Positions 1-64,000 of a stretch of DNA of 64,000 nt are shown in pieces. Source of the DNA: Allorhizobium borbori (GTDB taxonomy: Bacteria > Pseudomonadota > Alphaproteobacteria > Rhizobiales > Rhizobiaceae); NCBI RefSeq assembly GCF_014196535.1, contig NZ_JACIDU010000013.1:62001-126000 (forward strand), in the 5' to 3' direction. A program made the translations under genes and the position numbers. The notes below the pieces were generated by a model that saw only the letters and a list, made by a program, of their open reading frames with translations, ran no database searches and was not told where the DNA came from. Positions within the stretch are counted from its first letter, which is position 1. The number at the start of each line of letters is the position of its first letter.

Positions 1-666
1 AAGCTCCTCATCGCCCAGATGAAGAACCAGGATCCCACCGACCCGATGGATGCGTCCGAGCAGCTTTCGCAGCTTGCGACCTTCTCGCAGGTGGAGCAGT
101 CGATCAAGGCGAACTCGCACCTTGAGGATCTGATTTCGCAGACCGCGATGAACAGCGCCGCCGCCTATATCGGCAAGACGGTGACGAGCCTCGATGGCGC
201 GACCTCCGGCGTGGTGGCATCCGTGAAGGTGACCTCCGACGGCGTTATCGCAACGACCACGGACGGTAAGAAGATCACGCTGGGTGAAGGCGTCACCATT
301 CGTGATACGGCGGCCGCGGCCCCGACGGATGTGAGCAATATTCTTGGCCAGACCCTGACTGACACGGATGGCAACTCCATCGGTAAGGTCGCGGGTGTGA
401 CGCTCACCGACGAAGGCGCATTCGCTACGACGGCTGAAGGCAAGTTTGTTGATCTCGGAGCGGAAGTGACGATCAAGAGCACCATCAGTACGACGGGCTA
501 CGATGGCACCTACTTCCTCGGCAAGACGTTGACCAGCGCTGACGGAACGGTCTCGGGCAAGATCACGGCTGTGACGGCGACGGCTTCCGGCGTGTACGGT
601 CTGACGGCCAAAGGCGAGGGAATTCTCATTGAGAAAGGTGTCACGTTAGGCGATGCTACCTCCTGA
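1..666 (+). CDS. flgD: Flagellar hook assembly scaffold FlgD (5' end cut by window)
   Basis: FlgD caps the growing hook and allows polymerisation of FlgE subunits outside the cell. The reading frame is open from base 1 (K-L-L-I-A-Q-M-K-N-Q), so the true start lies upstream of the window. The N-terminal motif QDPTDPMDASEQLSQLATFS is the conserved FlgD signature. What follows is unusual: three tandem modules, each opening (I/L)GKTxTSxDG-like and ending in GVT(I/L), begin exactly 58 residues (174 bp) apart at about bases 169, 343 and 517. It is the first visible gene of a flagellar operon, with fliQ 29 bases downstream. The family assignment is secure; the function of the repeats is unknown. Confidence 0.93.
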   Translation, partial: KLLIAQMKNQDPTDPMDASEQLSQLATFSQVEQSIKANSHLEDLISQTAMNSAAAYIGKTVTSLDGATSGVVASVKVTSDGVIATTTDGKKITLGEGVTIRDTAAAAPTDVSNILGQTLTDTDGNSIGKVAGVTLTDEGAFATTAEGKFVDLGAEVTIKSTISTTGYDGTYFLGKTLTSADGTVSGKITAVTATASGVYGLTAKGEGILIEKGVTLGDATS

Positions 667-695
667 TCAATCGCTGATTCGGAAGTAGCCCAGCC

Positions 696-962
696 ATGAA
701 CGAAGCCGACGCTCTCGATATCGTCCAGGCGGCCGTTTGGACCATTCTGGTCGCATCCGGTCCGGCGGTCATGGCCGCCATGGTGGTGGGCGTCTTCATC
801 GCCTTCCTTCAGGCGCTCACCCAGATTCAGGAAATGACGCTGACCTTCGTTCCGAAGATCATCGCCGTCATGCTGGCGCTTGGAATTTCGGCCCCTCTCA
901 TCGGCGGGCAGATTTCCATTTTTACCAATATGGTCTTTTCCCGAATCCAGTCGGGTTTCTGA
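696..962 (+). CDS. fliQ: Flagellar export apparatus protein FliQ
   Basis: FliQ is a small inner-membrane component of the flagellar type III export gate, assembling with FliP and FliR into the helical export channel. The product is 88 residues, the normal family length, with two hydrophobic helices (about 15-40 and 50-75) and the conserved ALTQIQEMTLTFVPKI loop. It lies between flgD and flhA, the usual rhizobial order, and is followed at once by a strong hairpin terminator. The ribosome binding site is weak, which suggests translation is partly linked to flgD. Confidence 0.96.
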   Translation: MNEADALDIVQAAVWTILVASGPAVMAAMVVGVFIAFLQALTQIQEMTLTFVPKIIAVMLALGISAPLIGGQISIFTNMVFSRIQSGF

Positions 963-992
963 AAAACCGCCGGCTTCCTGCCGGCGGTTTTC
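962..992 (+). terminator. Intrinsic terminator or attenuator between fliQ and flhA
   Basis: A perfect 10-bp inverted repeat (AACCGCCGGC / GCCGGCGGTT, 965-974 and 980-989) with a 5-base loop is followed by a short T tract. It starts at the fliQ stop codon. flhA begins about 95 bases later, so transcription may partly stop here and flhA may also have its own promoter. Confidence 0.75.
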
Positions 993-1086
993 GCATTCGA
1001 CCATCCTCGCACAAGTTTGAACCTTTAGCCCTGTTGTCGAATGGCGTGGAATGCGCCGTGGACGCTCATGAAGAGACGGGGAAAAA

Positions 1087-3174
1087 ATGGCGCAGACTGA
1101 CGCGATTTCCATACCGAAAGCCGCTCCCAGCGGTCGGGACCTAGGCTTCGCAGCCGGCATCGTTCTTATTCTTTGCATCCTCTTCCTGCCCATACCGGTC
1201 TTCATGATCGACATGGGGCTGGCATTCTCGATCGCCTTCTCGGTGCTGATCCTGATGGTCTCCCTGTGGATCCAGAAACCTCTGGATTTCTCGTCCTTCC
1301 CGACGGTTCTGCTGATCGCGACCATGATGCGTCTCGCGCTCAACATCGCGACGACCCGTGTCATTCTGACCCATGGCAACGAGGGACACGATGCCGCGGG
1401 TGGCGTGATCGCCGGCTTTGCATCGCTGGTCATGTCCGGCGATTTCATGATCGGTCTGATCGTCTTCCTCATCCTGATCGTGGTGAACTTCATCGTCATC
1501 ACCAAGGGTGCGACGCGTATCGCAGAAGTCGGTGCGCGCTTCACCCTCGATGCCATCCCCGGCAAGCAGATGTCGATCGACGCCGACCTGTCCGCCGGCA
1601 TCATCGATGACAAGGAAGCCCAGGCCCGCCGTCGGGAACTGGAAGAGGAAAGCTCCTTCTTCGGTGCGATGGACGGTGCCTCCAAGTTCGTGCGCGGCGA
1701 TGCCGTCGCCGGTCTCATCATCACCACCATCAACATCATCGGCGGTATCCTGATCGGCGTTTTCCGCCATGGCATGGAAGTCGGCCAGGCTGCGGACGTT
1801 TTCGTCAAGCTCTCGGTTGGCGATGGTATCGTCTCGCAGGTTCCCGCTCTCATCGTGTCGCTCGCAGCCGGCCTGCTCGTCTCGCGTGGCGGCACCAAGG
1901 GTTCGACGGACCAGGCCGTTGTTGGGCAGCTCTCCGGTTATCCGCGCGCCCTCTCGGTCGCGGCTGGCCTGATGGTGGTTCTGGCGTTGGTTCCCGGCTT
2001 GCCCTTCGTGCCCTTCACCATGCTCGGTGCCATCATGGCTTTCGGCGCATGGTTCATTCCCCGTCAGATCGAGAGTGAAAATCGTCTGCTGCGCGAAAGC
2101 GAGGAAAAGAAGGTCGTCCAGAACAAGGAAGCCGAGAAGGATTCGGTCAAGAGTGTGCTCCGTTCGACGGAAATCGAACTGGCGCTTGGCAAGCAGGTGT
2201 CGACCCGTCTTCTTGGCGCGCATCAGGAACTCGCCTTCCGCGTCGGCAAGATGCGCAAGAAGTTCGCCGCGCAATACGGTTTCGTGGTGCCCGAAATCAA
2301 GGTCACCGACGACATCGCCATTCCCGACAAATCCTATCAGATCCGCATTCACGGCACGACGGTCGCCTCCAACCTGCTGCGTGTCGGCGAAGTGCTGGTC
2401 GTGACCGGTTCGGGTCGCAAGCCGTCGGTTCCGGGCGATGAGATCCGCGAACCCGCTTTCGGCATGCCGGCGGTGTCGGTCATGGAAAACTTCGTGGAAG
2501 ATCTCAAGCGCGAAGGCTTCCATCCCATCGACAACGTTTCGGTGGTACTGACCCATGTCAGCGAGGTCATCCGCAACAACCTGCCGCAGCTTCTGTCCTA
2601 CAAGGACGTGAAGATCCTCATCGATCGCCTCGATCCGGAATACAAGAAGCTGGCCGACGAGATCTGCACCTCGCATATGTCCTATTCAGGCCTGCAGGCG
2701 GTGCTGAAGCTCTTGCTGGCGGAGCGTGTGTCGATCCGCAACCTGCATCTCATTCTCGAAGCGGTGGCCGAACTGGCGCCGCACGTTCGCAAGACCGAAC
2801 AGATCGTCGAGCATGTCCGCGTACGCATGGCCCAGCAGCTTTGCGGCGATCTGGCCGACAACGGTACGCTCCGGGTTCTGCGTCTCGGTTCCAAGTGGGA
2901 CCTCGTCTTCCATCAGGCCCTCAAGCGCGATGCCAAGGGCGAGGTCGTGGAATTCGATATCGATCCGCGTCAGCTCGAGGAGTTTTCGGAACAGGCAAGC
3001 AAGGTTATCCGTGAATTCATGGATCGCGGCCTGCCATTTGTGCTTGTCACGTCGCCCGAAACGCGCTCCTATGTCCGCATGATCGTTGAACGGTTGTTCG
3101 CCACGCTTCCGGTGCTCTCGCATGTGGAACTCGCGAAGGGGATCGACATCAAGATACTTGGATCGATTTCATGA
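1087..3174 (+). CDS. flhA: Flagellar biosynthesis protein FlhA
   Basis: FlhA is the large export-gate protein: an N-terminal multi-spanning membrane domain and a C-terminal cytoplasmic ring domain that docks chaperone-substrate complexes. The 695-residue product has the expected length. Eight or so hydrophobic segments fill about residues 20-320, and the FHIPEP signature region is visible ([20 protein letters not shown], about residues 139-158). The soluble domain follows from about 350. The start has a good GGGG ribosome site six bases upstream. The stop overlaps the fliR start as ATGA, so the two are translationally coupled. Confidence 0.97.
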
Positions 3175-3926
3175 TAACAGACCCGCAGGGATCGGTACTG
3201 GCGCTCTTTCTTCTCTTCTGCCGCATCGGTTCCTGCTTCATGACGCTGCCGGGCCTGTCCTCGGCGCGCGTCAGTCCGACGGTTCGCCTGTTCGTGTCGC
3301 TGGCCGTAACGCTTTCCATGCTGCCGCTGATGTGGGACACGGTCTATCCGCGCGTCACCTCTGCCGATCCCGGCGCCATGGTGGTGCTGATTTTCTCGGA
3401 AAGTCTGATCGGCATCATGTTCGGGCTGATTGCCCGTCTTTATGTGGTCGGTCTGCAGTTTGCCGGCGCGATCATCGGGTCGTCCATGCAGATGACCATG
3501 CCGGGCGGTGTCGACATTCTGGAAGACACATCGGAAAGCGCGCTGACGTCCTTCATCACCTTTTCGGGCCTGATGGTGCTTCTTCTTCTGGATTTCCATC
3601 AGGTCGTCATCAAGGCGCTGGTCGATTCCTATGACGCCATGCCGCTCGGCCATTTCGTCACCGGTCAAAAGCTGCTGATCACTCTGACCGATACGCTCTC
3701 CCAGATCTTCATGGTGATGCTGCGCCTTGCCAGTCCCTTCGTGATCTTCAGCATCATGTTCAACTTCGCGGTGGGTCTCGTCAGCAAGCTGGCGCCGGCC
3801 ATTCCGATCTACTTCATTGCAACGCCATTCTCGCTGATGGCGGGTATTTTCCTCATGTATCTGGCCGTTGCGGCGATGCTTCGCCTTTATGCCGATGGCT
3901 TCGGGCCAATCTTCATCGGACATTAG
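3171..3926 (+). CDS. fliR: Flagellar export apparatus protein FliR
   Basis: FliR is an inner-membrane component of the export gate and forms the channel with FliP and FliQ. The product is 251 residues with about six hydrophobic segments; the conserved region ending [18 protein letters not shown] is typical of the family. Its ATG overlaps the flhA stop by four bases. It is followed 15 bases later by a small coiled-coil gene, so the operon continues. Confidence 0.96.
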
Positions 3927-3941
3927 ACAAGGGAGCATCGC

Positions 3942-4361
3942 ATGGCGAAGGACAGGAAATCCGACAAGTTGAAGCGCCTTGTCTCGGTGCAGCGCCATCT
4001 CGAAAAGGTTGCGGAAACCGAACTGGCCTCCACCGTGCGCCAGCGCCAGGAAGTCGGAAACTCCATGGGCGTGGTGATGGATGCGATCAGTTCGCTGAAT
4101 GAGCTGCACCGCCCCTTCGCGCGCAATTACGCGGAACGATTCTCGCGGCTCATGTTCCGCGACCAGCAATTGAGCAATCTTCAGCGGACGCACGAGGCGC
4201 AGATGCTCAAGGAACGCACCAAGGGCGATCGTCTGGAAGATCGCATGAAGGAAGCCCGCGGCCTGGAGGAGCGGGCCGAAGAGGATGAAGCGGTCTATGA
4301 CCTGCTTGACATGACGATGGCGAATACAACGCCAGCCTCCAGCAAGGTTCGCACTTCATAG
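3942..4361 (+). CDS. Small coiled-coil flagellar protein, FliJ-like candidate
   Basis: The 139-residue product is highly charged and predicted to be almost wholly alpha-helical, with Lys/Arg/Glu/Gln-rich heptad stretches (about residues 8-40 and 60-115) and no membrane segment or signal peptide. That composition and size resemble FliJ, the coiled-coil stalk of the flagellar export ATPase and an escort for chaperones. A GGGAG ribosome site precedes the ATG. It sits directly behind fliR in the same direction, which supports a flagellar job. The FliJ identity is inferred from form and position, not from a diagnostic motif; another export chaperone is possible. Confidence 0.6.
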   Translation: MAKDRKSDKLKRLVSVQRHLEKVAETELASTVRQRQEVGNSMGVVMDAISSLNELHRPFARNYAERFSRLMFRDQQLSNLQRTHEAQMLKERTKGDRLEDRMKEARGLEERAEEDEAVYDLLDMTMANTTPASSKVRTS

Positions 4362-4481
4362 TCCTCCCATAACCTGCATGACCGGGCGAATGCCCTGCGG
4401 GATCGATAATAATCTGACTGTAAACATGACCCCGGCGCACCGTTCGGTTAGCCGAACCATGTCCCATGCAAGGAAAACGAG

Positions 4482-5048
4482 ATGGCGATTTCTCCTCCGA
4501 GCGACCTCGTGCTTGATGTAGTCAAGGCGGCGGAACCGAGCGATATCCAGGCGGCGCGCGAGAAGCTGAGAACCCGTGCGGCGGGCACGGAAGCAACGCA
4601 GCTTGCCGCGCTGGGAACGGGTTTTGCGCAGGCTGTCGGCAGCTTCGACGGTCCGGCAACGAAGGCGGGTCTCGGCAATATCCAGCATGCCACGGTCAAG
4701 GGCATGGCAATTCCGGAAACCTACAAGAAATTCGAGGCCTCGGTTCTGAACACCTTCATTCAGAACATGCTGCCGGCCGAGAGCGAGGAAGTCTACGGCA
4801 AGGGATCCGCCGGTGACTTCTGGAAGAGCATGATGGCCGAACAGATGGCCAATGCCGTATCCGAGCGCGGCGGCATCGGCATTGCCGAGCAGCTTTTCAA
4901 TCAGCAGATTGAAAAGACACGGGCAGGCACGCCCAACGCCAAGACAGATGAGAACGATCGCAAGATGGTGCAGGGCACCATCATGGACTTCCAGCGTCGC
5001 ACGCTCGGCGTCAGTGAAGATTTCAAATCCGCTGCTGAAAACACTTGA
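4482..5048 (+). CDS. Rod-binding protein (FlgJ N-terminal domain type)
   Basis: A 188-residue protein carrying a rod-binding domain like the N-terminal half of enterobacterial FlgJ, at about residues 80-135 (FEASVLNTFIQNMLP through MMAEQMANAVSERGGIG). It lacks the C-terminal peptidoglycan hydrolase domain of gammaproteobacterial FlgJ, as is usual in alphaproteobacteria, where a separate lytic transglycosylase does that job. It would act in the periplasm during rod assembly. An AGGA ribosome site precedes the start. A 6-bp hairpin (GTTCGG / CCGAAC, near 4442-4457) lies just upstream. Confidence 0.8.
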   Translation: MAISPPSDLVLDVVKAAEPSDIQAAREKLRTRAAGTEATQLAALGTGFAQAVGSFDGPATKAGLGNIQHATVKGMAIPETYKKFEASVLNTFIQNMLPAESEEVYGKGSAGDFWKSMMAEQMANAVSERGGIGIAEQLFNQQIEKTRAGTPNAKTDENDRKMVQGTIMDFQRRTLGVSEDFKSAAENT

Positions 5049-5157
5049 GGATACCGGACACGGTATCGCGGCAGGGTCGTGCGGCCCTGTGCACAGGATC
5101 GGATAAGCGCGGCGCATGACGGGCGCGTCGCTGAAAATGCAGAAAAGGGCAGAACAT

Positions 5158-5523
5158 ATGGAAATCGTATCCGGTGATTATCGCATCAAAACCGTTCTCG
5201 GTCGACTTGAAGCGATAGTCGACAACGAGAACCAGCGCATCGGCAAGGACCCCGAGTTCGATCTCAAGGTTTCCAACGCGCACAAGAGCCGTTGCCTCTA
5301 CGAACTGACGATGCTGTTCCGCGACACCGACCCGCAGGAACTGGCCAATACCTACATCGAACAGATGCATGGTCTCAAAAGCAAGCTTGCGCTCAACGCG
5401 CGGCGTGTCGAAGCCCATCTTCATGCCGTCCGCGCGGTTGCCGACCTCCTGAAAAACGCTGAACAGTCTGCCGATGGCGACGGCACCTACTCTCAGGAAC
5501 AGTTCCGTTATAGCGAGATGTGA
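5158..5523 (+). CDS. FlgN-like flagellar chaperone candidate
   Basis: A 121-residue, mostly helical, charged protein without membrane segments. I chose the ATG at 5158 because AAAAGGG lies about nine bases upstream; an in-frame start at 5116 has no ribosome site. The size, helical make-up and position between the rod-binding gene and a membrane protein fit FlgN, the chaperone of the hook-associated proteins FlgK and FlgL, but no diagnostic motif is evident. The stop overlaps the next start as TGATG, so expression is coupled. Confidence 0.55.
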   Translation: MEIVSGDYRIKTVLGRLEAIVDNENQRIGKDPEFDLKVSNAHKSRCLYELTMLFRDTDPQELANTYIEQMHGLKSKLALNARRVEAHLHAVRAVADLLKNAEQSADGDGTYSQEQFRYSEM

Positions 5524-6056
5524 TGCTGAAGCTCATTCTGACCGGCCTTTGGGTCTGCATCGTGACGCTGGGAGCCGTCTGGTTCTCGATCAGCCGGGCA
5601 ACCGCGCCGGCGGAACACGCGGATGCCACGCCAAAGGTTGAGACCGAACTGTTGAAGGGCGAGTCGATCTCCATTCCGATGATCGCCGATGGTGCCGTGC
5701 AGGGGTACTTCATCGGGCGCGTTTCCTTCATCGTGGACAAGGTCAAGATCAAGGACAGCAAGATGCCGATGACGGAACTGATGACGGATGAGCTTTTCAC
5801 GCTCCTCGTCGGCTCTCCGGTCGTCGATCTGAAGAATCCCGCAGGTTTCAGCCTCGCGAACTTCAAATCCAAGATCAAGGATGACCTGAACGCCCGGTTC
5901 GGTGGCGATGTCGTCTCAGACGTGCTGGTCGAGCAGCTCGATTATCTGTCGAAGGCCGATATCCGTGTCAATTCCGACGCGCAGAAGCCGGTGCGCAAGG
6001 GCGTGCAGATCACACCCGGCGAAGCCCTTCCGGAGAAGGCGCCCGCCGGCCATTGA
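5523..6056 (+). CDS. Membrane-anchored periplasmic protein of the flagellar operon, function unknown
   Basis: A 177-residue protein with one N-terminal hydrophobic segment (about residues 2-22) and a soluble remainder, so probably a periplasmic protein with a single anchor. The layout (short cytoplasmic end, one helix, about 150 periplasmic residues) is like FliL, the motor-associated protein, but I see no convincing FliL motif. The ATG at 5523 overlaps the preceding stop; a GTG at 5520 is an alternative. It is the last gene of the flagellar run and is followed by a 326-base gap. Confidence 0.55.
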   Translation: MLKLILTGLWVCIVTLGAVWFSISRATAPAEHADATPKVETELLKGESISIPMIADGAVQGYFIGRVSFIVDKVKIKDSKMPMTELMTDELFTLLVGSPVVDLKNPAGFSLANFKSKIKDDLNARFGGDVVSDVLVEQLDYLSKADIRVNSDAQKPVRKGVQITPGEALPEKAPAGH

Positions 6057-6382
6057 CGAAGGCGGATCGACCGGAACCGCGGTCCGGTCGATGGCTCAGT
6101 TTACCTGATTGGGAAGAGGCAGGACACAGGCGTCGCAGGGCGAACGCGTGGCCGAAGCTTTCCCTTTTGATCCGTCGCAAGACGGTTGCAGGCGCGTATC
6201 TCCCCGCCCGGAGTGCGCGTCTGCATCATTTTTCGACCGACCCGTCTCGCGGGAACCCCAAAATTGATAGTTAGGTTGTATTTTAGCAACTGGCTTAAGC
6301 CGGTTGTGACGGCATCGGCCTTACATCCTTTTCCAGTCTTCGTATAAGGTCGCCATGCGAGCGGCAGAAGCAGGGAGAGGGC
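6057..6382. other. Gap with an end-of-operon hairpin and the glycosyltransferase promoter region
   Basis: No gene is supported here. A 10-bp inverted repeat (ATCGACCGGA / TCCGGTCGAT, 6066-6075 and 6083-6092) lies just past the flagellar operon and could be a weak terminator, though it lacks a proper T tract. The stretch from about 6250 is more AT-rich and probably holds the promoter for the next gene; I could not identify a convincing -35/-10 pair. Confidence 0.45.
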
Positions 6383-7267
6383 ATGAACGTCGCGGTCAAC
6401 AATGTCGCGGTCAATTTCGGGATTCTGGCGTCGAAGCGAACGATCCTGGATGTGCCGGTTTGCGATCTCGATTGGGATAGTGCACTGGCCTTCTCCAACG
6501 ATCTGGTCAATCTGCCGAACGGTCAGACGATCATCGCCTTTCTCAACGCCCACAATGCGAACCTGATGTTGAAGTTCGAGGATTATCACGAGTTGCTGCA
6601 AAGCCAGCTCGTGTTTCCGGACGGGTTCGGCGTCGATATTGCTTCGACGGTGCTGCATGGCGAGGCGTTTCCGGCGAACCTCAACGGCACGGATTTCATT
6701 CCGGCTCTGATGACCTATATGAAGGACGGCAAACGGATCGGCCTTATCGGCGCGAAGCGCAATATTCTTGATGCCGCGCGCGAGGAATTCCAGCGCCGCT
6801 GTCCGTGGCATACGTTTATCGCCATCAGCGATGGCTATCTCGATGATGAAAAGAGCAAACGGGTCGTTGACGAGATCGAGGCGCTCAAACTCGACGTTCT
6901 GATCGTGTGCATGGGTACGCCGCGTCAGGAGCGCTGGGTGGCGCAGTATATTCGCCCGGGGCACGCGCGTCTTGTCATGACTGGCGGCGCTCTGTTCGAT
7001 TTTATCTCGGGAACGGTTCCGCGCGCCTCTGAAATGCTGCGCCGCCTGCGGCTGGAATGGGCTTTCCGCTTCTGGAACGAGCCGCGTCGCCTGGCTGGTC
7101 GCTATCTCGTCGGCATTCCGCAGTTCTTCTTCAACCTCATGCGCTTCCGCCTCAACAGGCGGGCGCTGCCGGCCTATCTGGAGCGACGAGTGGCGGTGGA
7201 AACGCGCAACGGATCGCAGGTTGGCCAGTTGCATACGGCCCCGACGCGAACGACGGTGACCCGTTAA
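6383..7267 (+). CDS. WecG/TagA/CpsF family glycosyltransferase
   Basis: Enzymes of this family (GT26) add a sugar such as N-acetylmannosamine or its uronate to a lipid-linked intermediate in surface polysaccharide synthesis. The product is 294 residues. Family marks include LNAHNANL (about residues 54-61), FPDGFGVDIAS (about 80-90), LNGTDFIPAL and the C-terminal CMGTPRQERWVAQYI and GALFDFISGTVPRAS blocks. The strong GGGAGAGGG ribosome site fixes the start. It is followed by a chain-length-type protein, so the pair probably serves an exopolysaccharide or adhesin. The exact sugar cannot be told from sequence. Confidence 0.88.
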   Translation: MNVAVNNVAVNFGILASKRTILDVPVCDLDWDSALAFSNDLVNLPNGQTIIAFLNAHNANLMLKFEDYHELLQSQLVFPDGFGVDIASTVLHGEAFPANLNGTDFIPALMTYMKDGKRIGLIGAKRNILDAAREEFQRRCPWHTFIAISDGYLDDEKSKRVVDEIEALKLDVLIVCMGTPRQERWVAQYIRPGHARLVMTGGALFDFISGTVPRASEMLRRLRLEWAFRFWNEPRRLAGRYLVGIPQFFFNLMRFRLNRRALPAYLERRVAVETRNGSQVGQLHTAPTRTTVTR

Positions 7268-7348
7268 CCAAATCTTTGCCGTAAAAATTTACTCTGGATT
7301 CATCATGACCGTCGGCTGTGTCCGGCGGCGAATCCAGGCGGTAGGGTT

Positions 7349-9064
7349 ATGCGGCATCCGGTGGACCAAGGCAGAATCGGCAGACACCCCGAAGAGGGGC
7401 GTTTATCGGCGCGTGCCCCGCGTGGTGCAGCGCGTCACTTCCAGCCGGCCAACACCGATGATGTGCGCTATCGTCCGGTGCGCGGACTTGCCTTTTCGCT
7501 GTTGTTTATTGGTGCAGCCATGCTGGGTGGCGCGGCCCTGCCGTTCGCGTTCGGCGAAATGTTTCCGCGTTCCTTCACGGCAACGGCCGTTCTCGGTTTG
7601 GAAAAGCATGAGGCCGTCAGCGCGATGGCGCAGCGCATGAAAGCGGGCGATACGCTCGAGCAGATCGTCCAGACGCTCGATCTGGCCCGCGAGCCCGCCT
7701 TGGTGGGGACGGCGCCCGGTCCGCTGGCCGTTGCCACCGATCTTCTGGCCGGCACGGAGCGTACGGCGGCCCGGCCCGCCATTGCCGTTCAACGCGCACT
7801 GGCCAGCACGCTGTCGCTCATGCCGGATAGCGCATCGGGGCAACTGTCGCTGGCCGTCACGACACCGGACGCCGTTCTTTCCGTGCGTATTGCCAATGCC
7901 TTCGCAACACATAGCATCGAACAAGCCGCCGCGCAGGCACTGGACGATTCCCTTGGATTGACCGCGGCCCGCAAGGCAGCCGAGGAGGCCGAACGGGCAT
8001 TGAGCGACTTCACGGCTTCGCACGGCAGTTCCGATATTGACGAGGCATCCGGTCGCGCGGCCGAGATTGCCGCCCGTGATGCTGATATCGCGACGAAAGA
8101 GGCCGCTCTTGCGACCCTGAAAAGCGACAGCGCCCGTGTTACCGGATTGAAGATCACCGATGCGGTTTCCAGCCTTGCTGAACTCGGCATCGATGCGCCT
8201 GTCTTCGACGACACCCGCCAGAAATACATCACCGCCAAACTCGAACTCGATCGCATGGCCGCCGAACTCGGGCCCCGCCATCCGCGCCTGCTGGCTGCCC
8301 GCAGCGCCGCCGAAGACGCCCGTAACCGGTTACAGGATGCATTGCGCAAGCTGGATACGGCTTACAAGGACAAGGTGAAGGTCGCGACCCGGGCACTGGA
8401 CGAGGCCAAGACGGTCCGCGCCAGACTGGATACAGGCGTGACAAACGATCAGGGCGACCTCGAAACGCTGGCGAGCCTGAAGCACGAGGCCGAGCGCCTG
8501 CGCGCCGACTATCTCGACAAGATGGATATCAGCACCGCGGCGCCTCGCCCACCCGCGCCGGCGCACCTCATTGCGCCTGCGCGGTTGGAGGCGGTCATTG
8601 CCAACGGTGCGTCGCCGCTCTTCGTGTCCATTGCCGGTGCTGGCATCGGTCTCCTGCTCGCCTTCACCTGGCTCTACGTCGCCGGCCGTGCCCGTGTCGA
8701 TGAAGCCGATCCAGAAGACCATGAGTCCGAGGATGGTCTCTTCGCGGCGGAGCATCAGCTTGACCGATACCATCACCGTGAAGCGCCTGCTCGTCACCAC
8801 GATGTTGAAGAGCGTTATGCAGCCTATACGACTGGCGACGAAGATGACGACTGGCTGCCGCCGCCGGCCCACAATGATGATCAACCGCTGGCGGAGCGCC
8901 TGCGCGCCGTTCTGCGGCGGAGCGCCGAAATGGATCAGCGCGAGGCGATGCGGGCGTCGGGATCGGATCGTCAGGCCGAACTTGAGGAAATCCGCCTGCG
9001 TATGGCTTCGCTGCGCAGCCGTGTTGAAGCCTACAATGCGCGGCGCGCTTCGGGCCGCCACTAA
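7349..9064 (+). CDS. Wzz/GumC-like polysaccharide co-polymerase
   Basis: A 571-residue inner-membrane protein: a first membrane helix at about 46-66, a long periplasmic coiled coil (about 200-380) with the characteristic ELGPRHPRL motif, and a second helix at about 421-445. This is the layout of polysaccharide co-polymerases that set chain length. The C-terminal cytoplasmic tail (about 125 residues) is acidic and His-rich, then charged and helical. It has no Walker motifs, so the BY-kinase domain fused in some relatives is missing. It lies 81 bases after the glycosyltransferase and probably works with it. Confidence 0.8.
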   Translation: MRHPVDQGRIGRHPEEGRLSARAPRGAARHFQPANTDDVRYRPVRGLAFSLLFIGAAMLGGAALPFAFGEMFPRSFTATAVLGLEKHEAVSAMAQRMKAGDTLEQIVQTLDLAREPALVGTAPGPLAVATDLLAGTERTAARPAIAVQRALASTLSLMPDSASGQLSLAVTTPDAVLSVRIANAFATHSIEQAAAQALDDSLGLTAARKAAEEAERALSDFTASHGSSDIDEASGRAAEIAARDADIATKEAALATLKSDSARVTGLKITDAVSSLAELGIDAPVFDDTRQKYITAKLELDRMAAELGPRHPRLLAARSAAEDARNRLQDALRKLDTAYKDKVKVATRALDEAKTVRARLDTGVTNDQGDLETLASLKHEAERLRADYLDKMDISTAAPRPPAPAHLIAPARLEAVIANGASPLFVSIAGAGIGLLLAFTWLYVAGRARVDEADPEDHESEDGLFAAEHQLDRYHHREAPARHHDVEERYAAYTTGDEDDDWLPPPAHNDDQPLAERLRAVLRRSAEMDQREAMRASGSDRQAELEEIRLRMASLRSRVEAYNARRASGRH

Positions 9065-9145
9065 GACCTTGCATTTCGTGTCATTTGAGACCATAGGCGC
9101 TGCATAAGAGGGGTCCTGAAGCCCCAACCGCAGGAGAAAAAGCCC

Positions 9146-10045
9146 ATGGCAACGATCATCGATGGCAAGACTATTTCGGCTTCGGTCATTGAGGCCGTAA
9201 CGGCCGCTTCGGCGGCTCTGGAACAGGATACCGGCGTCAAGCCCGGTCTTGCCGTCATCATCGTGGGTGATGATCCGGCCAGCCACGCCTATGTCGGCGC
9301 CAAGGGGCGCATGGCCAAGCAGTGCGGGTTCCATTCGGTGCAGCACACACTGCCGGAAGAGACGACGCAGGAAGACCTGCTGAAGCTGGTGGCCGAACTG
9401 AATGCCGATGCGTCAATCCACGGCGTGCTGGTCCAGCTTCCGCTGCCCAAGCACTTCGACAGCGAAGCCGTGATCCAGTCCATTCTGCCGGAAAAGGATG
9501 TCGATGGTCTCCACGTCGTCAATGCCGGCAAGCTGGCGACCGGTGATCTTGAAACCGGCCTTATCTCCTGCACGCCGGCGGGCTCCATGCTCCTGGTGCG
9601 CACCGTCCACGGCGCGGATCTATCGGGCTTGAACGCCGTCGTCATCGGTCGCTCGAACCTGTTCGGCAAGCCGATGGGCCAGCTTCTGCTCAACGCCAAT
9701 GCCACGGTGACCATGGCGCATTCCCGCACGAAGGACCTTGCCGGTATCTGCCGCACGGCGGATATTCTGGTTGCGGCTGTTGGTCGGCCTGAAATGGTCA
9801 AGGCGGATTGGGTGAAGCCCGGCGCGACGGTCATCGATGTCGGCATCAACCGCGTTCCCGCGCCTGAAAAGGGCGAGGGCAAGACCAAGCTGGTGGGCGA
9901 TGTCGCCTATGCGGAAGCCTCTGCCGTTGCCGGCGCCATCACTCCGGTTCCCGGCGGCGTCGGCCCGATGACGATCGCCATGCTGATGGCCAATACGGTC
10001 ATCGCCGCTGCGATGGCACTCGGTCGTCCGCGCCCGAAGTTTTGA
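9146..10045 (+). CDS. folD: Methylenetetrahydrofolate dehydrogenase / cyclohydrolase FolD
   Basis: A bifunctional cytosolic enzyme interconverting 5,10-methylene-, methenyl- and 10-formyl-tetrahydrofolate. The product is 299 residues, normal for FolD. Conserved blocks are [15 protein letters not shown] (about residues 37-51, with the catalytic Tyr-x3-Lys), VQLPLP, DVDGLH, the Rossmann motif [13 protein letters not shown] and the C-terminal [14 protein letters not shown]. An AGGAG ribosome site lies upstream. It stands alone between the polysaccharide genes and a phosphoesterase. Confidence 0.97.
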
Positions 10046-10098
10046 TGACCTGTTAAGCGCGACCCGTATATGCTCCCCGAAAAGCAGAAGGGGAGCCG

Positions 10099-11202
10099 AT
10101 GGTTGCGCGACGACAATTCCTGAAATTCGGTCTTGGGGCTGGCGTGGCCGCGACATGGCCGGCCGTTGCCGCAACGGGGGCGGATCGACCGCCCGTCGAT
10201 GTCACATTCCTCGTCATAAACGACGTTCATGCCTGCCGTATCGGCGACGGGCTCGGTCCCCATTGCCTCGATCAGGGCAAGACGGACGAGAATCTTCTTC
10301 GGCACATAAGGGCGCTGAACGGCCTCATCGAGCGCAAATGGCCCGCCGATATCGCCGGCAAGCCGAGCGGGTTGAGCGCGGCTGGCCAGCCGATCAGCCG
10401 CCCCGCCGGCGTCGTGGTGTGCGGCGATGTCACCGATTACGGCGGCGGACAGGCCCCCGATTTTCGCATCGGTCCGCAGATCCTGCAATTCTCGAGCCGC
10501 TATCAGGAAGGCAGTGGGCCGGAGCGTATCCACTATCCCGTCTATGTCGGGCTCGGAAACCACGATCTCGACATGGACGCCAAGCCCCCTCGGGTCGATC
10601 TCTACCGCGACCAGCTTCGCGACTATGTACAGGTGAACCACAAGCCGAGTGCCTTCTTCAAGGCGCCGGTGCCGGTCGACAATTACGATTCCGCCTCCGA
10701 CAGCTATTCCTGGAACTGGGGTGGCCTGCACCTCGTGCAGGCGCATCGCTATATCGGCGATACCGAAAAGCACATGCCGAGCAATATCGACTGGCTGAAG
10801 CGCGATCTTCAGACCTACGCCGCCGACGGCCGCCCGGTCATCATCTTCCAGCATTACGGCTGGGACCCGTTCTCGACCGAGCGCTGGGATCCGGCCCGCA
10901 AGACCTTCGCGCCGGATGGGACCGGTCAGGCGCACTGGTGGACCGACGCAAGCCGCGAAGCATTGCTTTCGCTTCTCTCGGGCTACAACGTCGTCGGTCT
11001 GTTCCACGGCCATGAACATGATGTGCCGATGGCCTACAGGGTGGGCGCGCTCGATATCTTCAAGGCGAAGGCAGCCTATCTCGGCGGGTTCTGCCTCGTG
11101 CGCGTCACCAGCACGGCCATGGATGTCGCCATTGGCGAGGCCGTGGGCGATACAGGTGAGGTCACCTTCACCAACGCCTTTTCGAAGTCGCTGGCGGTCT
11201 GA
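10099..11202 (+). CDS. Tat-exported calcineurin-like metallophosphoesterase
   Basis: A 367-residue protein beginning with a twin-arginine signal (RRQFLKFGLGAGVAA, about residues 4-18), so it is probably exported folded. The calcineurin-like metal ligands are all present: NDVHA (Asp/His), CGDVTD, LGNHDLD, FQHYGWD and HGHEHD. Such enzymes cleave phosphomonoesters or phosphodiesters; the substrate is not evident. It starts 53 bases after folD. Convergent agl genes follow after a hairpin. Confidence 0.85.
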   Translation: MVARRQFLKFGLGAGVAATWPAVAATGADRPPVDVTFLVINDVHACRIGDGLGPHCLDQGKTDENLLRHIRALNGLIERKWPADIAGKPSGLSAAGQPISRPAGVVVCGDVTDYGGGQAPDFRIGPQILQFSSRYQEGSGPERIHYPVYVGLGNHDLDMDAKPPRVDLYRDQLRDYVQVNHKPSAFFKAPVPVDNYDSASDSYSWNWGGLHLVQAHRYIGDTEKHMPSNIDWLKRDLQTYAADGRPVIIFQHYGWDPFSTERWDPARKTFAPDGTGQAHWWTDASREALLSLLSGYNVVGLFHGHEHDVPMAYRVGALDIFKAKAAYLGGFCLVRVTSTAMDVAIGEAVGDTGEVTFTNAFSKSLAV

Positions 11203-11229
11203 AAAAACGGGCGGCCCGCAGGGCCGCCC
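11202..11229 (-). terminator. Intrinsic terminator of the agl operon
   Basis: A perfect 9-bp inverted repeat (GGGCGGCCC / GGGCCGCCC, 11209-11217 and 11221-11229) with a 3-base loop. The A run at 11202-11207 gives six U on the minus strand, so it works best as the terminator of aglK. It could also slow transcription from the plus-strand phosphoesterase gene. Confidence 0.8.
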
Positions 11230-11258
11230 ATCGCAGGATCATGGTCTTGGGAGGAGGT

Positions 11259-12362
11259 TCATGATTTGCGGTAGCTGTGGCCATCCGCATCGAAGAGATG
11301 CAGCTTGGCGGGGTCGGCGGTGAAGGCGAGCGTCTGCCCCTTCACATCGCGCACGATGCCGGGAAGCTTGACGACAACGGGCTCGTCGCCCGCCAGTTCT
11401 TCCAGATGGAGCAGCGTCACTTCGCCGAGCGCCTCGACGATGCCGACGACGCCGGAGAAGAGGTTCTTTTCCCCTTCCGTCGCGATCCGCAAATCTTCGG
11501 GGCGGACGCCGAACCAGGCCTTCTTGCCGACGTGATCGCTGGGCGTGGCGACGTCGATGACGACTTCGCGGGTGCCTCCGGCAGAACCCAGCGAAACCGT
11601 CGTCCTTCGACCGGCCTCTGTGATCGTCACCGGTACGATGTTCATGGCCGGCGAGCCGATGAACTTCGCCACGAACAGGTTGGCCGGGCGCTCGTAAAGT
11701 TCGAGTGGTGCGCCGACCTGTTCGACGCGACCGGCAGACAAAACGACGATGCGATCGGCCAGCGTCATGGCTTCCACCTGATCGTGCGTCACATAGATCA
11801 TCGTCGTATCGGGCATGGATTCGTTGAGCTTGGCAATCTCCAACCGGGTTGCGACGCGCAGCGCCGCATCAAGGTTCGAAAGCGGCTCATCGAACAGGAA
11901 GACCTTCGGATTGCGGCAGATGGCGCGACCGATGGCAACGCGCTGGCGCTGGCCGCCCGAAAGCGCCTTGGGCAAGCGCTCCAGATAGGCGGTCAGTTGC
12001 AGCTTCTCGGCGGCGGCCCGGACGCGGCGGTCGATCTCGGCCTTGTCCTCGCCGGCAATGCGCATGCCGAAGGCCATGTTGTCGTAGACCGTCATATGCG
12101 GATAGAGCGCATAGGACTGGAACACCATGGCGATGCCGCGCTTTGACGGCGGCACCTCGTTGACGCGCTCGCCCTCGATCTGCATCTCGCCGGAGGTGAT
12201 GTCCTCCAGTCCGGCAATCATGCGCAGAAGCGTGGACTTGCCGCAGCCCGATGGCCCGACAAAGACGATGAACTCGCCCTTTTCGATCTGAAGATCGATG
12301 CCGTGCAGCACCTTCACGGGTCCGTAGGATTTGCGGATGTCCTTCAATACCAGCCCGGTCAT
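11259..12362 (-). CDS. aglK: Alpha-glucoside ABC transporter ATPase AglK
   Basis: ATP-binding subunit of the AglEFG sugar importer, a member of the MalK/UgpC group. In the 367-residue product the Walker A motif GPSGCGKST (about residues 36-44), the Q-loop, the signature LSGGQRQR, the Walker B VFLFDEP and the switch histidine (YVTHD) are all visible, followed by a C-terminal TOBE-type regulatory domain from about residue 235. It is the last gene of the aglE-F-G-A-K run and starts 21 bases after aglA. Confidence 0.92.
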   Translation of the reverse strand: MTGLVLKDIRKSYGPVKVLHGIDLQIEKGEFIVFVGPSGCGKSTLLRMIAGLEDITSGEMQIEGERVNEVPPSKRGIAMVFQSYALYPHMTVYDNMAFGMRIAGEDKAEIDRRVRAAAEKLQLTAYLERLPKALSGGQRQRVAIGRAICRNPKVFLFDEPLSNLDAALRVATRLEIAKLNESMPDTTMIYVTHDQVEAMTLADRIVVLSAGRVEQVGAPLELYERPANLFVAKFIGSPAMNIVPVTITEAGRRTTVSLGSAGGTREVVIDVATPSDHVGKKAWFGVRPEDLRIATEGEKNLFSGVVGIVEALGEVTLLHLEELAGDEPVVVKLPGIVRDVKGQTLAFTADPAKLHLFDADGHSYRKS

Positions 12363-12383
12363 GTCACCCTCCCTCTCTTTTTC

Positions 12384-14030
12384 TCACACATGCCGGGCGA
12401 TGAAACCGCCCCAGGCCGGAAGTTCGACAATGCCGCCTTCCAGATTGCCGGCCAGCCCGTGGCCGGACAGAACGGTCCAGTCACCCGGCGGCAGGGCGGA
12501 GCGCTCCATCGTTTCACCCATGTTGAACAGGCAAAGAAGCTTGTCCTCGCCCTGGGTACGCGTGAAGGCCAGAACGTTGCCGGTTACGGGCAGGAAGCGA
12601 ATTTCGCCCTTGGCAAGCACCGGCTGCGTTTTGCGGAAAGCGAGGAAGGTCCGGTAATGCTCCATGACAGAGCCCTGCGCGCCCTTCTGCCGGTCGACAG
12701 CGCGGGAAAGATGCTCGGTCGGCACCGGCAGCCAGGTCTTTTCCGCCGTGGAGAAGCCGCCATTCGGATTGTTGCCTTCCCACACCATTGGCGTGCGGCA
12801 GCCGTCACGGCCCTTGAATTCCGGCCAGAATTCGATGCCGTAGGGGTCCTGCAGGTCTTCGAAGGCGATCTCGGCTTCCGGCAGCGCCAGTTCCTCGCCC
12901 TCATAGATGCAGATCGAACCGCGCAGGCTCATCAGCACCGAGGCATAAAGCTTTGCGAAACCGTCGGTATCCTCGACACCGGCACCCCAGCGCGAGACGT
13001 GGCGCACGACGTCGTGGTTCGAAAACGCCCAGCAGGCCCAGCCTTCCGGCGCAGCGGCGGCGAAGGCGTGCAGCACTTCGGCCACCGTTACCGGCGTCGG
13101 ACGTTCAGGCGCCAGGAATTCGAAGGCGTAGCACATGTGCATCTTGTCGCCGCCGGAGGTGTATTCTCCGACGATTTCAAGGCCGCGCTGGCTGTCGCCC
13201 ACTTCACCCACGGCGGCAATCGCCGGGAACTCGTCCAGAACGGCGCGGAAGCGCTTCAGAAACGCGAGGTTTTCTGGCTGGTTCTTGTCGTAGAGGTGTT
13301 CCTGGAAGTTATAGGGGTTCACGGCCGGCGCGGTGTTTGCATTGCGTCGCTCGGGCGCCAGCGCCGGGTTGTCGCGCAGCTTGCGGTCGTGGAAGTAGAA
13401 GTTGATGGTGTCGAGACGGAACCCGTCCACGCCCCGCTTCAGCCAGAAGCGCGTGGCGTCCAGCACGGCGTCCTGAACCTCGGGGTTATGCAGGTTAAGG
13501 TCCGGCTGGGTCGTCAGGAAGTTGTGCAGGAAATACTGCATGCGACCGGGGTGCCACTGCCAGGCCGAACCGCCGAAAATGGACAGCCAGTTGTTGGGCG
13601 GCGTGCCGTCCGGCTTCGGATCGGACCAGACATACCAGTCCGCCTTGGCATTGTCGCGGCTGGACTGGCTTTCCCTGAACCACGGGTGATCGCTGGAGGT
13701 GTGCGAGATCACGAGGTCGATCATCACCCGGATGCCGAGCCGGTGGGCTTCGGCAATCAGCGCGTCGAAATCACCAAGCGTGCCGAAGATCGGATCGACG
13801 TCGCAGTAATCGGAAACGTCGTAGCCGAAGTCGCGCATGGGCGAGGTGAAGAAGGGCGAGATCCAGATGGCGTCGGCGCCCAGTTCCGCCACATGGGAGA
13901 GGCGGGCTGTAATGCCCTTGAGATCGCCGATGCCGTCGCCGTTCGAGTCCTGAAAGGAACGCGGGTAGATCTGGTAGATCACTGCGCCGCGCCACCAGTC
14001 CTTGTCGGCCGTCAGAATGGAAGTGGTCAT
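12384..14030 (-). CDS. aglA: Alpha-glucosidase AglA (GH13)
   Basis: A cytosolic glycoside hydrolase family 13 enzyme of 548 residues that splits imported alpha-glucosides such as sucrose, maltose or trehalose into monosaccharides. The four GH13 blocks are present: DLVISHTSSDHPWF, GFRLDTINF (nucleophile Asp), AVGEVGD (acid/base Glu) and FSNHDVVRH (transition-state Asp). There is no signal peptide, which fits hydrolysis after uptake. It lies between the permease aglG and ATPase aglK, as in the Sinorhizobium meliloti agl operon. Confidence 0.94.
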   Translation of the reverse strand: MTTSILTADKDWWRGAVIYQIYPRSFQDSNGDGIGDLKGITARLSHVAELGADAIWISPFFTSPMRDFGYDVSDYCDVDPIFGTLGDFDALIAEAHRLGIRVMIDLVISHTSSDHPWFRESQSSRDNAKADWYVWSDPKPDGTPPNNWLSIFGGSAWQWHPGRMQYFLHNFLTTQPDLNLHNPEVQDAVLDATRFWLKRGVDGFRLDTINFYFHDRKLRDNPALAPERRNANTAPAVNPYNFQEHLYDKNQPENLAFLKRFRAVLDEFPAIAAVGEVGDSQRGLEIVGEYTSGGDKMHMCYAFEFLAPERPTPVTVAEVLHAFAAAAPEGWACWAFSNHDVVRHVSRWGAGVEDTDGFAKLYASVLMSLRGSICIYEGEELALPEAEIAFEDLQDPYGIEFWPEFKGRDGCRTPMVWEGNNPNGGFSTAEKTWLPVPTEHLSRAVDRQKGAQGSVMEHYRTFLAFRKTQPVLAKGEIRFLPVTGNVLAFTRTQGEDKLLCLFNMGETMERSALPPGDWTVLSGHGLAGNLEGGIVELPAWGGFIARHV

Positions 14031-14054
14031 GAAGCTTTTCCTATATGCGAATGG

Positions 14055-15209
14055 TCAACCGCCCTTCACCGACCCTGCCAGGAGGCCGCGCACGAGATAG
14101 CGCTGCAGGGCGAAGAAGACGAAGAGCGGAACGAGAATGGTGATGAAGGCGGAAGCGGTGAGGATTTCCCAATTGCCGCCGCGTGAACCGAGCAGCGCGT
14201 TCAGCGCCCCCGTCAGCACGAGCTGGTCCTTGGCTGTGCCGAGGAAGACCATGGCGATCAGAAGGTCGTTCCACACCCAGAGGAACTGGAAGATGGCAAA
14301 GGAGGCGAGTGCCGGGAAGGAGAGCGGCAACACGATCTTGATGAAGATCTCGAAATCGGTCGCGCCATCGACGCGGGCGGATTCGATGATTTCCTTGGGC
14401 AGGCCGGCAATGTAGTTGCGCAGCAGGTAGATGGCCAGCGGCATGCCGAAGGCGGTGTGCGCCAGCCAGATGCCGGCATAGGTCTTGGATGGCACGCCGA
14501 AGAACATGCCGATCTGGTTATACATCTTCAGAAGCGGGATGAGCGACATCTGTAGCGGCACGACGATGAGGCCGACCACGACGGCAATCAGGATGGCGCG
14601 TCCCGGAAACTCCATCCATGCCAGTGCATAGGCCGCGAAGGCGGCAATCAGGATGGGAATGATGGTGGCCGGGATCGTCACCGTCAGCGAATTGATGAAC
14701 GCCTTGCCGATGCCCTCGGCATTCACCACCGTGCGATAGTTGTCGAGCGTGAAGGCTGGTGGCGTCATCACTGTCAGATAGACGCGTTTGCCGCGATCGC
14801 CCTCGAAGCTCGTCGCCTTGCGGTATTCATAGGTGCCGTCACCGAGGATCTTCAGCGTCTCGCCATTGCCGATATCGACAGCCTCGCCAGCCGGATAGGC
14901 GTTCGGTTCCTGAACGCGCGTGCCGAAGCCCGTCACGGTCTTGCCGCCATCGAACAGCGAACCGGCAATGACGAAGCCGGTGCCGTCCTGCTTCTGGGAC
15001 GATGCATCGCCAAGGCGCACGGCTTCTGTCTGGGCCGAACCGGAAAAGGCGGTCCACCAGCCGGAAACGGTGATCTGGTCCTTGTCGCGCAGCGAGCTGA
15101 CGAGGATGCCGAGCGTCGGCAGAAGCCAGAGGATTGCGATGACGAGCACCGCAGCATGGACGAAAAGGCGCGGGAAGCCGGTGCGGCGAATGGATTGGGC
15201 GATGTTCAT
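14055..15209 (-). CDS. aglG: Alpha-glucoside ABC transporter permease AglG
   Basis: Inner-membrane permease of the AglEFGK importer, MalG-like. The 384-residue product has an N-terminal helix (about 15-35), a long periplasmic insertion of roughly 110 residues before the remaining five helices, and the EAA-type loop (YIAGLPKEIIESARVDGATD). The long insertion makes it larger than a typical MalG and is, to my knowledge, usual for AglG. A GGAGG ribosome site precedes the start. The gap to aglF is one base. Confidence 0.92.
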   Translation of the reverse strand: MNIAQSIRRTGFPRLFVHAAVLVIAILWLLPTLGILVSSLRDKDQITVSGWWTAFSGSAQTEAVRLGDASSQKQDGTGFVIAGSLFDGGKTVTGFGTRVQEPNAYPAGEAVDIGNGETLKILGDGTYEYRKATSFEGDRGKRVYLTVMTPPAFTLDNYRTVVNAEGIGKAFINSLTVTIPATIIPILIAAFAAYALAWMEFPGRAILIAVVVGLIVVPLQMSLIPLLKMYNQIGMFFGVPSKTYAGIWLAHTAFGMPLAIYLLRNYIAGLPKEIIESARVDGATDFEIFIKIVLPLSFPALASFAIFQFLWVWNDLLIAMVFLGTAKDQLVLTGALNALLGSRGGNWEILTASAFITILVPLFVFFALQRYLVRGLLAGSVKGG

Positions 15210-15210
15210 C

Positions 15211-16221
15211 TCAATGGCCTCCGTTCTCGCGGTTTGCCTGGCGAATGTTCCAGACCATGATCGGCGTCACGGCGGCCATGATGACCAGCGCGATCACCGC
15301 CGCACGGCCACTGTCGCCGCCGCCGCGGAACATCCAGTCGAACATCAGGTTGGCCAGAACCATCGTGTCCCATTGGCCGTTGGTCATTGTCAGCACGATG
15401 TCGAACACCTTGAGAACGAGAATGGTGATGGTGGTCCACACCACGGCGATGGTGCCCCAGATCTGCGGCACCATGATCTTCCAGAAGATCTGCCAGCCAT
15501 TGGCGCCGTCGATAACGGCGGCCTCGATGGTTTCTTCGGGAATGCCGCGGAGTGCAGCCGAGAGAATGACCATGGCAAAGCCGGTCTGAATCCAGATGAG
15601 GATCACCATCAGGGCGAAATTGTTCCAGAAGGGCAGGGCGATCCACACCTGCGGATCGCCGCCGAAAAAGGTCACGACGGCGTTGAGCAGGCCGATCTGG
15701 GTGCCGGTGCCGCGGTACTCATAGATGAATTTCCAGATGACCGAGGCGCCCACGAAGGAAATCGCCATGGGCATGAAGACGATGGACTTGGCGATGTTGC
15801 CCCACCAGATGCGGTCGGTGAGAACCGCGATCACAAGGCCGAGGAAGGTGCAGGCGGCGGGCACGACGGCAAGCCAAAGCACGTTGTTGAAGATCGACTG
15901 GCGGAATTCGCGGTCGAACAGCGCCCAGCGGTAGTTGTCTAACCCGACGAAAGTGGTGCCAGCCCGGTCGTAGAAGGAGAGGATGAGGGTCGCGATGACC
16001 GGATAGACCAGATAGATCGCGAGCAGGAGGAGGGCCGGGCCGAGAAACAGCCAGGGCCGGATGACCGAACGCCGGTTGAGATTGCGCGAGGCCGTCACGA
16101 TATCGCGACCGCGCACCGGCAGCGCCATGTTGAGCAGACGGTCGGAGAGCCAGTAATAGGCCGCGCAGGCAAATACCCCTGCAATCATGATGCCGACGGC
16201 GGAAACGATCTGTCCTGCCAT
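15211..16221 (-). CDS. aglF: Alpha-glucoside ABC transporter permease AglF
   Basis: MalF-like partner permease of AglG. I set the start at 16221 (MAGQIVSAVG) because GGGAGG lies four bases upstream; an upstream in-frame start at 16263 has no ribosome site. The product is 336 residues with about eight hydrophobic segments, the first near residues 5-25, and the EAA loop (RGIPEETIEAAVIDGANG) facing the ATPase. It lies between aglE and aglG in one operon. Confidence 0.92.
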   Translation of the reverse strand: MAGQIVSAVGIMIAGVFACAAYYWLSDRLLNMALPVRGRDIVTASRNLNRRSVIRPWLFLGPALLLLAIYLVYPVIATLILSFYDRAGTTFVGLDNYRWALFDREFRQSIFNNVLWLAVVPAACTFLGLVIAVLTDRIWWGNIAKSIVFMPMAISFVGASVIWKFIYEYRGTGTQIGLLNAVVTFFGGDPQVWIALPFWNNFALMVILIWIQTGFAMVILSAALRGIPEETIEAAVIDGANGWQIFWKIMVPQIWGTIAVVWTTITILVLKVFDIVLTMTNGQWDTMVLANLMFDWMFRGGGDSGRAAVIALVIMAAVTPIMVWNIRQANRENGGH

Positions 16222-16284
16222 GTTCCTCCCCCTTGGAATAAGAAGGGGCGCGGCAAGCCACACCCCTCTGCCCGTTTCCGGTGC

Positions 16285-17646
16285 TTACTTCAGGCCGTCC
16301 CAGGCCTTCTGGATATCGGTGGCGACCGCCTCACCCGACTTGCCGCCCACGTAATCCACCATGCCGGTCCAGAAGGCGCCAGCGCCGATCTTGCCGGGCA
16401 TCAGGTCGGAACCGTCGAAGCGGAACGAGGTCGCCGTCGTCAGGATCTCGCCTTCGCGGCGCATCGTGTCATTGGCATAGGCTTCCGGTTTCGCCGCCTT
16501 GTAGGGCGTCAGGAAGCTCGACTGCGCCATCCACACCTCATGCGCGATGGGCGTCTTGAGGAATTCGAGGAAGGCGCGTGCTGGCTTGGTGTCCTTGGTG
16601 AGCGACACCAGCGTGCCGGCACCGAGGACCGGTTTGCCAAGTTCGGGCTTCGACGCATAAGTCGGGAGGTAGAAGAAGTCGGCATCCGTGCCGAGCTTGG
16701 TGCCTTCCGGGAAGAAGGATGGCACGAAGGAAGCCTGACGGTGCATGTAGCACTTCGGCGGAATGCCGAAGAGGCCCTTCGGGCTGTCGCGGAAGTCGGT
16801 GGAGGCCACGGCCGCCACGCCGCCATCGACATACTTGCCGTTCTTGGCGAATTTGCCGAATTCCTCGATGGCAGCCACGACCTTGGGATCGTTGAACTTG
16901 ATCTCGTTCGAAACCCACTTGTCGTAGGTTTCCGGCGTGTTGAGGCGCAGCATCAGGTCTTCCACCCAGTCGGTGGCCGGCCAGCCGGTCGCGCCGCCGG
17001 AACCGAGGCCGATGCACCATGGCGTGCTACCGTCCTTGACGATCTGGTCGGAGAGCTTGAACAGGTCCTCCATCGTCTCGGGAACCTTGTAACCCGCTTC
17101 CTCGAAGTTTTCCGGCACGTACCAGACCATCGACTTCAGGTCGGCCTTGTAGGGGAAGGCGAAATAGGCGCTCGCGCCATCCTTGCCCTTGTAGGTGCCG
17201 TAACCCACCCAGCTTTCGCCGGCGCCGTAATTGTCCTTCACCCACTTGGCGGTTTCATCGCCCAGCGGCACAAGGAAGCCCTTGGCAGCAAGGTCGGCAT
17301 AAAGGCCGGGCTGCGGCAGGATGGCGATATCGGGCGGCGAACCGGCCTGCGTATCGATGACGATCTGCTGCTCGTAGTTTTCGGAGGAGGCATACTTCAC
17401 GTTGATGCCGGTGGCATCGGCGAAATAGGCGAGAACGGACTGGAAAAGCACCTCGTCATCGCCACGCCAGGGGCCGAAAATATTCAGCGTCTGGCCCTTG
17501 AGGTCGCCATGCGCCTTCTTGAAGTCCTCGTAGCTGGCCCAGTTCAGGCGCTTGTCTTCACCCGGCTTGAATTTCAGTTCGGCTGCCGATGCCGTCGTGG
17601 CGAGAAGCGCAAGTGCAGCAGCGCCCGCACAAAGGTAAATCTTCAT
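16285..17646 (-). CDS. aglE: Periplasmic alpha-glucoside-binding protein AglE
   Basis: Substrate-binding protein of the Agl importer and first gene of the operon. The 453-residue product starts with a cleavable signal peptide (cleavage likely after the ASA near residue 21) and has the layout of family 1 extracellular solute-binding proteins. A GGGAGG ribosome site precedes the ATG. Two palindromes upstream probably bind AglR. Confidence 0.93.
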   Translation of the reverse strand: MKIYLCAGAAALALLATTASAAELKFKPGEDKRLNWASYEDFKKAHGDLKGQTLNIFGPWRGDDEVLFQSVLAYFADATGINVKYASSENYEQQIVIDTQAGSPPDIAILPQPGLYADLAAKGFLVPLGDETAKWVKDNYGAGESWVGYGTYKGKDGASAYFAFPYKADLKSMVWYVPENFEEAGYKVPETMEDLFKLSDQIVKDGSTPWCIGLGSGGATGWPATDWVEDLMLRLNTPETYDKWVSNEIKFNDPKVVAAIEEFGKFAKNGKYVDGGVAAVASTDFRDSPKGLFGIPPKCYMHRQASFVPSFFPEGTKLGTDADFFYLPTYASKPELGKPVLGAGTLVSLTKDTKPARAFLEFLKTPIAHEVWMAQSSFLTPYKAAKPEAYANDTMRREGEILTTATSFRFDGSDLMPGKIGAGAFWTGMVDYVGGKSGEAVATDIQKAWDGLK

Positions 17647-17672
17647 ATGGATGACCTCCCAGTCGTTTTCCG

Positions 17673-17690
17673 TACTGTAACGTTACCGTA
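17673..17690. promoter_or_regulatory. Candidate AglR operator 1 (near aglE)
   Basis: An 18-bp dyad, TACTGTAACGTTACCGTA, with a perfect 10-bp core (GTAACGTTAC) and one mismatched pair in the arms. The central CG and AT-flanked arms are the usual form of LacI-family operators. It lies 27 bases upstream of the aglE start, where a bound repressor would block transcription. Confidence 0.6.
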
Positions 17691-17717
17691 ATTCACTTTT
17701 TACGCAATGTCTCCCGC

Positions 17718-17731
17718 TCAAAGCGCTTTGA
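17718..17731. promoter_or_regulatory. Candidate AglR operator 2
   Basis: A perfect 14-bp palindrome, TCAAAGCGCTTTGA, in the aglE/aglR divergent gap. It has the central CG of LacI-family operators and its centre is 43 bp (about four helical turns) from the other palindrome at 17673-17690, a spacing that would allow cooperative binding. It could serve aglE and aglR both. Confidence 0.6.
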
Positions 17732-17931
17732 CATATTTATTCACATTCCTGTAGCATGGAAGTCAAGCCCTTTCGGACAGGGCCCGCCGGTCTTGCCCTC
17801 GTCCGGTGGGCTATGCTTGTTGCTTATTGTGAAGATTGGGCGGGATGATAGATAAATCCAGTCTGTGACAGTGCTTTGGCGCACTGAGTCGCAAGACGGC
17901 TGCACGGTCGGGTTGGGGGGAGAAAACAGCT

Positions 17932-18954
17932 ATGAATCTGAAGCAGTTGTCGGAGATGCTCGGCCTGTCACAAACAACCGTCAGTCGTGCCCTGAACGGA
18001 TTTCCGGAAGTGAGCGAGATTACCCGGCGACGGGTTCTGGAGGCTGCGGAAAAGACGGGTTATCGGCCCAACAAAGCCGCCCAGCGACTGGCGACGGGCC
18101 GTGCCCGTTCGCTCGGCCTTGTCATGCCCACCTCGCCGGACCACCATTTCGATGTTCACTTCGGCGAATTTGTAAGCGGTGTCGGCGAAATTTCGCTGAA
18201 GCACGATTTCCATTTCGTCATCATGCCCGCCGACCCGCGTGACGAGGAAAAAGCCATCCGGCGGCTCGCCTCTTCCGGCAGCGTTGACGGGTTCTATGTC
18301 GGCTATCTGCGCGCCAATGATCCGCGCATTGCCATGGCCCGGTCGCTCGGCCTGCCCTTCATTGCGCATGGCCGCTCGCTCGGTCTTCCGCTCGACTATC
18401 CGTTGCTCGACATCGACAATGAGGCCGTGTTCCGCGATGCCGTCGATCACATGCTCTCGCTCGGACATCGTCGCTTCGGCCTGATCAACGGTCCGGAGGA
18501 ATATGACTTCGCCCTGCGGCGACGCAAGGGGGCGGAGGATCGTCTGGCCAAGGCTGGCATTATGCTCGATCCTGCTGTCTGCCTCGCTGTTCCCATGACC
18601 GATAGTGAAGGCTATCAGGCTATGAGCGCGCTTCTCGACCGACCGGAACGGCCGACGGCTGTGCTCTGTTCCTCGACCACGCAGGCGCTGGGGGCCGTGC
18701 GGGCCATCAATGCGCGGGGTCTGAAGCTCGGCCGTGACATTTCGCTGACCACCCATGATGATGATCTGCCGCTTCTCAAGCCCGAGAATTTCTCGATACC
18801 GCTGACCACCACACGCTCGTCGTTGCGTGCGGCCGGCATCCGCATCGCCGAACGCCTGATTGGCGTGATCGAGGGCGACAGGCACTATCCCGATCAGGAA
18901 ATCTGGCGAGCGGAACTTATCGTGCGTGCCTCGACCGGACCTGCTCCGAATTGA
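17932..18954 (+). CDS. aglR: LacI-family regulator AglR
   Basis: A 340-residue repressor-type protein. The N-terminal LacI helix-turn-helix (LKQLSEMLGLSQTTVSRALN, residues 3-22) and hinge (about 50-60) are followed by a periplasmic-binding-protein-like sensor domain. It is divergent from aglE across a 285-base gap with two LacI-type palindromes, so it probably represses aglEFGAK in the absence of alpha-glucosides and may control itself. A GGGGGGAG ribosome site precedes the start. Confidence 0.9.
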   Translation: MNLKQLSEMLGLSQTTVSRALNGFPEVSEITRRRVLEAAEKTGYRPNKAAQRLATGRARSLGLVMPTSPDHHFDVHFGEFVSGVGEISLKHDFHFVIMPADPRDEEKAIRRLASSGSVDGFYVGYLRANDPRIAMARSLGLPFIAHGRSLGLPLDYPLLDIDNEAVFRDAVDHMLSLGHRRFGLINGPEEYDFALRRRKGAEDRLAKAGIMLDPAVCLAVPMTDSEGYQAMSALLDRPERPTAVLCSSTTQALGAVRAINARGLKLGRDISLTTHDDDLPLLKPENFSIPLTTTRSSLRAAGIRIAERLIGVIEGDRHYPDQEIWRAELIVRASTGPAPN

Positions 18955-19036
18955 TACAAGTCTATTAAGGCTATGGCCAAACCCTCTGTTAAAAGCTGAA
19001 TGCTATTGTCCCTGCGAAGAAAACGGGGAACAAGTA

Positions 19037-19450
19037 ATGCGTAACGTAGGAGTGGTCGGCGGTCCGTCATACCTGAGCAAGGAAGAGTCTTTCATGTATG
19101 ACCGCGAAGCGCGGTTTCCCATGCAGGACACCTGTAATGCTGCCCGAATTGAGTACACCGAAAAGGGCGTCATGCACATGGCGGCGCGTCGCTGCGACAT
19201 CGTCCGCATCTCCCAAAGCGCGGCGATCCTGAGCCTGCTGACCCAATATCATGTGCCGCGCCAGTTCTATCTGGATCTCCCGGATGCCCGCATCAAGAAG
19301 ATCGGTTGCGTCCTGATGAAGACCCTGCCGAAAAATCTGATCGAGGTGCGTTTCCTGCGGCAACTGTCCGACAAGGAGCTGAACCGCGTCTTCGTGTACA
19401 GCACGCATCCCGCCCACCGGAACCATGTTCTCGACGTGCGCGCATGGTAA
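19037..19450 (+). CDS. Small PilZ-like protein
   Basis: A 137-residue soluble protein. I start it at 19037 because GGGGAA lies six bases before that ATG; the frame is open further upstream, but no start there has a ribosome site. The middle (AARIEYTEKG, ARRCDIVRISQSAAILSL) resembles rhizobial PilZ-fold proteins, yet the canonical RxxxR and (D/N)xSxxG c-di-GMP motifs are degenerate, so ligand binding is doubtful. It lies between aglR and the convergent edd, with a shared terminator. The function is unknown. Confidence 0.6.
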   Translation: MRNVGVVGGPSYLSKEESFMYDREARFPMQDTCNAARIEYTEKGVMHMAARRCDIVRISQSAAILSLLTQYHVPRQFYLDLPDARIKKIGCVLMKTLPKNLIEVRFLRQLSDKELNRVFVYSTHPAHRNHVLDVRAW

Positions 19451-19471
19451 GGGCTGGAAAGGCACGCAAGG

Positions 19472-19503
19472 AAAAAGCCGCCGGAGCGATACGGCGGCTT
19501 TTC
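19472..19503. terminator. Bidirectional intrinsic terminator
   Basis: An 11-bp perfect inverted repeat (AAAAGCCGCCG / CGGCGGCTTTT) with an 8-base loop, flanked by A on one side and T on the other. It lies between the convergent PilZ-like gene and edd and can stop both. Confidence 0.85.
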
Positions 19504-19522
19504 TGATTTTTGCGCAGGCGTT

Positions 19523-21343
19523 TCAGTTGAAGAACACGCTCGCGCCCTGATCGGCCGGGCCGGCGATGCGGCGGAAGGAGGCGAAGAGTTCACGCCCGAG
19601 GCCGAACTCGTTGGCGGAGAGATCGGCCTCCACCAGTTCACGGCCGGCAAATTCGGCGGCATCCACCAGCACCTCCAGCGTGCCCGCCACAGCGTCAAGA
19701 CGGATAATGTCACCATCGCGGATTTTGGCGATGGCGCCGCCGTCCACGGCTTCCGGCGTAACGTGGATCGCCGCCGGCACCTTGCCGGATGCACCGGACA
19801 TGCGCCCGTCGGTAACGAGCGCCACCTTGAAGCCTCGATCCTGGAGCACGCCGAGCGGCGGCGTCAGCTTGTGCAGTTCCGGCATGCCGTTCGCCTTTGG
19901 CCCCTGGAAGCGCACGACGGCGATGAAGTCCTTCTCCAGCTTGCCGGCCTTGAAAGCATCCTGAATTTCCTGCTGGTCGTGGAAGACGATGGCGGGCGCC
20001 TCGATGATGTGGCGCTCGGCCTTCACGGCGGAAATCTTGATGACGGAGCTGCCGAGATTGCCGGTCAGCATCTTGAGGCCGCCATTCGCCTGGAAGGGGG
20101 TTTCGATATGGGCCAGTACCTTGGGATCGGCGCTCTTTTCCGGGATCGGCTCGCGTTTCACCGTGCCGTTTTCGCCAAGCTTCACGTCGATGGCATAGGC
20201 CTCCATGCCGTGGCCGAAAACCGTTCGTACATCGTCGTGCAGCAGGCCCTTCTTCAAAAGCTGGGAAATGAGGAAGCCCATGCCGCCCGCCGCGTGAAAG
20301 TGGTTCACATCGGCCAGCCCGTTCGGATAGACGCGGGCGAGCAGCGGAATGACATCCGAAAGCTCGGAAATATCTTCCCAGGTCAGCTTGATGCCGGCCG
20401 CGCGCGCCATGGCAAGCAGGTGCAGCGTGTGGTTGGTGGAACCACCCGTGGCATGCAGGCCGATGACGCCATTGACGATGGAGCGTTCGTCGATCATCTC
20501 GCCGGCGGGCGTGAACTCGTTGCCAAGCGCAGTGATTGCCAGCGCCCGCTTGGCGGCTTCCTTCGTCAGGGCATCGCGCAGCGGTGTGCCGGGATTGATG
20601 AAGGAGGCGCCGGGCAGATGGAAGCCCATGATTTCCATCAGCATCTGGTTGGAATTGGCGGTGCCGTAGAAGGTGCAGGTGCCCGGCCCGTGATAGGACT
20701 TGGATTCCGCTTCCAGAAGCTCGGCGCGGCCCACCTTGCCCTCGGCATAAAGCTGGCGGATACGACCCTTTTCGTCATTGGGCAGGCCCGACGTCATCGG
20801 TCCTGCCGGAATGAAAACGGCTGGCAGGTGGCCGAAGGTCAGCGCGGCAATGGTCAGGCCCGGCACGATCTTGTCGCAAACGCCGAGATAGACGGTCGAA
20901 TCGAACATATTGTGAGTAAGGCCGATGGCTGCGGCCATGGCAATGAGATCGCGCGAGAACAGCGACATTTCCATGCCCGGCTGGCCCTGGGTCACGCCAT
21001 CGCACATGGCGGGCACACCGCCTGCCACCTGCGCCACGCCCCCCGCTTCCTCCGCCGCCTGACGGATCAGCGCCGGATAGGTTTCGAATGGCTGGTGGGC
21101 GGAAAGCATGTCGTTATAGGACGTGATGATGCCGAGATTGGGCACGGTGTCGCCGGCCAGCGCCTCTTTCCCGGCGGGGGAACAGACGGCAAAGCCATGC
21201 GCCAGGTTGGCGCAGCCGAGAACGGAACGCTGCACGCGCTTGCCGGCGGCGGAGCGAACGCGGTCGAGATAGATTTCACGGGTCGGTTTGGAGCGCTCGA
21301 CGATGCGCTTGGTAATGGTCAGGATGCGGTTATCGGCGGTCAT
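19523..21343 (-). CDS. edd: 6-phosphogluconate dehydratase (Entner-Doudoroff)
   Basis: Converts 6-phosphogluconate to 2-keto-3-deoxy-6-phosphogluconate with an iron-sulfur cluster. The 606-residue product is full length. The IlvD/Edd signatures [19 protein letters not shown] and [12 protein letters not shown] are visible, as is the C-terminal [17 protein letters not shown]. An AAGGA ribosome site precedes the start. It is the last gene of zwf-pgl-edd; the aldolase gene eda is not in this window. Confidence 0.96.
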
Positions 21344-21437
21344 GACGGCGTCCTTTGTTCAAGTCACTGGCCAAAAGGGCAGGGGGAAGCCCTTCCGGCA
21401 CGGTGCGCGGTCGTTTCATCGGTTCAGGTCGGGCGTG

Positions 21438-22133
21438 TTACGGTGCCCAGAAAATCGTCAGCGGCGTCTGGGCCCGGCGCAATGCGGCGCGGATCGGCAT
21501 GTCCTCTTCGGGGCCGTCGCCAAGCGCTGTGTCCAGCACCTGCTTCTTCTCCGCGCCCTCGATATGCAGCGCCAGAAGCCGCGCATCGCGCAACGCGCTG
21601 AAGGTGAAGGTCAGCCGCGGCTCGCCCGCACCTTGCGCCCGCATCGTCATGACGCCGCGGGTGGAAGCGGCATCCAGCGCTTCCGCCAGATTGTCGCCAC
21701 CGGGGAAGAAGGAGGCCGTGTGGCCATCCGTTCCCATGCCGAGGATCACCACGTCGAAGGGCTCGTCGATACCACAGGTTTCCTGACTGGCAATTGTCGC
21801 GGCTTCTTCCGCCGTCTTGTCAGCGTGGAAGAGCGGCACGAAGTTCGCATCCGCCGCCTTGTCCTTTAAAAGGTGGGTCGCCACGAGCTGGTGATTGGAG
21901 CGATCGCTTTCCGGCGGCACGAAGCGCTCGTCAACCAGCGTCACGGTAATCCGGTCCCAGGGCAGGACGCGTTTCGACAGCACGTCGAAGAAAAGTTTCG
22001 GCGTGGAGCCGCCGGAAACGGCAAGGCTGGCCGCGCCCCGCTCCGCCACGGCGGCGTTCAGGGTTTCACTCACGGCGTCCGCCAGCGCTTCTGCCAGCGC
22101 CAGCCGTGTTTCATAGCTATGGATATGCGCCAT
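21438..22133 (-). CDS. pgl: 6-phosphogluconolactonase
   Basis: Hydrolyses 6-phosphogluconolactone, the product of Zwf, to 6-phosphogluconate. I start it at 22133 (MAHIHSYETR) because GGAAGGAA lies just upstream and the resulting 231 residues match the family; in-frame ATGs at 22151 and 22157, and an open frame beyond, lack a ribosome site. Conserved blocks are SGGSTPK (substrate phosphate), LVDERFVPP and ILGMGTDGHTASFFPG. It sits between zwf and edd in the same operon. Confidence 0.94.
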   Translation of the reverse strand: MAHIHSYETRLALAEALADAVSETLNAAVAERGAASLAVSGGSTPKLFFDVLSKRVLPWDRITVTLVDERFVPPESDRSNHQLVATHLLKDKAADANFVPLFHADKTAEEAATIASQETCGIDEPFDVVILGMGTDGHTASFFPGGDNLAEALDAASTRGVMTMRAQGAGEPRLTFTFSALRDARLLALHIEGAEKKQVLDTALGDGPEEDMPIRAALRRAQTPLTIFWAP

Positions 22134-22156
22134 TTCGGTTCCTTCCGGCATGGGCA

Positions 22157-23632
22157 TCAGTCGACTTCGTGCCAGGTGCGGCCGTCGCGTTCGATGAGCG
22201 CGATGGAGCCACTCGGACCCCAGGTGCCCGAGGTGTAACCCTGCGCCACCTGACCCGTCTCTTCCCAGCCCTTGAGAATGGGATCGACCCACTGCCACGC
22301 GGCTTCCACTTCGTCGCGGCGCATGAATAGCGTCTGGTTGGCGCGCACCATATCCATCAGCAGGCGCTCATAGGCATCGGGATTGCGGACGTCGAAGGCC
22401 TGCGCGAAGCTCATGTCAAGCGAGATGTGCTTGAAGCGCATGCCGCCCGGACCCGGCTCCTTGATCATCAGCCATTGCTTCACACCTTCATCCGGCTGCA
22501 GACGGATGACCAGTGTGTTAGCCTCGATCCGGCCGGTGGAATCGGTGAAGATCGAGTGTGGGATCGGCTTGAACTGCACGACGATTTCCGACATGCGCGT
22601 TGCCAGCCGCTTGCCGGTGCGGATGTAGAAGGGAACGCCGGCCCAGCGCCAGTTGCCGATCTCGGCCTTGATGGCGACGAAGGTCTCGTTGTTGGAAACG
22701 CCGCCTTCGAGCTCGTCCAGATAGCCCTTGACCGGGCCGCCGGCGGAAGCGCCGGCGCGGTATTGACCACGCACCGTCAGTCGCTCGGCATTGGCGGCGG
22801 TGATCGGCTTCAATGCGCGCAGAACCTTGAGCTTTTCGTCGCGCACCGCTTCCGAATCCATCGAGGCGGGCGGTTCCATCGCCACCAGACAAAGAAGCTG
22901 GAGAATGTGGTTCTGCACCATGTCGCGCAGCGCACCTGCCTTGTCATAATAGCCGGCGCGACCTTCAAGGCCGACAGATTCCGCCACGGTAATCTGCACA
23001 TGGTCGATATGGGCGGAATTCCACAGCGGCTCGTAGAGCGCGTTGGCAAAGCGCAGCACCATTAGGTTCTGCACCGTCTCCTTCCCGAGATAGTGGTCGA
23101 TGCGATAGATCTGTTCTTCCTTGAACACCTTGCCGATCGTGTCGTTCAGCTCTTGCGCCGAGGCCAGATCGCGGCCGATCGGCTTTTCGACAACGATACG
23201 TGTCTGCCGGGTGATGAGCTTGAAATCGCGGATGCGTTCGGAAATATCGCCGAAGATTGCGGGTGCGACGGCGAGATAAAAGGCACGGATGCGCTCCTTG
23301 CCCTCTTCCAGCAGCGCCTTCAGGTCGGCCCAGCCTTCGGTCGATTTGGCATCGACCTGCACATAGAACAGCCGCGCGCAGAATTTCGCGACCTGCACCT
23401 CGTCATATTCGCCCTGCTTGAGGTGTTCCTTCAGCGCATTCTGGGCGAAGGTGCGATAATCATCATGCGTCATCGCCGAGCGCGAAGCACCGATGATTCG
23501 TGTCGGTTCGGTGAACTGGTCGGCGAGCTGACGGTGATAAAGCGCCGGCAGAAGCTTGCGTTCGGCAAGGTCGCCCGTGCCGCCGAAAACGACGCAATCG
23601 AAGGGTTCGACGGGGATGATCTGGATGGACAT
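22157..23632 (-). CDS. zwf: Glucose-6-phosphate dehydrogenase
   Basis: Oxidises glucose 6-phosphate to the lactone with NADP or NAD. I start it at 23632 (MSIQIIPVEP), giving 491 residues, the usual length; a longer open frame upstream has no rhizobial Zwf character. The nucleotide-binding GGTGDLAERK (residues 17-26), the active-site RIDHYLGKE and the AKPIGRD-type EKPIGRD motif are visible. It heads zwf-pgl-edd, so it opens the Entner-Doudoroff pathway, which is the main sugar route in rhizobia. Confidence 0.96.
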   Translation of the reverse strand: MSIQIIPVEPFDCVVFGGTGDLAERKLLPALYHRQLADQFTEPTRIIGASRSAMTHDDYRTFAQNALKEHLKQGEYDEVQVAKFCARLFYVQVDAKSTEGWADLKALLEEGKERIRAFYLAVAPAIFGDISERIRDFKLITRQTRIVVEKPIGRDLASAQELNDTIGKVFKEEQIYRIDHYLGKETVQNLMVLRFANALYEPLWNSAHIDHVQITVAESVGLEGRAGYYDKAGALRDMVQNHILQLLCLVAMEPPASMDSEAVRDEKLKVLRALKPITAANAERLTVRGQYRAGASAGGPVKGYLDELEGGVSNNETFVAIKAEIGNWRWAGVPFYIRTGKRLATRMSEIVVQFKPIPHSIFTDSTGRIEANTLVIRLQPDEGVKQWLMIKEPGPGGMRFKHISLDMSFAQAFDVRNPDAYERLLMDMVRANQTLFMRRDEVEAAWQWVDPILKGWEETGQVAQGYTSGTWGPSGSIALIERDGRTWHEVD

Positions 23633-23818
23633 GCGATTTCTCTTCTCCGCGAAAGAATGACGGGCATCATAATCTAATCGATTTAAATACGCCAGTGTGC
23701 AACGCAACAAAAATCGGGCAGCCATGCCCGACGCCCCCGCTCGCCGGCGAAAGAGGGGTGCGGCCGGACGTTGGGGAAACACTATCGTTCTGTTTACGCA
23801 ACGGCTTCACGAAGAACG

Positions 23819-23868
23819 GACAAGCCTGCGCAAGTCATGCACTGCGAAATTGACAAAACAGGCTTGTC
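23819..23868 (-). terminator. Long-loop inverted repeat at the end of the first PuuB-like gene
   Basis: A perfect 10-bp inverted repeat (GACAAGCCTG / CAGGCTTGTC) separated by 30 bases. One arm covers the stop codon of the minus-strand oxidase gene. It has no clear T tract, so it may be a Rho-type or processing site rather than an intrinsic terminator. Confidence 0.35.
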
Positions 23869-25153
23869 ACAGCCTGTCCTTCAGCGCGTACCAGGAAAGG
23901 GCGAGGAAGAGCAGCGGCGCCCGAAGGCTTGCGCCACCCGGAAACGCCCGGACATTCAGCTCTTTCAGAAGCTCCAGATCCGGGCTGCGGCCCAGCACCG
24001 CTTCGGCATAAAGCCGCCCGCAATAGTTGGAAAGCATGACGCCGTGGCCGGAATAGCCGCCGATGGAGACGACATTCGGCATTACCTCCCGCGCGAAGGG
24101 TTGTCGCGGCAGGGTAATGCCCACCGAACCACCCCAGGCGTGGGTAAAGGCAATATCCTTCAGTGCCGGATAGATTTCCGTCACCTGCCGGTGAATGTGG
24201 GCGGAAATATCCGTCGGATGATCGGCGGTATAGGCCTCGCGCCCGCCAAACAGCAGACGGTTATCCTTCGTTTTGCGGAAATAGCGCACGACGAAGCGCG
24301 AATCGGCCACCGCCTCCTTGCCGGGGATCACATTCGGAAAATCATCGAGTGGCACTGTGGCGCCGATGAAGGAACGGATTGGCATGACATGCGCCGCCGT
24401 CACCGGTTCCAGTCCGCCAATATAGGCATTCGTGGCGATCAGCGCCTTGCCGGCGGTGATCGTACCGGTCGCCGTGTCGATTTCCACCTTGCCGCCGCCC
24501 GAACGGATGGCCGTGGCCGGCGTATTCTCGAAAATCGCGGCACCGGCGGCGCGCGCCGCGTTGGCCAGTCCGATCAGAAGCTTCATCGGCTGGATATGGC
24601 CGGTGCCCGTGTCGCGCACGCCGCAATAGTAACGGGTCGAACCTAGCCGTTCCGCCGTTTCCTTGCGGTCCATGAAGGTGGAGTGGGGGTAGTTGTAGCG
24701 CGCGGCGGCAATCTCGGCATTGGCCTGATAATCGCGCTCATAACCCGGCTTGTGCGCCACATTCATCTGGCCCGGCAGGTAATCCATGTCGATGCCGTGT
24801 TCGGCGGCAAAATCCATCACATGCTTCTTGGCGCTTTCGGCAAGATCGAACAGCGCCTTGGATCGCGTAAAGCCGAGCTTCGCCTCCATCTCTTCCGGCC
24901 ACCAGCGCTGGCCGGTGCCGAACTGGCCGCCATTGCGGCCGGAAGCGCCATCGCCCAGATGATGCGCCTCGATGAGGGCAACGGAGACGCCGGCCTTCGC
25001 CAGCGCATAGGCGGCCTGAAGGCCAGTGAAGCCACCGCCGACAATGGCGACGTCAACGGTGCGCGAACCGTCGAGCGCGGCAAAATCCGGGCGCGCGCCC
25101 GCATCGGCCTGATACCAGGAAATGCCCGGCGCAATGGGGCTCTGCCACAGCAT
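23867..25153 (-). CDS. FAD-dependent oxidoreductase, PuuB/OrdL type (copy 1)
   Basis: A 428-residue flavoprotein of the DAO family. The N-terminal dinucleotide-binding motif is VAIVGGGFTGLQAA (about residues 35-48), followed by LIEAHHLGDGASGRNGGQFG, typical of PuuB/OrdL oxidases. It lies nine bases after a glutamine-synthetase-like gene, so the pair probably makes and then oxidises gamma-glutamyl-putrescine or a related gamma-glutamylated amine. A GGGGA ribosome site precedes the ATG. The exact amine is not known. A second such pair lies at 54297-56963. Confidence 0.83.
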   Translation of the reverse strand: MLWQSPIAPGISWYQADAGARPDFAALDGSRTVDVAIVGGGFTGLQAAYALAKAGVSVALIEAHHLGDGASGRNGGQFGTGQRWWPEEMEAKLGFTRSKALFDLAESAKKHVMDFAAEHGIDMDYLPGQMNVAHKPGYERDYQANAEIAAARYNYPHSTFMDRKETAERLGSTRYYCGVRDTGTGHIQPMKLLIGLANAARAAGAAIFENTPATAIRSGGGKVEIDTATGTITAGKALIATNAYIGGLEPVTAAHVMPIRSFIGATVPLDDFPNVIPGKEAVADSRFVVRYFRKTKDNRLLFGGREAYTADHPTDISAHIHRQVTEIYPALKDIAFTHAWGGSVGITLPRQPFAREVMPNVVSIGGYSGHGVMLSNYCGRLYAEAVLGRSPDLELLKELNVRAFPGGASLRAPLLFLALSWYALKDRL

Positions 25154-25162
25154 GATGTCCCC

Positions 25163-26602
25163 TTAGACGTTGAGAAGCAGGAATTCCCGCTCCCACGGGC
25201 TGATCACCTGCATGAAAGTTTCAAACTCCGCCCGCTTCACCCCGGCGTAGAGGCCGATGAATTCCGCGCCCAGCACGTCGGCCAGATCCGGGGCATCTTC
25301 CAGAAGCGCCACGGCTTCCAGCAGGCCGCGCGGCAGTTCGATGAGGCCTTCGTTGGCGGTGTCCTCGGTCGGGGCGGTCGGCTCCACCTTGTTGACCATG
25401 CCGAGCCAGCCGGCGGCAAGCGATGCGGCAAGCGCCAGATAGGGGTTTGCATCGGAGGAGGGCAGGCGGTTTTCCACACGCCGCGCCGCCGCATCCGAAA
25501 CCGGCACGCGGAAGGCCGTGGTGCGGTTGTCATAGCCCCAGGCGGTGTTCACCGGGGCCGCCATATCCGGTGTCAGGCGGCGATAGGAATTCACATAGGG
25601 CGCCATCATCACCAGACCGGCCGGCACATATTTCTGCATGCCGCCAATGAAGTGGAAGAATTCCGGTGAAGCATCGCCGTTCGGCAGGGAGAAGATGTTC
25701 TTGCCGGTCTTTGCGTCGACCACGGACTGGTGGATATGCATGGCCGAACCGGGCTGGCCCTGCATGGGCTTGGCCATGAAGGTGGCATAGATGCCGTGCT
25801 TCATCGCCGCTTCGCGAATGGTGCGCTTGAACAGGAACACCTGATCGGCAAGCGCAATGGGATCGCCGTGGCGCAGGTTGATCTCGAGCTGGGCCGGGCC
25901 TTCCTCGTGAATGAGCGTATCGATTTCGAGACCCTGCCCCTCGGAGAAGTGGTAGATGTCATCGATCAGCTCGTCGAATTCGTTGATGCCGGCGATCGAA
26001 TAGCCCTGACCGCCGACGATGGAGCGGCCCGAACGGCCCTTCGGCGGATAGAGCGGATAATCCGGATCTTCGTTCTTGGCGACGAGGTAGAACTCGATTT
26101 CCGGCGCGACGATCGGCTTCCAGCCGCGCTCGGTGTAAAGGCTCAGCACGCGCTTCAGCACGTTGCGGGGGGTATAAGGCGCTTCCTTGCCATCGGCGCC
26201 GACCACATCGCAGATCACCTGCGCGGTCGGATCGGTTTCCCACGGCACGGCGGAAAGGGTGGAGAGGTCCGGCATCAGCTTGAGGTCGCTGTCGCGCGGC
26301 TCGTAGCGGAAGTTTGCCGTCTCATCGGGATATTCGCCGGAAATGGTGTGGCGGTAGAGCGCCGAAGGCAGGGCAAGCGAGGTGTTGCCGGTGAATTTGG
26401 AGGTCGGCATCATCTTGCCGCGCGGCACACCGGCAAAGTCGGGCGTGATGCACTCGATGTCCTCGATGCCTCGGGCGCGCAGCCAAAGGGCGGCTTCCTT
26501 CCAGTTGGCCACCCCCTTGGGCTGGTCGAAGCTTGGTTGCGGCACGGCCGCTTTCGTCTGGGGTTTGCTGGAAGAGGCGCCTGATTTGCGTTTGGCGGGC
26601 AT
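25163..26602 (-). CDS. Glutamine-synthetase-like gamma-glutamylpolyamine synthetase, PuuA type (copy 1)
   Basis: A 479-residue GSI-fold ligase. It carries the family blocks (EIEFYLV with metal-binding Glu, AMHIHQSV, NSYRRLTP and the RVENRLPSSDANPYL region). It lacks the adenylylation-type tail of GlnA. In E. coli PuuA such a protein attaches glutamate to putrescine. The first about 25 residues are Lys/Ser/Pro-rich and low in complexity. It is directly upstream of the PuuB-like oxidase; the start ATG at 26602 has only a weak ribosome site. Confidence 0.82.
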   Translation of the reverse strand: MPAKRKSGASSSKPQTKAAVPQPSFDQPKGVANWKEAALWLRARGIEDIECITPDFAGVPRGKMMPTSKFTGNTSLALPSALYRHTISGEYPDETANFRYEPRDSDLKLMPDLSTLSAVPWETDPTAQVICDVVGADGKEAPYTPRNVLKRVLSLYTERGWKPIVAPEIEFYLVAKNEDPDYPLYPPKGRSGRSIVGGQGYSIAGINEFDELIDDIYHFSEGQGLEIDTLIHEEGPAQLEINLRHGDPIALADQVFLFKRTIREAAMKHGIYATFMAKPMQGQPGSAMHIHQSVVDAKTGKNIFSLPNGDASPEFFHFIGGMQKYVPAGLVMMAPYVNSYRRLTPDMAAPVNTAWGYDNRTTAFRVPVSDAAARRVENRLPSSDANPYLALAASLAAGWLGMVNKVEPTAPTEDTANEGLIELPRGLLEAVALLEDAPDLADVLGAEFIGLYAGVKRAEFETFMQVISPWEREFLLLNV

Positions 26603-26702
26603 GGATCACCGGTTTGATGTTTCGGTCTGAGCCATGATAGACGCGGCTTGACGCGTTTGGCGAGAGGAAAAACGGCGAAGCTTTCGCCGGGAAGGACAAG
26701 TC

Positions 26703-27884
26703 GTGGTTCACAAGCAGGATGTGATCGTGATCGGTGCCGGAGCAGCCGGCATGATGTGCGCGCTGACGGCAGCCCGCCGCGGCCGGCGGGTCGCCATTCT
26801 GGACCATGCCGCAGCACCAGGCGAAAAGATCCGCATTTCCGGCGGTGGGCGCTGCAATTTCACCAATATCCATGCCGGACCGAAGAACTATCTCTCCGCC
26901 AATCCGCATTTCGCCAAGTCGGCGCTCGCCCGCTTCAAGCCGGCGGATTTCATCGCCATGGTGGATGCCCACGGCATTTCCTGGCATGAGAAGACGCTGG
27001 GCCAGCTCTTCTGCGATGGCAGCGCCAAGGATATCATCGGCCTTTTCCTGAAGGAGCTTGCGGCGGCGGGCGCACGGCTTCACCTGAAACAGTCGGTCGT
27101 TTCCGTCGAAAGGAACGGCGACACCTTCCGGGTGAAGACGGAGACGGATGTATTCGAGGCGCCGGCGCTGGTCGTGGCCTCCGGCGGCAAGTCGATTCCC
27201 AAAATGGGTGCGACCGGGCTTGCCTACCGGATTGCCGGTGAGTTCGGCCTGAACGTGCTTGAAACCCGCCCCGGCCTCGTGCCGCTGACGCTTGATCCGG
27301 CATTTCTGGAAAAGATCGCGCCGCTGGCCGGCATTTCGGTTGATGCCGAGGTGCGTCATGGCAAGACAGCCTTCCGCGAGGCGCTGCTTTTCACCCATCG
27401 CGGGCTGTCCGGCCCTGCCATCCTGCAAATCTCCTCCTATTGGCGGGAAGGCGACGAGATTTCGATCCGCATCGAACCCGATAAGGATTTCGCCGCGCTG
27501 TTCGATGCGGCCCGGCGCGAAAACGGGCGGCAATCCGTGGCGACGGCGCTTGCCGCCGCTCTGCCGAAGCGGCTGGCGCAATTCTTCGTAACCGAAACGG
27601 GCACGGAAAGGCCGCTCGCCGAACTCTCCGGCAAGGCGCAGGCCGCGGTGGTGGATCGGTTACGGGACTGGCGCATTCGTCCGGCCGGTTCCGAAGGCTA
27701 CCGAACGGCGGAAGTGACGCTTGGTGGCGTCGATACGGGCGGGCTCGATTCCCGCACCATGCAGGCGAAGGCCGTGCCCGGCCTCTATTTCATCGGTGAA
27801 TGTGTGGATGTGACCGGTTGGCTTGGTGGCTATAATTTTCAGTGGGCCTGGGCATCGGGTCATGCGGCGGGGGAGGCGGTCTGA
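26703..27884 (+). CDS. HI0933/YhiN-family FAD-dependent oxidoreductase
   Basis: A 393-residue flavoprotein starting with GTG (GGA ribosome site six bases upstream). The dinucleotide-binding motif VIVIGAGAAGMMCALTAARR (about residues 7-26), the family-specific RISGGGRCNFTN (about 44-55) and the C-terminal GECVDVTGWLGGYNFQWAWA mark the HI0933-like family. The physiological substrate is unknown; some members act in redox reactions on steroids or flavonoids. It is divergent from the PuuA-like gene across a 100-base gap. Confidence 0.85.
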   Translation: MVHKQDVIVIGAGAAGMMCALTAARRGRRVAILDHAAAPGEKIRISGGGRCNFTNIHAGPKNYLSANPHFAKSALARFKPADFIAMVDAHGISWHEKTLGQLFCDGSAKDIIGLFLKELAAAGARLHLKQSVVSVERNGDTFRVKTETDVFEAPALVVASGGKSIPKMGATGLAYRIAGEFGLNVLETRPGLVPLTLDPAFLEKIAPLAGISVDAEVRHGKTAFREALLFTHRGLSGPAILQISSYWREGDEISIRIEPDKDFAALFDAARRENGRQSVATALAAALPKRLAQFFVTETGTERPLAELSGKAQAAVVDRLRDWRIRPAGSEGYRTAEVTLGGVDTGGLDSRTMQAKAVPGLYFIGECVDVTGWLGGYNFQWAWASGHAAGEAV

Positions 27885-28084
27885 CACGACCCGCAGGAAA
27901 TCGCACCATTTTTCGGGGTGGTCGATTCATCCGATCTTAAAGAGTCAGGTGGGATGCTCTCCCTCCGGGATGGTGTAGCCGTCCCGCTGGTCTGCCCGGC
28001 CTCCGGAACGAAGCCGCATCATGATGATTGGCCGACCTGCCCTCGTGGCATGATAGACTTCACCCGTTTCCGGGATGCCTGTCC

Positions 28085-28228
28085 ATGACCAGACTGCGCC
28101 ACCGTGCCCGCGCCATTGCCCTTGCCGAAACCCGCTACCAGAACGCGCTTCTTTTCTGGCGCCTGACGGGACTTGGTCTCGCCGCCCTGGCGGCCTGGTA
28201 TCTGCTGCCGCCGCTTTCGGTGGTCTGA
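28085..28228 (+). CDS. Possible 47-residue small membrane protein
   Basis: An open frame of 47 codons encoding a basic N-terminus (MTRLRHRARAIALAETRY) followed by one hydrophobic helix (about residues 23-43). That charge pattern is typical of small inner-membrane proteins, and a terminator-like hairpin follows at 28303-28342. The ribosome site is poor, so it could also be chance. No family recognised. Confidence 0.3.
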   Translation: MTRLRHRARAIALAETRYQNALLFWRLTGLGLAALAAWYLLPPLSVV

Positions 28229-28538
28229 AAGCCCTCTGACGCAGCGGTCGTATCGCGGCAGCGACGCGTCACACTGCGCGCGCATCCTTTTCCCAAACGC
28301 AAGAAACCGCGACGGCTTGGGCCATCGGCGGTCTCTTTTTTTCCTCCTCAGGAAATCACGGGAACCGGCTGAGCCTGGCGGTTACGGTTCCGAAAGGGCA
28401 ACATCGGCCCGGTTACGGGGCCGGGCCGATGTGTAAGCGGGACGAATTCCATGGAAACCGGGAGAGTTTCCAAAGGGTTCTTCATGAATTCGCCCCTGGG
28501 ACATGGCGGCTCATGGCAGCCGCCAATGGGGAATTGTC
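28229..28538. other. Gap with a terminator-like hairpin and a long GC-rich hairpin
   Basis: No gene is supported. At 28303-28342 an imperfect stem (GAAACCGC pairing with GCGGTCTC, one mismatch) is followed by seven T, a plausible plus-strand terminator. At 28401-28432 a perfect 12-bp inverted repeat (ACATCGGCCCGG / CCGGGCCGATGT, 8-base loop) stands without a T tract; its role is unclear. It may lie in the 3' region of the minus-strand small gene. Confidence 0.5.
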
Positions 28539-28790
28539 TCAAGCCACTTCGCTGCGGGGCGCGTTGGCCAGGATAACGGGGATCAGAAGATCGCCCCAGT
28601 TGCCATTGCCGCCGTGGTGACGCGCCGAGCGGACCAGCTCAACCGACACGCCGGCATCGACTGCCTTCATGATCGACTGGTTCAGGCGGTGCAGGTCGTT
28701 GGCAACCATGCGGATCATCGCCTGCTGATCGGTGTTCATCGCGGAAGCCTGTTCTTCGGCGCGTTCCTTGACTCGGGTCTGCGGGGTCAT
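28539..28790 (-). CDS. Small conserved-looking protein of unknown function
   Basis: An 83-residue soluble protein, charged at the N-terminus, then helical (MIRMVANDLHRLNQSIMKAV), then a Gly-rich turn (HHGGNGNWGDLLIP). I recognise no domain. A clear GGAG ribosome site lies six bases before the ATG at 28790, which makes it a real gene candidate. It is divergent from the XRE regulator and shares its 305-base upstream region, so it may be under that regulator's control. Confidence 0.6.
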   Translation of the reverse strand: MTPQTRVKERAEEQASAMNTDQQAMIRMVANDLHRLNQSIMKAVDAGVSVELVRSARHHGGNGNWGDLLIPVILANAPRSEVA

Positions 28791-29095
28791 GGCATTTCTC
28801 CTCTTGTGATCCGGGGTTCTTGATCTTTCGCCATGGCGGTTTGTAAAAACCGGTCACGACATCCTGTATTTCTGTCTCTCGTCCCGGACGCTCCTCCTCC
28901 GTGAGCTGTCTTGCCCGGTTCTGATGTGACTGGTTTTACAAAACATCGGATGGAAGCGCTAGAAAAAACGTAAAAACAACGGCTTGAAAAGGGTCAGGAT
29001 GTCTTGTCTTTGACAAAAGACGAATGTAAAATTGTAAATCTTGTAAAGGCGACCGTGCGCCTTTCTGTCGAAAATTTTGTCAAAAGGCTGTAAAA
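28791..29095. promoter_or_regulatory. Divergent regulatory region rich in TTGTAAA elements
   Basis: This gap drives the small minus-strand gene and the plus-strand XRE regulator. It holds a dyad CGGTTTGTAAAAACCG (28837-28852), the near-palindrome GTTTTACAAAAC (28933-28944), ACGTAAAAAC (28968-28977), then three closely spaced copies of (A/T)TGTAAA at 29024-29030, 29032-29038 and 29041-29047, and a last TGTAAAA at 29089-29095 just before the XRE start codon. No good ribosome site precedes that start. The cluster looks like a multi-site operator, most simply for autoregulation. Confidence 0.55.
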
Positions 29096-30505
29096 ATGGC
29101 GGAAAAGAAGATCTTTGCCGGCCCGCGTGTCAAGCGCATCCGCGCCAGTCTCGATCTCACCCAGACGGCCATGGCCGAGGCGCTCGGCATTTCGCCGTCC
29201 TATCTCAATCTCATCGAGCGCAACCAGCGCCCGCTGACGGTGCAGCTTCTGCTGAAACTGGCCACCGTCTACAAGGTCGACCTCGATGAATTGCAGGGCG
29301 AGGCGGCAGGCGCTGTCGGCCATCTGCGCGAGATCTTTGCCGATCCGCTTCTGGCTGGTGAGGTGCCGGGCGAGCATGAACTGGTGGAACTGGCCGATGC
29401 CGCGCCGAATGCTGCCACCGCGCTCGTCAAGCTCTACCGCGCCTATAAGGAGCAGACGGCGCGGCTGTCCGACCTTGCTGCTCTTCTGGCGCAGGAGGGG
29501 CACGAGACGACGCTCTCCGGCGCCCGCCTGCCGATGGACGAGGTGCGCGGCACGCTGGAGCGCCGGGCGAATTTCTTCGCCCGTATCGAGGATGCCGCGG
29601 AGGCTTTCCATGCCAGGCTTGCGCCCGGTGACGATCTCTCGGGCGCGTTGAAGGCATGGCTGCGCAGCGAACACGGCATCGCCGTTCGTCTCTTGCCGGT
29701 CGAGGCCATGCCGAACCTGCGCCGCCGTTACGACCGTCACTCGATGCGCCTGTTCCTGTCCGACCGGCTGTCCCCCTTCGACCAGACACGCGAGCTGGCG
29801 ATGGAAGCCGTCCTTCTTTCCATCGGGGCGGATATTGCCACCGAACTGGACGGCCTGGGGCTCGATGGTGACGAGGCCCGGCGTATCGCCCGTTTCGAGC
29901 TGGCGCGCTATGCGGCCCATGCGCTGATGATGCCTTACGGCGCCTTCCTTTCCGCCGCGCTGCGTAATCGCTACGACATCGATCTCCTGCGCAGCCGGTT
30001 CGCCGTGTCCTTCGAGCAGGCCGCCAATCGGCTGACGACGCTTGCGCGGCCCGGCAGCACCGGCGTGCCCTTCTTCCTCGTTGAAATGGACCATGCCGGC
30101 AATGTGCTGCGGCTGGCTGGTGCGCAAGGCTTTCCGCGCACCCGCTTCGGTGGGCTCTGTCCTAAACTGAATATCCACTCCGCCTTTGCCCAGCCGGCGC
30201 AGCTTCTGGTCGATCGGGTGGAAATGCCGGATGGCGGTGGTTTTCTCACGGTGTCGCGCACGCTCAAAGGGCCGCAAATGCCGTTCAGCGAAAGGGTGCG
30301 CCGCTCTGCGGTGCTCATCGGTTGCGATATCGCTCACCGCGACGAGGTGGTTTACGGCGCGGCCGCCACCGCAACCATCCCTGTCGGTACGGCCTGCCGG
30401 TTGTGCGAGCGTCGTGGCTGCCTGTCCCGCGCCGAGCCGCCGCTGACGCGCCCGCTCGGTCTCGACGAGATGGTGACGGGACTCTCCGCCTTCGATTTCC
30501 AGTGA
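29096..30505 (+). CDS. XRE-family regulator of the PccR/ScfR short-chain acyl-CoA type
   Basis: A 469-residue transcription factor. An XRE helix-turn-helix (RASLDLTQTAMAEALGISPS and SYLNLIERNQRPLT, about residues 17-48) is followed by an ImmA/IrrE-like middle region (about 240-310) and a C-terminal DUF2083-type region with a Cys-rich cluster (ACRLCERRGC, about 432-441). Relatives such as PccR respond to propionyl-CoA or other short acyl-CoAs and control their metabolism. The protease-type HExxH of ImmA appears lost (RELAM in its place), as expected for a sensor. It stands alone, with its own repeat-rich upstream region. Confidence 0.8.
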   Translation: MAEKKIFAGPRVKRIRASLDLTQTAMAEALGISPSYLNLIERNQRPLTVQLLLKLATVYKVDLDELQGEAAGAVGHLREIFADPLLAGEVPGEHELVELADAAPNAATALVKLYRAYKEQTARLSDLAALLAQEGHETTLSGARLPMDEVRGTLERRANFFARIEDAAEAFHARLAPGDDLSGALKAWLRSEHGIAVRLLPVEAMPNLRRRYDRHSMRLFLSDRLSPFDQTRELAMEAVLLSIGADIATELDGLGLDGDEARRIARFELARYAAHALMMPYGAFLSAALRNRYDIDLLRSRFAVSFEQAANRLTTLARPGSTGVPFFLVEMDHAGNVLRLAGAQGFPRTRFGGLCPKLNIHSAFAQPAQLLVDRVEMPDGGGFLTVSRTLKGPQMPFSERVRRSAVLIGCDIAHRDEVVYGAAATATIPVGTACRLCERRGCLSRAEPPLTRPLGLDEMVTGLSAFDFQ

Positions 30506-30527
30506 CGTTTACCGATTTCTGCCGCGC

Positions 30528-30558
30528 TGCAAATCTCCTCTTGTGGGGCGTGCAAATC
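30528..30558 (+). promoter_or_regulatory. Candidate potF promoter with direct repeats
   Basis: Two direct copies of TGCAAATC (30528-30535 and 30551-30558) are spaced 23 bp, about two helical turns. A possible promoter lies between and after them: TTGTGG at 30541-30546 and TAGTCT at 30564-30569 with a 17-base spacer. The repeats bracket the -35 box, as an operator would. Confidence 0.4.
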
Positions 30559-30626
30559 CTTTCTAGTCTCTTACCAAAAGGGGAACGACGACACCCCCAG
30601 TCGTTGAGATAAGTACAGGAGTCATC

Positions 30627-31721
30627 ATGAAATCCAGCATTTCCGGTTTCGTTGCGGCCTTCGCTACGGTCCTGCTCGCAACCTCCGCTCTCGCGCAGGA
30701 GCGGGTGGTCCACGTTTACAACTGGTCCGATTATATTGATGAGACGGTGCTTGAGGAGTTCACCAAGGAAACCGGCATCAAGGTTGTCTACGACGTGTTC
30801 GACAGCAATGAGCTGCTTGAAACCAAGCTTCTGGCCGGTGGTTCCGGCTATGATGTCGTCGTTCCGACCGGTCCATTCCTTGCCCGCCAGATTTCGGCCG
30901 GCGTGTTCCAGAAGCTCGACAAGTCCAAGCTGCCGAACCTGAAGAACATGTGGCCGCTCGTTTCCGAGCGTCTCGCGAAATACGACCCCGGCAACGAATA
31001 TGCCGTCAATTATATGTGGGGCACCACCGGCATCGGTTACAACGTGGCCAAGGTCAAGGCGGCGCTGGGCGATGTGCCGGTCGATAGCCTCGACGTGATC
31101 TTCAAGCCGGAAAACGCAGCCAAGCTGAAATCCTGCGGCATCAACATTCTCGATGCGTCGGATGAAACCTTCGCCATCTCCATGAACTATATCGGCAAGG
31201 ACCCGGACAGCAAGAATGCGGCCGATCTGGAAGCCGGCGGCGAAGTCTATAAGGCCATCCGCCCCTCGGTGAAGACGTTCAACTCCTCCGCCTATATCGA
31301 TGACCTCGCCAATGGCGACATCTGCATCACCATCGGCTGGTCGGGCGACATCCTGCAGGCCAAGTCGCGTGCCGAGGAAGCTGGCAATGGCGTTGCCGTG
31401 GAATATGTCATCCCGAAGGAAGGCACCTATATGTGGTTCGACAACCTGGCCATCCCCGCGGATGCCAAGAACGTTGCCGAAGCGCATGAATTCATCAACT
31501 TCCTGATGAAGCCGGAGGTCATCGCCAAGGCCTCGAACTACGTGCAATACGCCAACGGCAACCTCGCCAGCCAGCCATTGCTGGATGAGTCCGTGTTCAA
31601 GAACCCTTCCGTCTATCCGGACGATGCGACGATGAAGAAACTCTTCACCATTTCGCCCTACGGCCCGAAAGAACAGCGCGTGCTGAACAGGGTCTGGACC
31701 GCGGTCAAGACCGGTAGCTGA
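30627..31721 (+). CDS. potF: Polyamine-binding periplasmic protein PotF
   Basis: Substrate-binding protein of a putrescine/spermidine-type ABC importer. The 364-residue product has a signal peptide (cleavage likely after ALA near residue 23) and the PotD/PotF signature VYNWSDYIDETVLEEFTKET just after it. SD-type purine-rich sequence precedes the ATG. It is the first of four pot genes, separated from the ATPase gene by an attenuator-like hairpin that would give more binding protein than the rest. Confidence 0.92.
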   Translation: MKSSISGFVAAFATVLLATSALAQERVVHVYNWSDYIDETVLEEFTKETGIKVVYDVFDSNELLETKLLAGGSGYDVVVPTGPFLARQISAGVFQKLDKSKLPNLKNMWPLVSERLAKYDPGNEYAVNYMWGTTGIGYNVAKVKAALGDVPVDSLDVIFKPENAAKLKSCGINILDASDETFAISMNYIGKDPDSKNAADLEAGGEVYKAIRPSVKTFNSSAYIDDLANGDICITIGWSGDILQAKSRAEEAGNGVAVEYVIPKEGTYMWFDNLAIPADAKNVAEAHEFINFLMKPEVIAKASNYVQYANGNLASQPLLDESVFKNPSVYPDDATMKKLFTISPYGPKEQRVLNRVWTAVKTGS

Positions 31722-31728
31722 GAACAGG

Positions 31729-31755
31729 AAAAAGCGGCGGTAACGCCGCTTTTTC
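31729..31755 (+). terminator. Intrinsic attenuator between potF and potG
   Basis: A perfect 11-bp stem (AAAAAGCGGCG / CGCCGCTTTTT) with a 4-base loop and a T run. It lies inside the pot operon, 7 bases after the potF stop, and probably lets through only part of the transcripts. Confidence 0.8.
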
Positions 31756-31782
31756 TATGATGCCGCAGAGCCGGAGCACGAC

Positions 31783-32925
31783 ATGGCAAAATCGCTTGGA
31801 CCCGTCAAACGCAAGTTTTCTCCCTGGACCGACCCGAATGAAAAGCCCTTCATTCGCTTTGAAAACATCACCAAGACCTTTGGCGACTACACCGCCATCG
31901 ACAATCTGACGCTCGATATTTACGAGCGTGAGTTCTTCTCCCTGCTCGGTCCTTCCGGCTGCGGCAAGACAACGCTGATGCGCATGCTCGCCGGCTTCGA
32001 GGAGCCGACATCCGGCCGCATCCTGTTGCAGGGCAAGGATATTTCCGGCGTGCCGCCCTATCGCCGCCCCACCAACATGATGTTCCAGTCCTACGCGCTC
32101 TTCCCGCATATGTCGGTGGAGAAGAACATCGCTTTCGGCCTGAAGCAGGATGGTCTGCCCAAGGACGAGGTGACGGCGCGCGTGGCGGAAATGCTCAAGC
32201 TGGTGCAGCTTTCGCAATTCGCCTCGCGCAAGCCCAGCCAGCTTTCCGGCGGCCAGCGTCAGCGCGTCGCGCTTGCCCGTTCGCTGGCCAAGAAGCCGAA
32301 GGTGCTGCTGCTCGATGAACCGCTCGGCGCGCTCGACAAGAAGCTGCGCGAGGAAACCCAGTTCGAATTGATGGATATCCAGACCAAGCTTGGTCTGACC
32401 TTCCTCATCGTGACGCACGATCAGGAAGAGGCGATGACCGTTTCCGACCGCATCGCGGTGATGGACAAGGGCGTGGTGATGCAGGTGGCGACGCCGGCGG
32501 AAATCTACGAGGCGCCGAACAGCCGCTACGTTGCCGATTTCATCGGTGACATCAACATTCTCGAAGGCAAGGCGACCGCTGTGGGCGGCGGCCTGACGAA
32601 GCTCGATTGCGATGGCCTTGCAATTGCGGTTGCCGACGAAGCGCCATGCACGGCAGGCGACAGCATTGCCTTCGCCATCCGGCCTGAAAAGGTTGCGATT
32701 TCGCTGGATGCCCCGGCGGATACATCGGTCAATACCTTCCACGGCGAAGTCTGGGACATCGGCTATCTCGGCGATTTCTCGGTCTTCATCGTTCGGGATG
32801 AAAATGGACGCACGATGCGCGCCGCCCAGGCCAACATCGCCCGTCTGGTCGATCGTCCGATCACCTATGGCGACATGGTGTGGCTGTCATGGAAGGCCGA
32901 ATCCGGCCTTGTCCTGACCCGCTGA
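31783..32925 (+). CDS. potG: Polyamine ABC transporter ATPase PotG
   Basis: ATP-binding subunit of 380 residues. It has Walker A (GPSGCGKTT, about residues 56-64), the Q-loop (MMFQSYALFPHM), signature (LSGGQRQR), Walker B (VLLLDEP) and H-loop (IVTHDQEEAM), then a C-terminal TOBE domain from about 280. A GGAG ribosome site lies upstream. It is 12 bases from potH. The length and context fit PotG, the partner of PotF, rather than a general sugar ATPase. Confidence 0.92.
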   Translation: MAKSLGPVKRKFSPWTDPNEKPFIRFENITKTFGDYTAIDNLTLDIYEREFFSLLGPSGCGKTTLMRMLAGFEEPTSGRILLQGKDISGVPPYRRPTNMMFQSYALFPHMSVEKNIAFGLKQDGLPKDEVTARVAEMLKLVQLSQFASRKPSQLSGGQRQRVALARSLAKKPKVLLLDEPLGALDKKLREETQFELMDIQTKLGLTFLIVTHDQEEAMTVSDRIAVMDKGVVMQVATPAEIYEAPNSRYVADFIGDINILEGKATAVGGGLTKLDCDGLAIAVADEAPCTAGDSIAFAIRPEKVAISLDAPADTSVNTFHGEVWDIGYLGDFSVFIVRDENGRTMRAAQANIARLVDRPITYGDMVWLSWKAESGLVLTR

Positions 32926-32937
32926 GGGAGAATTCCG

Positions 32938-33849
32938 ATGGCCGTCACCGAAGCCGAACTGAGTTCGAAACCCAACCCGGCCCGCTGGCTGGTGGTGCTG
33001 GTGCCCTATGTCTGGCTCCTGCTGTTCTTTCTTGCGCCATTCCTCATCATCCTGAAGATCTCGCTGTCCGACACGGCGATTGCCATGCCGCCCTATACGC
33101 CGGTTTTCGACGGCTTTGCGTCGTTCGGCACCTTCCTTTCAGGGCTGGATTTCGACAACTATGTCTTCCTCACCGAAGATCCGCTCTACATGGATGCGTA
33201 TCTGTCCTCGCTCCGGATTGCGATCATCTCGACGATCCTGCTGCTCCTCATCGGTTATCCGATGGCGCTCGGCATGGCGCGGGCGCCAACAACCATCCGT
33301 CCGACGCTGGTGATGCTCGTCATCCTGCCGTTCTGGACCTCGTTCCTCATCCGCGTCTATGCGTGGATCGGCATCCTGAAGCCGGAGGGGCTGCTGACAC
33401 TCATTCTTCAGACGGTCGGCTTCCTCGGGCCGGACGAGCAGGTGCAGATTTTCCGCACGGAAGCGGCTGTCTTCATCGGCATCGTCTATTCCTACCTGCC
33501 CTTCATGGTGCTGCCGCTCTATTCGGCGCTGGAAAAACTGGATGGAACCCTGCTGGAAGCGGCAAGCGACCTCGGTTGCCCGCCGTGGAAAAGCTTCTGG
33601 CTCATCACCTTCCCGCTTTCCATTCCCGGTGTCATCGCCGGCGCGATGATCTGCTTCATTCCGATCACCGGCGAATTCGTGATCCCCGACCTGCTTGGCG
33701 GTGCCGGCACGCTGATGATCGGCAAGACGCTGTGGACGGAATTCTTCGGCAACCGTGACTGGCCGCTCGCCTCCGCCGTTGCCGTCCTCCTGCTTCTGGC
33801 GCTGGTGGTGCCCATCGCCATCTTCCAGAACCAGCAGCAGAAAGCGTGA
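32938..33849 (+). CDS. potH: Polyamine ABC transporter permease PotH
   Basis: Inner-membrane permease of 303 residues with about six hydrophobic segments and the EAA loop (KLDGTLLEAASDLGCPPWKS, about residues 200-219). The first helix (about 16-40) carries the typical PYVWLLLFFLAPFLIILK. It starts 12 bases after potG and is followed 10 bases later by potI. Confidence 0.92.
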   Translation: MAVTEAELSSKPNPARWLVVLVPYVWLLLFFLAPFLIILKISLSDTAIAMPPYTPVFDGFASFGTFLSGLDFDNYVFLTEDPLYMDAYLSSLRIAIISTILLLLIGYPMALGMARAPTTIRPTLVMLVILPFWTSFLIRVYAWIGILKPEGLLTLILQTVGFLGPDEQVQIFRTEAAVFIGIVYSYLPFMVLPLYSALEKLDGTLLEAASDLGCPPWKSFWLITFPLSIPGVIAGAMICFIPITGEFVIPDLLGGAGTLMIGKTLWTEFFGNRDWPLASAVAVLLLLALVVPIAIFQNQQQKA

Positions 33850-33859
33850 GGAGGCCGAT

Positions 33860-34678
33860 ATGAAATTTACCCGCCTCGACGCAACGGTTCTCACCTTCTG
33901 CTTCGCCTTCCTCTATATCCCGATCCTCATCCTGATCGTCTATTCGTTCAATGAATCCAAGCTGGTTACCGTCTGGGGCGGTTTCTCGCTGCGCTGGTAT
34001 CGCGATATGTGGTCGAACCAGGGACTCATGGATGCCGCGTGGATCACGGCGCGCGTCGGCGTTCTGTCAGCTACGCTCGGCACGATACTCGGGACACTGG
34101 CGGCACTTGCCATGACACGGTTTACCCGGTTCAGGGGGCGGCTGCTGTTTTCCGGCATGATCTATGCGCCGCTCGTCATGCCGGAGGTTATCACCGGCCT
34201 GTCGCTGCTCCTGCTCTTCGTGGCGCTCGGCATCGATCGCGGCTTCTGGACGGTCATCATCGCGCACACGACCTTCACCATGTGCTACGTGGCCATCGTC
34301 GTGCAGTCCCGTCTCGTGACCTTCGATCGCAGTCTGGAAGAGGCCGCGCTCGATCTCGGTTGCCCGCCGGTCAAGACCTTCTTCGTCATCACCCTGCCGC
34401 TCATTCTGCCGGCGGTGATCTCGGGCTGGATGCTGGCCTTCACCCTGTCGCTGGATGATCTGGTGATCGCAAGCTTCACCACCGGACCGGGCGCAACGAC
34501 GCTGCCGATCAAGATCTATTCACAGGTGCGTCTCGGGGTAACCCCGGAAATCAACGCCATCAGCACGATCCTCGTCGGTATCGTGACCCTTGGCGTCATT
34601 GCTGCCTCGCTGACGGCCAAAAGCCGCGAGCTTCAGCGCCAGCGCGACGAGCGCGCCGCCTTCCGGGCGGTGGGCTGA
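33860..34678 (+). CDS. potI: Polyamine ABC transporter permease PotI
   Basis: Second permease, 272 residues. I set the start at 33860 (MKFTRLDATV), which has GAGGAGG seven bases upstream; a longer frame upstream overlaps potH and is spurious. Six hydrophobic segments and the EAA loop (SLEEAALDLGCPPVKTF) are visible. It is the last gene of the potFGHI run. Confidence 0.92.
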   Translation: MKFTRLDATVLTFCFAFLYIPILILIVYSFNESKLVTVWGGFSLRWYRDMWSNQGLMDAAWITARVGVLSATLGTILGTLAALAMTRFTRFRGRLLFSGMIYAPLVMPEVITGLSLLLLFVALGIDRGFWTVIIAHTTFTMCYVAIVVQSRLVTFDRSLEEAALDLGCPPVKTFFVITLPLILPAVISGWMLAFTLSLDDLVIASFTTGPGATTLPIKIYSQVRLGVTPEINAISTILVGIVTLGVIAASLTAKSRELQRQRDERAAFRAVG

Positions 34679-34699
34679 CGCATCCAGGCGTTGCTCGTT

Positions 34700-34726
34700 C
34701 CGCAGCGGGGTCAATCCCCGGTGCGG
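34700..34726. terminator. Hairpin between convergent potI and the DUF6460-like gene
   Basis: A two-part stem (CCGCA / TGCGG outside, CGGGG / CCCCG inside, one unpaired G on each side) with the loop holding the stop codon of the minus-strand gene (34711-34713). There is no strong T tract on either strand. It is well placed to separate the convergent transcripts. Confidence 0.45.
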
Positions 34727-34959
34727 GGCGGAAGAAAGACGTAGGCAACAAGCCAGACGGGCACGACGATAATGGCGCCAAGCGCGATGTTCGGCAGTGC
34801 CCAGTTCACCAGCGCGGTGGCTTTCAGCCACAGGCTTTCCGGCGTCATGCCGATCATCGCCAGAATGGATTGGGCGGTGATTCCAAAGAACGATAGGCCG
34901 ACGCCCGCGATCAGCGAGGCAAGCGCGATCTTGAAGAGCCCGATCAGAAATTTCCGCAT
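34711..34959 (-). CDS. Small membrane protein, DUF6460-like
   Basis: An 82-residue protein with two hydrophobic helices (about residues 2-25 and 48-75). I start it at the ATG at 34959, which has GGGGA about ten bases upstream; a GTG at 34974 would add five residues. The arrangement resembles the DUF6460 family of small rhizobial membrane proteins, whose function is unknown. It is convergent with potI. Confidence 0.55.
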   Translation of the reverse strand: MRKFLIGLFKIALASLIAGVGLSFFGITAQSILAMIGMTPESLWLKATALVNWALPNIALGAIIVVPVWLVAYVFLPPRTGD

Positions 34960-35072
34960 CGTGTCTGTCCCCACGCCGATTCGATTGCGCTATTCTAGAG
35001 CATTTCCGTCCGTCTTAACCGGAAATGGTCTGGCGGCAAGCGGAACCGTTTGCGCACGGAAGCCTCGTCTTT

Positions 35073-36884
35073 TCAGGGGCCATTACCGATGGCCGTTACC
35101 ATCGGGCTGGCATCTGGCCCCTCGATCATCATGGAAACATCGGTACCGGCCCCCGCGGACAGAGGCGAGAGGTGAGCGCGGATCGCAACCTCGTCACTTT
35201 CTGAAAACGTGCCGGAGAGGCTGAGCCGGTCAGTGTCATTTTCCAGTACGGCACTGTCGACGGTCACCGCCCCTTTGTCCACATCGAGGCGGGCGTCCAG
35301 GCGATCGAAATCGAAGTCGGAATCACCGGCAGCGGTCAAGGGAAAGGGAACGGCGAGCCCGGCAAGCGCACGCAGCGAAGAGGCGGCCAGGCGGTCCAGA
35401 TGCCCCTTGTTGGCTGTGATGGTTGCTTTGCCGGAAAGATCGGGGCGCCGCGTTTCGATGAAGGGGCGTTCGCTGGCCAGGCTGATGTCGAGTGAACCGG
35501 GTCCGCTCGGCCAGAGTTCGGAAAGCCTGAGCCGTTCGCCAAGCCGGGCCAGGTCGATGTCGCGGATCGAAAGCTGAACCCGCATGTCCTGTCCTATTCC
35601 CTTGGGCCCTGAACTCAGCCGCCCGCTCAGACGACCATCCTCAAATTCGCTGTCGCCGATGTCGATCAGGGCGTGATCCTGACTGATCAGCATGCTGGCG
35701 GCAACGTCGCTGAGGTGGACCTCGCCAAGCCGTACCTGCCCGACCGAAAGACGCAGATCGAAAGCGGCGACCGGCGCCGGCCGGGCATTTCCGCGTGATG
35801 TCACGAACTGGTTCATCAACGGCAGAAGATTATTGATGTCGCCGACATCGAAATCGGCAAAAGCGAGTGTGCCCGTAAATTTCGGCAGGCTGTCCGGCTT
35901 GAGCGCCAGATCCAGAATGCCGGTGGCGGAGGTATCGTTGATGGAAAAGGCAAGCTGTTCGAACCGCAACAGGCGGCTGGTGGCGCTGAGCTGGGCCGTG
36001 GCGCGTGCTGTCTGCATGGCTTCCATGCCCTTCGGCGCCCGCCCGTACCAGGCCAGCAGCGCAGGCAGGTCCTTCGCTTCAAGCGAGAAGCCGCCGGTGA
36101 AGAAACCGGACAAGGCCAGACTGGCCGAACCTTCCGCCGTGATGGTGGCACCCGGAAGCGTCAGTGAAAGGGTCATAGGCGCGTCGCCACCGGCAATCAA
36201 CCGGCGGAACTGGGGGGCCGTCAGGTCCGCTCTTACCGGCTTGCCCGCGATATCCGCGCTGATCGAGCCCATGAAGGGTTCACCCGCGTCGGGCCAGGAC
36301 AGTGTCGCATTGATATTCGCAATGACAGTCTGTTCGCTGGCATCCTGTTCGATGACGAGAGATCCTTCACGGATCGTCAGCTTGCCGAATGTTCGCTGGG
36401 CGAAGGGCCAGGGACCAGGCCGGAAACCATCGGCCAGCTGCCGGGCCGCGTCGATGAAGTCGCCGCCGGTTTCGGGCAGTCGGTCGCGCCAGCTATCGTC
36501 GAGGTGAAAGTGTGGCCGGTAAAGCCTGAAATTGGAAAAATCGAGTGTGCCCGACAACGCCTCGAGCACGGAAAACTCGGCCGAAAGCTGCTCGGCTTCA
36601 AAGAAGGTCGAGCCATCACCCTGCCGTACGGTTACGTTCCGGTAGGTCAGCGACGGCGAAGGCCACAGGGTGAGTTCGGGCGGGGTTTCCGCCCCGATAT
36701 CCACCCGGTTGCGGGCCTTGATATCCGCTTGCAAGGCCGCATCAAGCCGTTCGGTGGACACCAGCACGGGAAGGGCAAGCCACAGAAGAAGGCCAAACGC
36801 CGCCAGAATGGCAACAAGTCGCAGGCTGATGCGCCCGATGCGCTTCAGCCGTTCGCCTTGCCGTTCCCATGCCATTGCGCGCAT
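35073..36884 (-). CDS. AsmA-family protein
   Basis: A 603-residue protein anchored by one N-terminal helix (about residues 18-40) with the rest periplasmic. The region after the helix (LVSTERLDAALQADIKARNR, then GAETPPELTLWPSPSLTYRN) and the C-terminal GSLDISLASERPFIETRRPD and SGKATITANKGHLDRL blocks are AsmA-like. AsmA relatives form long beta-sheet grooves that carry lipids towards the outer membrane. I start it at 36884 (GGGAACAGG upstream); the frame runs open further but without a ribosome site. Confidence 0.75.
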   Translation of the reverse strand: MRAMAWERQGERLKRIGRISLRLVAILAAFGLLLWLALPVLVSTERLDAALQADIKARNRVDIGAETPPELTLWPSPSLTYRNVTVRQGDGSTFFEAEQLSAEFSVLEALSGTLDFSNFRLYRPHFHLDDSWRDRLPETGGDFIDAARQLADGFRPGPWPFAQRTFGKLTIREGSLVIEQDASEQTVIANINATLSWPDAGEPFMGSISADIAGKPVRADLTAPQFRRLIAGGDAPMTLSLTLPGATITAEGSASLALSGFFTGGFSLEAKDLPALLAWYGRAPKGMEAMQTARATAQLSATSRLLRFEQLAFSINDTSATGILDLALKPDSLPKFTGTLAFADFDVGDINNLLPLMNQFVTSRGNARPAPVAAFDLRLSVGQVRLGEVHLSDVAASMLISQDHALIDIGDSEFEDGRLSGRLSSGPKGIGQDMRVQLSIRDIDLARLGERLRLSELWPSGPGSLDISLASERPFIETRRPDLSGKATITANKGHLDRLAASSLRALAGLAVPFPLTAAGDSDFDFDRLDARLDVDKGAVTVDSAVLENDTDRLSLSGTFSESDEVAIRAHLSPLSAGAGTDVSMMIEGPDASPMVTAIGNGP

Positions 36885-37132
36885 GTGATGCCTGTTCCCT
36901 GAGCCGTTGCGAAAGAGACAATGCGCCTCGCAGGGGGCTGATGTCTGAATGCTGCCCGTCGCGGTCCCTGCGCAAGCCGATACAGGATTTGTCGCGTTGT
37001 GGCAAATCCCCCCGCATCGTCGCAGATTGCGCACGAACAGAAAGAATCCTTCGAAAACGGCATCTTATTCGGGGTCGATCGCCCGATCTTAACTGTTTTT
37101 TAAAACGAATTTGCGAATTCTATAGTCAACTT
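36885..37132. other. Gap upstream of the AsmA-like gene, ending at a candidate sRNA promoter
   Basis: No protein gene is supported. The minus strand must hold the AsmA-like promoter. On the plus strand TATAGT at 37121-37126, preceded by the T-rich TTTTTTAA near 37097-37104, could be the promoter of the candidate small RNA that follows. Confidence 0.4.
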
Positions 37133-37258
37133 GGGGTCATCCCATGAAAGGATGACTTGGGGCCGATCACGCCCCGGAACATGACATGATGTTGACGCCT
37201 CGCCCCCTCGTTTGACAGCATTCGACTTTAAAGGCAGCGTCTTGCTGCCTTTTTTTTT
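37133..37258 (+). ncRNA. Candidate small RNA ending in an orphan terminator
   Basis: A strong intrinsic terminator (AAAGGCAGC / GCTGCCTTT, 37230-37252, T run to 37258) points along the plus strand, but no plus-strand gene precedes it: both neighbours are on the minus strand. Upstream lie two clean hairpins, GTCATCC / GGATGAC (37136-37156) and GGGGC / GCCCC (37159-37175), and a -10-like TATAGT at 37121-37126. Together they outline a transcript of about 126 nt with three stem-loops. No recognised rhizobial sRNA family is assigned. The terminator also gives a short U run on the minus strand and might serve the kinase gene instead. Confidence 0.5.
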
Positions 37259-37274
37259 GGTGTCACCCGCAATG

Positions 37275-40200
37275 TCAGTTTGCCAGAACCCGCTGCGGCG
37301 GAAACAGGATTTCCACAAGGGTTCCCTCATTCGGCGAGGACTGGATGACGAAGGCCGCACGATTGGCCTCGGTCATGGCCTTCGTCAATGGCAGCCCTAG
37401 TCCTGTGCCTTCACCCCGTTTCTGTTGTCCCGAGGTAACCTGCCGGAAAGGCTTCATCGCCTGTTCCAGCTCCGCCCGTGTCATGCCGATGCCGGTGTCG
37501 CGAATGCGCAATGAAACACCGCCACTGGCCTCATAGGAGGTCGAAACCACGATCTGCCCGCCCGATGGCGTGAAGCGGATCGAATTCGCAAGAATATTGA
37601 GGACGATCTGCTTGATCGAACGGAGATCGGCTACAACGGCTGGGACGGATTGCGAAAGCGCGGTGCGGATGATCACGCGCTGGCCGTTCGCCTGCGGTTG
37701 TACCAGAGAAACAGCCTCGGCAATCGTCTCGTTCAGGCTGACGGCGGTGAATTCGAGATCCATCTCGCCCGCCTCGATCTTGGAAATGTCGAGCAGGTCG
37801 TTGACGATGTCGAGCACGTGCCGGCCCGAACGGCCGATATCATTGGCATATTCCACATAGCGCGGATGGCCGATGGGGCCGAAATGCTCGGAGGCCAGCA
37901 GGTCGGAAAAACCGATGATGGCGTTGAGCGGCGTGCGGATTTCGTGGCTGACGCGAGCCAGGAAGTCCGTCTTGTGGGCATTGGCGGTTTCCGCAGCCCG
38001 CTTGGCGTTGCGTAATTCTTCCTCGGAGCGCTTCCACTGGGTAATGTCGCGCATCACGGCGCAATAGCCGTTGGAGGACGTCAATCGCCCGATGGTCATG
38101 AACAGGGGCAGGAAGCCGCCGGATGCTTCGCGGCCGATCACTTCGCGTCCGTCATTCAGCACGCTCATCACGCCATTGCCGGAAAGGCCGGAAAGATAGT
38201 CGGCAACCGCCCGCTGGCTCTCGTGGGCAAACAGCATGACGAAGGGCTTTCCGCGCGTTTCGTCGTTGTCATAGTTGAACAGCGCGCTGGCCGAACGGTT
38301 CATCGAGCGGATTTCACCATCATGGCTGAGAATGACGACGCCATCGGTCGCCGTTTCGAGGATCGAGCGCAGTTCGTCCGCTTCAACGCGCAATTGCGCC
38401 ATGTCCGCAGCGGTCGTATCCGTTGCAACGGCTGCCACAGGGGCGGGTGGCTCGGCCTTTGCCGTCTGCCCCGCTTCGAGCGGCATCAAAGCCAGCATCA
38501 GCGCGGTGGCGCCTTCCCAGCGAATGGATTGCAGCTTTGCCGTTACCGGCACGATCTCGTCATCGGCCCGCACCACCATCATGGTCCCCGGTGCCAGATC
38601 CTTGCCGGAGAGGTCGCCGCGTTGAAGGAGCGCATCGAGCCCACCGACATCGCGCACCGCGTCAAGGTCGTCGTAACCGGTCAGGCGCAGGAACTCCGGA
38701 TTGGCGTGGTAAAGCACATCGCCGGCCAGAACCAGAAGCGCGACGGGCATTTGCGCCAGAACGGCTGGCGTCAGGCCATCGGCAGGCGTGGCCGGGGCCT
38801 CGATCATGTCCGCAGGCGCTTCGGCCTCGGGCTCCATCACCGCTTCTTCCGGTTGCGTTGCCTCGACGGTCGGGGCAGGGGTATCGTTTACAGCCGCCAC
38901 CTCGTCAGGGGTGATCGATTGGTCCTCAACCGTCTCGTTGGCTGGCTCATCCGCCTGACGGAAGGATTCGAGCTTGCGACCGATCTCGCGGAAGGCCGCC
39001 TGTTCGCCGGGTGTCAGGCTTTCAAAGGCCTTGGCGCGGTGCTGTTCCAGGCTGACGATCTTGTCGGACTGCACCGGCGCAGGCGGTTCAACAAAACGCA
39101 GGGCTGGCGGTTCACCTTCCGGCCATTCGGACGGATCTATGGCGTTGATGCTTTCTTGCAGGGAAGGCTTTTCGGAGGCTTCATCCGAGGCCGCGATCGT
39201 CTCTTCAACAGCAATGTCCGCATCGGGACCATCCATCGGGGCAAGATCGTCGGCCACTTCGGACCCGACCTCGACCGCCTCGATCTCCGGATGCAGGTTC
39301 TCGGTTGCCTCGTCGTCGGGCATGGAGAAGACCGATACTTCCGCAACCGGCATCTGCACGTCATCAGCAGCGTCGAAGGTCGTTTCCTCAGCCTCGATGG
39401 GCGCATCCAAGGGGGCGTCGGCGCTATCCGGGGTCGGATCTTCTACGGCTGGAACGACGTCCACCGGCATTTTCTCGGCCGCAATCTCGGTAACACCGAT
39501 GGTCAGTCCGACACCGTTGGCGTCTTCCACCGCATCGCCGGGGCGCACGATGCCGAAGCCCCGGAAGCCATCGAACTCCCGCGAGCGGTCATAGGCGGGC
39601 AGGGCGGCGAGATCGACCGGCACCTTGAGGCGGCTGCCTTCCACCGGCCAGTAGACTGTTTTGCCGGACCAGGTGTCGCGGCGGGCCAACGCTTCGATCA
39701 CCTTACCGTCCGGATCAAGGCCATAGCGCTCGGCCAGAGCGGTGAAGAACTGCCCCTTGACGTCAGCGGCATGCGGTCCGACGGCCTCGGCGAACTCGCC
39801 CGAAATATCGCTGAAACGGCCTTCGGCATCCGTCTTCCACACGAAGCGGAAGGTGCGGCGGTCCGGATCGAACCGGAACGAGGAGAGGGTGGCTTGCACA
39901 TCGGCGGCAGGCGCATCGCTCACAGGCGCAGCCGGAGCCTGCTCGATCTCCAGCGTCGGTTCTTCCGCCATGTCCATAACCGCATCGGCCTCGTCTTCGG
40001 CGGGCTGCGTTTCGATTTCCTCGATCTTGGCGATGGCGGCAAGCGTAGCTTCGTAATCCGGCAGTGGCAGACTTGCCGGTGCCGGCTCGGGCAATGCCAC
40101 GGGCAACGCCGTTTCCGCGGCTGGCTGCAGCGCTTCCACGACGTCCTGTGCAGGCTCGATAATCGTCGGTGCGCCTTCCGTCAGCGTGGCGGTATCGGCA

Positions 40201-40898
40201 ACATCCAGCCGGGTCTCGTCGCTTGCCGGTTCCGGCTCCACGGTCAGGATCAGGTTGAGATCGTGAGAAACACGGGCAATGGCGGCGGGCAGATAACCGC
40301 GCAGGGTGGGAATGGGACGCTTGACCAGCCCGGCGGCGTCGCTGGCAGCCAGAGTGACAAACATGCGCGCCGTCTGCGGTGTCACGCCCAGCGCTTCGAA
40401 ACCGGAAGAGGCGGCGACGAGCGCGCCATCGGCGTCGAGAACGGCCATATGTGTGTCGGGGTCATCGAGGCCGGCCAGCATCTCGCCCGCGCGGCTGGCC
40501 AGAGTGCCTCCAGCCGTCGCGGCGGGGGTCGAAAGCAGAAGCGCGGTCGCGCCATCCACAAGGGTGATAACCTCGGCCGAGGCGCTGACGGTGGTACTGC
40601 GGAAACCGCTCGAAGCGCGCATCAGGAAACTGCGGCTTTCACCCGGTTCGCGCAGCCGGCCGGCGGAAGCCTGAAACTGGCGGAAGAAAACCGACAGGCG
40701 GTCCGGCCCCTGTTCGATGAAATCATAGACCGACGAAAAGCCGAACAGCGCGGCGCCCGCACCATTGGCCCACAACACGCGCTCCATACCCGCGGAAAAC
40801 AGCGCAAGGGCATCACCGGCGGCATAATGTGCGCGCACCTTCTCGTGCACGGCAATATCGATGAACGGATAGTAAGCGTCGACCATGGGGCGATCCAT
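37275..40898 (-). CDS. Large soluble PAS sensor histidine kinase, PdhS/DivJ/PleC-like
   Basis: A 1207-residue kinase with no membrane segment or signal peptide. I start it at 40898, eight bases after a GGA. N-terminal sensory modules (about 1-250) are followed by a long acidic, Pro/Ala-rich, low-complexity stretch (about 250-760) interrupted by PAS-like segments, two PAS domains near 780-960, and a HisKA dimerisation helix with phospho-acceptor His at about 985 (VSHEIRTPLNAIIGFSD). HATPase boxes N (NILANSIRF), G1 (DTGIGM) and G2 (GEGTGLGLPL) complete it. The HisKA resembles kinases that act on the cell-cycle regulator DivK; the position fits PdhS1 of Agrobacterium, as I recall it, but this is unproven. 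Confidence 0.85.
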   Translation of the reverse strand: MDRPMVDAYYPFIDIAVHEKVRAHYAAGDALALFSAGMERVLWANGAGAALFGFSSVYDFIEQGPDRLSVFFRQFQASAGRLREPGESRSFLMRASSGFRSTTVSASAEVITLVDGATALLLSTPAATAGGTLASRAGEMLAGLDDPDTHMAVLDADGALVAASSGFEALGVTPQTARMFVTLAASDAAGLVKRPIPTLRGYLPAAIARVSHDLNLILTVEPEPASDETRLDVADTATLTEGAPTIIEPAQDVVEALQPAAETALPVALPEPAPASLPLPDYEATLAAIAKIEEIETQPAEDEADAVMDMAEEPTLEIEQAPAAPVSDAPAADVQATLSSFRFDPDRRTFRFVWKTDAEGRFSDISGEFAEAVGPHAADVKGQFFTALAERYGLDPDGKVIEALARRDTWSGKTVYWPVEGSRLKVPVDLAALPAYDRSREFDGFRGFGIVRPGDAVEDANGVGLTIGVTEIAAEKMPVDVVPAVEDPTPDSADAPLDAPIEAEETTFDAADDVQMPVAEVSVFSMPDDEATENLHPEIEAVEVGSEVADDLAPMDGPDADIAVEETIAASDEASEKPSLQESINAIDPSEWPEGEPPALRFVEPPAPVQSDKIVSLEQHRAKAFESLTPGEQAAFREIGRKLESFRQADEPANETVEDQSITPDEVAAVNDTPAPTVEATQPEEAVMEPEAEAPADMIEAPATPADGLTPAVLAQMPVALLVLAGDVLYHANPEFLRLTGYDDLDAVRDVGGLDALLQRGDLSGKDLAPGTMMVVRADDEIVPVTAKLQSIRWEGATALMLALMPLEAGQTAKAEPPAPVAAVATDTTAADMAQLRVEADELRSILETATDGVVILSHDGEIRSMNRSASALFNYDNDETRGKPFVMLFAHESQRAVADYLSGLSGNGVMSVLNDGREVIGREASGGFLPLFMTIGRLTSSNGYCAVMRDITQWKRSEEELRNAKRAAETANAHKTDFLARVSHEIRTPLNAIIGFSDLLASEHFGPIGHPRYVEYANDIGRSGRHVLDIVNDLLDISKIEAGEMDLEFTAVSLNETIAEAVSLVQPQANGQRVIIRTALSQSVPAVVADLRSIKQIVLNILANSIRFTPSGGQIVVSTSYEASGGVSLRIRDTGIGMTRAELEQAMKPFRQVTSGQQKRGEGTGLGLPLTKAMTEANRAAFVIQSSPNEGTLVEILFPPQRVLAN

Positions 40899-41109
40899 TG
40901 ACGTTCCTGCAAGACTTATTAACAGATTATTAATAGCCTTGCACGCCTTCAGGGTCCATTCTCTGCGCAAGCCTATCGGGTAACACGGTTAATTGCCCAA
41001 GGGTCTTCCTGGCGTCTGTGTTTTTTTGTAGAATACCGATCGTCAAGGCTTGCAAAAGCGCCGAACACCTCGTATGTGACGGCCCGTAACGCGGTTTTGG
41101 CGTTAATGT
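40899..41109. other. Divergent gap between the kinase gene and tRNA-His
   Basis: The 211 bases hold the kinase promoter on the minus strand (AT-rich at about 40915-40940, TTAATAATCTGTTAATAAG-like on the minus strand) and the promoter of tRNA-His on the plus strand. I see no gene and cannot define either promoter with confidence. Confidence 0.35.
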
Positions 41110-41186
41110 GCGGTTGTAGCTCAGTTGGTTAGAGCGCAGGTTTGTGGCACCTGAGGTCGGAGGTTCGAGACCCCCCAACCGTACCA
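41110..41186 (+). tRNA. tRNA-His (anticodon GTG)
   Basis: A 77-base cloverleaf: acceptor GCGGTTG / CAACCGT, D-stem GCTC / GAGC, anticodon stem CAGGT / ACCTG with loop TTGTGGC (GTG, histidine), variable loop AGGTC and T-loop TTCGAGA, with encoded CCA. The discriminator is A73 and the base before the acceptor is T, so there is no encoded G-1. That is the known alphaproteobacterial departure from normal tRNA-His identity, matched by a changed HisRS. The T-stem GGAGG / CCCCC holds one A-C mismatch (51-63). Confidence 0.96.
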
Positions 41187-41518
41187 TTATTCTCTCTTTC
41201 ATAAAGATGTGCGGTACAGGGTCTTTACCCCTGGCCTGTGTTCGCGCTGTCCTGAATGCGCTTTTCCCTCAATGGCTTCCCCTAAGCCTTCCATCGGCTT
41301 TGCGGCTGTGACGGAGCCCGTTTGAAGGCGGGTGGCCGACCTCATGGTTAAATATCGTCGATACGGTTTAACCGGCCATTCACCACGCCTGCGTGGTTCC
41401 GGGGCAGGCGATGCAATCTTAGCGATTCATTGACTCTTTGATCCCTAATTCTTGTGCGTTCCGATGGTGGAATGGCGCTCGATGCAGAGCGTTCCGTACA
41501 AAATGGGGAATGAGGCAC
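41187..41518 (+). promoter_or_regulatory. Upstream region of the cellulose operon with an inverted repeat
   Basis: No gene is supported in this 332-base gap. A complex dyad lies at 41346-41373: outer arms GGTTAAA / TTTAACC with inner arms TATCG / CGATA around a single T. It could be an operator or an RNA hairpin in the leader. I see no convincing -35/-10 pair. Confidence 0.4.
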
Positions 41519-43777
41519 ATGAAGTGCGCTAAGTGGCCGGCAATTACTGCCGGTGTGACAGGCCTGTTCATGCTGTGGCTACCGCTCAGCTTGCAGGCCC
41601 AGCTTGTAATGAGCTTTGCAGTTCTTGGCTTCATGTTCATCGCCATGAGCCGCCCGGACAACACGTCGTTCCGTCTGGCGACGTTCGTATTCGCTGGCAT
41701 CCTTGCGATGCGCTACGCCTACTGGCGTACCACCGAGACGCTGCCCAGCATCGATGAACCGCTCAATTTCATTCCCGGCATCGTGCTTTACGTCGCGGAA
41801 ATGTACTGCCTGCTGATGCTGGCTGTCAGCTTCTTCATGCTGGCCGATCCGCTGCGCCGCACCGCGCCGAAGCTTTCCGGTCGCGACGACCTGCCGAGCG
41901 TCGACGTCTTCATCCCGACCTATAATGAAGAGCCGGAACTGCTTGCTGCAACGCTTGCCGCCGCCAAGTCGATGATCTACCCGACCGACAAGTTGACCGT
42001 CTATCTGCTGGACGATGGCGGCACCGAGGCCAAGCGCAATCAGGCCGACCCTGAGAAGGCGCTCGAAGCCCTGCGCCGTCACGACCAGCTCAAGGCGCTG
42101 TGCGAGGCGATGGGGGCGATCTACTCCACCCGCGCGAAGAACGAGCACGCCAAGGCCGGCAATCTCAATGAAGGACTGAAGGTCTCGAAGGGCGATCTCG
42201 TCGTTGTGTTCGATGCCGACCACGCGCCGGTCCGCACCTTTTTGCAGGAAACTGTCGGCTACTTCATGGAAGACGAAAAGCTCTTCCTGGCCCAGTCGCC
42301 CCACAACTTCCTGAACCCGGACCCGCTGGAAAAGAACCTGCGCACCTATGCCCGCATGCCCTCGGAGAACGAAATGTTCTACTCGATCATGCAGCGCGGT
42401 CTCGACAAGTGGAATGCGTCCTTCTTCTGCGGTTCGGCTGCCGTTCTGCGCCGCTCGGCGCTGGAGACCACCAACGGCTTTGCCGGTGAATCCATTACCG
42501 AAGACTGCGAAACCGCGCTCGCGCTCCACTGCAACGGCTGGCATTCCATCTATATCGACAAGCCGCTGATCTCGGGCCTGCAGCCGGAAACGCTGGTGTC
42601 CTTCATCGGTCAGCGCATTCGCTGGTGTCAGGGCATGTTGCAGATCCTGCTGCTCAAGCGTCCGTTCATGGCCCATGGCCTGACGGTGCCGCAGCGCTTC
42701 GCCTATGCCGGCATCAACCTATTCTGGCTGTTTCCGCTGTCGCGCCTCACCTTCATGTTCGCGCCGCTGCTCTATATCTTCTTCTCGCTGGAGATCTACG
42801 AGTCGAACATCTACGAATTCGCCTCCTACGCCGTCACCTACATGGTCGCGTCCATGGCGATGCAAAGCTACCTCTTCGGTCGCGTCCGCTGGCCGTGGGT
42901 GTCGGAACTCTACGAATATGTGCAGTCGGTCATGCTGGCCGGCGCCATCGTCAGCGTCGTGCGCAATCCGCGCAAGCCGACCTTCAACGTTACGGCCAAG
43001 GGCCAGACGCTGGACAAGAGCGGCCTGTCGCCGATTGCCGGTCCCTATATCGCGATCTTCCTCGTGCTTCTGGCCGGCGCTGTCTACTCCGTCTGGCGCT
43101 ACATGACGGAACCGTTGGCCGGCGATCTGCTGATGATCGTGGCTGGCTGGAACGTCATCAATCTCGGCCTCGCCGGCGCCGCCCTCGGTGTCGTTGCCGA
43201 ACGCCGCGAACTGCGTCGCAACCAGCGTCTCAAGATCAAGCGCCGGGCGCTGCTGCACAGGGATGGCACGGTCTACACCGCCATCATCGAGGATGTGTCC
43301 AACGGTGGCATTGCCCTGCGCTTCGATGGCCAGCAGCTTCCCGTCAATCTCAACGAGGAAACGAAGGCCACTGTCGAACTGCGCCGGAACGGTCGCGCTC
43401 TGACCTTCGATGTCGTCGCCCGGTCGCGCCGCCATCTGGAGCAGGGGGAAGTCTTCGGCTTTGCCTACGAGGAACGCACGCCGGAGGTCTTCATGGCCAT
43501 CGCCGATCTGATGTACTCGGAACAGGCCGTCCTGCAGGAACGCATGACCCGCCGCCAGGTGCCGATCGGCTTCTTCAAGGGTACGGCTCGTTTTGCGCTG
43601 TGGTCCTTCACCGAAACGCTGCGCTGCACGCGCTATGCGCTCGGCCTCATCCATGAACAGCCGGTCGTTTCCCGCCCTGATGCTCCGATCACCATCCGAG
43701 AAAAAGCCGGCACCTCCATCGTCACAGAGTTTCCGGACGCGCATCCGATGTTCAGGGAGGGCCAGATCTATGGCTGA
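41519..43777 (+). CDS. bcsA: Cellulose synthase catalytic subunit BcsA
   Basis: The inner-membrane GT2 synthase that polymerises UDP-glucose to beta-1,4-glucan and extrudes it. Numbered from 41519 (752 residues), the catalytic motifs are DDG at 165-167, DAD at 232-234, TED at 327-329 and QRIRW at 365-369. Several helices flank them. The C-terminal PilZ domain keeps RxxxR (R566, R570) and DxSxxG (D592-G597), so c-di-GMP should activate it. GGGG lies ten bases before the chosen ATG; 41510 is an alternative. bcsB overlaps its end by eight bases. Confidence 0.94.
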   Translation: MKCAKWPAITAGVTGLFMLWLPLSLQAQLVMSFAVLGFMFIAMSRPDNTSFRLATFVFAGILAMRYAYWRTTETLPSIDEPLNFIPGIVLYVAEMYCLLMLAVSFFMLADPLRRTAPKLSGRDDLPSVDVFIPTYNEEPELLAATLAAAKSMIYPTDKLTVYLLDDGGTEAKRNQADPEKALEALRRHDQLKALCEAMGAIYSTRAKNEHAKAGNLNEGLKVSKGDLVVVFDADHAPVRTFLQETVGYFMEDEKLFLAQSPHNFLNPDPLEKNLRTYARMPSENEMFYSIMQRGLDKWNASFFCGSAAVLRRSALETTNGFAGESITEDCETALALHCNGWHSIYIDKPLISGLQPETLVSFIGQRIRWCQGMLQILLLKRPFMAHGLTVPQRFAYAGINLFWLFPLSRLTFMFAPLLYIFFSLEIYESNIYEFASYAVTYMVASMAMQSYLFGRVRWPWVSELYEYVQSVMLAGAIVSVVRNPRKPTFNVTAKGQTLDKSGLSPIAGPYIAIFLVLLAGAVYSVWRYMTEPLAGDLLMIVAGWNVINLGLAGAALGVVAERRELRRNQRLKIKRRALLHRDGTVYTAIIEDVSNGGIALRFDGQQLPVNLNEETKATVELRRNGRALTFDVVARSRRHLEQGEVFGFAYEERTPEVFMAIADLMYSEQAVLQERMTRRQVPIGFFKGTARFALWSFTETLRCTRYALGLIHEQPVVSRPDAPITIREKAGTSIVTEFPDAHPMFREGQIYG

Positions 43778-46124
43778 TATCAAACGCATGTCGCTTGCTG
43801 CGGCGGTGTTTGCCGCCTCCACAGCGCTCGCAGGTCCGGCAGCAATCGCCGCCGATCTCAAGCTCTTTGCCACAGCCGATGTACCCGCATCCCGGCAGCA
43901 GCCCGTGACGAGCATCCTGCCACTGCTGCAGCCCTTTCCGGGCGAGCCGCGTGCCGCCAATACCCGCACGACGCTTGTTCCCTTCGAACAGGCAACGAGC
44001 GCCATGCGGCTTGCGGGCGAGGATGACAGTGCGGTTCTCACCTTCAGCCTGACGGGCGCCCAGCGCGCGGCGGGCGGGCAGTTGCAGCTCAGCTATCGCA
44101 ACGCGGTTTCCGTTCTGCCGGAAAGCGGTGTGGTCGATGTGGAGGTCAACGGCAAGGCTCTTGGCTCCTTCGCCATCCGCTCCCCGAACGGCTTCGCGCC
44201 GGAAACGGTGGCGGTTTCCGCCGACCTTCTGCGTGAAGGCCGCAACGAGGCGCGCATCCGCGTTCGCCAGCATCATCGCGTCGATTGCTCGCTGGAGGCG
44301 TCCTACGAACTGTGGACCGAATTCGACCCGGTGACGAGCGGCTTCATCGCCCAGACGGCTGGCGGCTTCCGCACAGTGGCGGATCTCCTGTCCGTCGGGC
44401 GTTCTGAAGGCGGCGTGACCGATATCCGCCTCGTCATGGGGGACAAGGCAACGGCTTTGGCCGCCAATGAAAGCCTGGCGCTCATCCAGTCGCTGGCGCT
44501 TTATCTCAACCGTCCCGACATCGCGGTCTCCGTCGGCTCCGAACCGGGGCAGGGAGCGGGCATCGACATCTATGTCGGATCGCCGGAAACCTATCGGGCC
44601 TCACCCGCGATCGCGGCGATGCTCGACAATGCCCCGGACGGGCTTTCGGTGCGCGATGCTGCCGCTGGCCGCGCGGCACTTCTGCTTGTCGGCACGGGTC
44701 GGGAAGATATCGAGGCCAAGCTGGTCGATGCCGTCAGCGGACCGATGCGCGCAGGCTTCGACAGCGGTGTGCATGCGGCAAGCTTCCGCCGGCTCGTGGC
44801 CGAACCCTCCAGCCGCTATACGCTGAAGGACACGGGCTATCGCACCCAGCCCTTCGCCGGTCGTCTGTCCAACCTGCATTTCGACATCGAAATGCCGGCG
44901 GATTTCTATCCGGCGGAATATGGCGCCATTGATTTCGCTCTCAAGGGGGCAACCGCACCGGGCCTCAAGCCGGGCGCGCAGCTTCTGGTCAGGGTCAATG
45001 GCAACGCCGTGCGCTCCTATCCGTTCCGCGATGCACGCGGCGAGGAGTTTAATGGCAAGCGGCTGGAACTGCCGCTGCGGGCCTTCCATCCGGGCGTGAA
45101 CCGGGTTGAAATCATCGCCGAGTTGCCGGTCGAAAGCGATGCGGCCTGCGCGCCGCAGGCCCGTGACGACAGCCGTCCGCGTTTCATCCTGCTGGATGAA
45201 TCCGAACTGCACGTTCCGGCTCTTGCCCGCATCGGTCGCCTGCCGGATCTGGCCGCCTTCTCCGGCTCGGCCTATCCCTTCACGGCTGGCAAGCCGTTCG
45301 ACATTTTCCTCGACAATTCCGATCCCCGCACACTGGGGGCCGCGATGACCATGATGGCGCGGCTCAGCCAGTCGGCCCGCGCGCCGCTTTCGGGCGAGAT
45401 CACCTTCTCGCAGCCGGAAGAAGGGCGTCACCGCGATGCGCTGGTCATTTCCTCCGGCCTGTCGCTGGCGGCGCTTGCTCCGGCCAAGGGCGCGCGTGTG
45501 GCAATGGCGCAGTCGGGTCCCGGCGGGCTCGATCCTGTCACGACCGCTTCGGTGGCGGATGTCGCGCTGGCAACGGCCACGGCAGCAGGCGATTCCCGCT
45601 CGCTGCTCGAGGCCTTTCACTCATCGACCGCGCTGGAACGTGAAAACCTGTCCATCACGGACAAGCTTTCGGACTGGGCCCGTCGGGCAGCGGGCCGCTT
45701 CGGTCAATGGCTGCATTATGGCAATGGCACCCACTCCGCCGACGATACGAGCGGCGCCCTGGCCACGCTGACCCAGAGCCGTTCGCCGCTTGGCTCGGCC
45801 ACCTGGACGGTGGTCAAGGCCGCCAATCCGGCGGATCTGGAAAAGGGCGTTGTCCGTCTCACGGCGCCCGCTGCCTGGCAGGCGCTGGAAGGTGGCACAG
45901 CCACCATTGGCGCCGAAAACCTCGAACTGGTCACCCATGCCGCCGGCGCGCGGTATGTCTATGACCTGTCCGACATGGGCTTCCTGAACCTGCGTCGCAT
46001 CGTTGCGGCGTGGTTCTCCGATAATTTCCAGTTCTACATCGTGCTGCTGATCGGGCTGATGACCGGGGTCGCGCTCTGGCTGGGCCGCATCGTGCCGCGG
46101 ATGGGCGTGAGGACAGAAAAATGA
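43770..46124 (+). CDS. bcsB: Cellulose synthase regulatory subunit BcsB
   Basis: The periplasmic partner of BcsA, anchored by one C-terminal helix that completes the synthase. The 784-residue product has a signal peptide (cleavage likely after AIAA near residue 28), carbohydrate-binding and flavodoxin-like domains, and a C-terminal helix (about 755-775, FYIVLLIGLMTGVALWLG). GGGAGG lies nine bases before the ATG, which overlaps bcsA. Its stop overlaps the next start as ATGA, so no room exists for a BcsZ endoglucanase gene between them. Confidence 0.92.
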   Translation: MADIKRMSLAAAVFAASTALAGPAAIAADLKLFATADVPASRQQPVTSILPLLQPFPGEPRAANTRTTLVPFEQATSAMRLAGEDDSAVLTFSLTGAQRAAGGQLQLSYRNAVSVLPESGVVDVEVNGKALGSFAIRSPNGFAPETVAVSADLLREGRNEARIRVRQHHRVDCSLEASYELWTEFDPVTSGFIAQTAGGFRTVADLLSVGRSEGGVTDIRLVMGDKATALAANESLALIQSLALYLNRPDIAVSVGSEPGQGAGIDIYVGSPETYRASPAIAAMLDNAPDGLSVRDAAAGRAALLLVGTGREDIEAKLVDAVSGPMRAGFDSGVHAASFRRLVAEPSSRYTLKDTGYRTQPFAGRLSNLHFDIEMPADFYPAEYGAIDFALKGATAPGLKPGAQLLVRVNGNAVRSYPFRDARGEEFNGKRLELPLRAFHPGVNRVEIIAELPVESDAACAPQARDDSRPRFILLDESELHVPALARIGRLPDLAAFSGSAYPFTAGKPFDIFLDNSDPRTLGAAMTMMARLSQSARAPLSGEITFSQPEEGRHRDALVISSGLSLAALAPAKGARVAMAQSGPGGLDPVTTASVADVALATATAAGDSRSLLEAFHSSTALERENLSITDKLSDWARRAAGRFGQWLHYGNGTHSADDTSGALATLTQSRSPLGSATWTVVKAANPADLEKGVVRLTAPAAWQALEGGTATIGAENLELVTHAAGARYVYDLSDMGFLNLRRIVAAWFSDNFQFYIVLLIGLMTGVALWLGRIVPRMGVRTEK

Positions 46125-48292
46125 AGAAGACGACCATTTTCAAAGTTCTTGCCGCTTCGTCGCTGCTCATTCCTTTCGCCATCGATCCTGCCGTCGCGCA
46201 GGATAGCGTCAAGCTTCTGACCAACTCGGCCATGACGCTGCGCGCCGTCGATACCATGTTCGACAATGGTCGCGATGGCGGTGTGCTCTGGGCGCAGCCG
46301 GTTTCGACCGCCATGCCGGATGCGGACAAGCTGATCACGGCCAGCACACCCGTTGCCCAGCCCGATGAGGTCGATCTGGCGGCGCTTTATTACTACGCGG
46401 AGCAGAAGCAGCGCGACCGCGTGGAAAAGGAAGCGGCGCGACTGAAGCAGAAATATCCCGACTTTCAGCTTCCCGCCGATCTCTATGCCGATCCCACGGT
46501 CCGCAATGTCGATGAGGCCCCGCTCTGGGCGCTTTACGACAAGGACGATTTCGAAGGTATCGATCGCGAAATCCAGCGCATGTCGCGGGTTTTCGCCGGC
46601 TGGCAGCCCTCGGCCAATTTCCGCGATACCATGACCCGCCGCAAGCAGCGCGTCGCCATGACCAGCGCCTATGAGCGCAAGGACTGGGCGGCGGTCATCG
46701 ACGCCGGCAACAGCCTTGATCCTGCCCGCGAAACCGAAGCCGATCTCATGTGGATGATGATTGATGCCTATCGCGAGACCGGTATCTCCGACGGTCTGCT
46801 GACGCTCTATCGCGGCATCCTGACCCGCGAGGGCGACCAGCGGCTGCCCGACGATATTCTCGTCGCCACCCTGCAGAAAGCGACCCGTGACTTCAGCGCC
46901 GATGAAATCCGCGCCGCCGTCACCCGCATCGGCACGACGCCTGCCATGATGGCGAAGCTTCAGCCGGTGGCGCTCGGTCTGCTGCGCAGGGAGGTTGGCG
47001 ACTTCAATGCCGACAAGACCCGCCAGGACCCTCTGCCGGAAGCCGACATCATGAAGATGCGCGCAGTGGCCGATGGCCAGAAGTCGCCTGCCGACCTGTC
47101 GCTGCTTGGCTGGTATTACCTCAAGCTCAAGCAACCGGTGGAAAGCGCGCGCTGGTTCAAGCAGGCGCTCAACGCCGAAGCCAATGCCGACAATGCCAAG
47201 GGTCTTTACCTCAGTCTCGCCGAGCAGAAGCTGGACGAGGAAGCCTATGCGGTAGCGGCTGAGCATATCAAGGACCTGTCGTCCGATCCGGAATTCCTGA
47301 TGAACGCGCTGTCGCTGCGTTTCTCGCGTCCCGAGATCGGCAAGATCGATGCCGACGTGGTGGCAAGCTACAGCGCCACGATCACCGAAATGAAGTCGGC
47401 GCCCCATTCCGAAATTCTCGGCTGGTACGCCTACAATTCGCGCCAGTTCGAGGCCGCCGAAGCCTGGTTCCAGAAGGCGATGGAATGGGAACAGGCGCCT
47501 GCGCGCCTCAAGGGTCTGGTCCTCGCCAAGACCCAGCTTGGCAAGAAGGCGGAAGTGGCGGTCCTGCGCCAGGAATTCGAACCGCTCTGGCCCGAAATAT
47601 GGGAAGATATAAAAGTGGCCGAGACGCCGAAAGCGCGTCCGGCGGCCATCGTGACCAAACCGGCGGTTACGATGGCAGCGGCTCCCGCCCCGGTGCGGGC
47701 CGACAGAACGACCGGTGGAGAAAATCAGACCAGCTACTATGCGGCTTTCAAGGCCAAGCGCTATCAGGCCTGCGTGCAGGATCTGCAAAGCCTTGAGGCC
47801 CGCCAGCCGCTGAACAACGAGGCATCGCTGGTCAAGGGTTGGTGCATGCTCGGGCTCGACCGTCTGGCCGAGGCACGCGATGCCTTCGCCCGCGGTCTGC
47901 GCGGTGGCGGCGAGGTGCGTCACGATGCGGCCTATGGCATGGCGCTGACGCTTCTGCGCGGCAAGCTGACGGACGATGCGGAATCCATCGTTTCACTCTA
48001 TCCGCTGAGTGCGACCCGCGACCGGGAAGTGCGGGCGGAAATCTACTTCCAGCGTGCCCGTTCGGCCTTCGACCACAAGCTCTACCAGCGCACGCTGGAT
48101 GCCCTCAATGCCCGCCTGAAGGTGGCCGCCGAACCGGCGGACCTCTCGATGCTGCGCGGCTGGGCGCACTACCACCTCGGCCATACCGGGGAAGCTCGTG
48201 CGATCTTCACGCGGCTTTCCCAATACATCGGCAACCCGGCAGCACGCCAGGCGATGGAAACGACGGCGCTGGGCAACGATCTCGGACGCTGA
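46121..48292 (+). CDS. Periplasmic TPR-rich cellulose-cluster protein (BcsK/BcsC-TPR-like)
   Basis: A 723-residue secreted protein: a signal peptide (cleavage after AVA near residue 26), then helical repeats of TPR type over most of its length (for example LGWYYLKLKQPVESARWFKQ, then LGWYAYNSRQFEAAEAWFQK). It lacks the C-terminal beta-barrel that BcsC of enterobacteria has, so it cannot itself be the outer-membrane pore. TPR proteins of this kind occur in the rhizobial (type III) cellulose operons, where the name bcsK has been used; I am not certain of the equivalence. It is coupled to bcsB by a 4-base overlap. Confidence 0.78.
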   Translation: MKKTTIFKVLAASSLLIPFAIDPAVAQDSVKLLTNSAMTLRAVDTMFDNGRDGGVLWAQPVSTAMPDADKLITASTPVAQPDEVDLAALYYYAEQKQRDRVEKEAARLKQKYPDFQLPADLYADPTVRNVDEAPLWALYDKDDFEGIDREIQRMSRVFAGWQPSANFRDTMTRRKQRVAMTSAYERKDWAAVIDAGNSLDPARETEADLMWMMIDAYRETGISDGLLTLYRGILTREGDQRLPDDILVATLQKATRDFSADEIRAAVTRIGTTPAMMAKLQPVALGLLRREVGDFNADKTRQDPLPEADIMKMRAVADGQKSPADLSLLGWYYLKLKQPVESARWFKQALNAEANADNAKGLYLSLAEQKLDEEAYAVAAEHIKDLSSDPEFLMNALSLRFSRPEIGKIDADVVASYSATITEMKSAPHSEILGWYAYNSRQFEAAEAWFQKAMEWEQAPARLKGLVLAKTQLGKKAEVAVLRQEFEPLWPEIWEDIKVAETPKARPAAIVTKPAVTMAAAPAPVRADRTTGGENQTSYYAAFKAKRYQACVQDLQSLEARQPLNNEASLVKGWCMLGLDRLAEARDAFARGLRGGGEVRHDAAYGMALTLLRGKLTDDAESIVSLYPLSATRDREVRAEIYFQRARSAFDHKLYQRTLDALNARLKVAAEPADLSMLRGWAHYHLGHTGEARAIFTRLSQYIGNPAARQAMETTALGNDLGR

Positions 48293-48339
48293 AATAAAAA
48301 TGAAAACAAGAATAAATGAACAGAACAGGGGCAAAATCA

Positions 48340-49389
48340 ATGCGTTGGGCAATCACCACGGCCATGATGGCCACACTTGCCGGATGTGCGTCGGTTGAAG
48401 ATCCGTTTCTCACCGGATCGGTATCGGGGGGGATCAGTCCGTCCGCCCCGGCGCTGACGCAGGAAGTCTCGTCCTCCTATGCGCTGGCCGGGCTTGCCCC
48501 GGCGGTGGGCGCTCCGCGTTCGGTGCGCCAGACAGCGCCTGGCGGCGAGAACACGATCCGTCAGGTTATCGTCTACGCAAACACCACAAAGCTCGCCGGC
48601 GAGAATGTCATCGTGGTCGAGGGTGGCAAGGGCGTGGACGGTCGCTATCGCCGCGCGCCCAGCCGCAACCAGTTGGTCGCCGAAATGAACCGGGCGCTTC
48701 CGGGTGTGCCGATGCGGATTTCGCCTGTTATCGGCGAGAACCCCTATGGCGTTTATGGCTACGCTACCGGCCCTTACAATGGCGGCGCCTGCATCTATGG
48801 CTGGCAGGCCGCCAACACCAGCGGCACGGGCTACACCGCCGGGCGTCTGCTGGGTGGAGCCTATCCGGCACAGGTGCGACTGCGCTTTTGCGATGCGCGC
48901 ATTTCCGAAGAGCGCATTCCGCTCCTCATGCAGAGCCTGTCGCTGAAGCCGGTGACCAATGACACCATCGCCATGCTGCGCAATCTCCGCGGTTCGACGA
49001 TTGCCAACGGGTCGCCGCTTTATGGCAATGACATGTTGTTCGATGTACCGGCCGAGCGCAGCCTGTCTGCGGCCTATGCGCCGCCCGTTGCCGAGCCACG
49101 CAGGGTTCAGGTGGAGCAGCCGGCACCGCGTCCGGTCGCTCCGCGCAGGGCCGTTACCGTGGCGGAGCCGCCGGTGCTGCGCGCACAGGCCCCGCTTCAG
49201 CCCGAAAAGCCTGCTCCTGTCATTCTCAATGCGGCAAAGGTGCCGTTGCCGGGCGAGCAGGTGGCCGCAACGGAAACGGCCTCGGCCACGCAGTCGACGG
49301 AAACCATGGCCGCCCTGAAGCAGAAGGCGGCGGATGCCTGGACCGCGGCGCGCAACCGCATTTCCGGCCCGGATGAACAGACCCGGTAA
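48340..49389 (+). CDS. bcsN: Cellulose biosynthesis lipoprotein BcsN
   Basis: A 349-residue lipoprotein typical of rhizobial cellulose clusters. I start it at 48340 (GGGG nine bases upstream); the signal ends in the lipobox LAGC with the modified Cys at residue 16. The middle (about 60-240) carries the conserved NGGACIYGWQAA and VRLRFCDARISEERIPLLM regions; the C-terminal third is Pro/Ala-rich and probably disordered. It lies 47 bases after the TPR gene and ends the operon. Its precise role is unknown. Confidence 0.82.
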   Translation: MRWAITTAMMATLAGCASVEDPFLTGSVSGGISPSAPALTQEVSSSYALAGLAPAVGAPRSVRQTAPGGENTIRQVIVYANTTKLAGENVIVVEGGKGVDGRYRRAPSRNQLVAEMNRALPGVPMRISPVIGENPYGVYGYATGPYNGGACIYGWQAANTSGTGYTAGRLLGGAYPAQVRLRFCDARISEERIPLLMQSLSLKPVTNDTIAMLRNLRGSTIANGSPLYGNDMLFDVPAERSLSAAYAPPVAEPRRVQVEQPAPRPVAPRRAVTVAEPPVLRAQAPLQPEKPAPVILNAAKVPLPGEQVAATETASATQSTETMAALKQKAADAWTAARNRISGPDEQTR

Positions 49390-49392
49390 GGC

Positions 49393-50274
49393 TTAAAGGA
49401 AGATCTTCCGCTCGGCCGTCACCAGTTCCTGGATGAAAGCCGCCACGGCGCGCACGCGGGCAAGCTCGCGGGCGCTTTCGTGGTAGGTGATCCAGTAGGC
49501 CCGCTGGATGGCGACCTCCGGCAGAAGGCGTGTCAGGGCCGGCACGTGGCGGGCGATGTAATTGTGCAGGATGCCGATGCCGGCGCCCGAAAGCACCGCC
49601 TCGAACTGGCCGGTGGCGGAGGAGATTTCGAGCGCCGCATCCCAGTTGCGCATGATCTCCCCGGTAAAATCCAGCGAGGCGGAATAGAGCAGGTCCTCCA
49701 CATAGCCGATGCGGCGATGATCCCGTAGCGCCTCGACGCTGTCCGGCCGCTCCCGCCCGTCGAGATAGCGTTTGGCGGCATAAAGCCCGAGCGAATAATC
49801 CGTGAGCTTTGAGGAAACGAGCCGCCCTTGATCGGGCCGGTCGATGGTGATCGCTATATCGGCTTCGCGCCGCGACAGCGAGAAGGAGCGCGGCACCGGC
49901 ACGAGTTGCAGCTTCAGTTCCGGGTGGCGTTCGGAGAGCTTGCCGAGGCGCGGCGCCAGAAACGACACGCCGAACCCGTCCGGCGCGCCGATGCGGACGG
50001 TGCCGGAAATGGCGGCGTCCGTGCGCCCGAGGCTCGCCTGCGCTGCCAGCATTTCCGTTTCCATGCGCTCGGCGGCGGCCAGAAACCGTTCGCCTTCCTC
50101 GGTCATCTCGCAGCCCTGCGGCCGGCGTACGAAAAGCCGGGTGCCGAGCGCGGCTTCCAGTGCCGAAACCCGCCGCGCCAGCGTGGCATGGTTGACACCC
50201 AGTCGCCGGGCGGCGGCCAGAAACTGGCCGCTGCGCGCCACAGCCAGAAACAGGCGAACGTCATCCCAGTTCAT
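49393..50274 (-). CDS. LysR-family transcriptional regulator
   Basis: A 293-residue LTTR. The N-terminal winged helix (about residues 4-60, with FLAVARSGQFLAAARRLGVN) is followed by a LysR substrate-binding domain. It is divergent from mmsA across 119 bases, and members in this position usually control the neighbour; it may therefore regulate valine or related catabolism. Its 3' end lies three bases from the convergent bcsN stop. Confidence 0.88.
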   Translation of the reverse strand: MNWDDVRLFLAVARSGQFLAAARRLGVNHATLARRVSALEAALGTRLFVRRPQGCEMTEEGERFLAAAERMETEMLAAQASLGRTDAAISGTVRIGAPDGFGVSFLAPRLGKLSERHPELKLQLVPVPRSFSLSRREADIAITIDRPDQGRLVSSKLTDYSLGLYAAKRYLDGRERPDSVEALRDHRRIGYVEDLLYSASLDFTGEIMRNWDAALEISSATGQFEAVLSGAGIGILHNYIARHVPALTRLLPEVAIQRAYWITYHESARELARVRAVAAFIQELVTAERKIFL

Positions 50275-50393
50275 GGCGCCCTCAAATGTCGAAATTTACA
50301 CAATGGTTGCTTATAGCAGGTCATTGATTTGGCGCAAATTGAAGTGCACCTTCCCTCCAGTTTAAAAAACACCAACGGAGAAGGTGAGGAGCC

Positions 50394-51890
50394 ATGAGGG
50401 AAATCGGTCATTTTATCGGCGGCAAGCACGTTGCCGGCACCAGCGGTCGCTTTGCGGATGTTTACAATCCGGCAACCGGCGAAGTTGAATCGAAGGTCGC
50501 GCTGGCGTCTGACGCAGAACTGCGCGCTGCCGTCGAAAACGCCAAGGCGGCCCAGCCGGCCTGGGCAGCCATGAACCCGCAGCGCCGCGCCCGCGTGTTC
50601 TTCAAGTTCGTCGCCCTGCTTAACGAACGTATGGACGAACTGGCCAACGTCCTGTCGCGCGAACACGGCAAAACGGTCGAAGACTCCAAGGGCGACATCA
50701 TTCGCGGCCTCGAAGTCTGCGAATTCGTCTGCGGCATTCCCCATCTCCAGAAGGGCGAATTCACCGAAGGCGCAGGCCCGGCCATTGATATGTATTCCAT
50801 GCGCCAGCCGATTGGCGTCGGCGCGGGCATCACGCCCTTCAACTTCCCCGGCATGATCCCGATGTGGATGTTCGCCCCGGCCATTGCCTGCGGTAACGCC
50901 TTCATCCTCAAACCCTCCGAGCGCGATCCGTCCCTGCCGCTTCTGCTGGCCGAAATGATGATCGAGGCCGGCCTGCCGGCAGGCATCCTCAACGTCGTCA
51001 ACGGCGACAAGAGCGCGGTCGACGCCATTCTGACCGATCCGGATATCGGCGCTGTCTCCTTCGTCGGCTCGACGCCGATCGCCCGTTACGTCTATGGCAC
51101 GGCTGCCATGAACGGCAAGCGCGCCCAGTGCTTCGGCGGCGCGAAGAACCACATGATCATCATGCCCGATGCCGATCTCGATCAGGCTGCCAACGCCCTC
51201 ATCGGTGCCGGTTACGGTTCGGCTGGCGAGCGCTGCATGGCGATTTCGGTGGCCGTTCCGGTCGGTGAGGAAACCGCCAACCGCCTCGTTGAAAAGCTCA
51301 TCCCGAAGGTCGAGGCCCTGCGCATCGGTCCCTATAACGACGAGAAGGCCGATCTCGGCCCGGTCGTGACCAAGGAAGCCAAGGCCCGCATCGAGGCTCT
51401 GGTGGAATCGGGCGTTGCCCAGGGCGCGACGCTTGCGGTCGATGGCCGCGGCTTCAAGCTTCAGGGTTATGAAGACGGCTTCTTCGTCGGCGGTTCGCTG
51501 TTTGACCATGTGACCCCGGACATGGACATCTACAAGACCGAAATCTTCGGGCCGGTGCTCTCGGTCGTGCGTGCCAAGAACTATGAAGAAGCGCTCTCCC
51601 TGCCGATGAAGCATGAATACGGCAACGGCGTCGCCATCTTCACCCGCGACGGCGATGCCGCCCGCGACTTCGCCGCCCGCATCAACATCGGCATGATCGG
51701 CATCAACGTTCCGATCCCGGTTCCGCTCGCCTACCATTCCTTCGGCGGCTGGAAGGCCTCCTCCTTCGGTGACCTGAACCAGCACGGCGCGGACTCCATC
51801 AAGTTCTGGACCCGCACCAAGACGATCACGGCTCGCTGGCCCTCGGGTATCAAGGATGGTGCTGAATTCTCCATCCCGGTCATGAAATAA
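50394..51890 (+). CDS. mmsA: Methylmalonate-semialdehyde dehydrogenase (CoA-acylating)
   Basis: Converts (methyl)malonate semialdehyde to propionyl-CoA or acetyl-CoA in valine and myo-inositol breakdown. The 498-residue product is of normal length. The ALDH family motifs GVGAGITPFNFPGMIPMWM and FVGSTPIARYV and the catalytic Cys in GSAGERCMAIS (about residue 281) are clear; the absence of the usual general-base Glu in the FGGAKNHMI block is typical of CoA-dependent MMSDH. A GAGGAG ribosome site lies upstream. A hairpin terminator follows. Confidence 0.93.
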   Translation: MREIGHFIGGKHVAGTSGRFADVYNPATGEVESKVALASDAELRAAVENAKAAQPAWAAMNPQRRARVFFKFVALLNERMDELANVLSREHGKTVEDSKGDIIRGLEVCEFVCGIPHLQKGEFTEGAGPAIDMYSMRQPIGVGAGITPFNFPGMIPMWMFAPAIACGNAFILKPSERDPSLPLLLAEMMIEAGLPAGILNVVNGDKSAVDAILTDPDIGAVSFVGSTPIARYVYGTAAMNGKRAQCFGGAKNHMIIMPDADLDQAANALIGAGYGSAGERCMAISVAVPVGEETANRLVEKLIPKVEALRIGPYNDEKADLGPVVTKEAKARIEALVESGVAQGATLAVDGRGFKLQGYEDGFFVGGSLFDHVTPDMDIYKTEIFGPVLSVVRAKNYEEALSLPMKHEYGNGVAIFTRDGDAARDFAARINIGMIGINVPIPVPLAYHSFGGWKASSFGDLNQHGADSIKFWTRTKTITARWPSGIKDGAEFSIPVMK

Positions 51891-51915
51891 ACGTCATCCG
51901 CGTGGATAAAGGCGG

Positions 51916-51942
51916 AAAGGGCCGGGCGACCGGCCCTTTTCC
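51916..51942 (+). terminator. Intrinsic terminator of mmsA
   Basis: A perfect 10-bp stem (AAAGGGCCGG / CCGGCCCTTT) with the GNRA-type loop gcga, followed by a short T tract, 26 bases after the mmsA stop. Confidence 0.8.
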
Positions 51943-52044
51943 TATGCGCCGTTTGCCGATTATGGTGGTCGGGGGAAGATGGTGCGGGGCTTCGATTAGC
52001 CCAGCCGCGACAATGCGCCCGTGCATTATGGCGCTTTTTTGTAT

Positions 52045-52061
52045 TTTGGAATTGTTCCAAA
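52045..52061. promoter_or_regulatory. 17-bp palindrome in the rirA promoter, ICE-like
   Basis: TTTGGAATTGTTCCAAA, perfectly symmetrical (7-3-7), lies 48 bases before the rirA start. It resembles the rhizobial iron-control element TTTAGAA-N3-TTCTAAA bound by Irr, with A to G at position four of each arm. A promoter may overlap it: TTGTTC at 52053-52058 and TATATA at 52075-52080, 16-base spacer. The position fits repression. Confidence 0.65.
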
Positions 52062-52109
52062 CAAGGGAAGCGACTATATATTGCCCAACCGTTGAAAAGG
52101 GAGTGCGCA

Positions 52110-52571
52110 ATGCGCCTGACGAAGCAGACGAATTATGCCGTTCGCATGTTGATGTACTGCGCCGCCAATGATGGCCAGCTCAGCCGTATTCCGGAGATCG
52201 CCAAGGCGTACGGTGTCTCCGAACTCTTCCTGTTCAAAATTCTCCAGCCCTTGAACAAGGCCGGTCTGGTGGAAACCGTTCGCGGGCGTAACGGCGGTGT
52301 GAAGCTTGGTCGTCCCGCCGACAAGATCACCCTGTTCGATGTGGTGCGCGTGACCGAAGACAGCTTCGCCATGGCGGAATGCTTCGATGACGACGGCGAT
52401 GTCGATTGTCCGCTCATCGATAGCTGCGGCCTGAATTCCGCGCTGCGCAAGGCGCTCGGCGCTTTCTTCGATGTGCTGGCCGGCTACACGATCGACGATC
52501 TGGTCAAGGCCCGTCCGCATATCGGCACGCTGCTCGGCCTGCCGGAACAGGTTGTACAGCCGGCGGCCTGA
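52110..52571 (+). CDS. rirA: Rrf2-family iron regulator RirA
   Basis: RirA senses iron through an Fe-S cluster and represses iron-uptake genes in rhizobia. The 153-residue product matches the family closely at MRLTKQTNYAVRMLMYCA and ILQPLNKAGLVETVRGRNGG. Three Cys at about 91, 100 and 106 can ligate the cluster. I start it at 52110 with GGGAG six bases upstream; an in-frame TTG at 52092 is not supported. It has a palindrome in its promoter and stands alone. Confidence 0.94.
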   Translation: MRLTKQTNYAVRMLMYCAANDGQLSRIPEIAKAYGVSELFLFKILQPLNKAGLVETVRGRNGGVKLGRPADKITLFDVVRVTEDSFAMAECFDDDGDVDCPLIDSCGLNSALRKALGAFFDVLAGYTIDDLVKARPHIGTLLGLPEQVVQPAA

Positions 52572-52651
52572 CGGTCGCAGACTTGACCTTAGTCTAATAT
52601 CGCGGATACATCGTCAGGCCGGTCCCGTTACGGGGCCGGCCTTTGACATGG

Positions 52652-53701
52652 ATGGCATTCGTGAATCGTGCGGAGTTTCGCGCCGTTGCCCTGACGGTGC
52701 TGTTTGGTGCGCTGGGCGCGTCAGGTGCCTGGTATCTGGGTGCGCCGGCGCCCTTTCTGATCGGTCCTGCCGTTGTGGTGATGGTCGCCGGTCTGGCCGG
52801 CGCGAAGCTCACGGTTCCGCACAAACTGCGCAATGCCTGCTTCCTTCTCATCGGCATTTCCATGGGCGCCTCCGTCACGCCGGAGGTTATCGTTGCCGCC
52901 AAGCGCTGGCCGCTCAGCTTTGTCATGGTCATCGTCATGGTCACGGTGCTGCTCTATGTCGCCGCGTGGATCCTCCAGCATCTCTTCCGCATCGACCGCA
53001 AGACGGCGCTGCTCGCCTCTTCACCCGGCCATCTCAGCTTCGTCATAGGCCTCAGTGCGGATAGCAAGGCCGATGTGCCGATGATCGCGGTGATCCAGAG
53101 CGTGCGGGTCATGGCGTTGACGCTTGCCGTGCCGCCGATCCTTTCGGCGCTCGGCATGGCAACGCCCGGTTCCTCCGGTCCGCAGGTAGCAATGGAACTG
53201 CCGGTTCTGGCTATCGTCACAGCGGTTGCCGTCGGGCTCGGCCTGCTCTTCACCCGTTGGCATTTTCCCGCCGCGCTTCTGCTCGGCGGGGTTGCGGCCT
53301 CGGCCATTCCTCATGTCAGCGGCTTCATTTCGGGGCAGGTACCGGTCTGGATCATGAACCCGGTCTACATCATCATCGGCGCGCTGATCGGCACCCGCTT
53401 TTCCGGCGTCTCGATTGCCGCGATGCGCACCGCCTTCATTGCCGGCGCAGTGACGACGGTGGTGGTGACGATCATGGCGGCGGCCTGCGCCGCCTTCGTT
53501 TCGTGGGTCACGGGCGTTCCCTTCAATGCCGCGCTCATCGCCTTTGCACCGGGCGGGCTGGAAACCATGGCCGCGATGGCCGTGATGATGCATGTCGACA
53601 CCACCTATGTCGGGTCGCACCACGTCATCCGGTTGATCTTTCTGTCATTCCTGATGCCCTGGGTAATGGGCCGGGTGAAACGCGAGGAGAAAAACGGATG
53701 A
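52652..53701 (+). CDS. AbrB-duplication-family membrane protein (putative transporter)
   Basis: A 349-residue protein with about ten hydrophobic segments that fall in two similar halves (the duplicated AbrB motif PFLIGPAVVVMVAGL in the first half; FPAALLLGGVAASAIP in the second). Despite the family name AbrB it is not a transcription factor but an integral membrane protein, probably a transporter of unknown substrate. The ATG at 52652 lacks a strong ribosome site; a TTG at 52643 is possible. Its stop overlaps the gntK start. Confidence 0.78.
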   Translation: MAFVNRAEFRAVALTVLFGALGASGAWYLGAPAPFLIGPAVVVMVAGLAGAKLTVPHKLRNACFLLIGISMGASVTPEVIVAAKRWPLSFVMVIVMVTVLLYVAAWILQHLFRIDRKTALLASSPGHLSFVIGLSADSKADVPMIAVIQSVRVMALTLAVPPILSALGMATPGSSGPQVAMELPVLAIVTAVAVGLGLLFTRWHFPAALLLGGVAASAIPHVSGFISGQVPVWIMNPVYIIIGALIGTRFSGVSIAAMRTAFIAGAVTTVVVTIMAAACAAFVSWVTGVPFNAALIAFAPGGLETMAAMAVMMHVDTTYVGSHHVIRLIFLSFLMPWVMGRVKREEKNG

Positions 53702-54207
53702 TGCCGGGTGTCGTGATCGTCATGGGGGTCAGCGGCTGTGGAAAGTCCTCTGTTGCAGCCCGTATTGCCGTGGAACTGGACTACACGATGATCGAGGGGG
53801 ATGCGCTGCACCCGTCCGAAAACATTGCCCGCATGAGCGCCGGTCTGCCGTTGCGGGACGAAGACCGCATGCCCTGGCTCGACCTGATCGGTTCGGCCAT
53901 CCGCGCGGCCCGCGCCAAGGGGCAGGGCGTCGTCGTCACCTGCTCGTCGCTCCGGCGTCTCTATCGCGACCGCCTGCGCGCCGGTGCGGGTGAACCGCTC
54001 GCCTTCGTGTGGCTGGATGGCAGCCGCGAACTGATTGGTGGACGCATGGCAGCGCGACAGGGCCATTTCATGCCGACCACCCTGCTCGACAGTCAGTTCG
54101 CGACGCTGGAGCCGCCACTCGGCGAACCCGATTGCATTCGCGTCGACATAGACCAGACCACGGATGCGGTTGTGGCCTATGCCGTCAGGGCGCTGCGGGC
54201 TGTTTGA
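53698..54207 (+). CDS. gntK: Gluconokinase
   Basis: Phosphorylates gluconate to 6-phosphogluconate, which enters the Edd step encoded at 19523-21343. The product is 169 residues, normal for the family, with a P-loop GVSGCGKS (residues 10-17), then EGDALHPSENIARM, characteristic of gluconokinases, and RLYRDRLR. A GAGGAG ribosome site lies eight bases before the ATG at 53698, which overlaps the upstream stop as ATGA. No gluconate permease gene is seen nearby unless the AbrB-like protein serves that role, which is a guess. Confidence 0.9.
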   Translation: MMPGVVIVMGVSGCGKSSVAARIAVELDYTMIEGDALHPSENIARMSAGLPLRDEDRMPWLDLIGSAIRAARAKGQGVVVTCSSLRRLYRDRLRAGAGEPLAFVWLDGSRELIGGRMAARQGHFMPTTLLDSQFATLEPPLGEPDCIRVDIDQTTDAVVAYAVRALRAV

Positions 54208-54230
54208 CGAGGAATACGGTTCGGATCGAT

Positions 54231-54273
54231 CCTTCTCCCCATCGGGGAGAAGGTGCCGGCAGGCGGATGAGGG
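54231..54273. repeat. Rhizobial intergenic palindromic repeat
   Basis: A perfect 10-bp inverted repeat CCTTCTCCCC / GGGGAGAAGG around ATC (54231-54253) followed by TGCCGGCAGGCGGATGAGGG. This combination is familiar from the dispersed intergenic repeats (RIME/RPE-like) of Rhizobiaceae genomes. It sits in the 89-base gap between convergent gntK and an oxidase gene. Only this copy is in the window. Confidence 0.55.
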
Positions 54274-54296
54274 CGCGCAAGCGCTGGAGAGCTTTT

Positions 54297-55601
54297 TTAA
54301 ACCCCCAACCGGTCGCGCAGCCCGTACCACCAAGCGCCGAGCATGGTGAGCGGAACCCGGAACGTCTTGCCGCCGGGGAATGGCAGGTTGGGCAGTGAAG
54401 CCCAGACATCGAACCGTTCCGCCTGACCGGAAACGGCTTCGCCCAGAATCTTGCCCAGAAGTTGCGTCGTCGTCACGCCATGGCCGCTGTCGCCATGCGA
54501 GAAATAGACGGTGGGCGAAAGTCTGCCGATATGCGGTATGCGGGTCAGCGTCAGCGCGAAGTTGCCGCTCCACGCGAAGTCGATCTTGACGCCGGCAAGC
54601 TGCGGGAAGGTTTTTACGAGGTTCGGCTGGATGTAGGCGACGATATCCTTGGGGTCGCGCCCGCCGTAATTGATGCCGCCGCCATAAAGCAGGCGGTTGT
54701 CGGCGGTGCGACGATAATAATCGAGCACGTAATTGGCGTCCTCGACGCAGTAATCTGCGGGAAGCAGGCTCTCAAGCAGCCTTGCGTCGAGCGGTTCGGT
54801 GGTCAGAACCTGGCTCGAGACCGGCATCATGCGGCTCGAAACCTCTGGCAGCGTCTCGCCGAGATAGGCATTGCCGCAGACCAGCACATATTTCGCCTTC
54901 ACCGAACCCTTTGCCGTTTGCACGGAGGGCGAAGCCCCGGTGTCGATCTTCAACACCCGCGAGTTCTCGAAAATCCGCCCGCCCAGCCGCTCGATCACGG
55001 CGGCTTCGCCGAGCGCGTAGTTCAGCGGGTGGAAGTGGCCGCCTAACGTATCGATCATGCCACCGACGTAGCGGTCGGACCTGGCGTAGCGGTGGACCTC
55101 GGCCTTCGACACCATTTGCAGGCCGGTATGGCCGTGCTTTTCCCAGGTGGCCTTGTGGGCCTCCATCTCGCGGATCTGCTTTTCGGTGAAGGCGGCAAAG
55201 AAGCCGCCTTGCCGCAGGTCGCAGGCGATATCGTACTTCGCCACCCGCTCACGAATGATATGGCCGCCTTCCAGCGACATGGCGCCGAGCTTTGCGGCTT
55301 TGTCCGGTCCATAGCGACGGGCAATCGTGCCGATGTCGCGGCTGTAGCCATTGACGATCTGGCCGCCATTGCGACCGGACGCGCCGAAGCCGATGCGCTC
55401 GCCTTCCAGCACGATGACGGAATAACCCTTCTCGATCAGTGTCAGCGCGGCGGAAAGGCCGGAAAAGCCGGCGCCGACGACGCAGATGTCGGCTTCGAGC
55501 GTGCCTTCCAGCGTCGGACGGATGGTCTTGTCATTGGCCGACCAGGCATACCAGGAGGCGGTGTGGCCGGGATTGTTGGGGGAGGTGATCTGTGCGGTCA
55601 T
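54297..55601 (-). CDS. FAD-dependent oxidoreductase, PuuB type (copy 2)
   Basis: A 434-residue DAO-family flavoprotein. ICVVGAGFSGLSAALTLIEK (about residues 40-59) binds FAD, and FGASGRNGGQIVNGYSRD is close to E. coli PuuB, the gamma-glutamylputrescine oxidase. It lies three bases after a PuuA-type ligase gene in the same operon. Copy 1 at 23867-25153 shares the fold but diverges in the early residues, so substrate preference may differ. Confidence 0.83.
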   Translation of the reverse strand: MTAQITSPNNPGHTASWYAWSANDKTIRPTLEGTLEADICVVGAGFSGLSAALTLIEKGYSVIVLEGERIGFGASGRNGGQIVNGYSRDIGTIARRYGPDKAAKLGAMSLEGGHIIRERVAKYDIACDLRQGGFFAAFTEKQIREMEAHKATWEKHGHTGLQMVSKAEVHRYARSDRYVGGMIDTLGGHFHPLNYALGEAAVIERLGGRIFENSRVLKIDTGASPSVQTAKGSVKAKYVLVCGNAYLGETLPEVSSRMMPVSSQVLTTEPLDARLLESLLPADYCVEDANYVLDYYRRTADNRLLYGGGINYGGRDPKDIVAYIQPNLVKTFPQLAGVKIDFAWSGNFALTLTRIPHIGRLSPTVYFSHGDSGHGVTTTQLLGKILGEAVSGQAERFDVWASLPNLPFPGGKTFRVPLTMLGAWWYGLRDRLGV

Positions 55602-55604
55602 GGG

Positions 55605-56963
55605 TTACACCGTTCGAATGTAGGCGTCGTATTCGACGTCGGTTACGCGCAGCGAAAATTCAGCGATTTCCTGATCCTTGCAGGCCGTGTAGAGCGAGCG
55701 ATATTGCGGCCCGAGCGCTGCATAGGCGAAGCTGGAGCGGGCGAAATTATGCACCGCCTGAGCCCAGTTTGTCGGCAATGCCTCATGGGTCGCGCCGTGA
55801 TCGTCGCCGCTGATGGCGCCGCCGGGGCGGATCTTTTCCTTCATGCCGGCAAGGGCTGCGGAGAGGATCATTGCCAGCACCAGATAGGGGTTGGTGTCGG
55901 CGCCGGCCACGCGGTGCTCGATACGGGTCGCGGGCCTTGAGGCCGTGATGACGCGCACGGCGGCGGAGCGGTTGTCGAAGCCCCACGAGGCATAGGTGGG
56001 CGCATGTTCGGACGGCCGCAGGCGGCGATAGGAATTGGCATGCGGCGCAAAGATCGCCATGCTCGCTGCCATGTTGTCCAACAGACCGCCGACAGAATGC
56101 ATCAGCGCCTCGGATGGCCCGTCCTCGCCCACATAGATGTTGCGGCCCATCTCGTCGAGCATGGAGAAATGGACATGCATACCCGAACCGGCCTGCGTGC
56201 CGTAGGGCTTGGCCATGAAGGTGGCATCCAGCCCGTGGCGGCGCGCCACGCCTTTGACGATACGCTTCAAAAGAAGCGCATAATCGGCGGCGCGCAGCGG
56301 ATCGGGAACGTGATTGAGATTGATTTCATACTGGCCGGGACCGTTTTCGCGCAATGTCGTGTCGGCAGCCACATCCTGCGCCCGGCAGGCGGCGGAAATA
56401 TCGTGGAACACGGCCTCGAAATCCTGAAGTTCGGAAATCGAGAGAACCTGCGTCTGGCCGGTGTGCCAGCGGCCTTCACGGCTGTTGGGCGGGCGCACCG
56501 GATCGAGCGCCGAACGCACGGGGTCGATCAGGTAGAATTCCAGTTCGGTCGCGACCACCGGCGTCAGGCCCACCGCCTTGTAACGGGCCATGACCTGTTG
56601 CAGCAGATGGCGCGGATCGGCGAAATAGCCGGTGCCGTCGGTGTTTTTCATGCCAAGCAGCACCTGCGCCGTCGGCCGCTGCAGCCAGGTGACGCGCGAC
56701 AGGGTTTCGATGGCCGGAAAGCAGATGCCGTCCGGGTCGCCCGTGCCTTCGGCAAGGCCGGCGGCGTTCACGTCGCGGCCCCACACGTCCAGCGCATAGA
56801 CGGAGCGGGGAATGGCCATGCCCTTGGTCAAAACGTCAAAGGCGCGCTCGCGGGGTATCCACTTGCCGCGCGGCATGCCGTTCACGTCGATGACAAAGGC
56901 TTCCAGCAGTTCGATATCAGGGTTCTGGTCGAGGAATTCTTTTGCTTTTTGGGCAATATCCAT
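55605..56963 (-). CDS. Glutamine-synthetase-like ligase, PuuA type (copy 2)
   Basis: A 452-residue GSI-fold enzyme without the adenylylation tail. Family blocks include TELEFYLID, GSGMHVHFSM, NSYRRLRPS and TRIEHRVAGADTNPYL. I start it at 56963 (MDIAQKAKEF); the longer frame upstream is not supported. The pairing with a PuuB-type oxidase suggests gamma-glutamylation of a polyamine or another amine. Confidence 0.82.
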   Translation of the reverse strand: MDIAQKAKEFLDQNPDIELLEAFVIDVNGMPRGKWIPRERAFDVLTKGMAIPRSVYALDVWGRDVNAAGLAEGTGDPDGICFPAIETLSRVTWLQRPTAQVLLGMKNTDGTGYFADPRHLLQQVMARYKAVGLTPVVATELEFYLIDPVRSALDPVRPPNSREGRWHTGQTQVLSISELQDFEAVFHDISAACRAQDVAADTTLRENGPGQYEINLNHVPDPLRAADYALLLKRIVKGVARRHGLDATFMAKPYGTQAGSGMHVHFSMLDEMGRNIYVGEDGPSEALMHSVGGLLDNMAASMAIFAPHANSYRRLRPSEHAPTYASWGFDNRSAAVRVITASRPATRIEHRVAGADTNPYLVLAMILSAALAGMKEKIRPGGAISGDDHGATHEALPTNWAQAVHNFARSSFAYAALGPQYRSLYTACKDQEIAEFSLRVTDVEYDAYIRTV

Positions 56964-57352
56964 TGGGCACCGGTTGTTGCATCCAATCGTTCCCCGGCGT
57001 TTCGTCCGCGCAAGGCGCAGCACGCATGAAGCCAAATGCGAAGGGCCGGCACATTGCGCCGTCTTCAGTCATTCGAATGCCATGGGGAAGGGGCGCGGAC
57101 CTTTGAAGTTTGGCCGTTCAGACGCCCGGAACGATCGGAAGAGGCTTGAGAAAAAGCGTCGTCCGTTCAGGTCGTTACGCTAATCGCCTGTCTCTGCGGC
57201 GTAGGTCAGAAAGCGTGGCATGAAGCCGGTCCCCTTGTTCTTGCGGCTGCCGGATAGGCTCCGCCAGCCGTTTCGTCCGCCGTCTTTGCGGACTTGGACG
57301 CTTTCAAGTCTGCCCCATCCGGCTGCGGAAAGCAACCGCAGTGCGGCAAACC
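56964..57352. other. Gap with two short hairpins, no gene seen
   Basis: About 389 bases with no supported gene. It must hold the promoter of the PuuA/PuuB pair on the minus strand (near 57000). Two perfect 6-bp hairpins lie at 57275-57293 (GTCCGC / GCGGAC) and 57323-57341 (CTGCGG / CCGCAG) after the end of the D-amino-acid dehydrogenase gene; neither has a T tract, so any terminator role is weak. Confidence 0.4.
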
Positions 57353-58606
57353 CTAAGGATTGAAGCGCTCGGCACGGAAGGCCGTGATGTCGATGACCGG
57401 CGTTTCGCCAAACATGGCTTCGGCAATGACACGGCCGGTAATCGGACCAAGCGTCAGGCCGTGATGGGCGTGGCCGAAGGCAAACCACAGGCCGGCGTGG
57501 CGCGGCGCCTTGCCGATGACCGGCAGCATGTCCGGCGTGCAGGGGCGCGATCCCATCCATGGTTCGGCGTCCAGCCGTTCGGTGAGCGGGAAGATGGAGC
57601 GGGCGATGCGTTCGGCCTTTTCAAGCTGAACCGGTGTCTTCGGCGCGGTACGAAGCGCAAACTCCGCCCCGGTCGTCAGGCGAATGCCCTTGGTCATCGG
57701 CGCAAGGAAATAACCGCGCTCGGCATCCATGGTCCAGCCGTTCAGCGTGGCATTGTCCTTGGTGCCGTAATGCATGTGGTAGCCGCGCTTGACGCCGAGC
57801 GGGAAGGAATAGCCAAGCCGCCCGGTAATGTCGTCCGACCATGGGCCGGTGGCGATCACCGCCTGCTCAGCCTCGATGATGCCGTCCTGTGTCACCACCT
57901 GCCAGCCTCTGCCGCTCGGGCCCGTCGCGAGGCTCGAGGCATCGCCGATCACGAAGCGCCCGCCGAGATGCTTGAAGTGCTCGACATAGGCGAGTGTCAG
58001 GCCGCGCGGATCGAGAACCGAGGTGGGGTCGGTCCATTTCAGGCCGCCTTTGAAGACCGGCGCCAGATGGGGTTCTTCCGCCGCCAGTTCCTCCGAAGTC
58101 AGCGTCTGGAAGCCGATGCCGAATTCGCGCGACAGCTTGTCGGCCATCCGGAAATCCTCGTCGCGACGCGCCTCGGTGCGATAGGCTTCCTTCCAGCCCT
58201 TGCGGGCAATCAGGTGTTCGGCACCGGCGGCGGCGATCAGCGTGTCATGCTCGCTGACGCTCCGTTCGATCAGTGGAGCATACGAATGGGCAATGGTCTT
58301 GTGACGCTCGGGATTGGAATTCCACCAGTATCGGGCGAGGAACGGCGCGACCGAAGGCAGGGCCGACCAGTGAAAGCGCGCGTCGATCTGGTCGTTGAAT
58401 GCATAGCGGAACAGAACGTCGAGCCCCTGCGGGAAGGCATAGGGAAAGATGCCCTCGCGCTGGATGAGGCCGGCATTGCCAAAGGAGGTTTCGAGCCCCG
58501 GTTCCTTCCGGTCGACCAGCACGACGGACTTGCCGCGCATCGCGAGTTGAAGGGCCGTCGAAACGCCAATAATGCCGGCTCCAAGGACGATTGCATCCGC
58601 TGTCAT
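57353..58606 (-). CDS. D-amino-acid dehydrogenase, DadA type
   Basis: A 417-residue FAD enzyme that oxidises D-amino acids and passes electrons to the membrane. FAD binds at IVLGAGIIGVSTALQLAMRG (about residues 6-25); VDRKEPGLETSFGNAGLIQR follows, and the C-terminal GAEFALR and WMGSRPCTPDMLPVIG are typical of the DadA-like group. I start it at 58606, with GGA upstream; a longer frame is not supported. It lies upstream of the PuuA-type gene and in the same direction but 389 bases away, so is probably separate. Confidence 0.82.
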   Translation of the reverse strand: MTADAIVLGAGIIGVSTALQLAMRGKSVVLVDRKEPGLETSFGNAGLIQREGIFPYAFPQGLDVLFRYAFNDQIDARFHWSALPSVAPFLARYWWNSNPERHKTIAHSYAPLIERSVSEHDTLIAAAGAEHLIARKGWKEAYRTEARRDEDFRMADKLSREFGIGFQTLTSEELAAEEPHLAPVFKGGLKWTDPTSVLDPRGLTLAYVEHFKHLGGRFVIGDASSLATGPSGRGWQVVTQDGIIEAEQAVIATGPWSDDITGRLGYSFPLGVKRGYHMHYGTKDNATLNGWTMDAERGYFLAPMTKGIRLTTGAEFALRTAPKTPVQLEKAERIARSIFPLTERLDAEPWMGSRPCTPDMLPVIGKAPRHAGLWFAFGHAHHGLTLGPITGRVIAEAMFGETPVIDITAFRAERFNP

Positions 58607-58763
58607 AATGAAAATCCAACTGCTTTTGAAATTTTGCTTGCGACAGGATGCCTCTCGCAGGGAGGCGGCGCAAACGAAAAATTTGACCGTTCGGGCAAAA
58701 TGCGTGTTGCGTTGCAAAATGGTTGGCGATGCCGATATATCGACACCAAATCAAGAAGGAAAG

Positions 58764-58790
58764 AAAAAGGGCGGCTTGTTGCCGCCCTTT
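58764..58790 (-). terminator. Intrinsic terminator of the DUF475 gene
   Basis: A perfect 10-bp stem (AAAGGGCGGC / GCCGCCCTTT, loop TTGTT) with further A on the plus-strand left side, so the minus strand ends in a U run. It lies 10 bases past the DUF475 stop. Confidence 0.85.
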
Positions 58791-58799
58791 CTTGTCCCG

Positions 58800-59897
58800 T
58801 CAGTGCGTTGCACCCATCGCCTCTGCTTCCCGTTCCTTGCGGTTGTGCCGCACGGAGGCCCAGAAGGAGATGCCGATGAGGCTTGCGCCGCCGAGACCGG
58901 TGATGACTTCCGGAATGTGGGCAAGCGTCTGCACATACATGATGACCGAGAGGATGAGCACCGCGTAGAACGCGCCGTGTTCGAGGTAGCGGTATTCGGC
59001 CAGCGTACCCTTTTCCACCAGCATGATGGTCATGGAGCGAACATACATGGCGCCGATGCCAAGGCCGATAGCGATGATGAACAGGTTCTGCGTCAGCGCG
59101 AAGGCGCCGATCACGCCGTCGAAAGAGAACGAGGCGTCCAGCACTTCAAGGTAGAGGAACGCGCCGAAGCCGCCCTTTGCCCCGGTTGCCGCGATCGACT
59201 TCTGCGACATGTCGAGCAGGCCGCCCAGCACTTCCACGGCGAGATAGGTGACGAGACCGTAGATCGCCGAGGTCATGAAGGTCACGGTGTCCTGTCCGTC
59301 GAGCAGGTTGGAGAACAACACGACGAGCAGGAGCACGATGCCGATTTCCACGCCCTTGATCGTTGCGGCGCGCGCCATCTTGCTTTCGAGCCACTGGATC
59401 CAGTGCACATCCTTCTCATGGTCGAAGAAGTAGGTCAGGCCGACCATCATCAGGAACGTGCCGCCGAAGGCTGCGATCGGCAGGTGGGCATCGGTCATGA
59501 TACGGGCATATTCCTCCGGCTTGGCGGCGGCCAGAACCAGAGCCTCCCAAGGGCCGATCTTGGCGGCGATGGCCACGATGGCGAGCGGGAAGATGATGCG
59601 CATGCCGAACACGGCGATGATGATGCCCCAAGTCAGGAACCGGTGCTGCCACTCGGGCGTCATGTCCTTGAGTTTGTTGGCGTTGACGATCGCGTTGTCG
59701 AAGGACAGCGAGATTTCGAGAACGGCGAGCACGACGCAGATGAAGAACACCGTGCCCATGCCGGCCAGCGTGCCGGTGGACGACCAACCGAGCCAGGCGC
59801 CGAGCGCAAGGCCGATGGCGGTGAAGGCGAAGGCCCAGGTAAAGTAGCTGAGCGTGGACTTGTGGGCCGCTGATTGCGGGTTGGATGACAGGCTCAT
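58800..59897 (-). CDS. DUF475 integral membrane protein, TerC-like
   Basis: A 365-residue protein with about eight hydrophobic segments. Two matching acidic motifs, EISLSFDNAIVNA (about residues 61-73) and EVLDASFSFDGVIGAF (about 251-266), lie in opposite halves of the protein; the same duplicated pattern marks TerC/Alx-type proteins, some of which export manganese. That suggests metal-ion transport, though I know of no direct proof for DUF475. GGGAGG precedes the ATG. The gene has its own strong promoter and a long structured leader, as metal exporters with riboswitches do. Confidence 0.8.
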   Translation of the reverse strand: MSLSSNPQSAAHKSTLSYFTWAFAFTAIGLALGAWLGWSSTGTLAGMGTVFFICVVLAVLEISLSFDNAIVNANKLKDMTPEWQHRFLTWGIIIAVFGMRIIFPLAIVAIAAKIGPWEALVLAAAKPEEYARIMTDAHLPIAAFGGTFLMMVGLTYFFDHEKDVHWIQWLESKMARAATIKGVEIGIVLLLVVLFSNLLDGQDTVTFMTSAIYGLVTYLAVEVLGGLLDMSQKSIAATGAKGGFGAFLYLEVLDASFSFDGVIGAFALTQNLFIIAIGLGIGAMYVRSMTIMLVEKGTLAEYRYLEHGAFYAVLILSVIMYVQTLAHIPEVITGLGGASLIGISFWASVRHNRKEREAEAMGATH

Positions 59898-59938
59898 CGG
59901 CTGACCTCCCGGAATTCAGGGGAAAGGGCAGGGACAAA

Positions 59939-60120
59939 CGAAAAAGGCACGCGGCCCGAGGCGCGCATGCGAAGCATGTTGCTTATGGTCATGGCAGACA
60001 ATATCCGCCGGCTTATTTGCAGGCGGTACCGACATCACGAGAGCGCCGTAAAAACTCTCGCCAGAGGGGCCCGGCACCAGGGTTCCATCCGCCGCGCTGT
60101 CGTACTGCGGCGGTAGCCTC
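59939..60120 (-). promoter_or_regulatory. Structured leader of the DUF475 gene with an internal terminator
   Basis: On the minus strand the leader starts with a closing helix AGAGG / CCTCT that encloses CCGCCGC / GCGGCGG and CCC / GGG, then follow hairpins CGAGAG / CTCTCG and CCGCC / GGCGG, then CATGC / GCATG, and finally a GCGCGC / GCGTGC stem (59947-59966) with TTTTT after it. That last element looks like an intrinsic terminator placed before the ribosome site. The CATGC hairpin overlaps the base of the terminator by one or two bases, so the two could exclude each other. The layout is that of a transcriptional riboswitch; I do not find the GGGGAGUAG mark of yybP-ykoY and leave the class open. 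Confidence 0.6.
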
Positions 60121-60125
60121 TGTTA

Positions 60126-60153
60126 ATTGTATCAGCTTCGGCCTTTCGTCAAG
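60126..60153 (-). promoter_or_regulatory. Sigma-70-type promoter of the DUF475 gene
   Basis: On the minus strand CTTGAC (60153-60148) and TACAAT (60131-60126) are separated by 16 bases, close to the rhizobial consensus CTTGAC-N17-CTATAT. The start site should be near 60119, at the first base of the leader helix. Confidence 0.7.
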
Positions 60154-60256
60154 GGCAGGAAGTTCTTTACATCGTCGCTTCTTCCCGCATGAATAGACTT
60201 TGAAATCGGCGGTACTGCTTTGAGCGGCTCCGCCCCGGGGATGAAGGACTGCAAGC

Positions 60257-61615
60257 ATGGCTGAAACGATGACCCTCAGAGCGCTGGCAAAAGATCTGGC
60301 CACGGGCCGTACCAGCGCCCGCAAGCTGGTGCGCGAATGCCTCGACCGGATTGCCGATCCGGAGGGTGAGGGCGAGCGTGCCTTCATCAAGGTTCATTCC
60401 GAACATGCGCTGGTAGCCGCCAGCGCCATCGACCAGATGCGCGAGGCCGGCATTGCGCCGTCGCCCTTTGCCGGCATTCCGATCTCGATCAAGGATCTCG
60501 CTGATATCGCCGGCGACGTGACGACCGCCGGCTCCACGGCGCTGGCAGATGCCGAGCCGGCCGAGGTTGATGCGCCGGTCGTTGCCCGGTTGCGCGCCGC
60601 CGGTTTCATCGTCATCGGCCGCACCAACATGACAGAGTTCGCCTTTTCGGGCATCGGCATCAATCCGCATTATGGTACGCCGGCGGCGCCCTTCGATCGT
60701 GTAACCCGCCGCATTCCCGGCGGTTCGTCCTCCGGGGCCGCCGTTTCGGTGGCCGATGGCATGGCCGCCATCGGCATCGGTTCGGATACCGGCGGCTCCT
60801 GCCGCATCCCGGCCGCTCTTTGCGGTGTCGTCGGCTACAAGCCTACAGCCTCCACCGTGCCGCGCGAAGGCGTGGTGCCGCTCTCGACCACGCTCGATTC
60901 CATCGGCCCGCTGGCCAATTCCGTCGAATGCGCGCGCATCGTGCACAATATACTCGCCGGCCTGCCGGTGGGCGAGGGGAAGGTCTCCACGCTGAAGGGC
61001 ATGCGCATCGCCGTGCCGCAGACGGTGATGCTCGATGGGCTGGATGCCCATGTCCAGCAATGTTTCGACCGGGCGCTGCATGCGCTGTCGCAGGCCGGTG
61101 CGCTCGTCACCCATCTGCCGCTCAAGGAGTTTGCACTGGTGGCGGCCATCAACGCCAAGGGCGGCTTCTCCGCTGCCGAGGCCTGGTCCTGGCATCGTGA
61201 ACACGACATCATCGAACGGCAGGCGGCGAAATACGATCCGCGCGTCCTCGCCCGTCTCGTCAAGGCGAAGGACCAGACCGGCGCCGATTACGTCGATGCA
61301 CTGAAGCTGCGCGCCGCGCTGATTTCCGGTGTCGAGGCGGCGATTGCCTCCTATGACGTTCTGGCCATGCCCACGGTGCCCATCGTGCCGCCGGCGATTG
61401 CCGCGCTGGAGGAGAACCTCGATCTCTTCACCCACGTCAACCAGACGATGCTGCGTAATCCGGCGGTGGTGAACATGTTCGACGGCTGCGCCATTTCGCT
61501 GCCGATGCACCGGCGCGGCGAGGCGCCGGCGGGTCTGATGCTGGCCGCAGCCGGGGGCCGCGACGCCGCTCTCTTCGCCCATGCGGCGGCAATCGAGACG
61601 GTGCTTGCGGTTTGA
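60257..61615 (+). CDS. Amidase signature family enzyme
   Basis: A 452-residue amidohydrolase of the GatA/amidase group. The Ser-cisSer-Lys triad is visible: Lys in [12 protein letters not shown] (about residues 75-86), the cis-Ser in [14 protein letters not shown], and the nucleophile Ser in [11 protein letters not shown]. It lacks partner gatB/gatC genes nearby and is shorter than GatA, so it is likely a stand-alone amidase of unknown substrate. It is divergent from the DUF475 gene and ends 145 bases before rpmI. Confidence 0.85.
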
Positions 61616-61628
61616 TCCGATTCAACCG

Positions 61629-61657
61629 TTGCACTTTTGTGACTTCGCGTTTATAAG
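61629..61657 (+). promoter_or_regulatory. Promoter of rpmI-rplT
   Basis: TTGCAC (61629-61634) and TATAAG (61652-61657) with a 17-base spacer, just after the amidase stop. The leader of about 95 nt holds short hairpins, among them CCGGT / ACCGG near 61714-61729, and may take part in ribosomal protein autoregulation. Confidence 0.65.
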
Positions 61658-61760
61658 CCGCCCGTTCGAACGGCCCGGCAGGGCATGCCGTGGCCGTTTT
61701 CAATGCTCGGCAGATCCGGTTTCGTCACCGGTTCAGCCCACACAAGAACGGAGTAGCAAA

Positions 61761-61964
61761 ATGCCCAAGATGAAGACGAAGTCTGCCGCCAAGAAGCGGT
61801 TCAAGATCACGGCCACCGGCAAGGTGCTGGCAGCCGCTGCCGGCAAGCGCCACGGCATGATCAAGCGTACCAACAAGTTCATCCGCGATGCTCGCGGCAC
61901 GATGGTTCTGGCCGAGGCTGATGCCAAGAAGGTCGTCAAGAACTACCTGCCGAACGGTCTCTAA
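61761..61964 (+). CDS. rpmI: 50S ribosomal protein L35
   Basis: A 67-residue basic protein starting [20 protein letters not shown], the hallmark of bacterial L35; it joins the large subunit. The ATG at 61761 has GGAG upstream. The frame is open further upstream but only the 67-residue form is L35. It is followed 36 bases later by rplT. Confidence 0.97.
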
Positions 61965-62000
61965 GACCCGTCGCCCAACGAGCAATAAGGAGATCATGAT

Positions 62001-62405
62001 ATGGCTCGCGTAAAACGTGGCGTTACTTCCCGCGCCAAGCACAAGAAGGTTCTGAAGGCTGCTGAAGGCTTTTACGGCCGCCGCAAGAATACGATCCGCG
62101 CCGCCAAGGCTGCGGTTGACCGTTCGCGTCAGTATGCAACCCGCGACCGTAAGGTCAAGAAGCGCAACTTCCGCGCCCTGTGGGTTCAGCGTATCAACGC
62201 TGCCGTCCGCGAATTCGGCCTGACCTATGGCCGCTTCATCGATGGTCTGAACAAGGCTGGCATCGAAGTCGACCGCAAGGTCCTCTCCGACCTCGCCATT
62301 CATCAGCCGGAAGCCTTCAAGGCTCTGGTCGATGCTGCCAAGAAGGGCCTTGAGTACCTCAAGGAAGCCGGTTCGGCCAACGAGTTTGAAGCTGCGGTCA
62401 AGTAA
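62001..62405 (+). CDS. rplT: 50S ribosomal protein L20
   Basis: A 134-residue basic protein that binds 23S rRNA early in large-subunit assembly. [20 protein letters not shown] and [20 protein letters not shown] are diagnostic. AAGGAG precedes the ATG. It is coupled with rpmI and ended by a strong terminator. infC, which often heads this operon in bacteria, is not here. Confidence 0.97.
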
Positions 62406-62430
62406 ACCGCGCTTTTCAGACGCTTCATTG

Positions 62431-62465
62431 AAGAACCCGCGTCCGAAAGGCGCGGGTTCTTTCGT
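62431..62465 (+). terminator. Intrinsic terminator of rpmI-rplT
   Basis: A perfect 11-bp stem (AAGAACCCGCG / CGCGGGTTCTT, 9-base loop) followed by T bases, 25 bases after the rplT stop. It separates the ribosomal pair from the next genes. Confidence 0.85.
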
Positions 62466-62499
62466 TTGTGCGCTGGGCATGTCGCGGGGAGGCGGCGTT

Positions 62500-63351
62500 T
62501 TGGAAACAGGACAACTTTCATCCATTCCCGATGTGAGCGACGCCGACATCGCGCTGCTGGTGGCTGGCCTTGCCGACGCCAGCCGGCGGGTGCAGCGCGT
62601 CGAGCTTTCGCGTCGCACCGTCTGGATCAAGCGCTACGGCACGGAAGGCGCCATTTTCTGGCAGCGGCTCTATGCGCCGCTCACCCGCTTTTTGCCCGCC
62701 GCCTTCCGGCTGGCCCCGCGCCGCACGCCGGCCGGCATGATCCGTCAGGAAGAGGCCCGCATTGCCCGTTTCGCGGCGAAGGGCTTTTCCGTGCCCGTCG
62801 TGCTCTACAGTTCGCCGACGGCGCTCATCCTGTCCGATACCAGCCCTTCCGTGGAGAACAAGCTTCGGGCGCTGAGGGACGAGCAACCAGCGGTGCATGA
62901 GGCGCTTCTCGTGGCCTGCGCCGCCGAACTCGGGCGATTGCACGCGGCAGGACTCTGCCATGGCCGCCCGCATCCGCGTGACATGACGGTGATCGATGGC
63001 CGTATCGGCTTCATCGATTTCGAGGAGGAGCCGGAGGCGGTCATGCCACGGGCCATGGCGCAGGCGCGTGACCTCTGGGTGCTGTTTTTCCAGCTCGCCA
63101 CCCGCTCCATTGAGGGCGAGGCGACGCTTGAACGCGCCTATCAAGCCTGGACGGCGGAAGCACCCGCCGGGGCAAAGGCGGAACTTCGGTCGCTGATACG
63201 CTTCGCCGCGCGATTTTTGCCCTTTGCCCGGTTGATTGGCCGCGTGCGTATGGGTAGTGATCTGCGACGTTTCATCGTGGCTACCGGTTATCTTCAAAAG
63301 GCCATCGGGCAAGACAGCGTACCGGTCGGCAAGGCAGGATTAAATGACTGA
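62500..63351 (+). CDS. Kinase-fold-like protein of unknown function (LPS-kinase-like)
   Basis: A 283-residue protein. I start it at the TTG at 62500 because GGGGAGG lies seven bases upstream; an ATG at 62479 has none. [20 protein letters not shown] and [12 protein letters not shown] resemble the catalytic loop and the DFG-like metal motif of Kdo/lipid-A and small-molecule kinases, with Arg at the place where most carry Asn or Asp. Activity is therefore uncertain. It overlaps pheS by eight bases, so it is co-expressed with phenylalanyl-tRNA synthetase. Confidence 0.65.
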
Positions 63352-64000
63352 ACTCACCAATTTGCAGAATGAGCTTCTGGCGGCAGTCGCGGGTGCCGGA
63401 GACGAAGCCGCCATCGAGGCCGTGCGCGTCGCCGCACTCGGCAAGAAGGGCTCGGTTTCGGAACTCCTGAAGACGCTGGGCGCGATGACGCCGGAAGAGC
63501 GCCAGACCCGTGGCGCCGCCATCAACGCCCTGAAGGCCGAAGTCACAGACGCGATCGCCGCCCGCAAGGCCGAGTTGAAGGACGCCGCCATTGCCGCGCG
63601 CCTGAAGGCCGAAACGCTGGATGTGTCGCTGCCCGTGCGCTCCTCGCCCGCCGAGCGCGGCCGTATCCATCCGATCAGCCAGATCGTCGACGAGATCACC
63701 GCCATCTTCGCCGACATGGGCTTCTCCATCGCCGAAGGTCCGGATATCGAGACCGACTATTACAACTTCACGGCGCTGAATTTCCCGGAGGGTCACCCGG
63801 CCCGCGAAATGCACGACACCTTCTTCTTCAATCCGGACGAGAAGGGTGAGCGCAAGGTTCTGCGCACCCACACCTCGCCGGTGCAGGTGCGCACCATGGA
63901 AGCGCAGAAGCCGCCGATCCGCATCGTCATTCCCGGCAAGACCTATCGCCAGGACAGCGACGCTACCCACTCGCCGATGTTCCATCAGGTCGAAGGTCTG
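63344..64000 (+). CDS. pheS: Phenylalanyl-tRNA synthetase alpha subunit (3' end cut by window)
   Basis: Catalytic subunit of the alpha2-beta2 class II synthetase that charges tRNA-Phe. The visible 219 residues of about 360 include the N-terminal coiled-coil domain (about 1-85) and the beginning of the catalytic domain, with [20 protein letters not shown] and the motif 2 region [13 protein letters not shown]. The frame is open to the window's last base. AGGA precedes the ATG, which overlaps the upstream gene. pheT would be expected beyond. Confidence 0.95.

Follow-up and report, generated by a model that had tools for sequence, protein, structure and literature searches.

How the DUF475/TerC-superfamily gene of Allorhizobium borbori is controlled by the leader preceding it is the question raised by the locus considered here, which is located on the reverse strand of the window, that is, of the 64,000-nt stretch of DNA that was analysed (contig NZ_JACIDU010000013.1, positions 62,001–126,000, forward strand) and in which all coordinates are given (Table 1). 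The original prediction was that of a structured cis-regulatory leader in front of a TerC-like DUF475 gene. The assignment of the gene is confirmed, its product matching PF04332 with 355.7 bits and PF03741 with 75 bits in a Pfam scan, and the regulatory leader is likewise supported. Comparison of related leaders establishes that a predicted Shine-Dalgarno (SD) hairpin, almost invariant in sequence, is located directly 3′ of a terC RNA, and that the stop codon of a putative upstream open reading frame (uORF) overlaps the DUF475 start codon. We suggest, with a probability of roughly 55%, that the terC RNA gates translation of this uORF, which would be coupled to translation of DUF475 and would probably oppose a terminator located within the uORF.

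Table 1. Features of the terC–DUF475 locus, listed in the direction of transcription (window coordinates).
Feature	Position	Strand	Basis or remark
Promoter-like CTTGAC-N17-ACAATT	60125–60153	-	CTTGAC conservation; start predicted near 60120
5′ hairpin P0	60089–60113	-	folds in 59/60 leaders
terC RNA (RF03067)	60020–60082	-	Rfam, 64 bits (cut-off 39.9)
terC P1	60078–60071 with 60032–60025	-	pairs in >99% of cells, 60 leaders
terC P2	60061–60055 with 60043–60037	-	pairs in >99% of cells, 60 leaders
terC core	60072–60062 (GGGCCCCUCUG) and 60036–60031 (GAUGUC)	-	
P3 hairpin, holding SD-like GGCGGA (60009–60004) of the uORF	60005–60026	-	GCCGGCGGA invariant
uORF, 32 codons, MTISNMLRMRASGRVPFSFVPALSPEFREVSR	59894–59992	-	stop TGA overlaps DUF475 start ATG (ATGA)
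CATGC hairpin overlapping the terminator 5′ arm	59966–59978	-	seen in sequence
Terminator-like hairpin with U tract, within the uORF	59941–59970	-	terminator scan, covariation
DUF475/TerC-superfamily membrane protein, 365 aa (controlled gene)	58800–59897	-	Pfam; NCBIfam PRK14013 family

Scanning the whole window with Rfam 15 yields two matches above the cut-offs, one being a tRNA and the other the terC RNA, which is matched over the full length of the model (positions 1–59 of 59) on the same strand as the DUF475 gene, located 122 nt downstream. Since this is a clear match to RF03067, the proposal that the leader represents an undescribed RNA class has to be abandoned; the statement that it is not a yybP-ykoY element was correct, RF00080 giving no match between 59850 and 60300 at E values of up to 5. 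The only other match of the leader at these E values, to Giardia U6 RNA (14.7 bits, cut-off 100), was rejected as due to chance. When folded alone, the 215-base leader is no better than its shuffles (z = -1.12; 28 of the 200 fold as well), and the evidence on the leader is therefore comparative.

For this comparison, RF03067 places were matched by eye with DUF475 places: in the 199 Rhizobiaceae genomes surveyed, DUF475 is found at full length in 65 places, of which at least 41 have a terC RNA directly upstream. The first leader set (n = 41) consists of 40 Rhizobiaceae terC–DUF475 places and one locus from another family (L026), with one duplicate (G364, contig 16) omitted; the leader of locus L144, the core of which differs by one letter, was read by hand. 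The second set (n = 80 named loci) comprises Rhizobium, Ensifer, Shinella, Mesorhizobium, Pseudochrobactrum and others, and the terC core is present in all 80. The two sets share genomes, and merging of identical leaders resulted in 107 distinct leaders with a uORF, while 60 non-redundant DUF475 leaders, excluding L026, constitute the alignment set. Twenty of the 24 DUF475 places devoid of terC among the Rhizobiaceae matches listed were fetched as a control. Because the leaders and genomes are related, counts of leaders do not represent independent events.

The terC RNA is widespread in these bacteria. An RF03067 match is present in 60 of 199 genomes of the order Rhizobiales (97 matches, 94 of them over the cut-off, with up to five per genome), in at least 114 of 199 Rhizobiaceae genomes (at least 111 over the cut-off) and in 31 of 240 genomes of Alphaproteobacteria. 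The source genome itself contains two, the second being located 27 nt upstream of another TerC gene. All 97 loci of the order set were examined, and at 69 of them a downstream protein belongs to a single BLAST-linked cluster, and all five cluster members that were checked are DUF475 or TerC according to Pfam. Representatives at the remaining loci belong to Tim44, TFIIB-type zinc ribbon, DUF4112, TerB, HlyD/CusB adaptor, YegS/DAGK kinase, Na/Ca exchanger and ATPase-zeta-like families, and six downstream proteins scanned there yield no Pfam family. The non-TerC genes following terC (loci L070, L080, L093, L079, L071, L004, L020, L013 and L033) are possibly a clue to the ligand of this RNA. Divergent pairs of terC RNAs likewise occur, facing TerC and DUF4112 in L253 (G517), TerC and Tim44 in L254 (G372), and TerC on one side in L251 (G430) and L252 (G518). 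In Pacificitalea manganoxidans (L250), by its name a manganese oxidiser, a terC RNA is located directly 5′ of a plasmid-borne DUF475 gene. The manganese riboswitch RF00080 exceeds its cut-off in none of 151 Rhizobiaceae genomes; weaker, sub-threshold matches are found in six of these (G222, G320, G303, G228, G300 and G216).

With its short core of two nearly fixed strands, the terC RNA would also be suited as the binding site of a protein or a small RNA controlling initiation at the uORF, rather than as a ligand-binding riboswitch. Consistent with such a site, our search of the open-licence literature identified no work on a ligand or the mechanism of the terC RNA, but the number of copies in a genome, reaching five, and their location mostly upstream of TerC-type genes are compatible with either reading, and we regard control by a protein or small RNA as rather unlikely. 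Two further observations concern the fold of the domain. The loop of P2, CGGCGC (60048–60043), is invariant in the 60 aligned leaders and pairs with the 5′ strand of P1 in the predicted fold of the window's leader, which might represent an anti-P1 state. An expression platform common to terC loci, with the P1 3′ strand being sequestered by a repeat of the P1 5′ strand further downstream, was rejected: at the 70 of 97 order-set loci having a chosen start codon, the mean pairing run is 5.34, versus 5.29 for shuffles and 5.10 for the reversed arm.

Directly 3′ of the terC domain, the sequence GCCGGCGGA forming P3 is invariant across the 60 non-redundant leaders. Since 98.6% of its cells are paired and compensatory changes are absent, P3 is supported by conservation and not by covariation. 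It shares alignment columns with the outer P1 pairs, columns 58–60 being able to pair in either P1 or P3. The hairpin contains an SD-like site, GGCGG[AC], which is located 8–13 nt upstream of the chosen ATG in 106 of the 107 leaders, the choice of ATG having required a distance of at least 4 nt from the site. Forcing P1 raises the computed accessibility of the SD from a mean of 0.157 to 0.214, with an increase in 33 of 60 leaders; in the window's own leader it falls from 0.135 to 0.044.

The uORF following this site occupies the greater part of the terC–DUF475 interval and had been missed in the earlier reading. In set 1, a short ATG-initiated frame follows terC at 39 of 41 places (exceptions, L138 and L144), and 36 of these frames terminate with ATGA or TRATG, the other three overlapping the gene by 8–26 nt. 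In set 2, the uORF is present at 78 of 80 loci (76 with ATGA, one with TRATG and one with GTGA), the two exceptions (L213 and L235) being assemblies labelled Rhodobacteraceae. Among the 107 distinct leaders the uORF varies from 23 to 45 codons, and the stop/start overlap is kept in 104 of them, across 13 different lengths; in shuffled spacers the overlap arises in 18% of cases with a random frame and in 54% with the observed frame kept. It is the start codon, reading frame and overlap that are conserved, as one would expect if the act of translation matters. Among the 20 control loci devoid of terC, none has such a uORF, a terC core or any Rfam element upstream of DUF475; one of them (L163) holds the word GCCGGCGG. 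Both terC and the uORF are present on pSymB of Sinorhizobium meliloti strains 1021 and ml45. One annotated gene table of an S. meliloti pSymB, incomplete by design, lists DUF475 and not the uORF, and the main text of a paper on the S. meliloti small proteome (PMC10117765) mentions neither terC nor DUF475. A contig titled Bacillus subtilis SK6B4 (L204), which is probably mislabelled or contaminated, carries a terC–uORF–DUF475 locus of the rhizobial type.

Locus L144, one of the two exceptions in set 1, has the same SD hairpin directly 5′ of the DUF475 start and no uORF, and on plasmids of the Rhodobacterales Paracoccus, Salipiger and Pacificitalea terC is located 27–30 nt before the DUF475 start. 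These layouts suggest that an older translational switch acted directly on the DUF475 gene and that the uORF came to lie between the two later. The possibility that a uORF is a general feature of terC loci was considered and rejected, as the frames at other loci encode unalike peptides: among 34 other terC loci with the start codon at least 58 nt downstream, 13 have a frame ending near the start and seven a 4-nt overlap. We thus treat the uORF as a feature of the DUF475 subtype. The AUG within GAUGUC was likewise rejected as a start codon, there being no preference in overlaps (5/70) or in frames (23/28/19); a further frame beginning at this AUG is seen in L250.

Within the uORF, a G+C-rich stem is followed by CTTTTT (59970–59941, letters checked). 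The terminator-like stem that had been proposed before the DUF475 ribosome site is thus present, but inside the uORF and not in an untranslated leader, and the CATGC hairpin described as overlapping its base is present as well; comparable CATGC-like pairing is found in most of the 60 leaders, in a count made without a control. A terminator scan detects three terminator-like sites, with 0.5 expected, two of these being the present hairpin in two registers. (i) The stem shows two-sided changes at all 8 of its pairs in the 60 leaders, with 79.7% of the cells paired and 20% unpaired, (ii) none of 500 shuffles reaches the joint covariation score of P1, P2 and the terminator stem, and (iii) synonymous shuffling weakens the folding of this region in 49 of 60 leaders (mean z = -0.91). 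A strict terminator form is present in 49 of 107 leaders, versus 35 of 535 shuffles, and is lacking in the other 58.

A hairpin that covaries and carries a U tract downstream of terC is what would be expected for a classical transcription-attenuating riboswitch, in which a ligand bound to the terC RNA directly favours or prevents termination and the open frame is incidental. Such an incidental frame is, however, difficult to reconcile with a uORF of which the start, frame and stop/start overlap are conserved as described above, and fewer than half of the leaders exhibit the strict terminator. Moreover, many other terC RNAs are located only ∼20–35 nt from the start codon, leaving little room for a terminator, and the same short distance is found for the three Rhodobacterales DUF475 genes. 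Taken together, we consider direct attenuation to be unlikely. The implied picture of a noncoding, transcription-terminating leader is itself doubtful, because a conserved uORF spans most of the terC–DUF475 stretch and holds the terminator.

Turning to the peptide, eight close pairs of uORFs exhibit 35, 31 and 50 changes at codon positions 1, 2 and 3, respectively, which is weak evidence for a peptide under selection. That the uORF encodes a sensing leader peptide, which alone controls the terminator through ribosome arrest or slow codons while terC sets basal initiation, appears very unlikely: residues do recur (MP at positions 6–7 in 71 and HA at 10–11 in 61 of the 107 leaders) and uORF-dependent attenuation exists in S. 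meliloti according to excerpts of PMC12218461, but there is little codon-position bias, the middle and the length of the uORF vary, the codons for the recurrent HA lie in one arm of a hairpin, and the uORF is found only together with terC.

At the 5′ end of the leader, the letters of a promoter had been read as consensus-like. CTTGAC (60153–60148) and ACAATT (60130–60125) are present at a spacing of 17 nt (letters checked), and CTTGAC is kept upstream in 98 of the 107 leaders, mostly 78–83 nt 5′ of the core, but a consensus scan of the leader returns no sigma-70-type site (0.1 expected); our promoter assignment is based on this conserved position. Successive hairpins do occur along the leader, as had been anticipated. 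The closed 5′ domain of the original prediction (CAGAGG/CCUCUG) is not conserved, CAGAGG being found upstream in only 3 of 107 leaders. Both of the proposed TACCGCC(G/T)GCA copies exist (60115–60106 and 60028–60018), but only the second lies in a conserved hairpin, P3; the first is located in a 5′ stem with variable letters, and the repeat was thus rejected as an element.

What is maintained in this region is a hairpin, P0, which folds with an energy below -5 in all but one of the 60 leaders, with differing stems. Its loop in the window, CGACA (60102–60098), is able to pair with UGUCG (60034–60030) of the terC core, a shifted form comprising five pairs. At least five contiguous pairs with GAUGUC can form in 49 of 60 leaders, versus a mean of 19.6 and a maximum of 30 in 200 mononucleotide shuffles, and four other target words give no excess of loop pairing in the same leaders. 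At other terC loci, pairing with GAUGUC shows no excess (31 of 92, versus 34 in shuffles). GACATC is found upstream in 72 of the 107 leaders and in none of these 92 loci; in the 60-leader set it occurs in 30 and is unpaired in 24. The 92 other loci exhibit some excess for TGTCGG (61 versus 46.2, maximum 62).

Based on position and conservation, we suggest for gating of the uORF by terC that the state of the terC domain would set the access of ribosomes to the SD of the uORF. Ribosomes terminating at the uORF stop codon could then re-initiate on DUF475 at the overlap, as the overlap itself and the example of Mycobacterium tuberculosis ppe2 suggest, and ribosomes translating the uORF would prevent formation of the internal terminator hairpin; a single switch would thereby act on both translation and read-through. 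With less confidence, the P0 loop might pair with the GAUGUC core and either compete with or stabilise the terC fold. As most of the controlled genes belong to the TerC superfamily, our guess for the signal would be a metal ion, for instance Mn2+; excerpts of PMC10550928, PMC12096827 and PMC13274385 connect TerC proteins with manganese. It is tempting, albeit speculative, to envisage for the Rhizobiaceae and near relatives a metal-responsive terC riboswitch acting through a relay, in which the P0 loop sets the state of the core by pairing with it, the core gates the SD of the uORF, and translation of the uORF leads to re-initiation on DUF475 and suppression of the terminator. We consider this complete scheme less likely than not; if true, the leader would be an attenuator driven by a riboswitch and dependent on translation, with two layers and wide conservation.

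Comparison with known systems places these findings in context. The terC RNA family, reportedly originating from Weinberg et al. 2017, is already catalogued, and the window's leader resembles RF03067 in its full-length match and in its location before a TerC-superfamily gene; it differs in that the 59-position model excludes P0, the SD hairpin, the uORF and the internal terminator, and the uORF arrangement hence lies outside the Rfam model. The yybP-ykoY manganese riboswitch (RF00080) also precedes TerC-family genes, but the terC leader is distinct from it, having no RF00080 match. An excerpt of PMC13274385 likewise places terC downstream of a Mn-sensing element. In S. meliloti, a related bacterium, the SAM-II riboswitch of metA (excerpts of PMC9373788) holds an SD, is followed by a terminator and acts on translation at a distance; it shares with the terC leader an SD associated with the RNA element, a first AUG, a terminator-like stem downstream and, as proposed here, action on translation at a distance. 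In metA, however, a second AUG in frame is the real start, whereas the terC leader contains a separate, out-of-frame uORF overlapping DUF475.

The nearest precedent is the B12 riboswitch–uORF system of M. tuberculosis ppe2: there, the riboswitch holds the SD of the uORF uPPE2, and coupling occurs by termination-reinitiation (excerpts of PMC11260477). In both systems the SD is located beside an RNA element, and the stop codon of the uORF shares the tetranucleotide AUGA with the start codon that follows. The ppe2 system differs in having another RNA, B12 as the ligand and a single species, and the same excerpts describe no internal terminator; the terC–uORF arrangement is instead conserved across many genera, its coupling being a prediction from sequence. 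A riboswitch link between terC and a uORF was not found in the open-licence literature. The example indicates that a leader taken as noncoding can conceal a conserved, putative relay gene, and the comparison provides the orphan terC RNA with a laboratory strain carrying such a locus, S. meliloti 1021 (pSymB), and with a concrete candidate point of action, that is, the translation start of the uORF.
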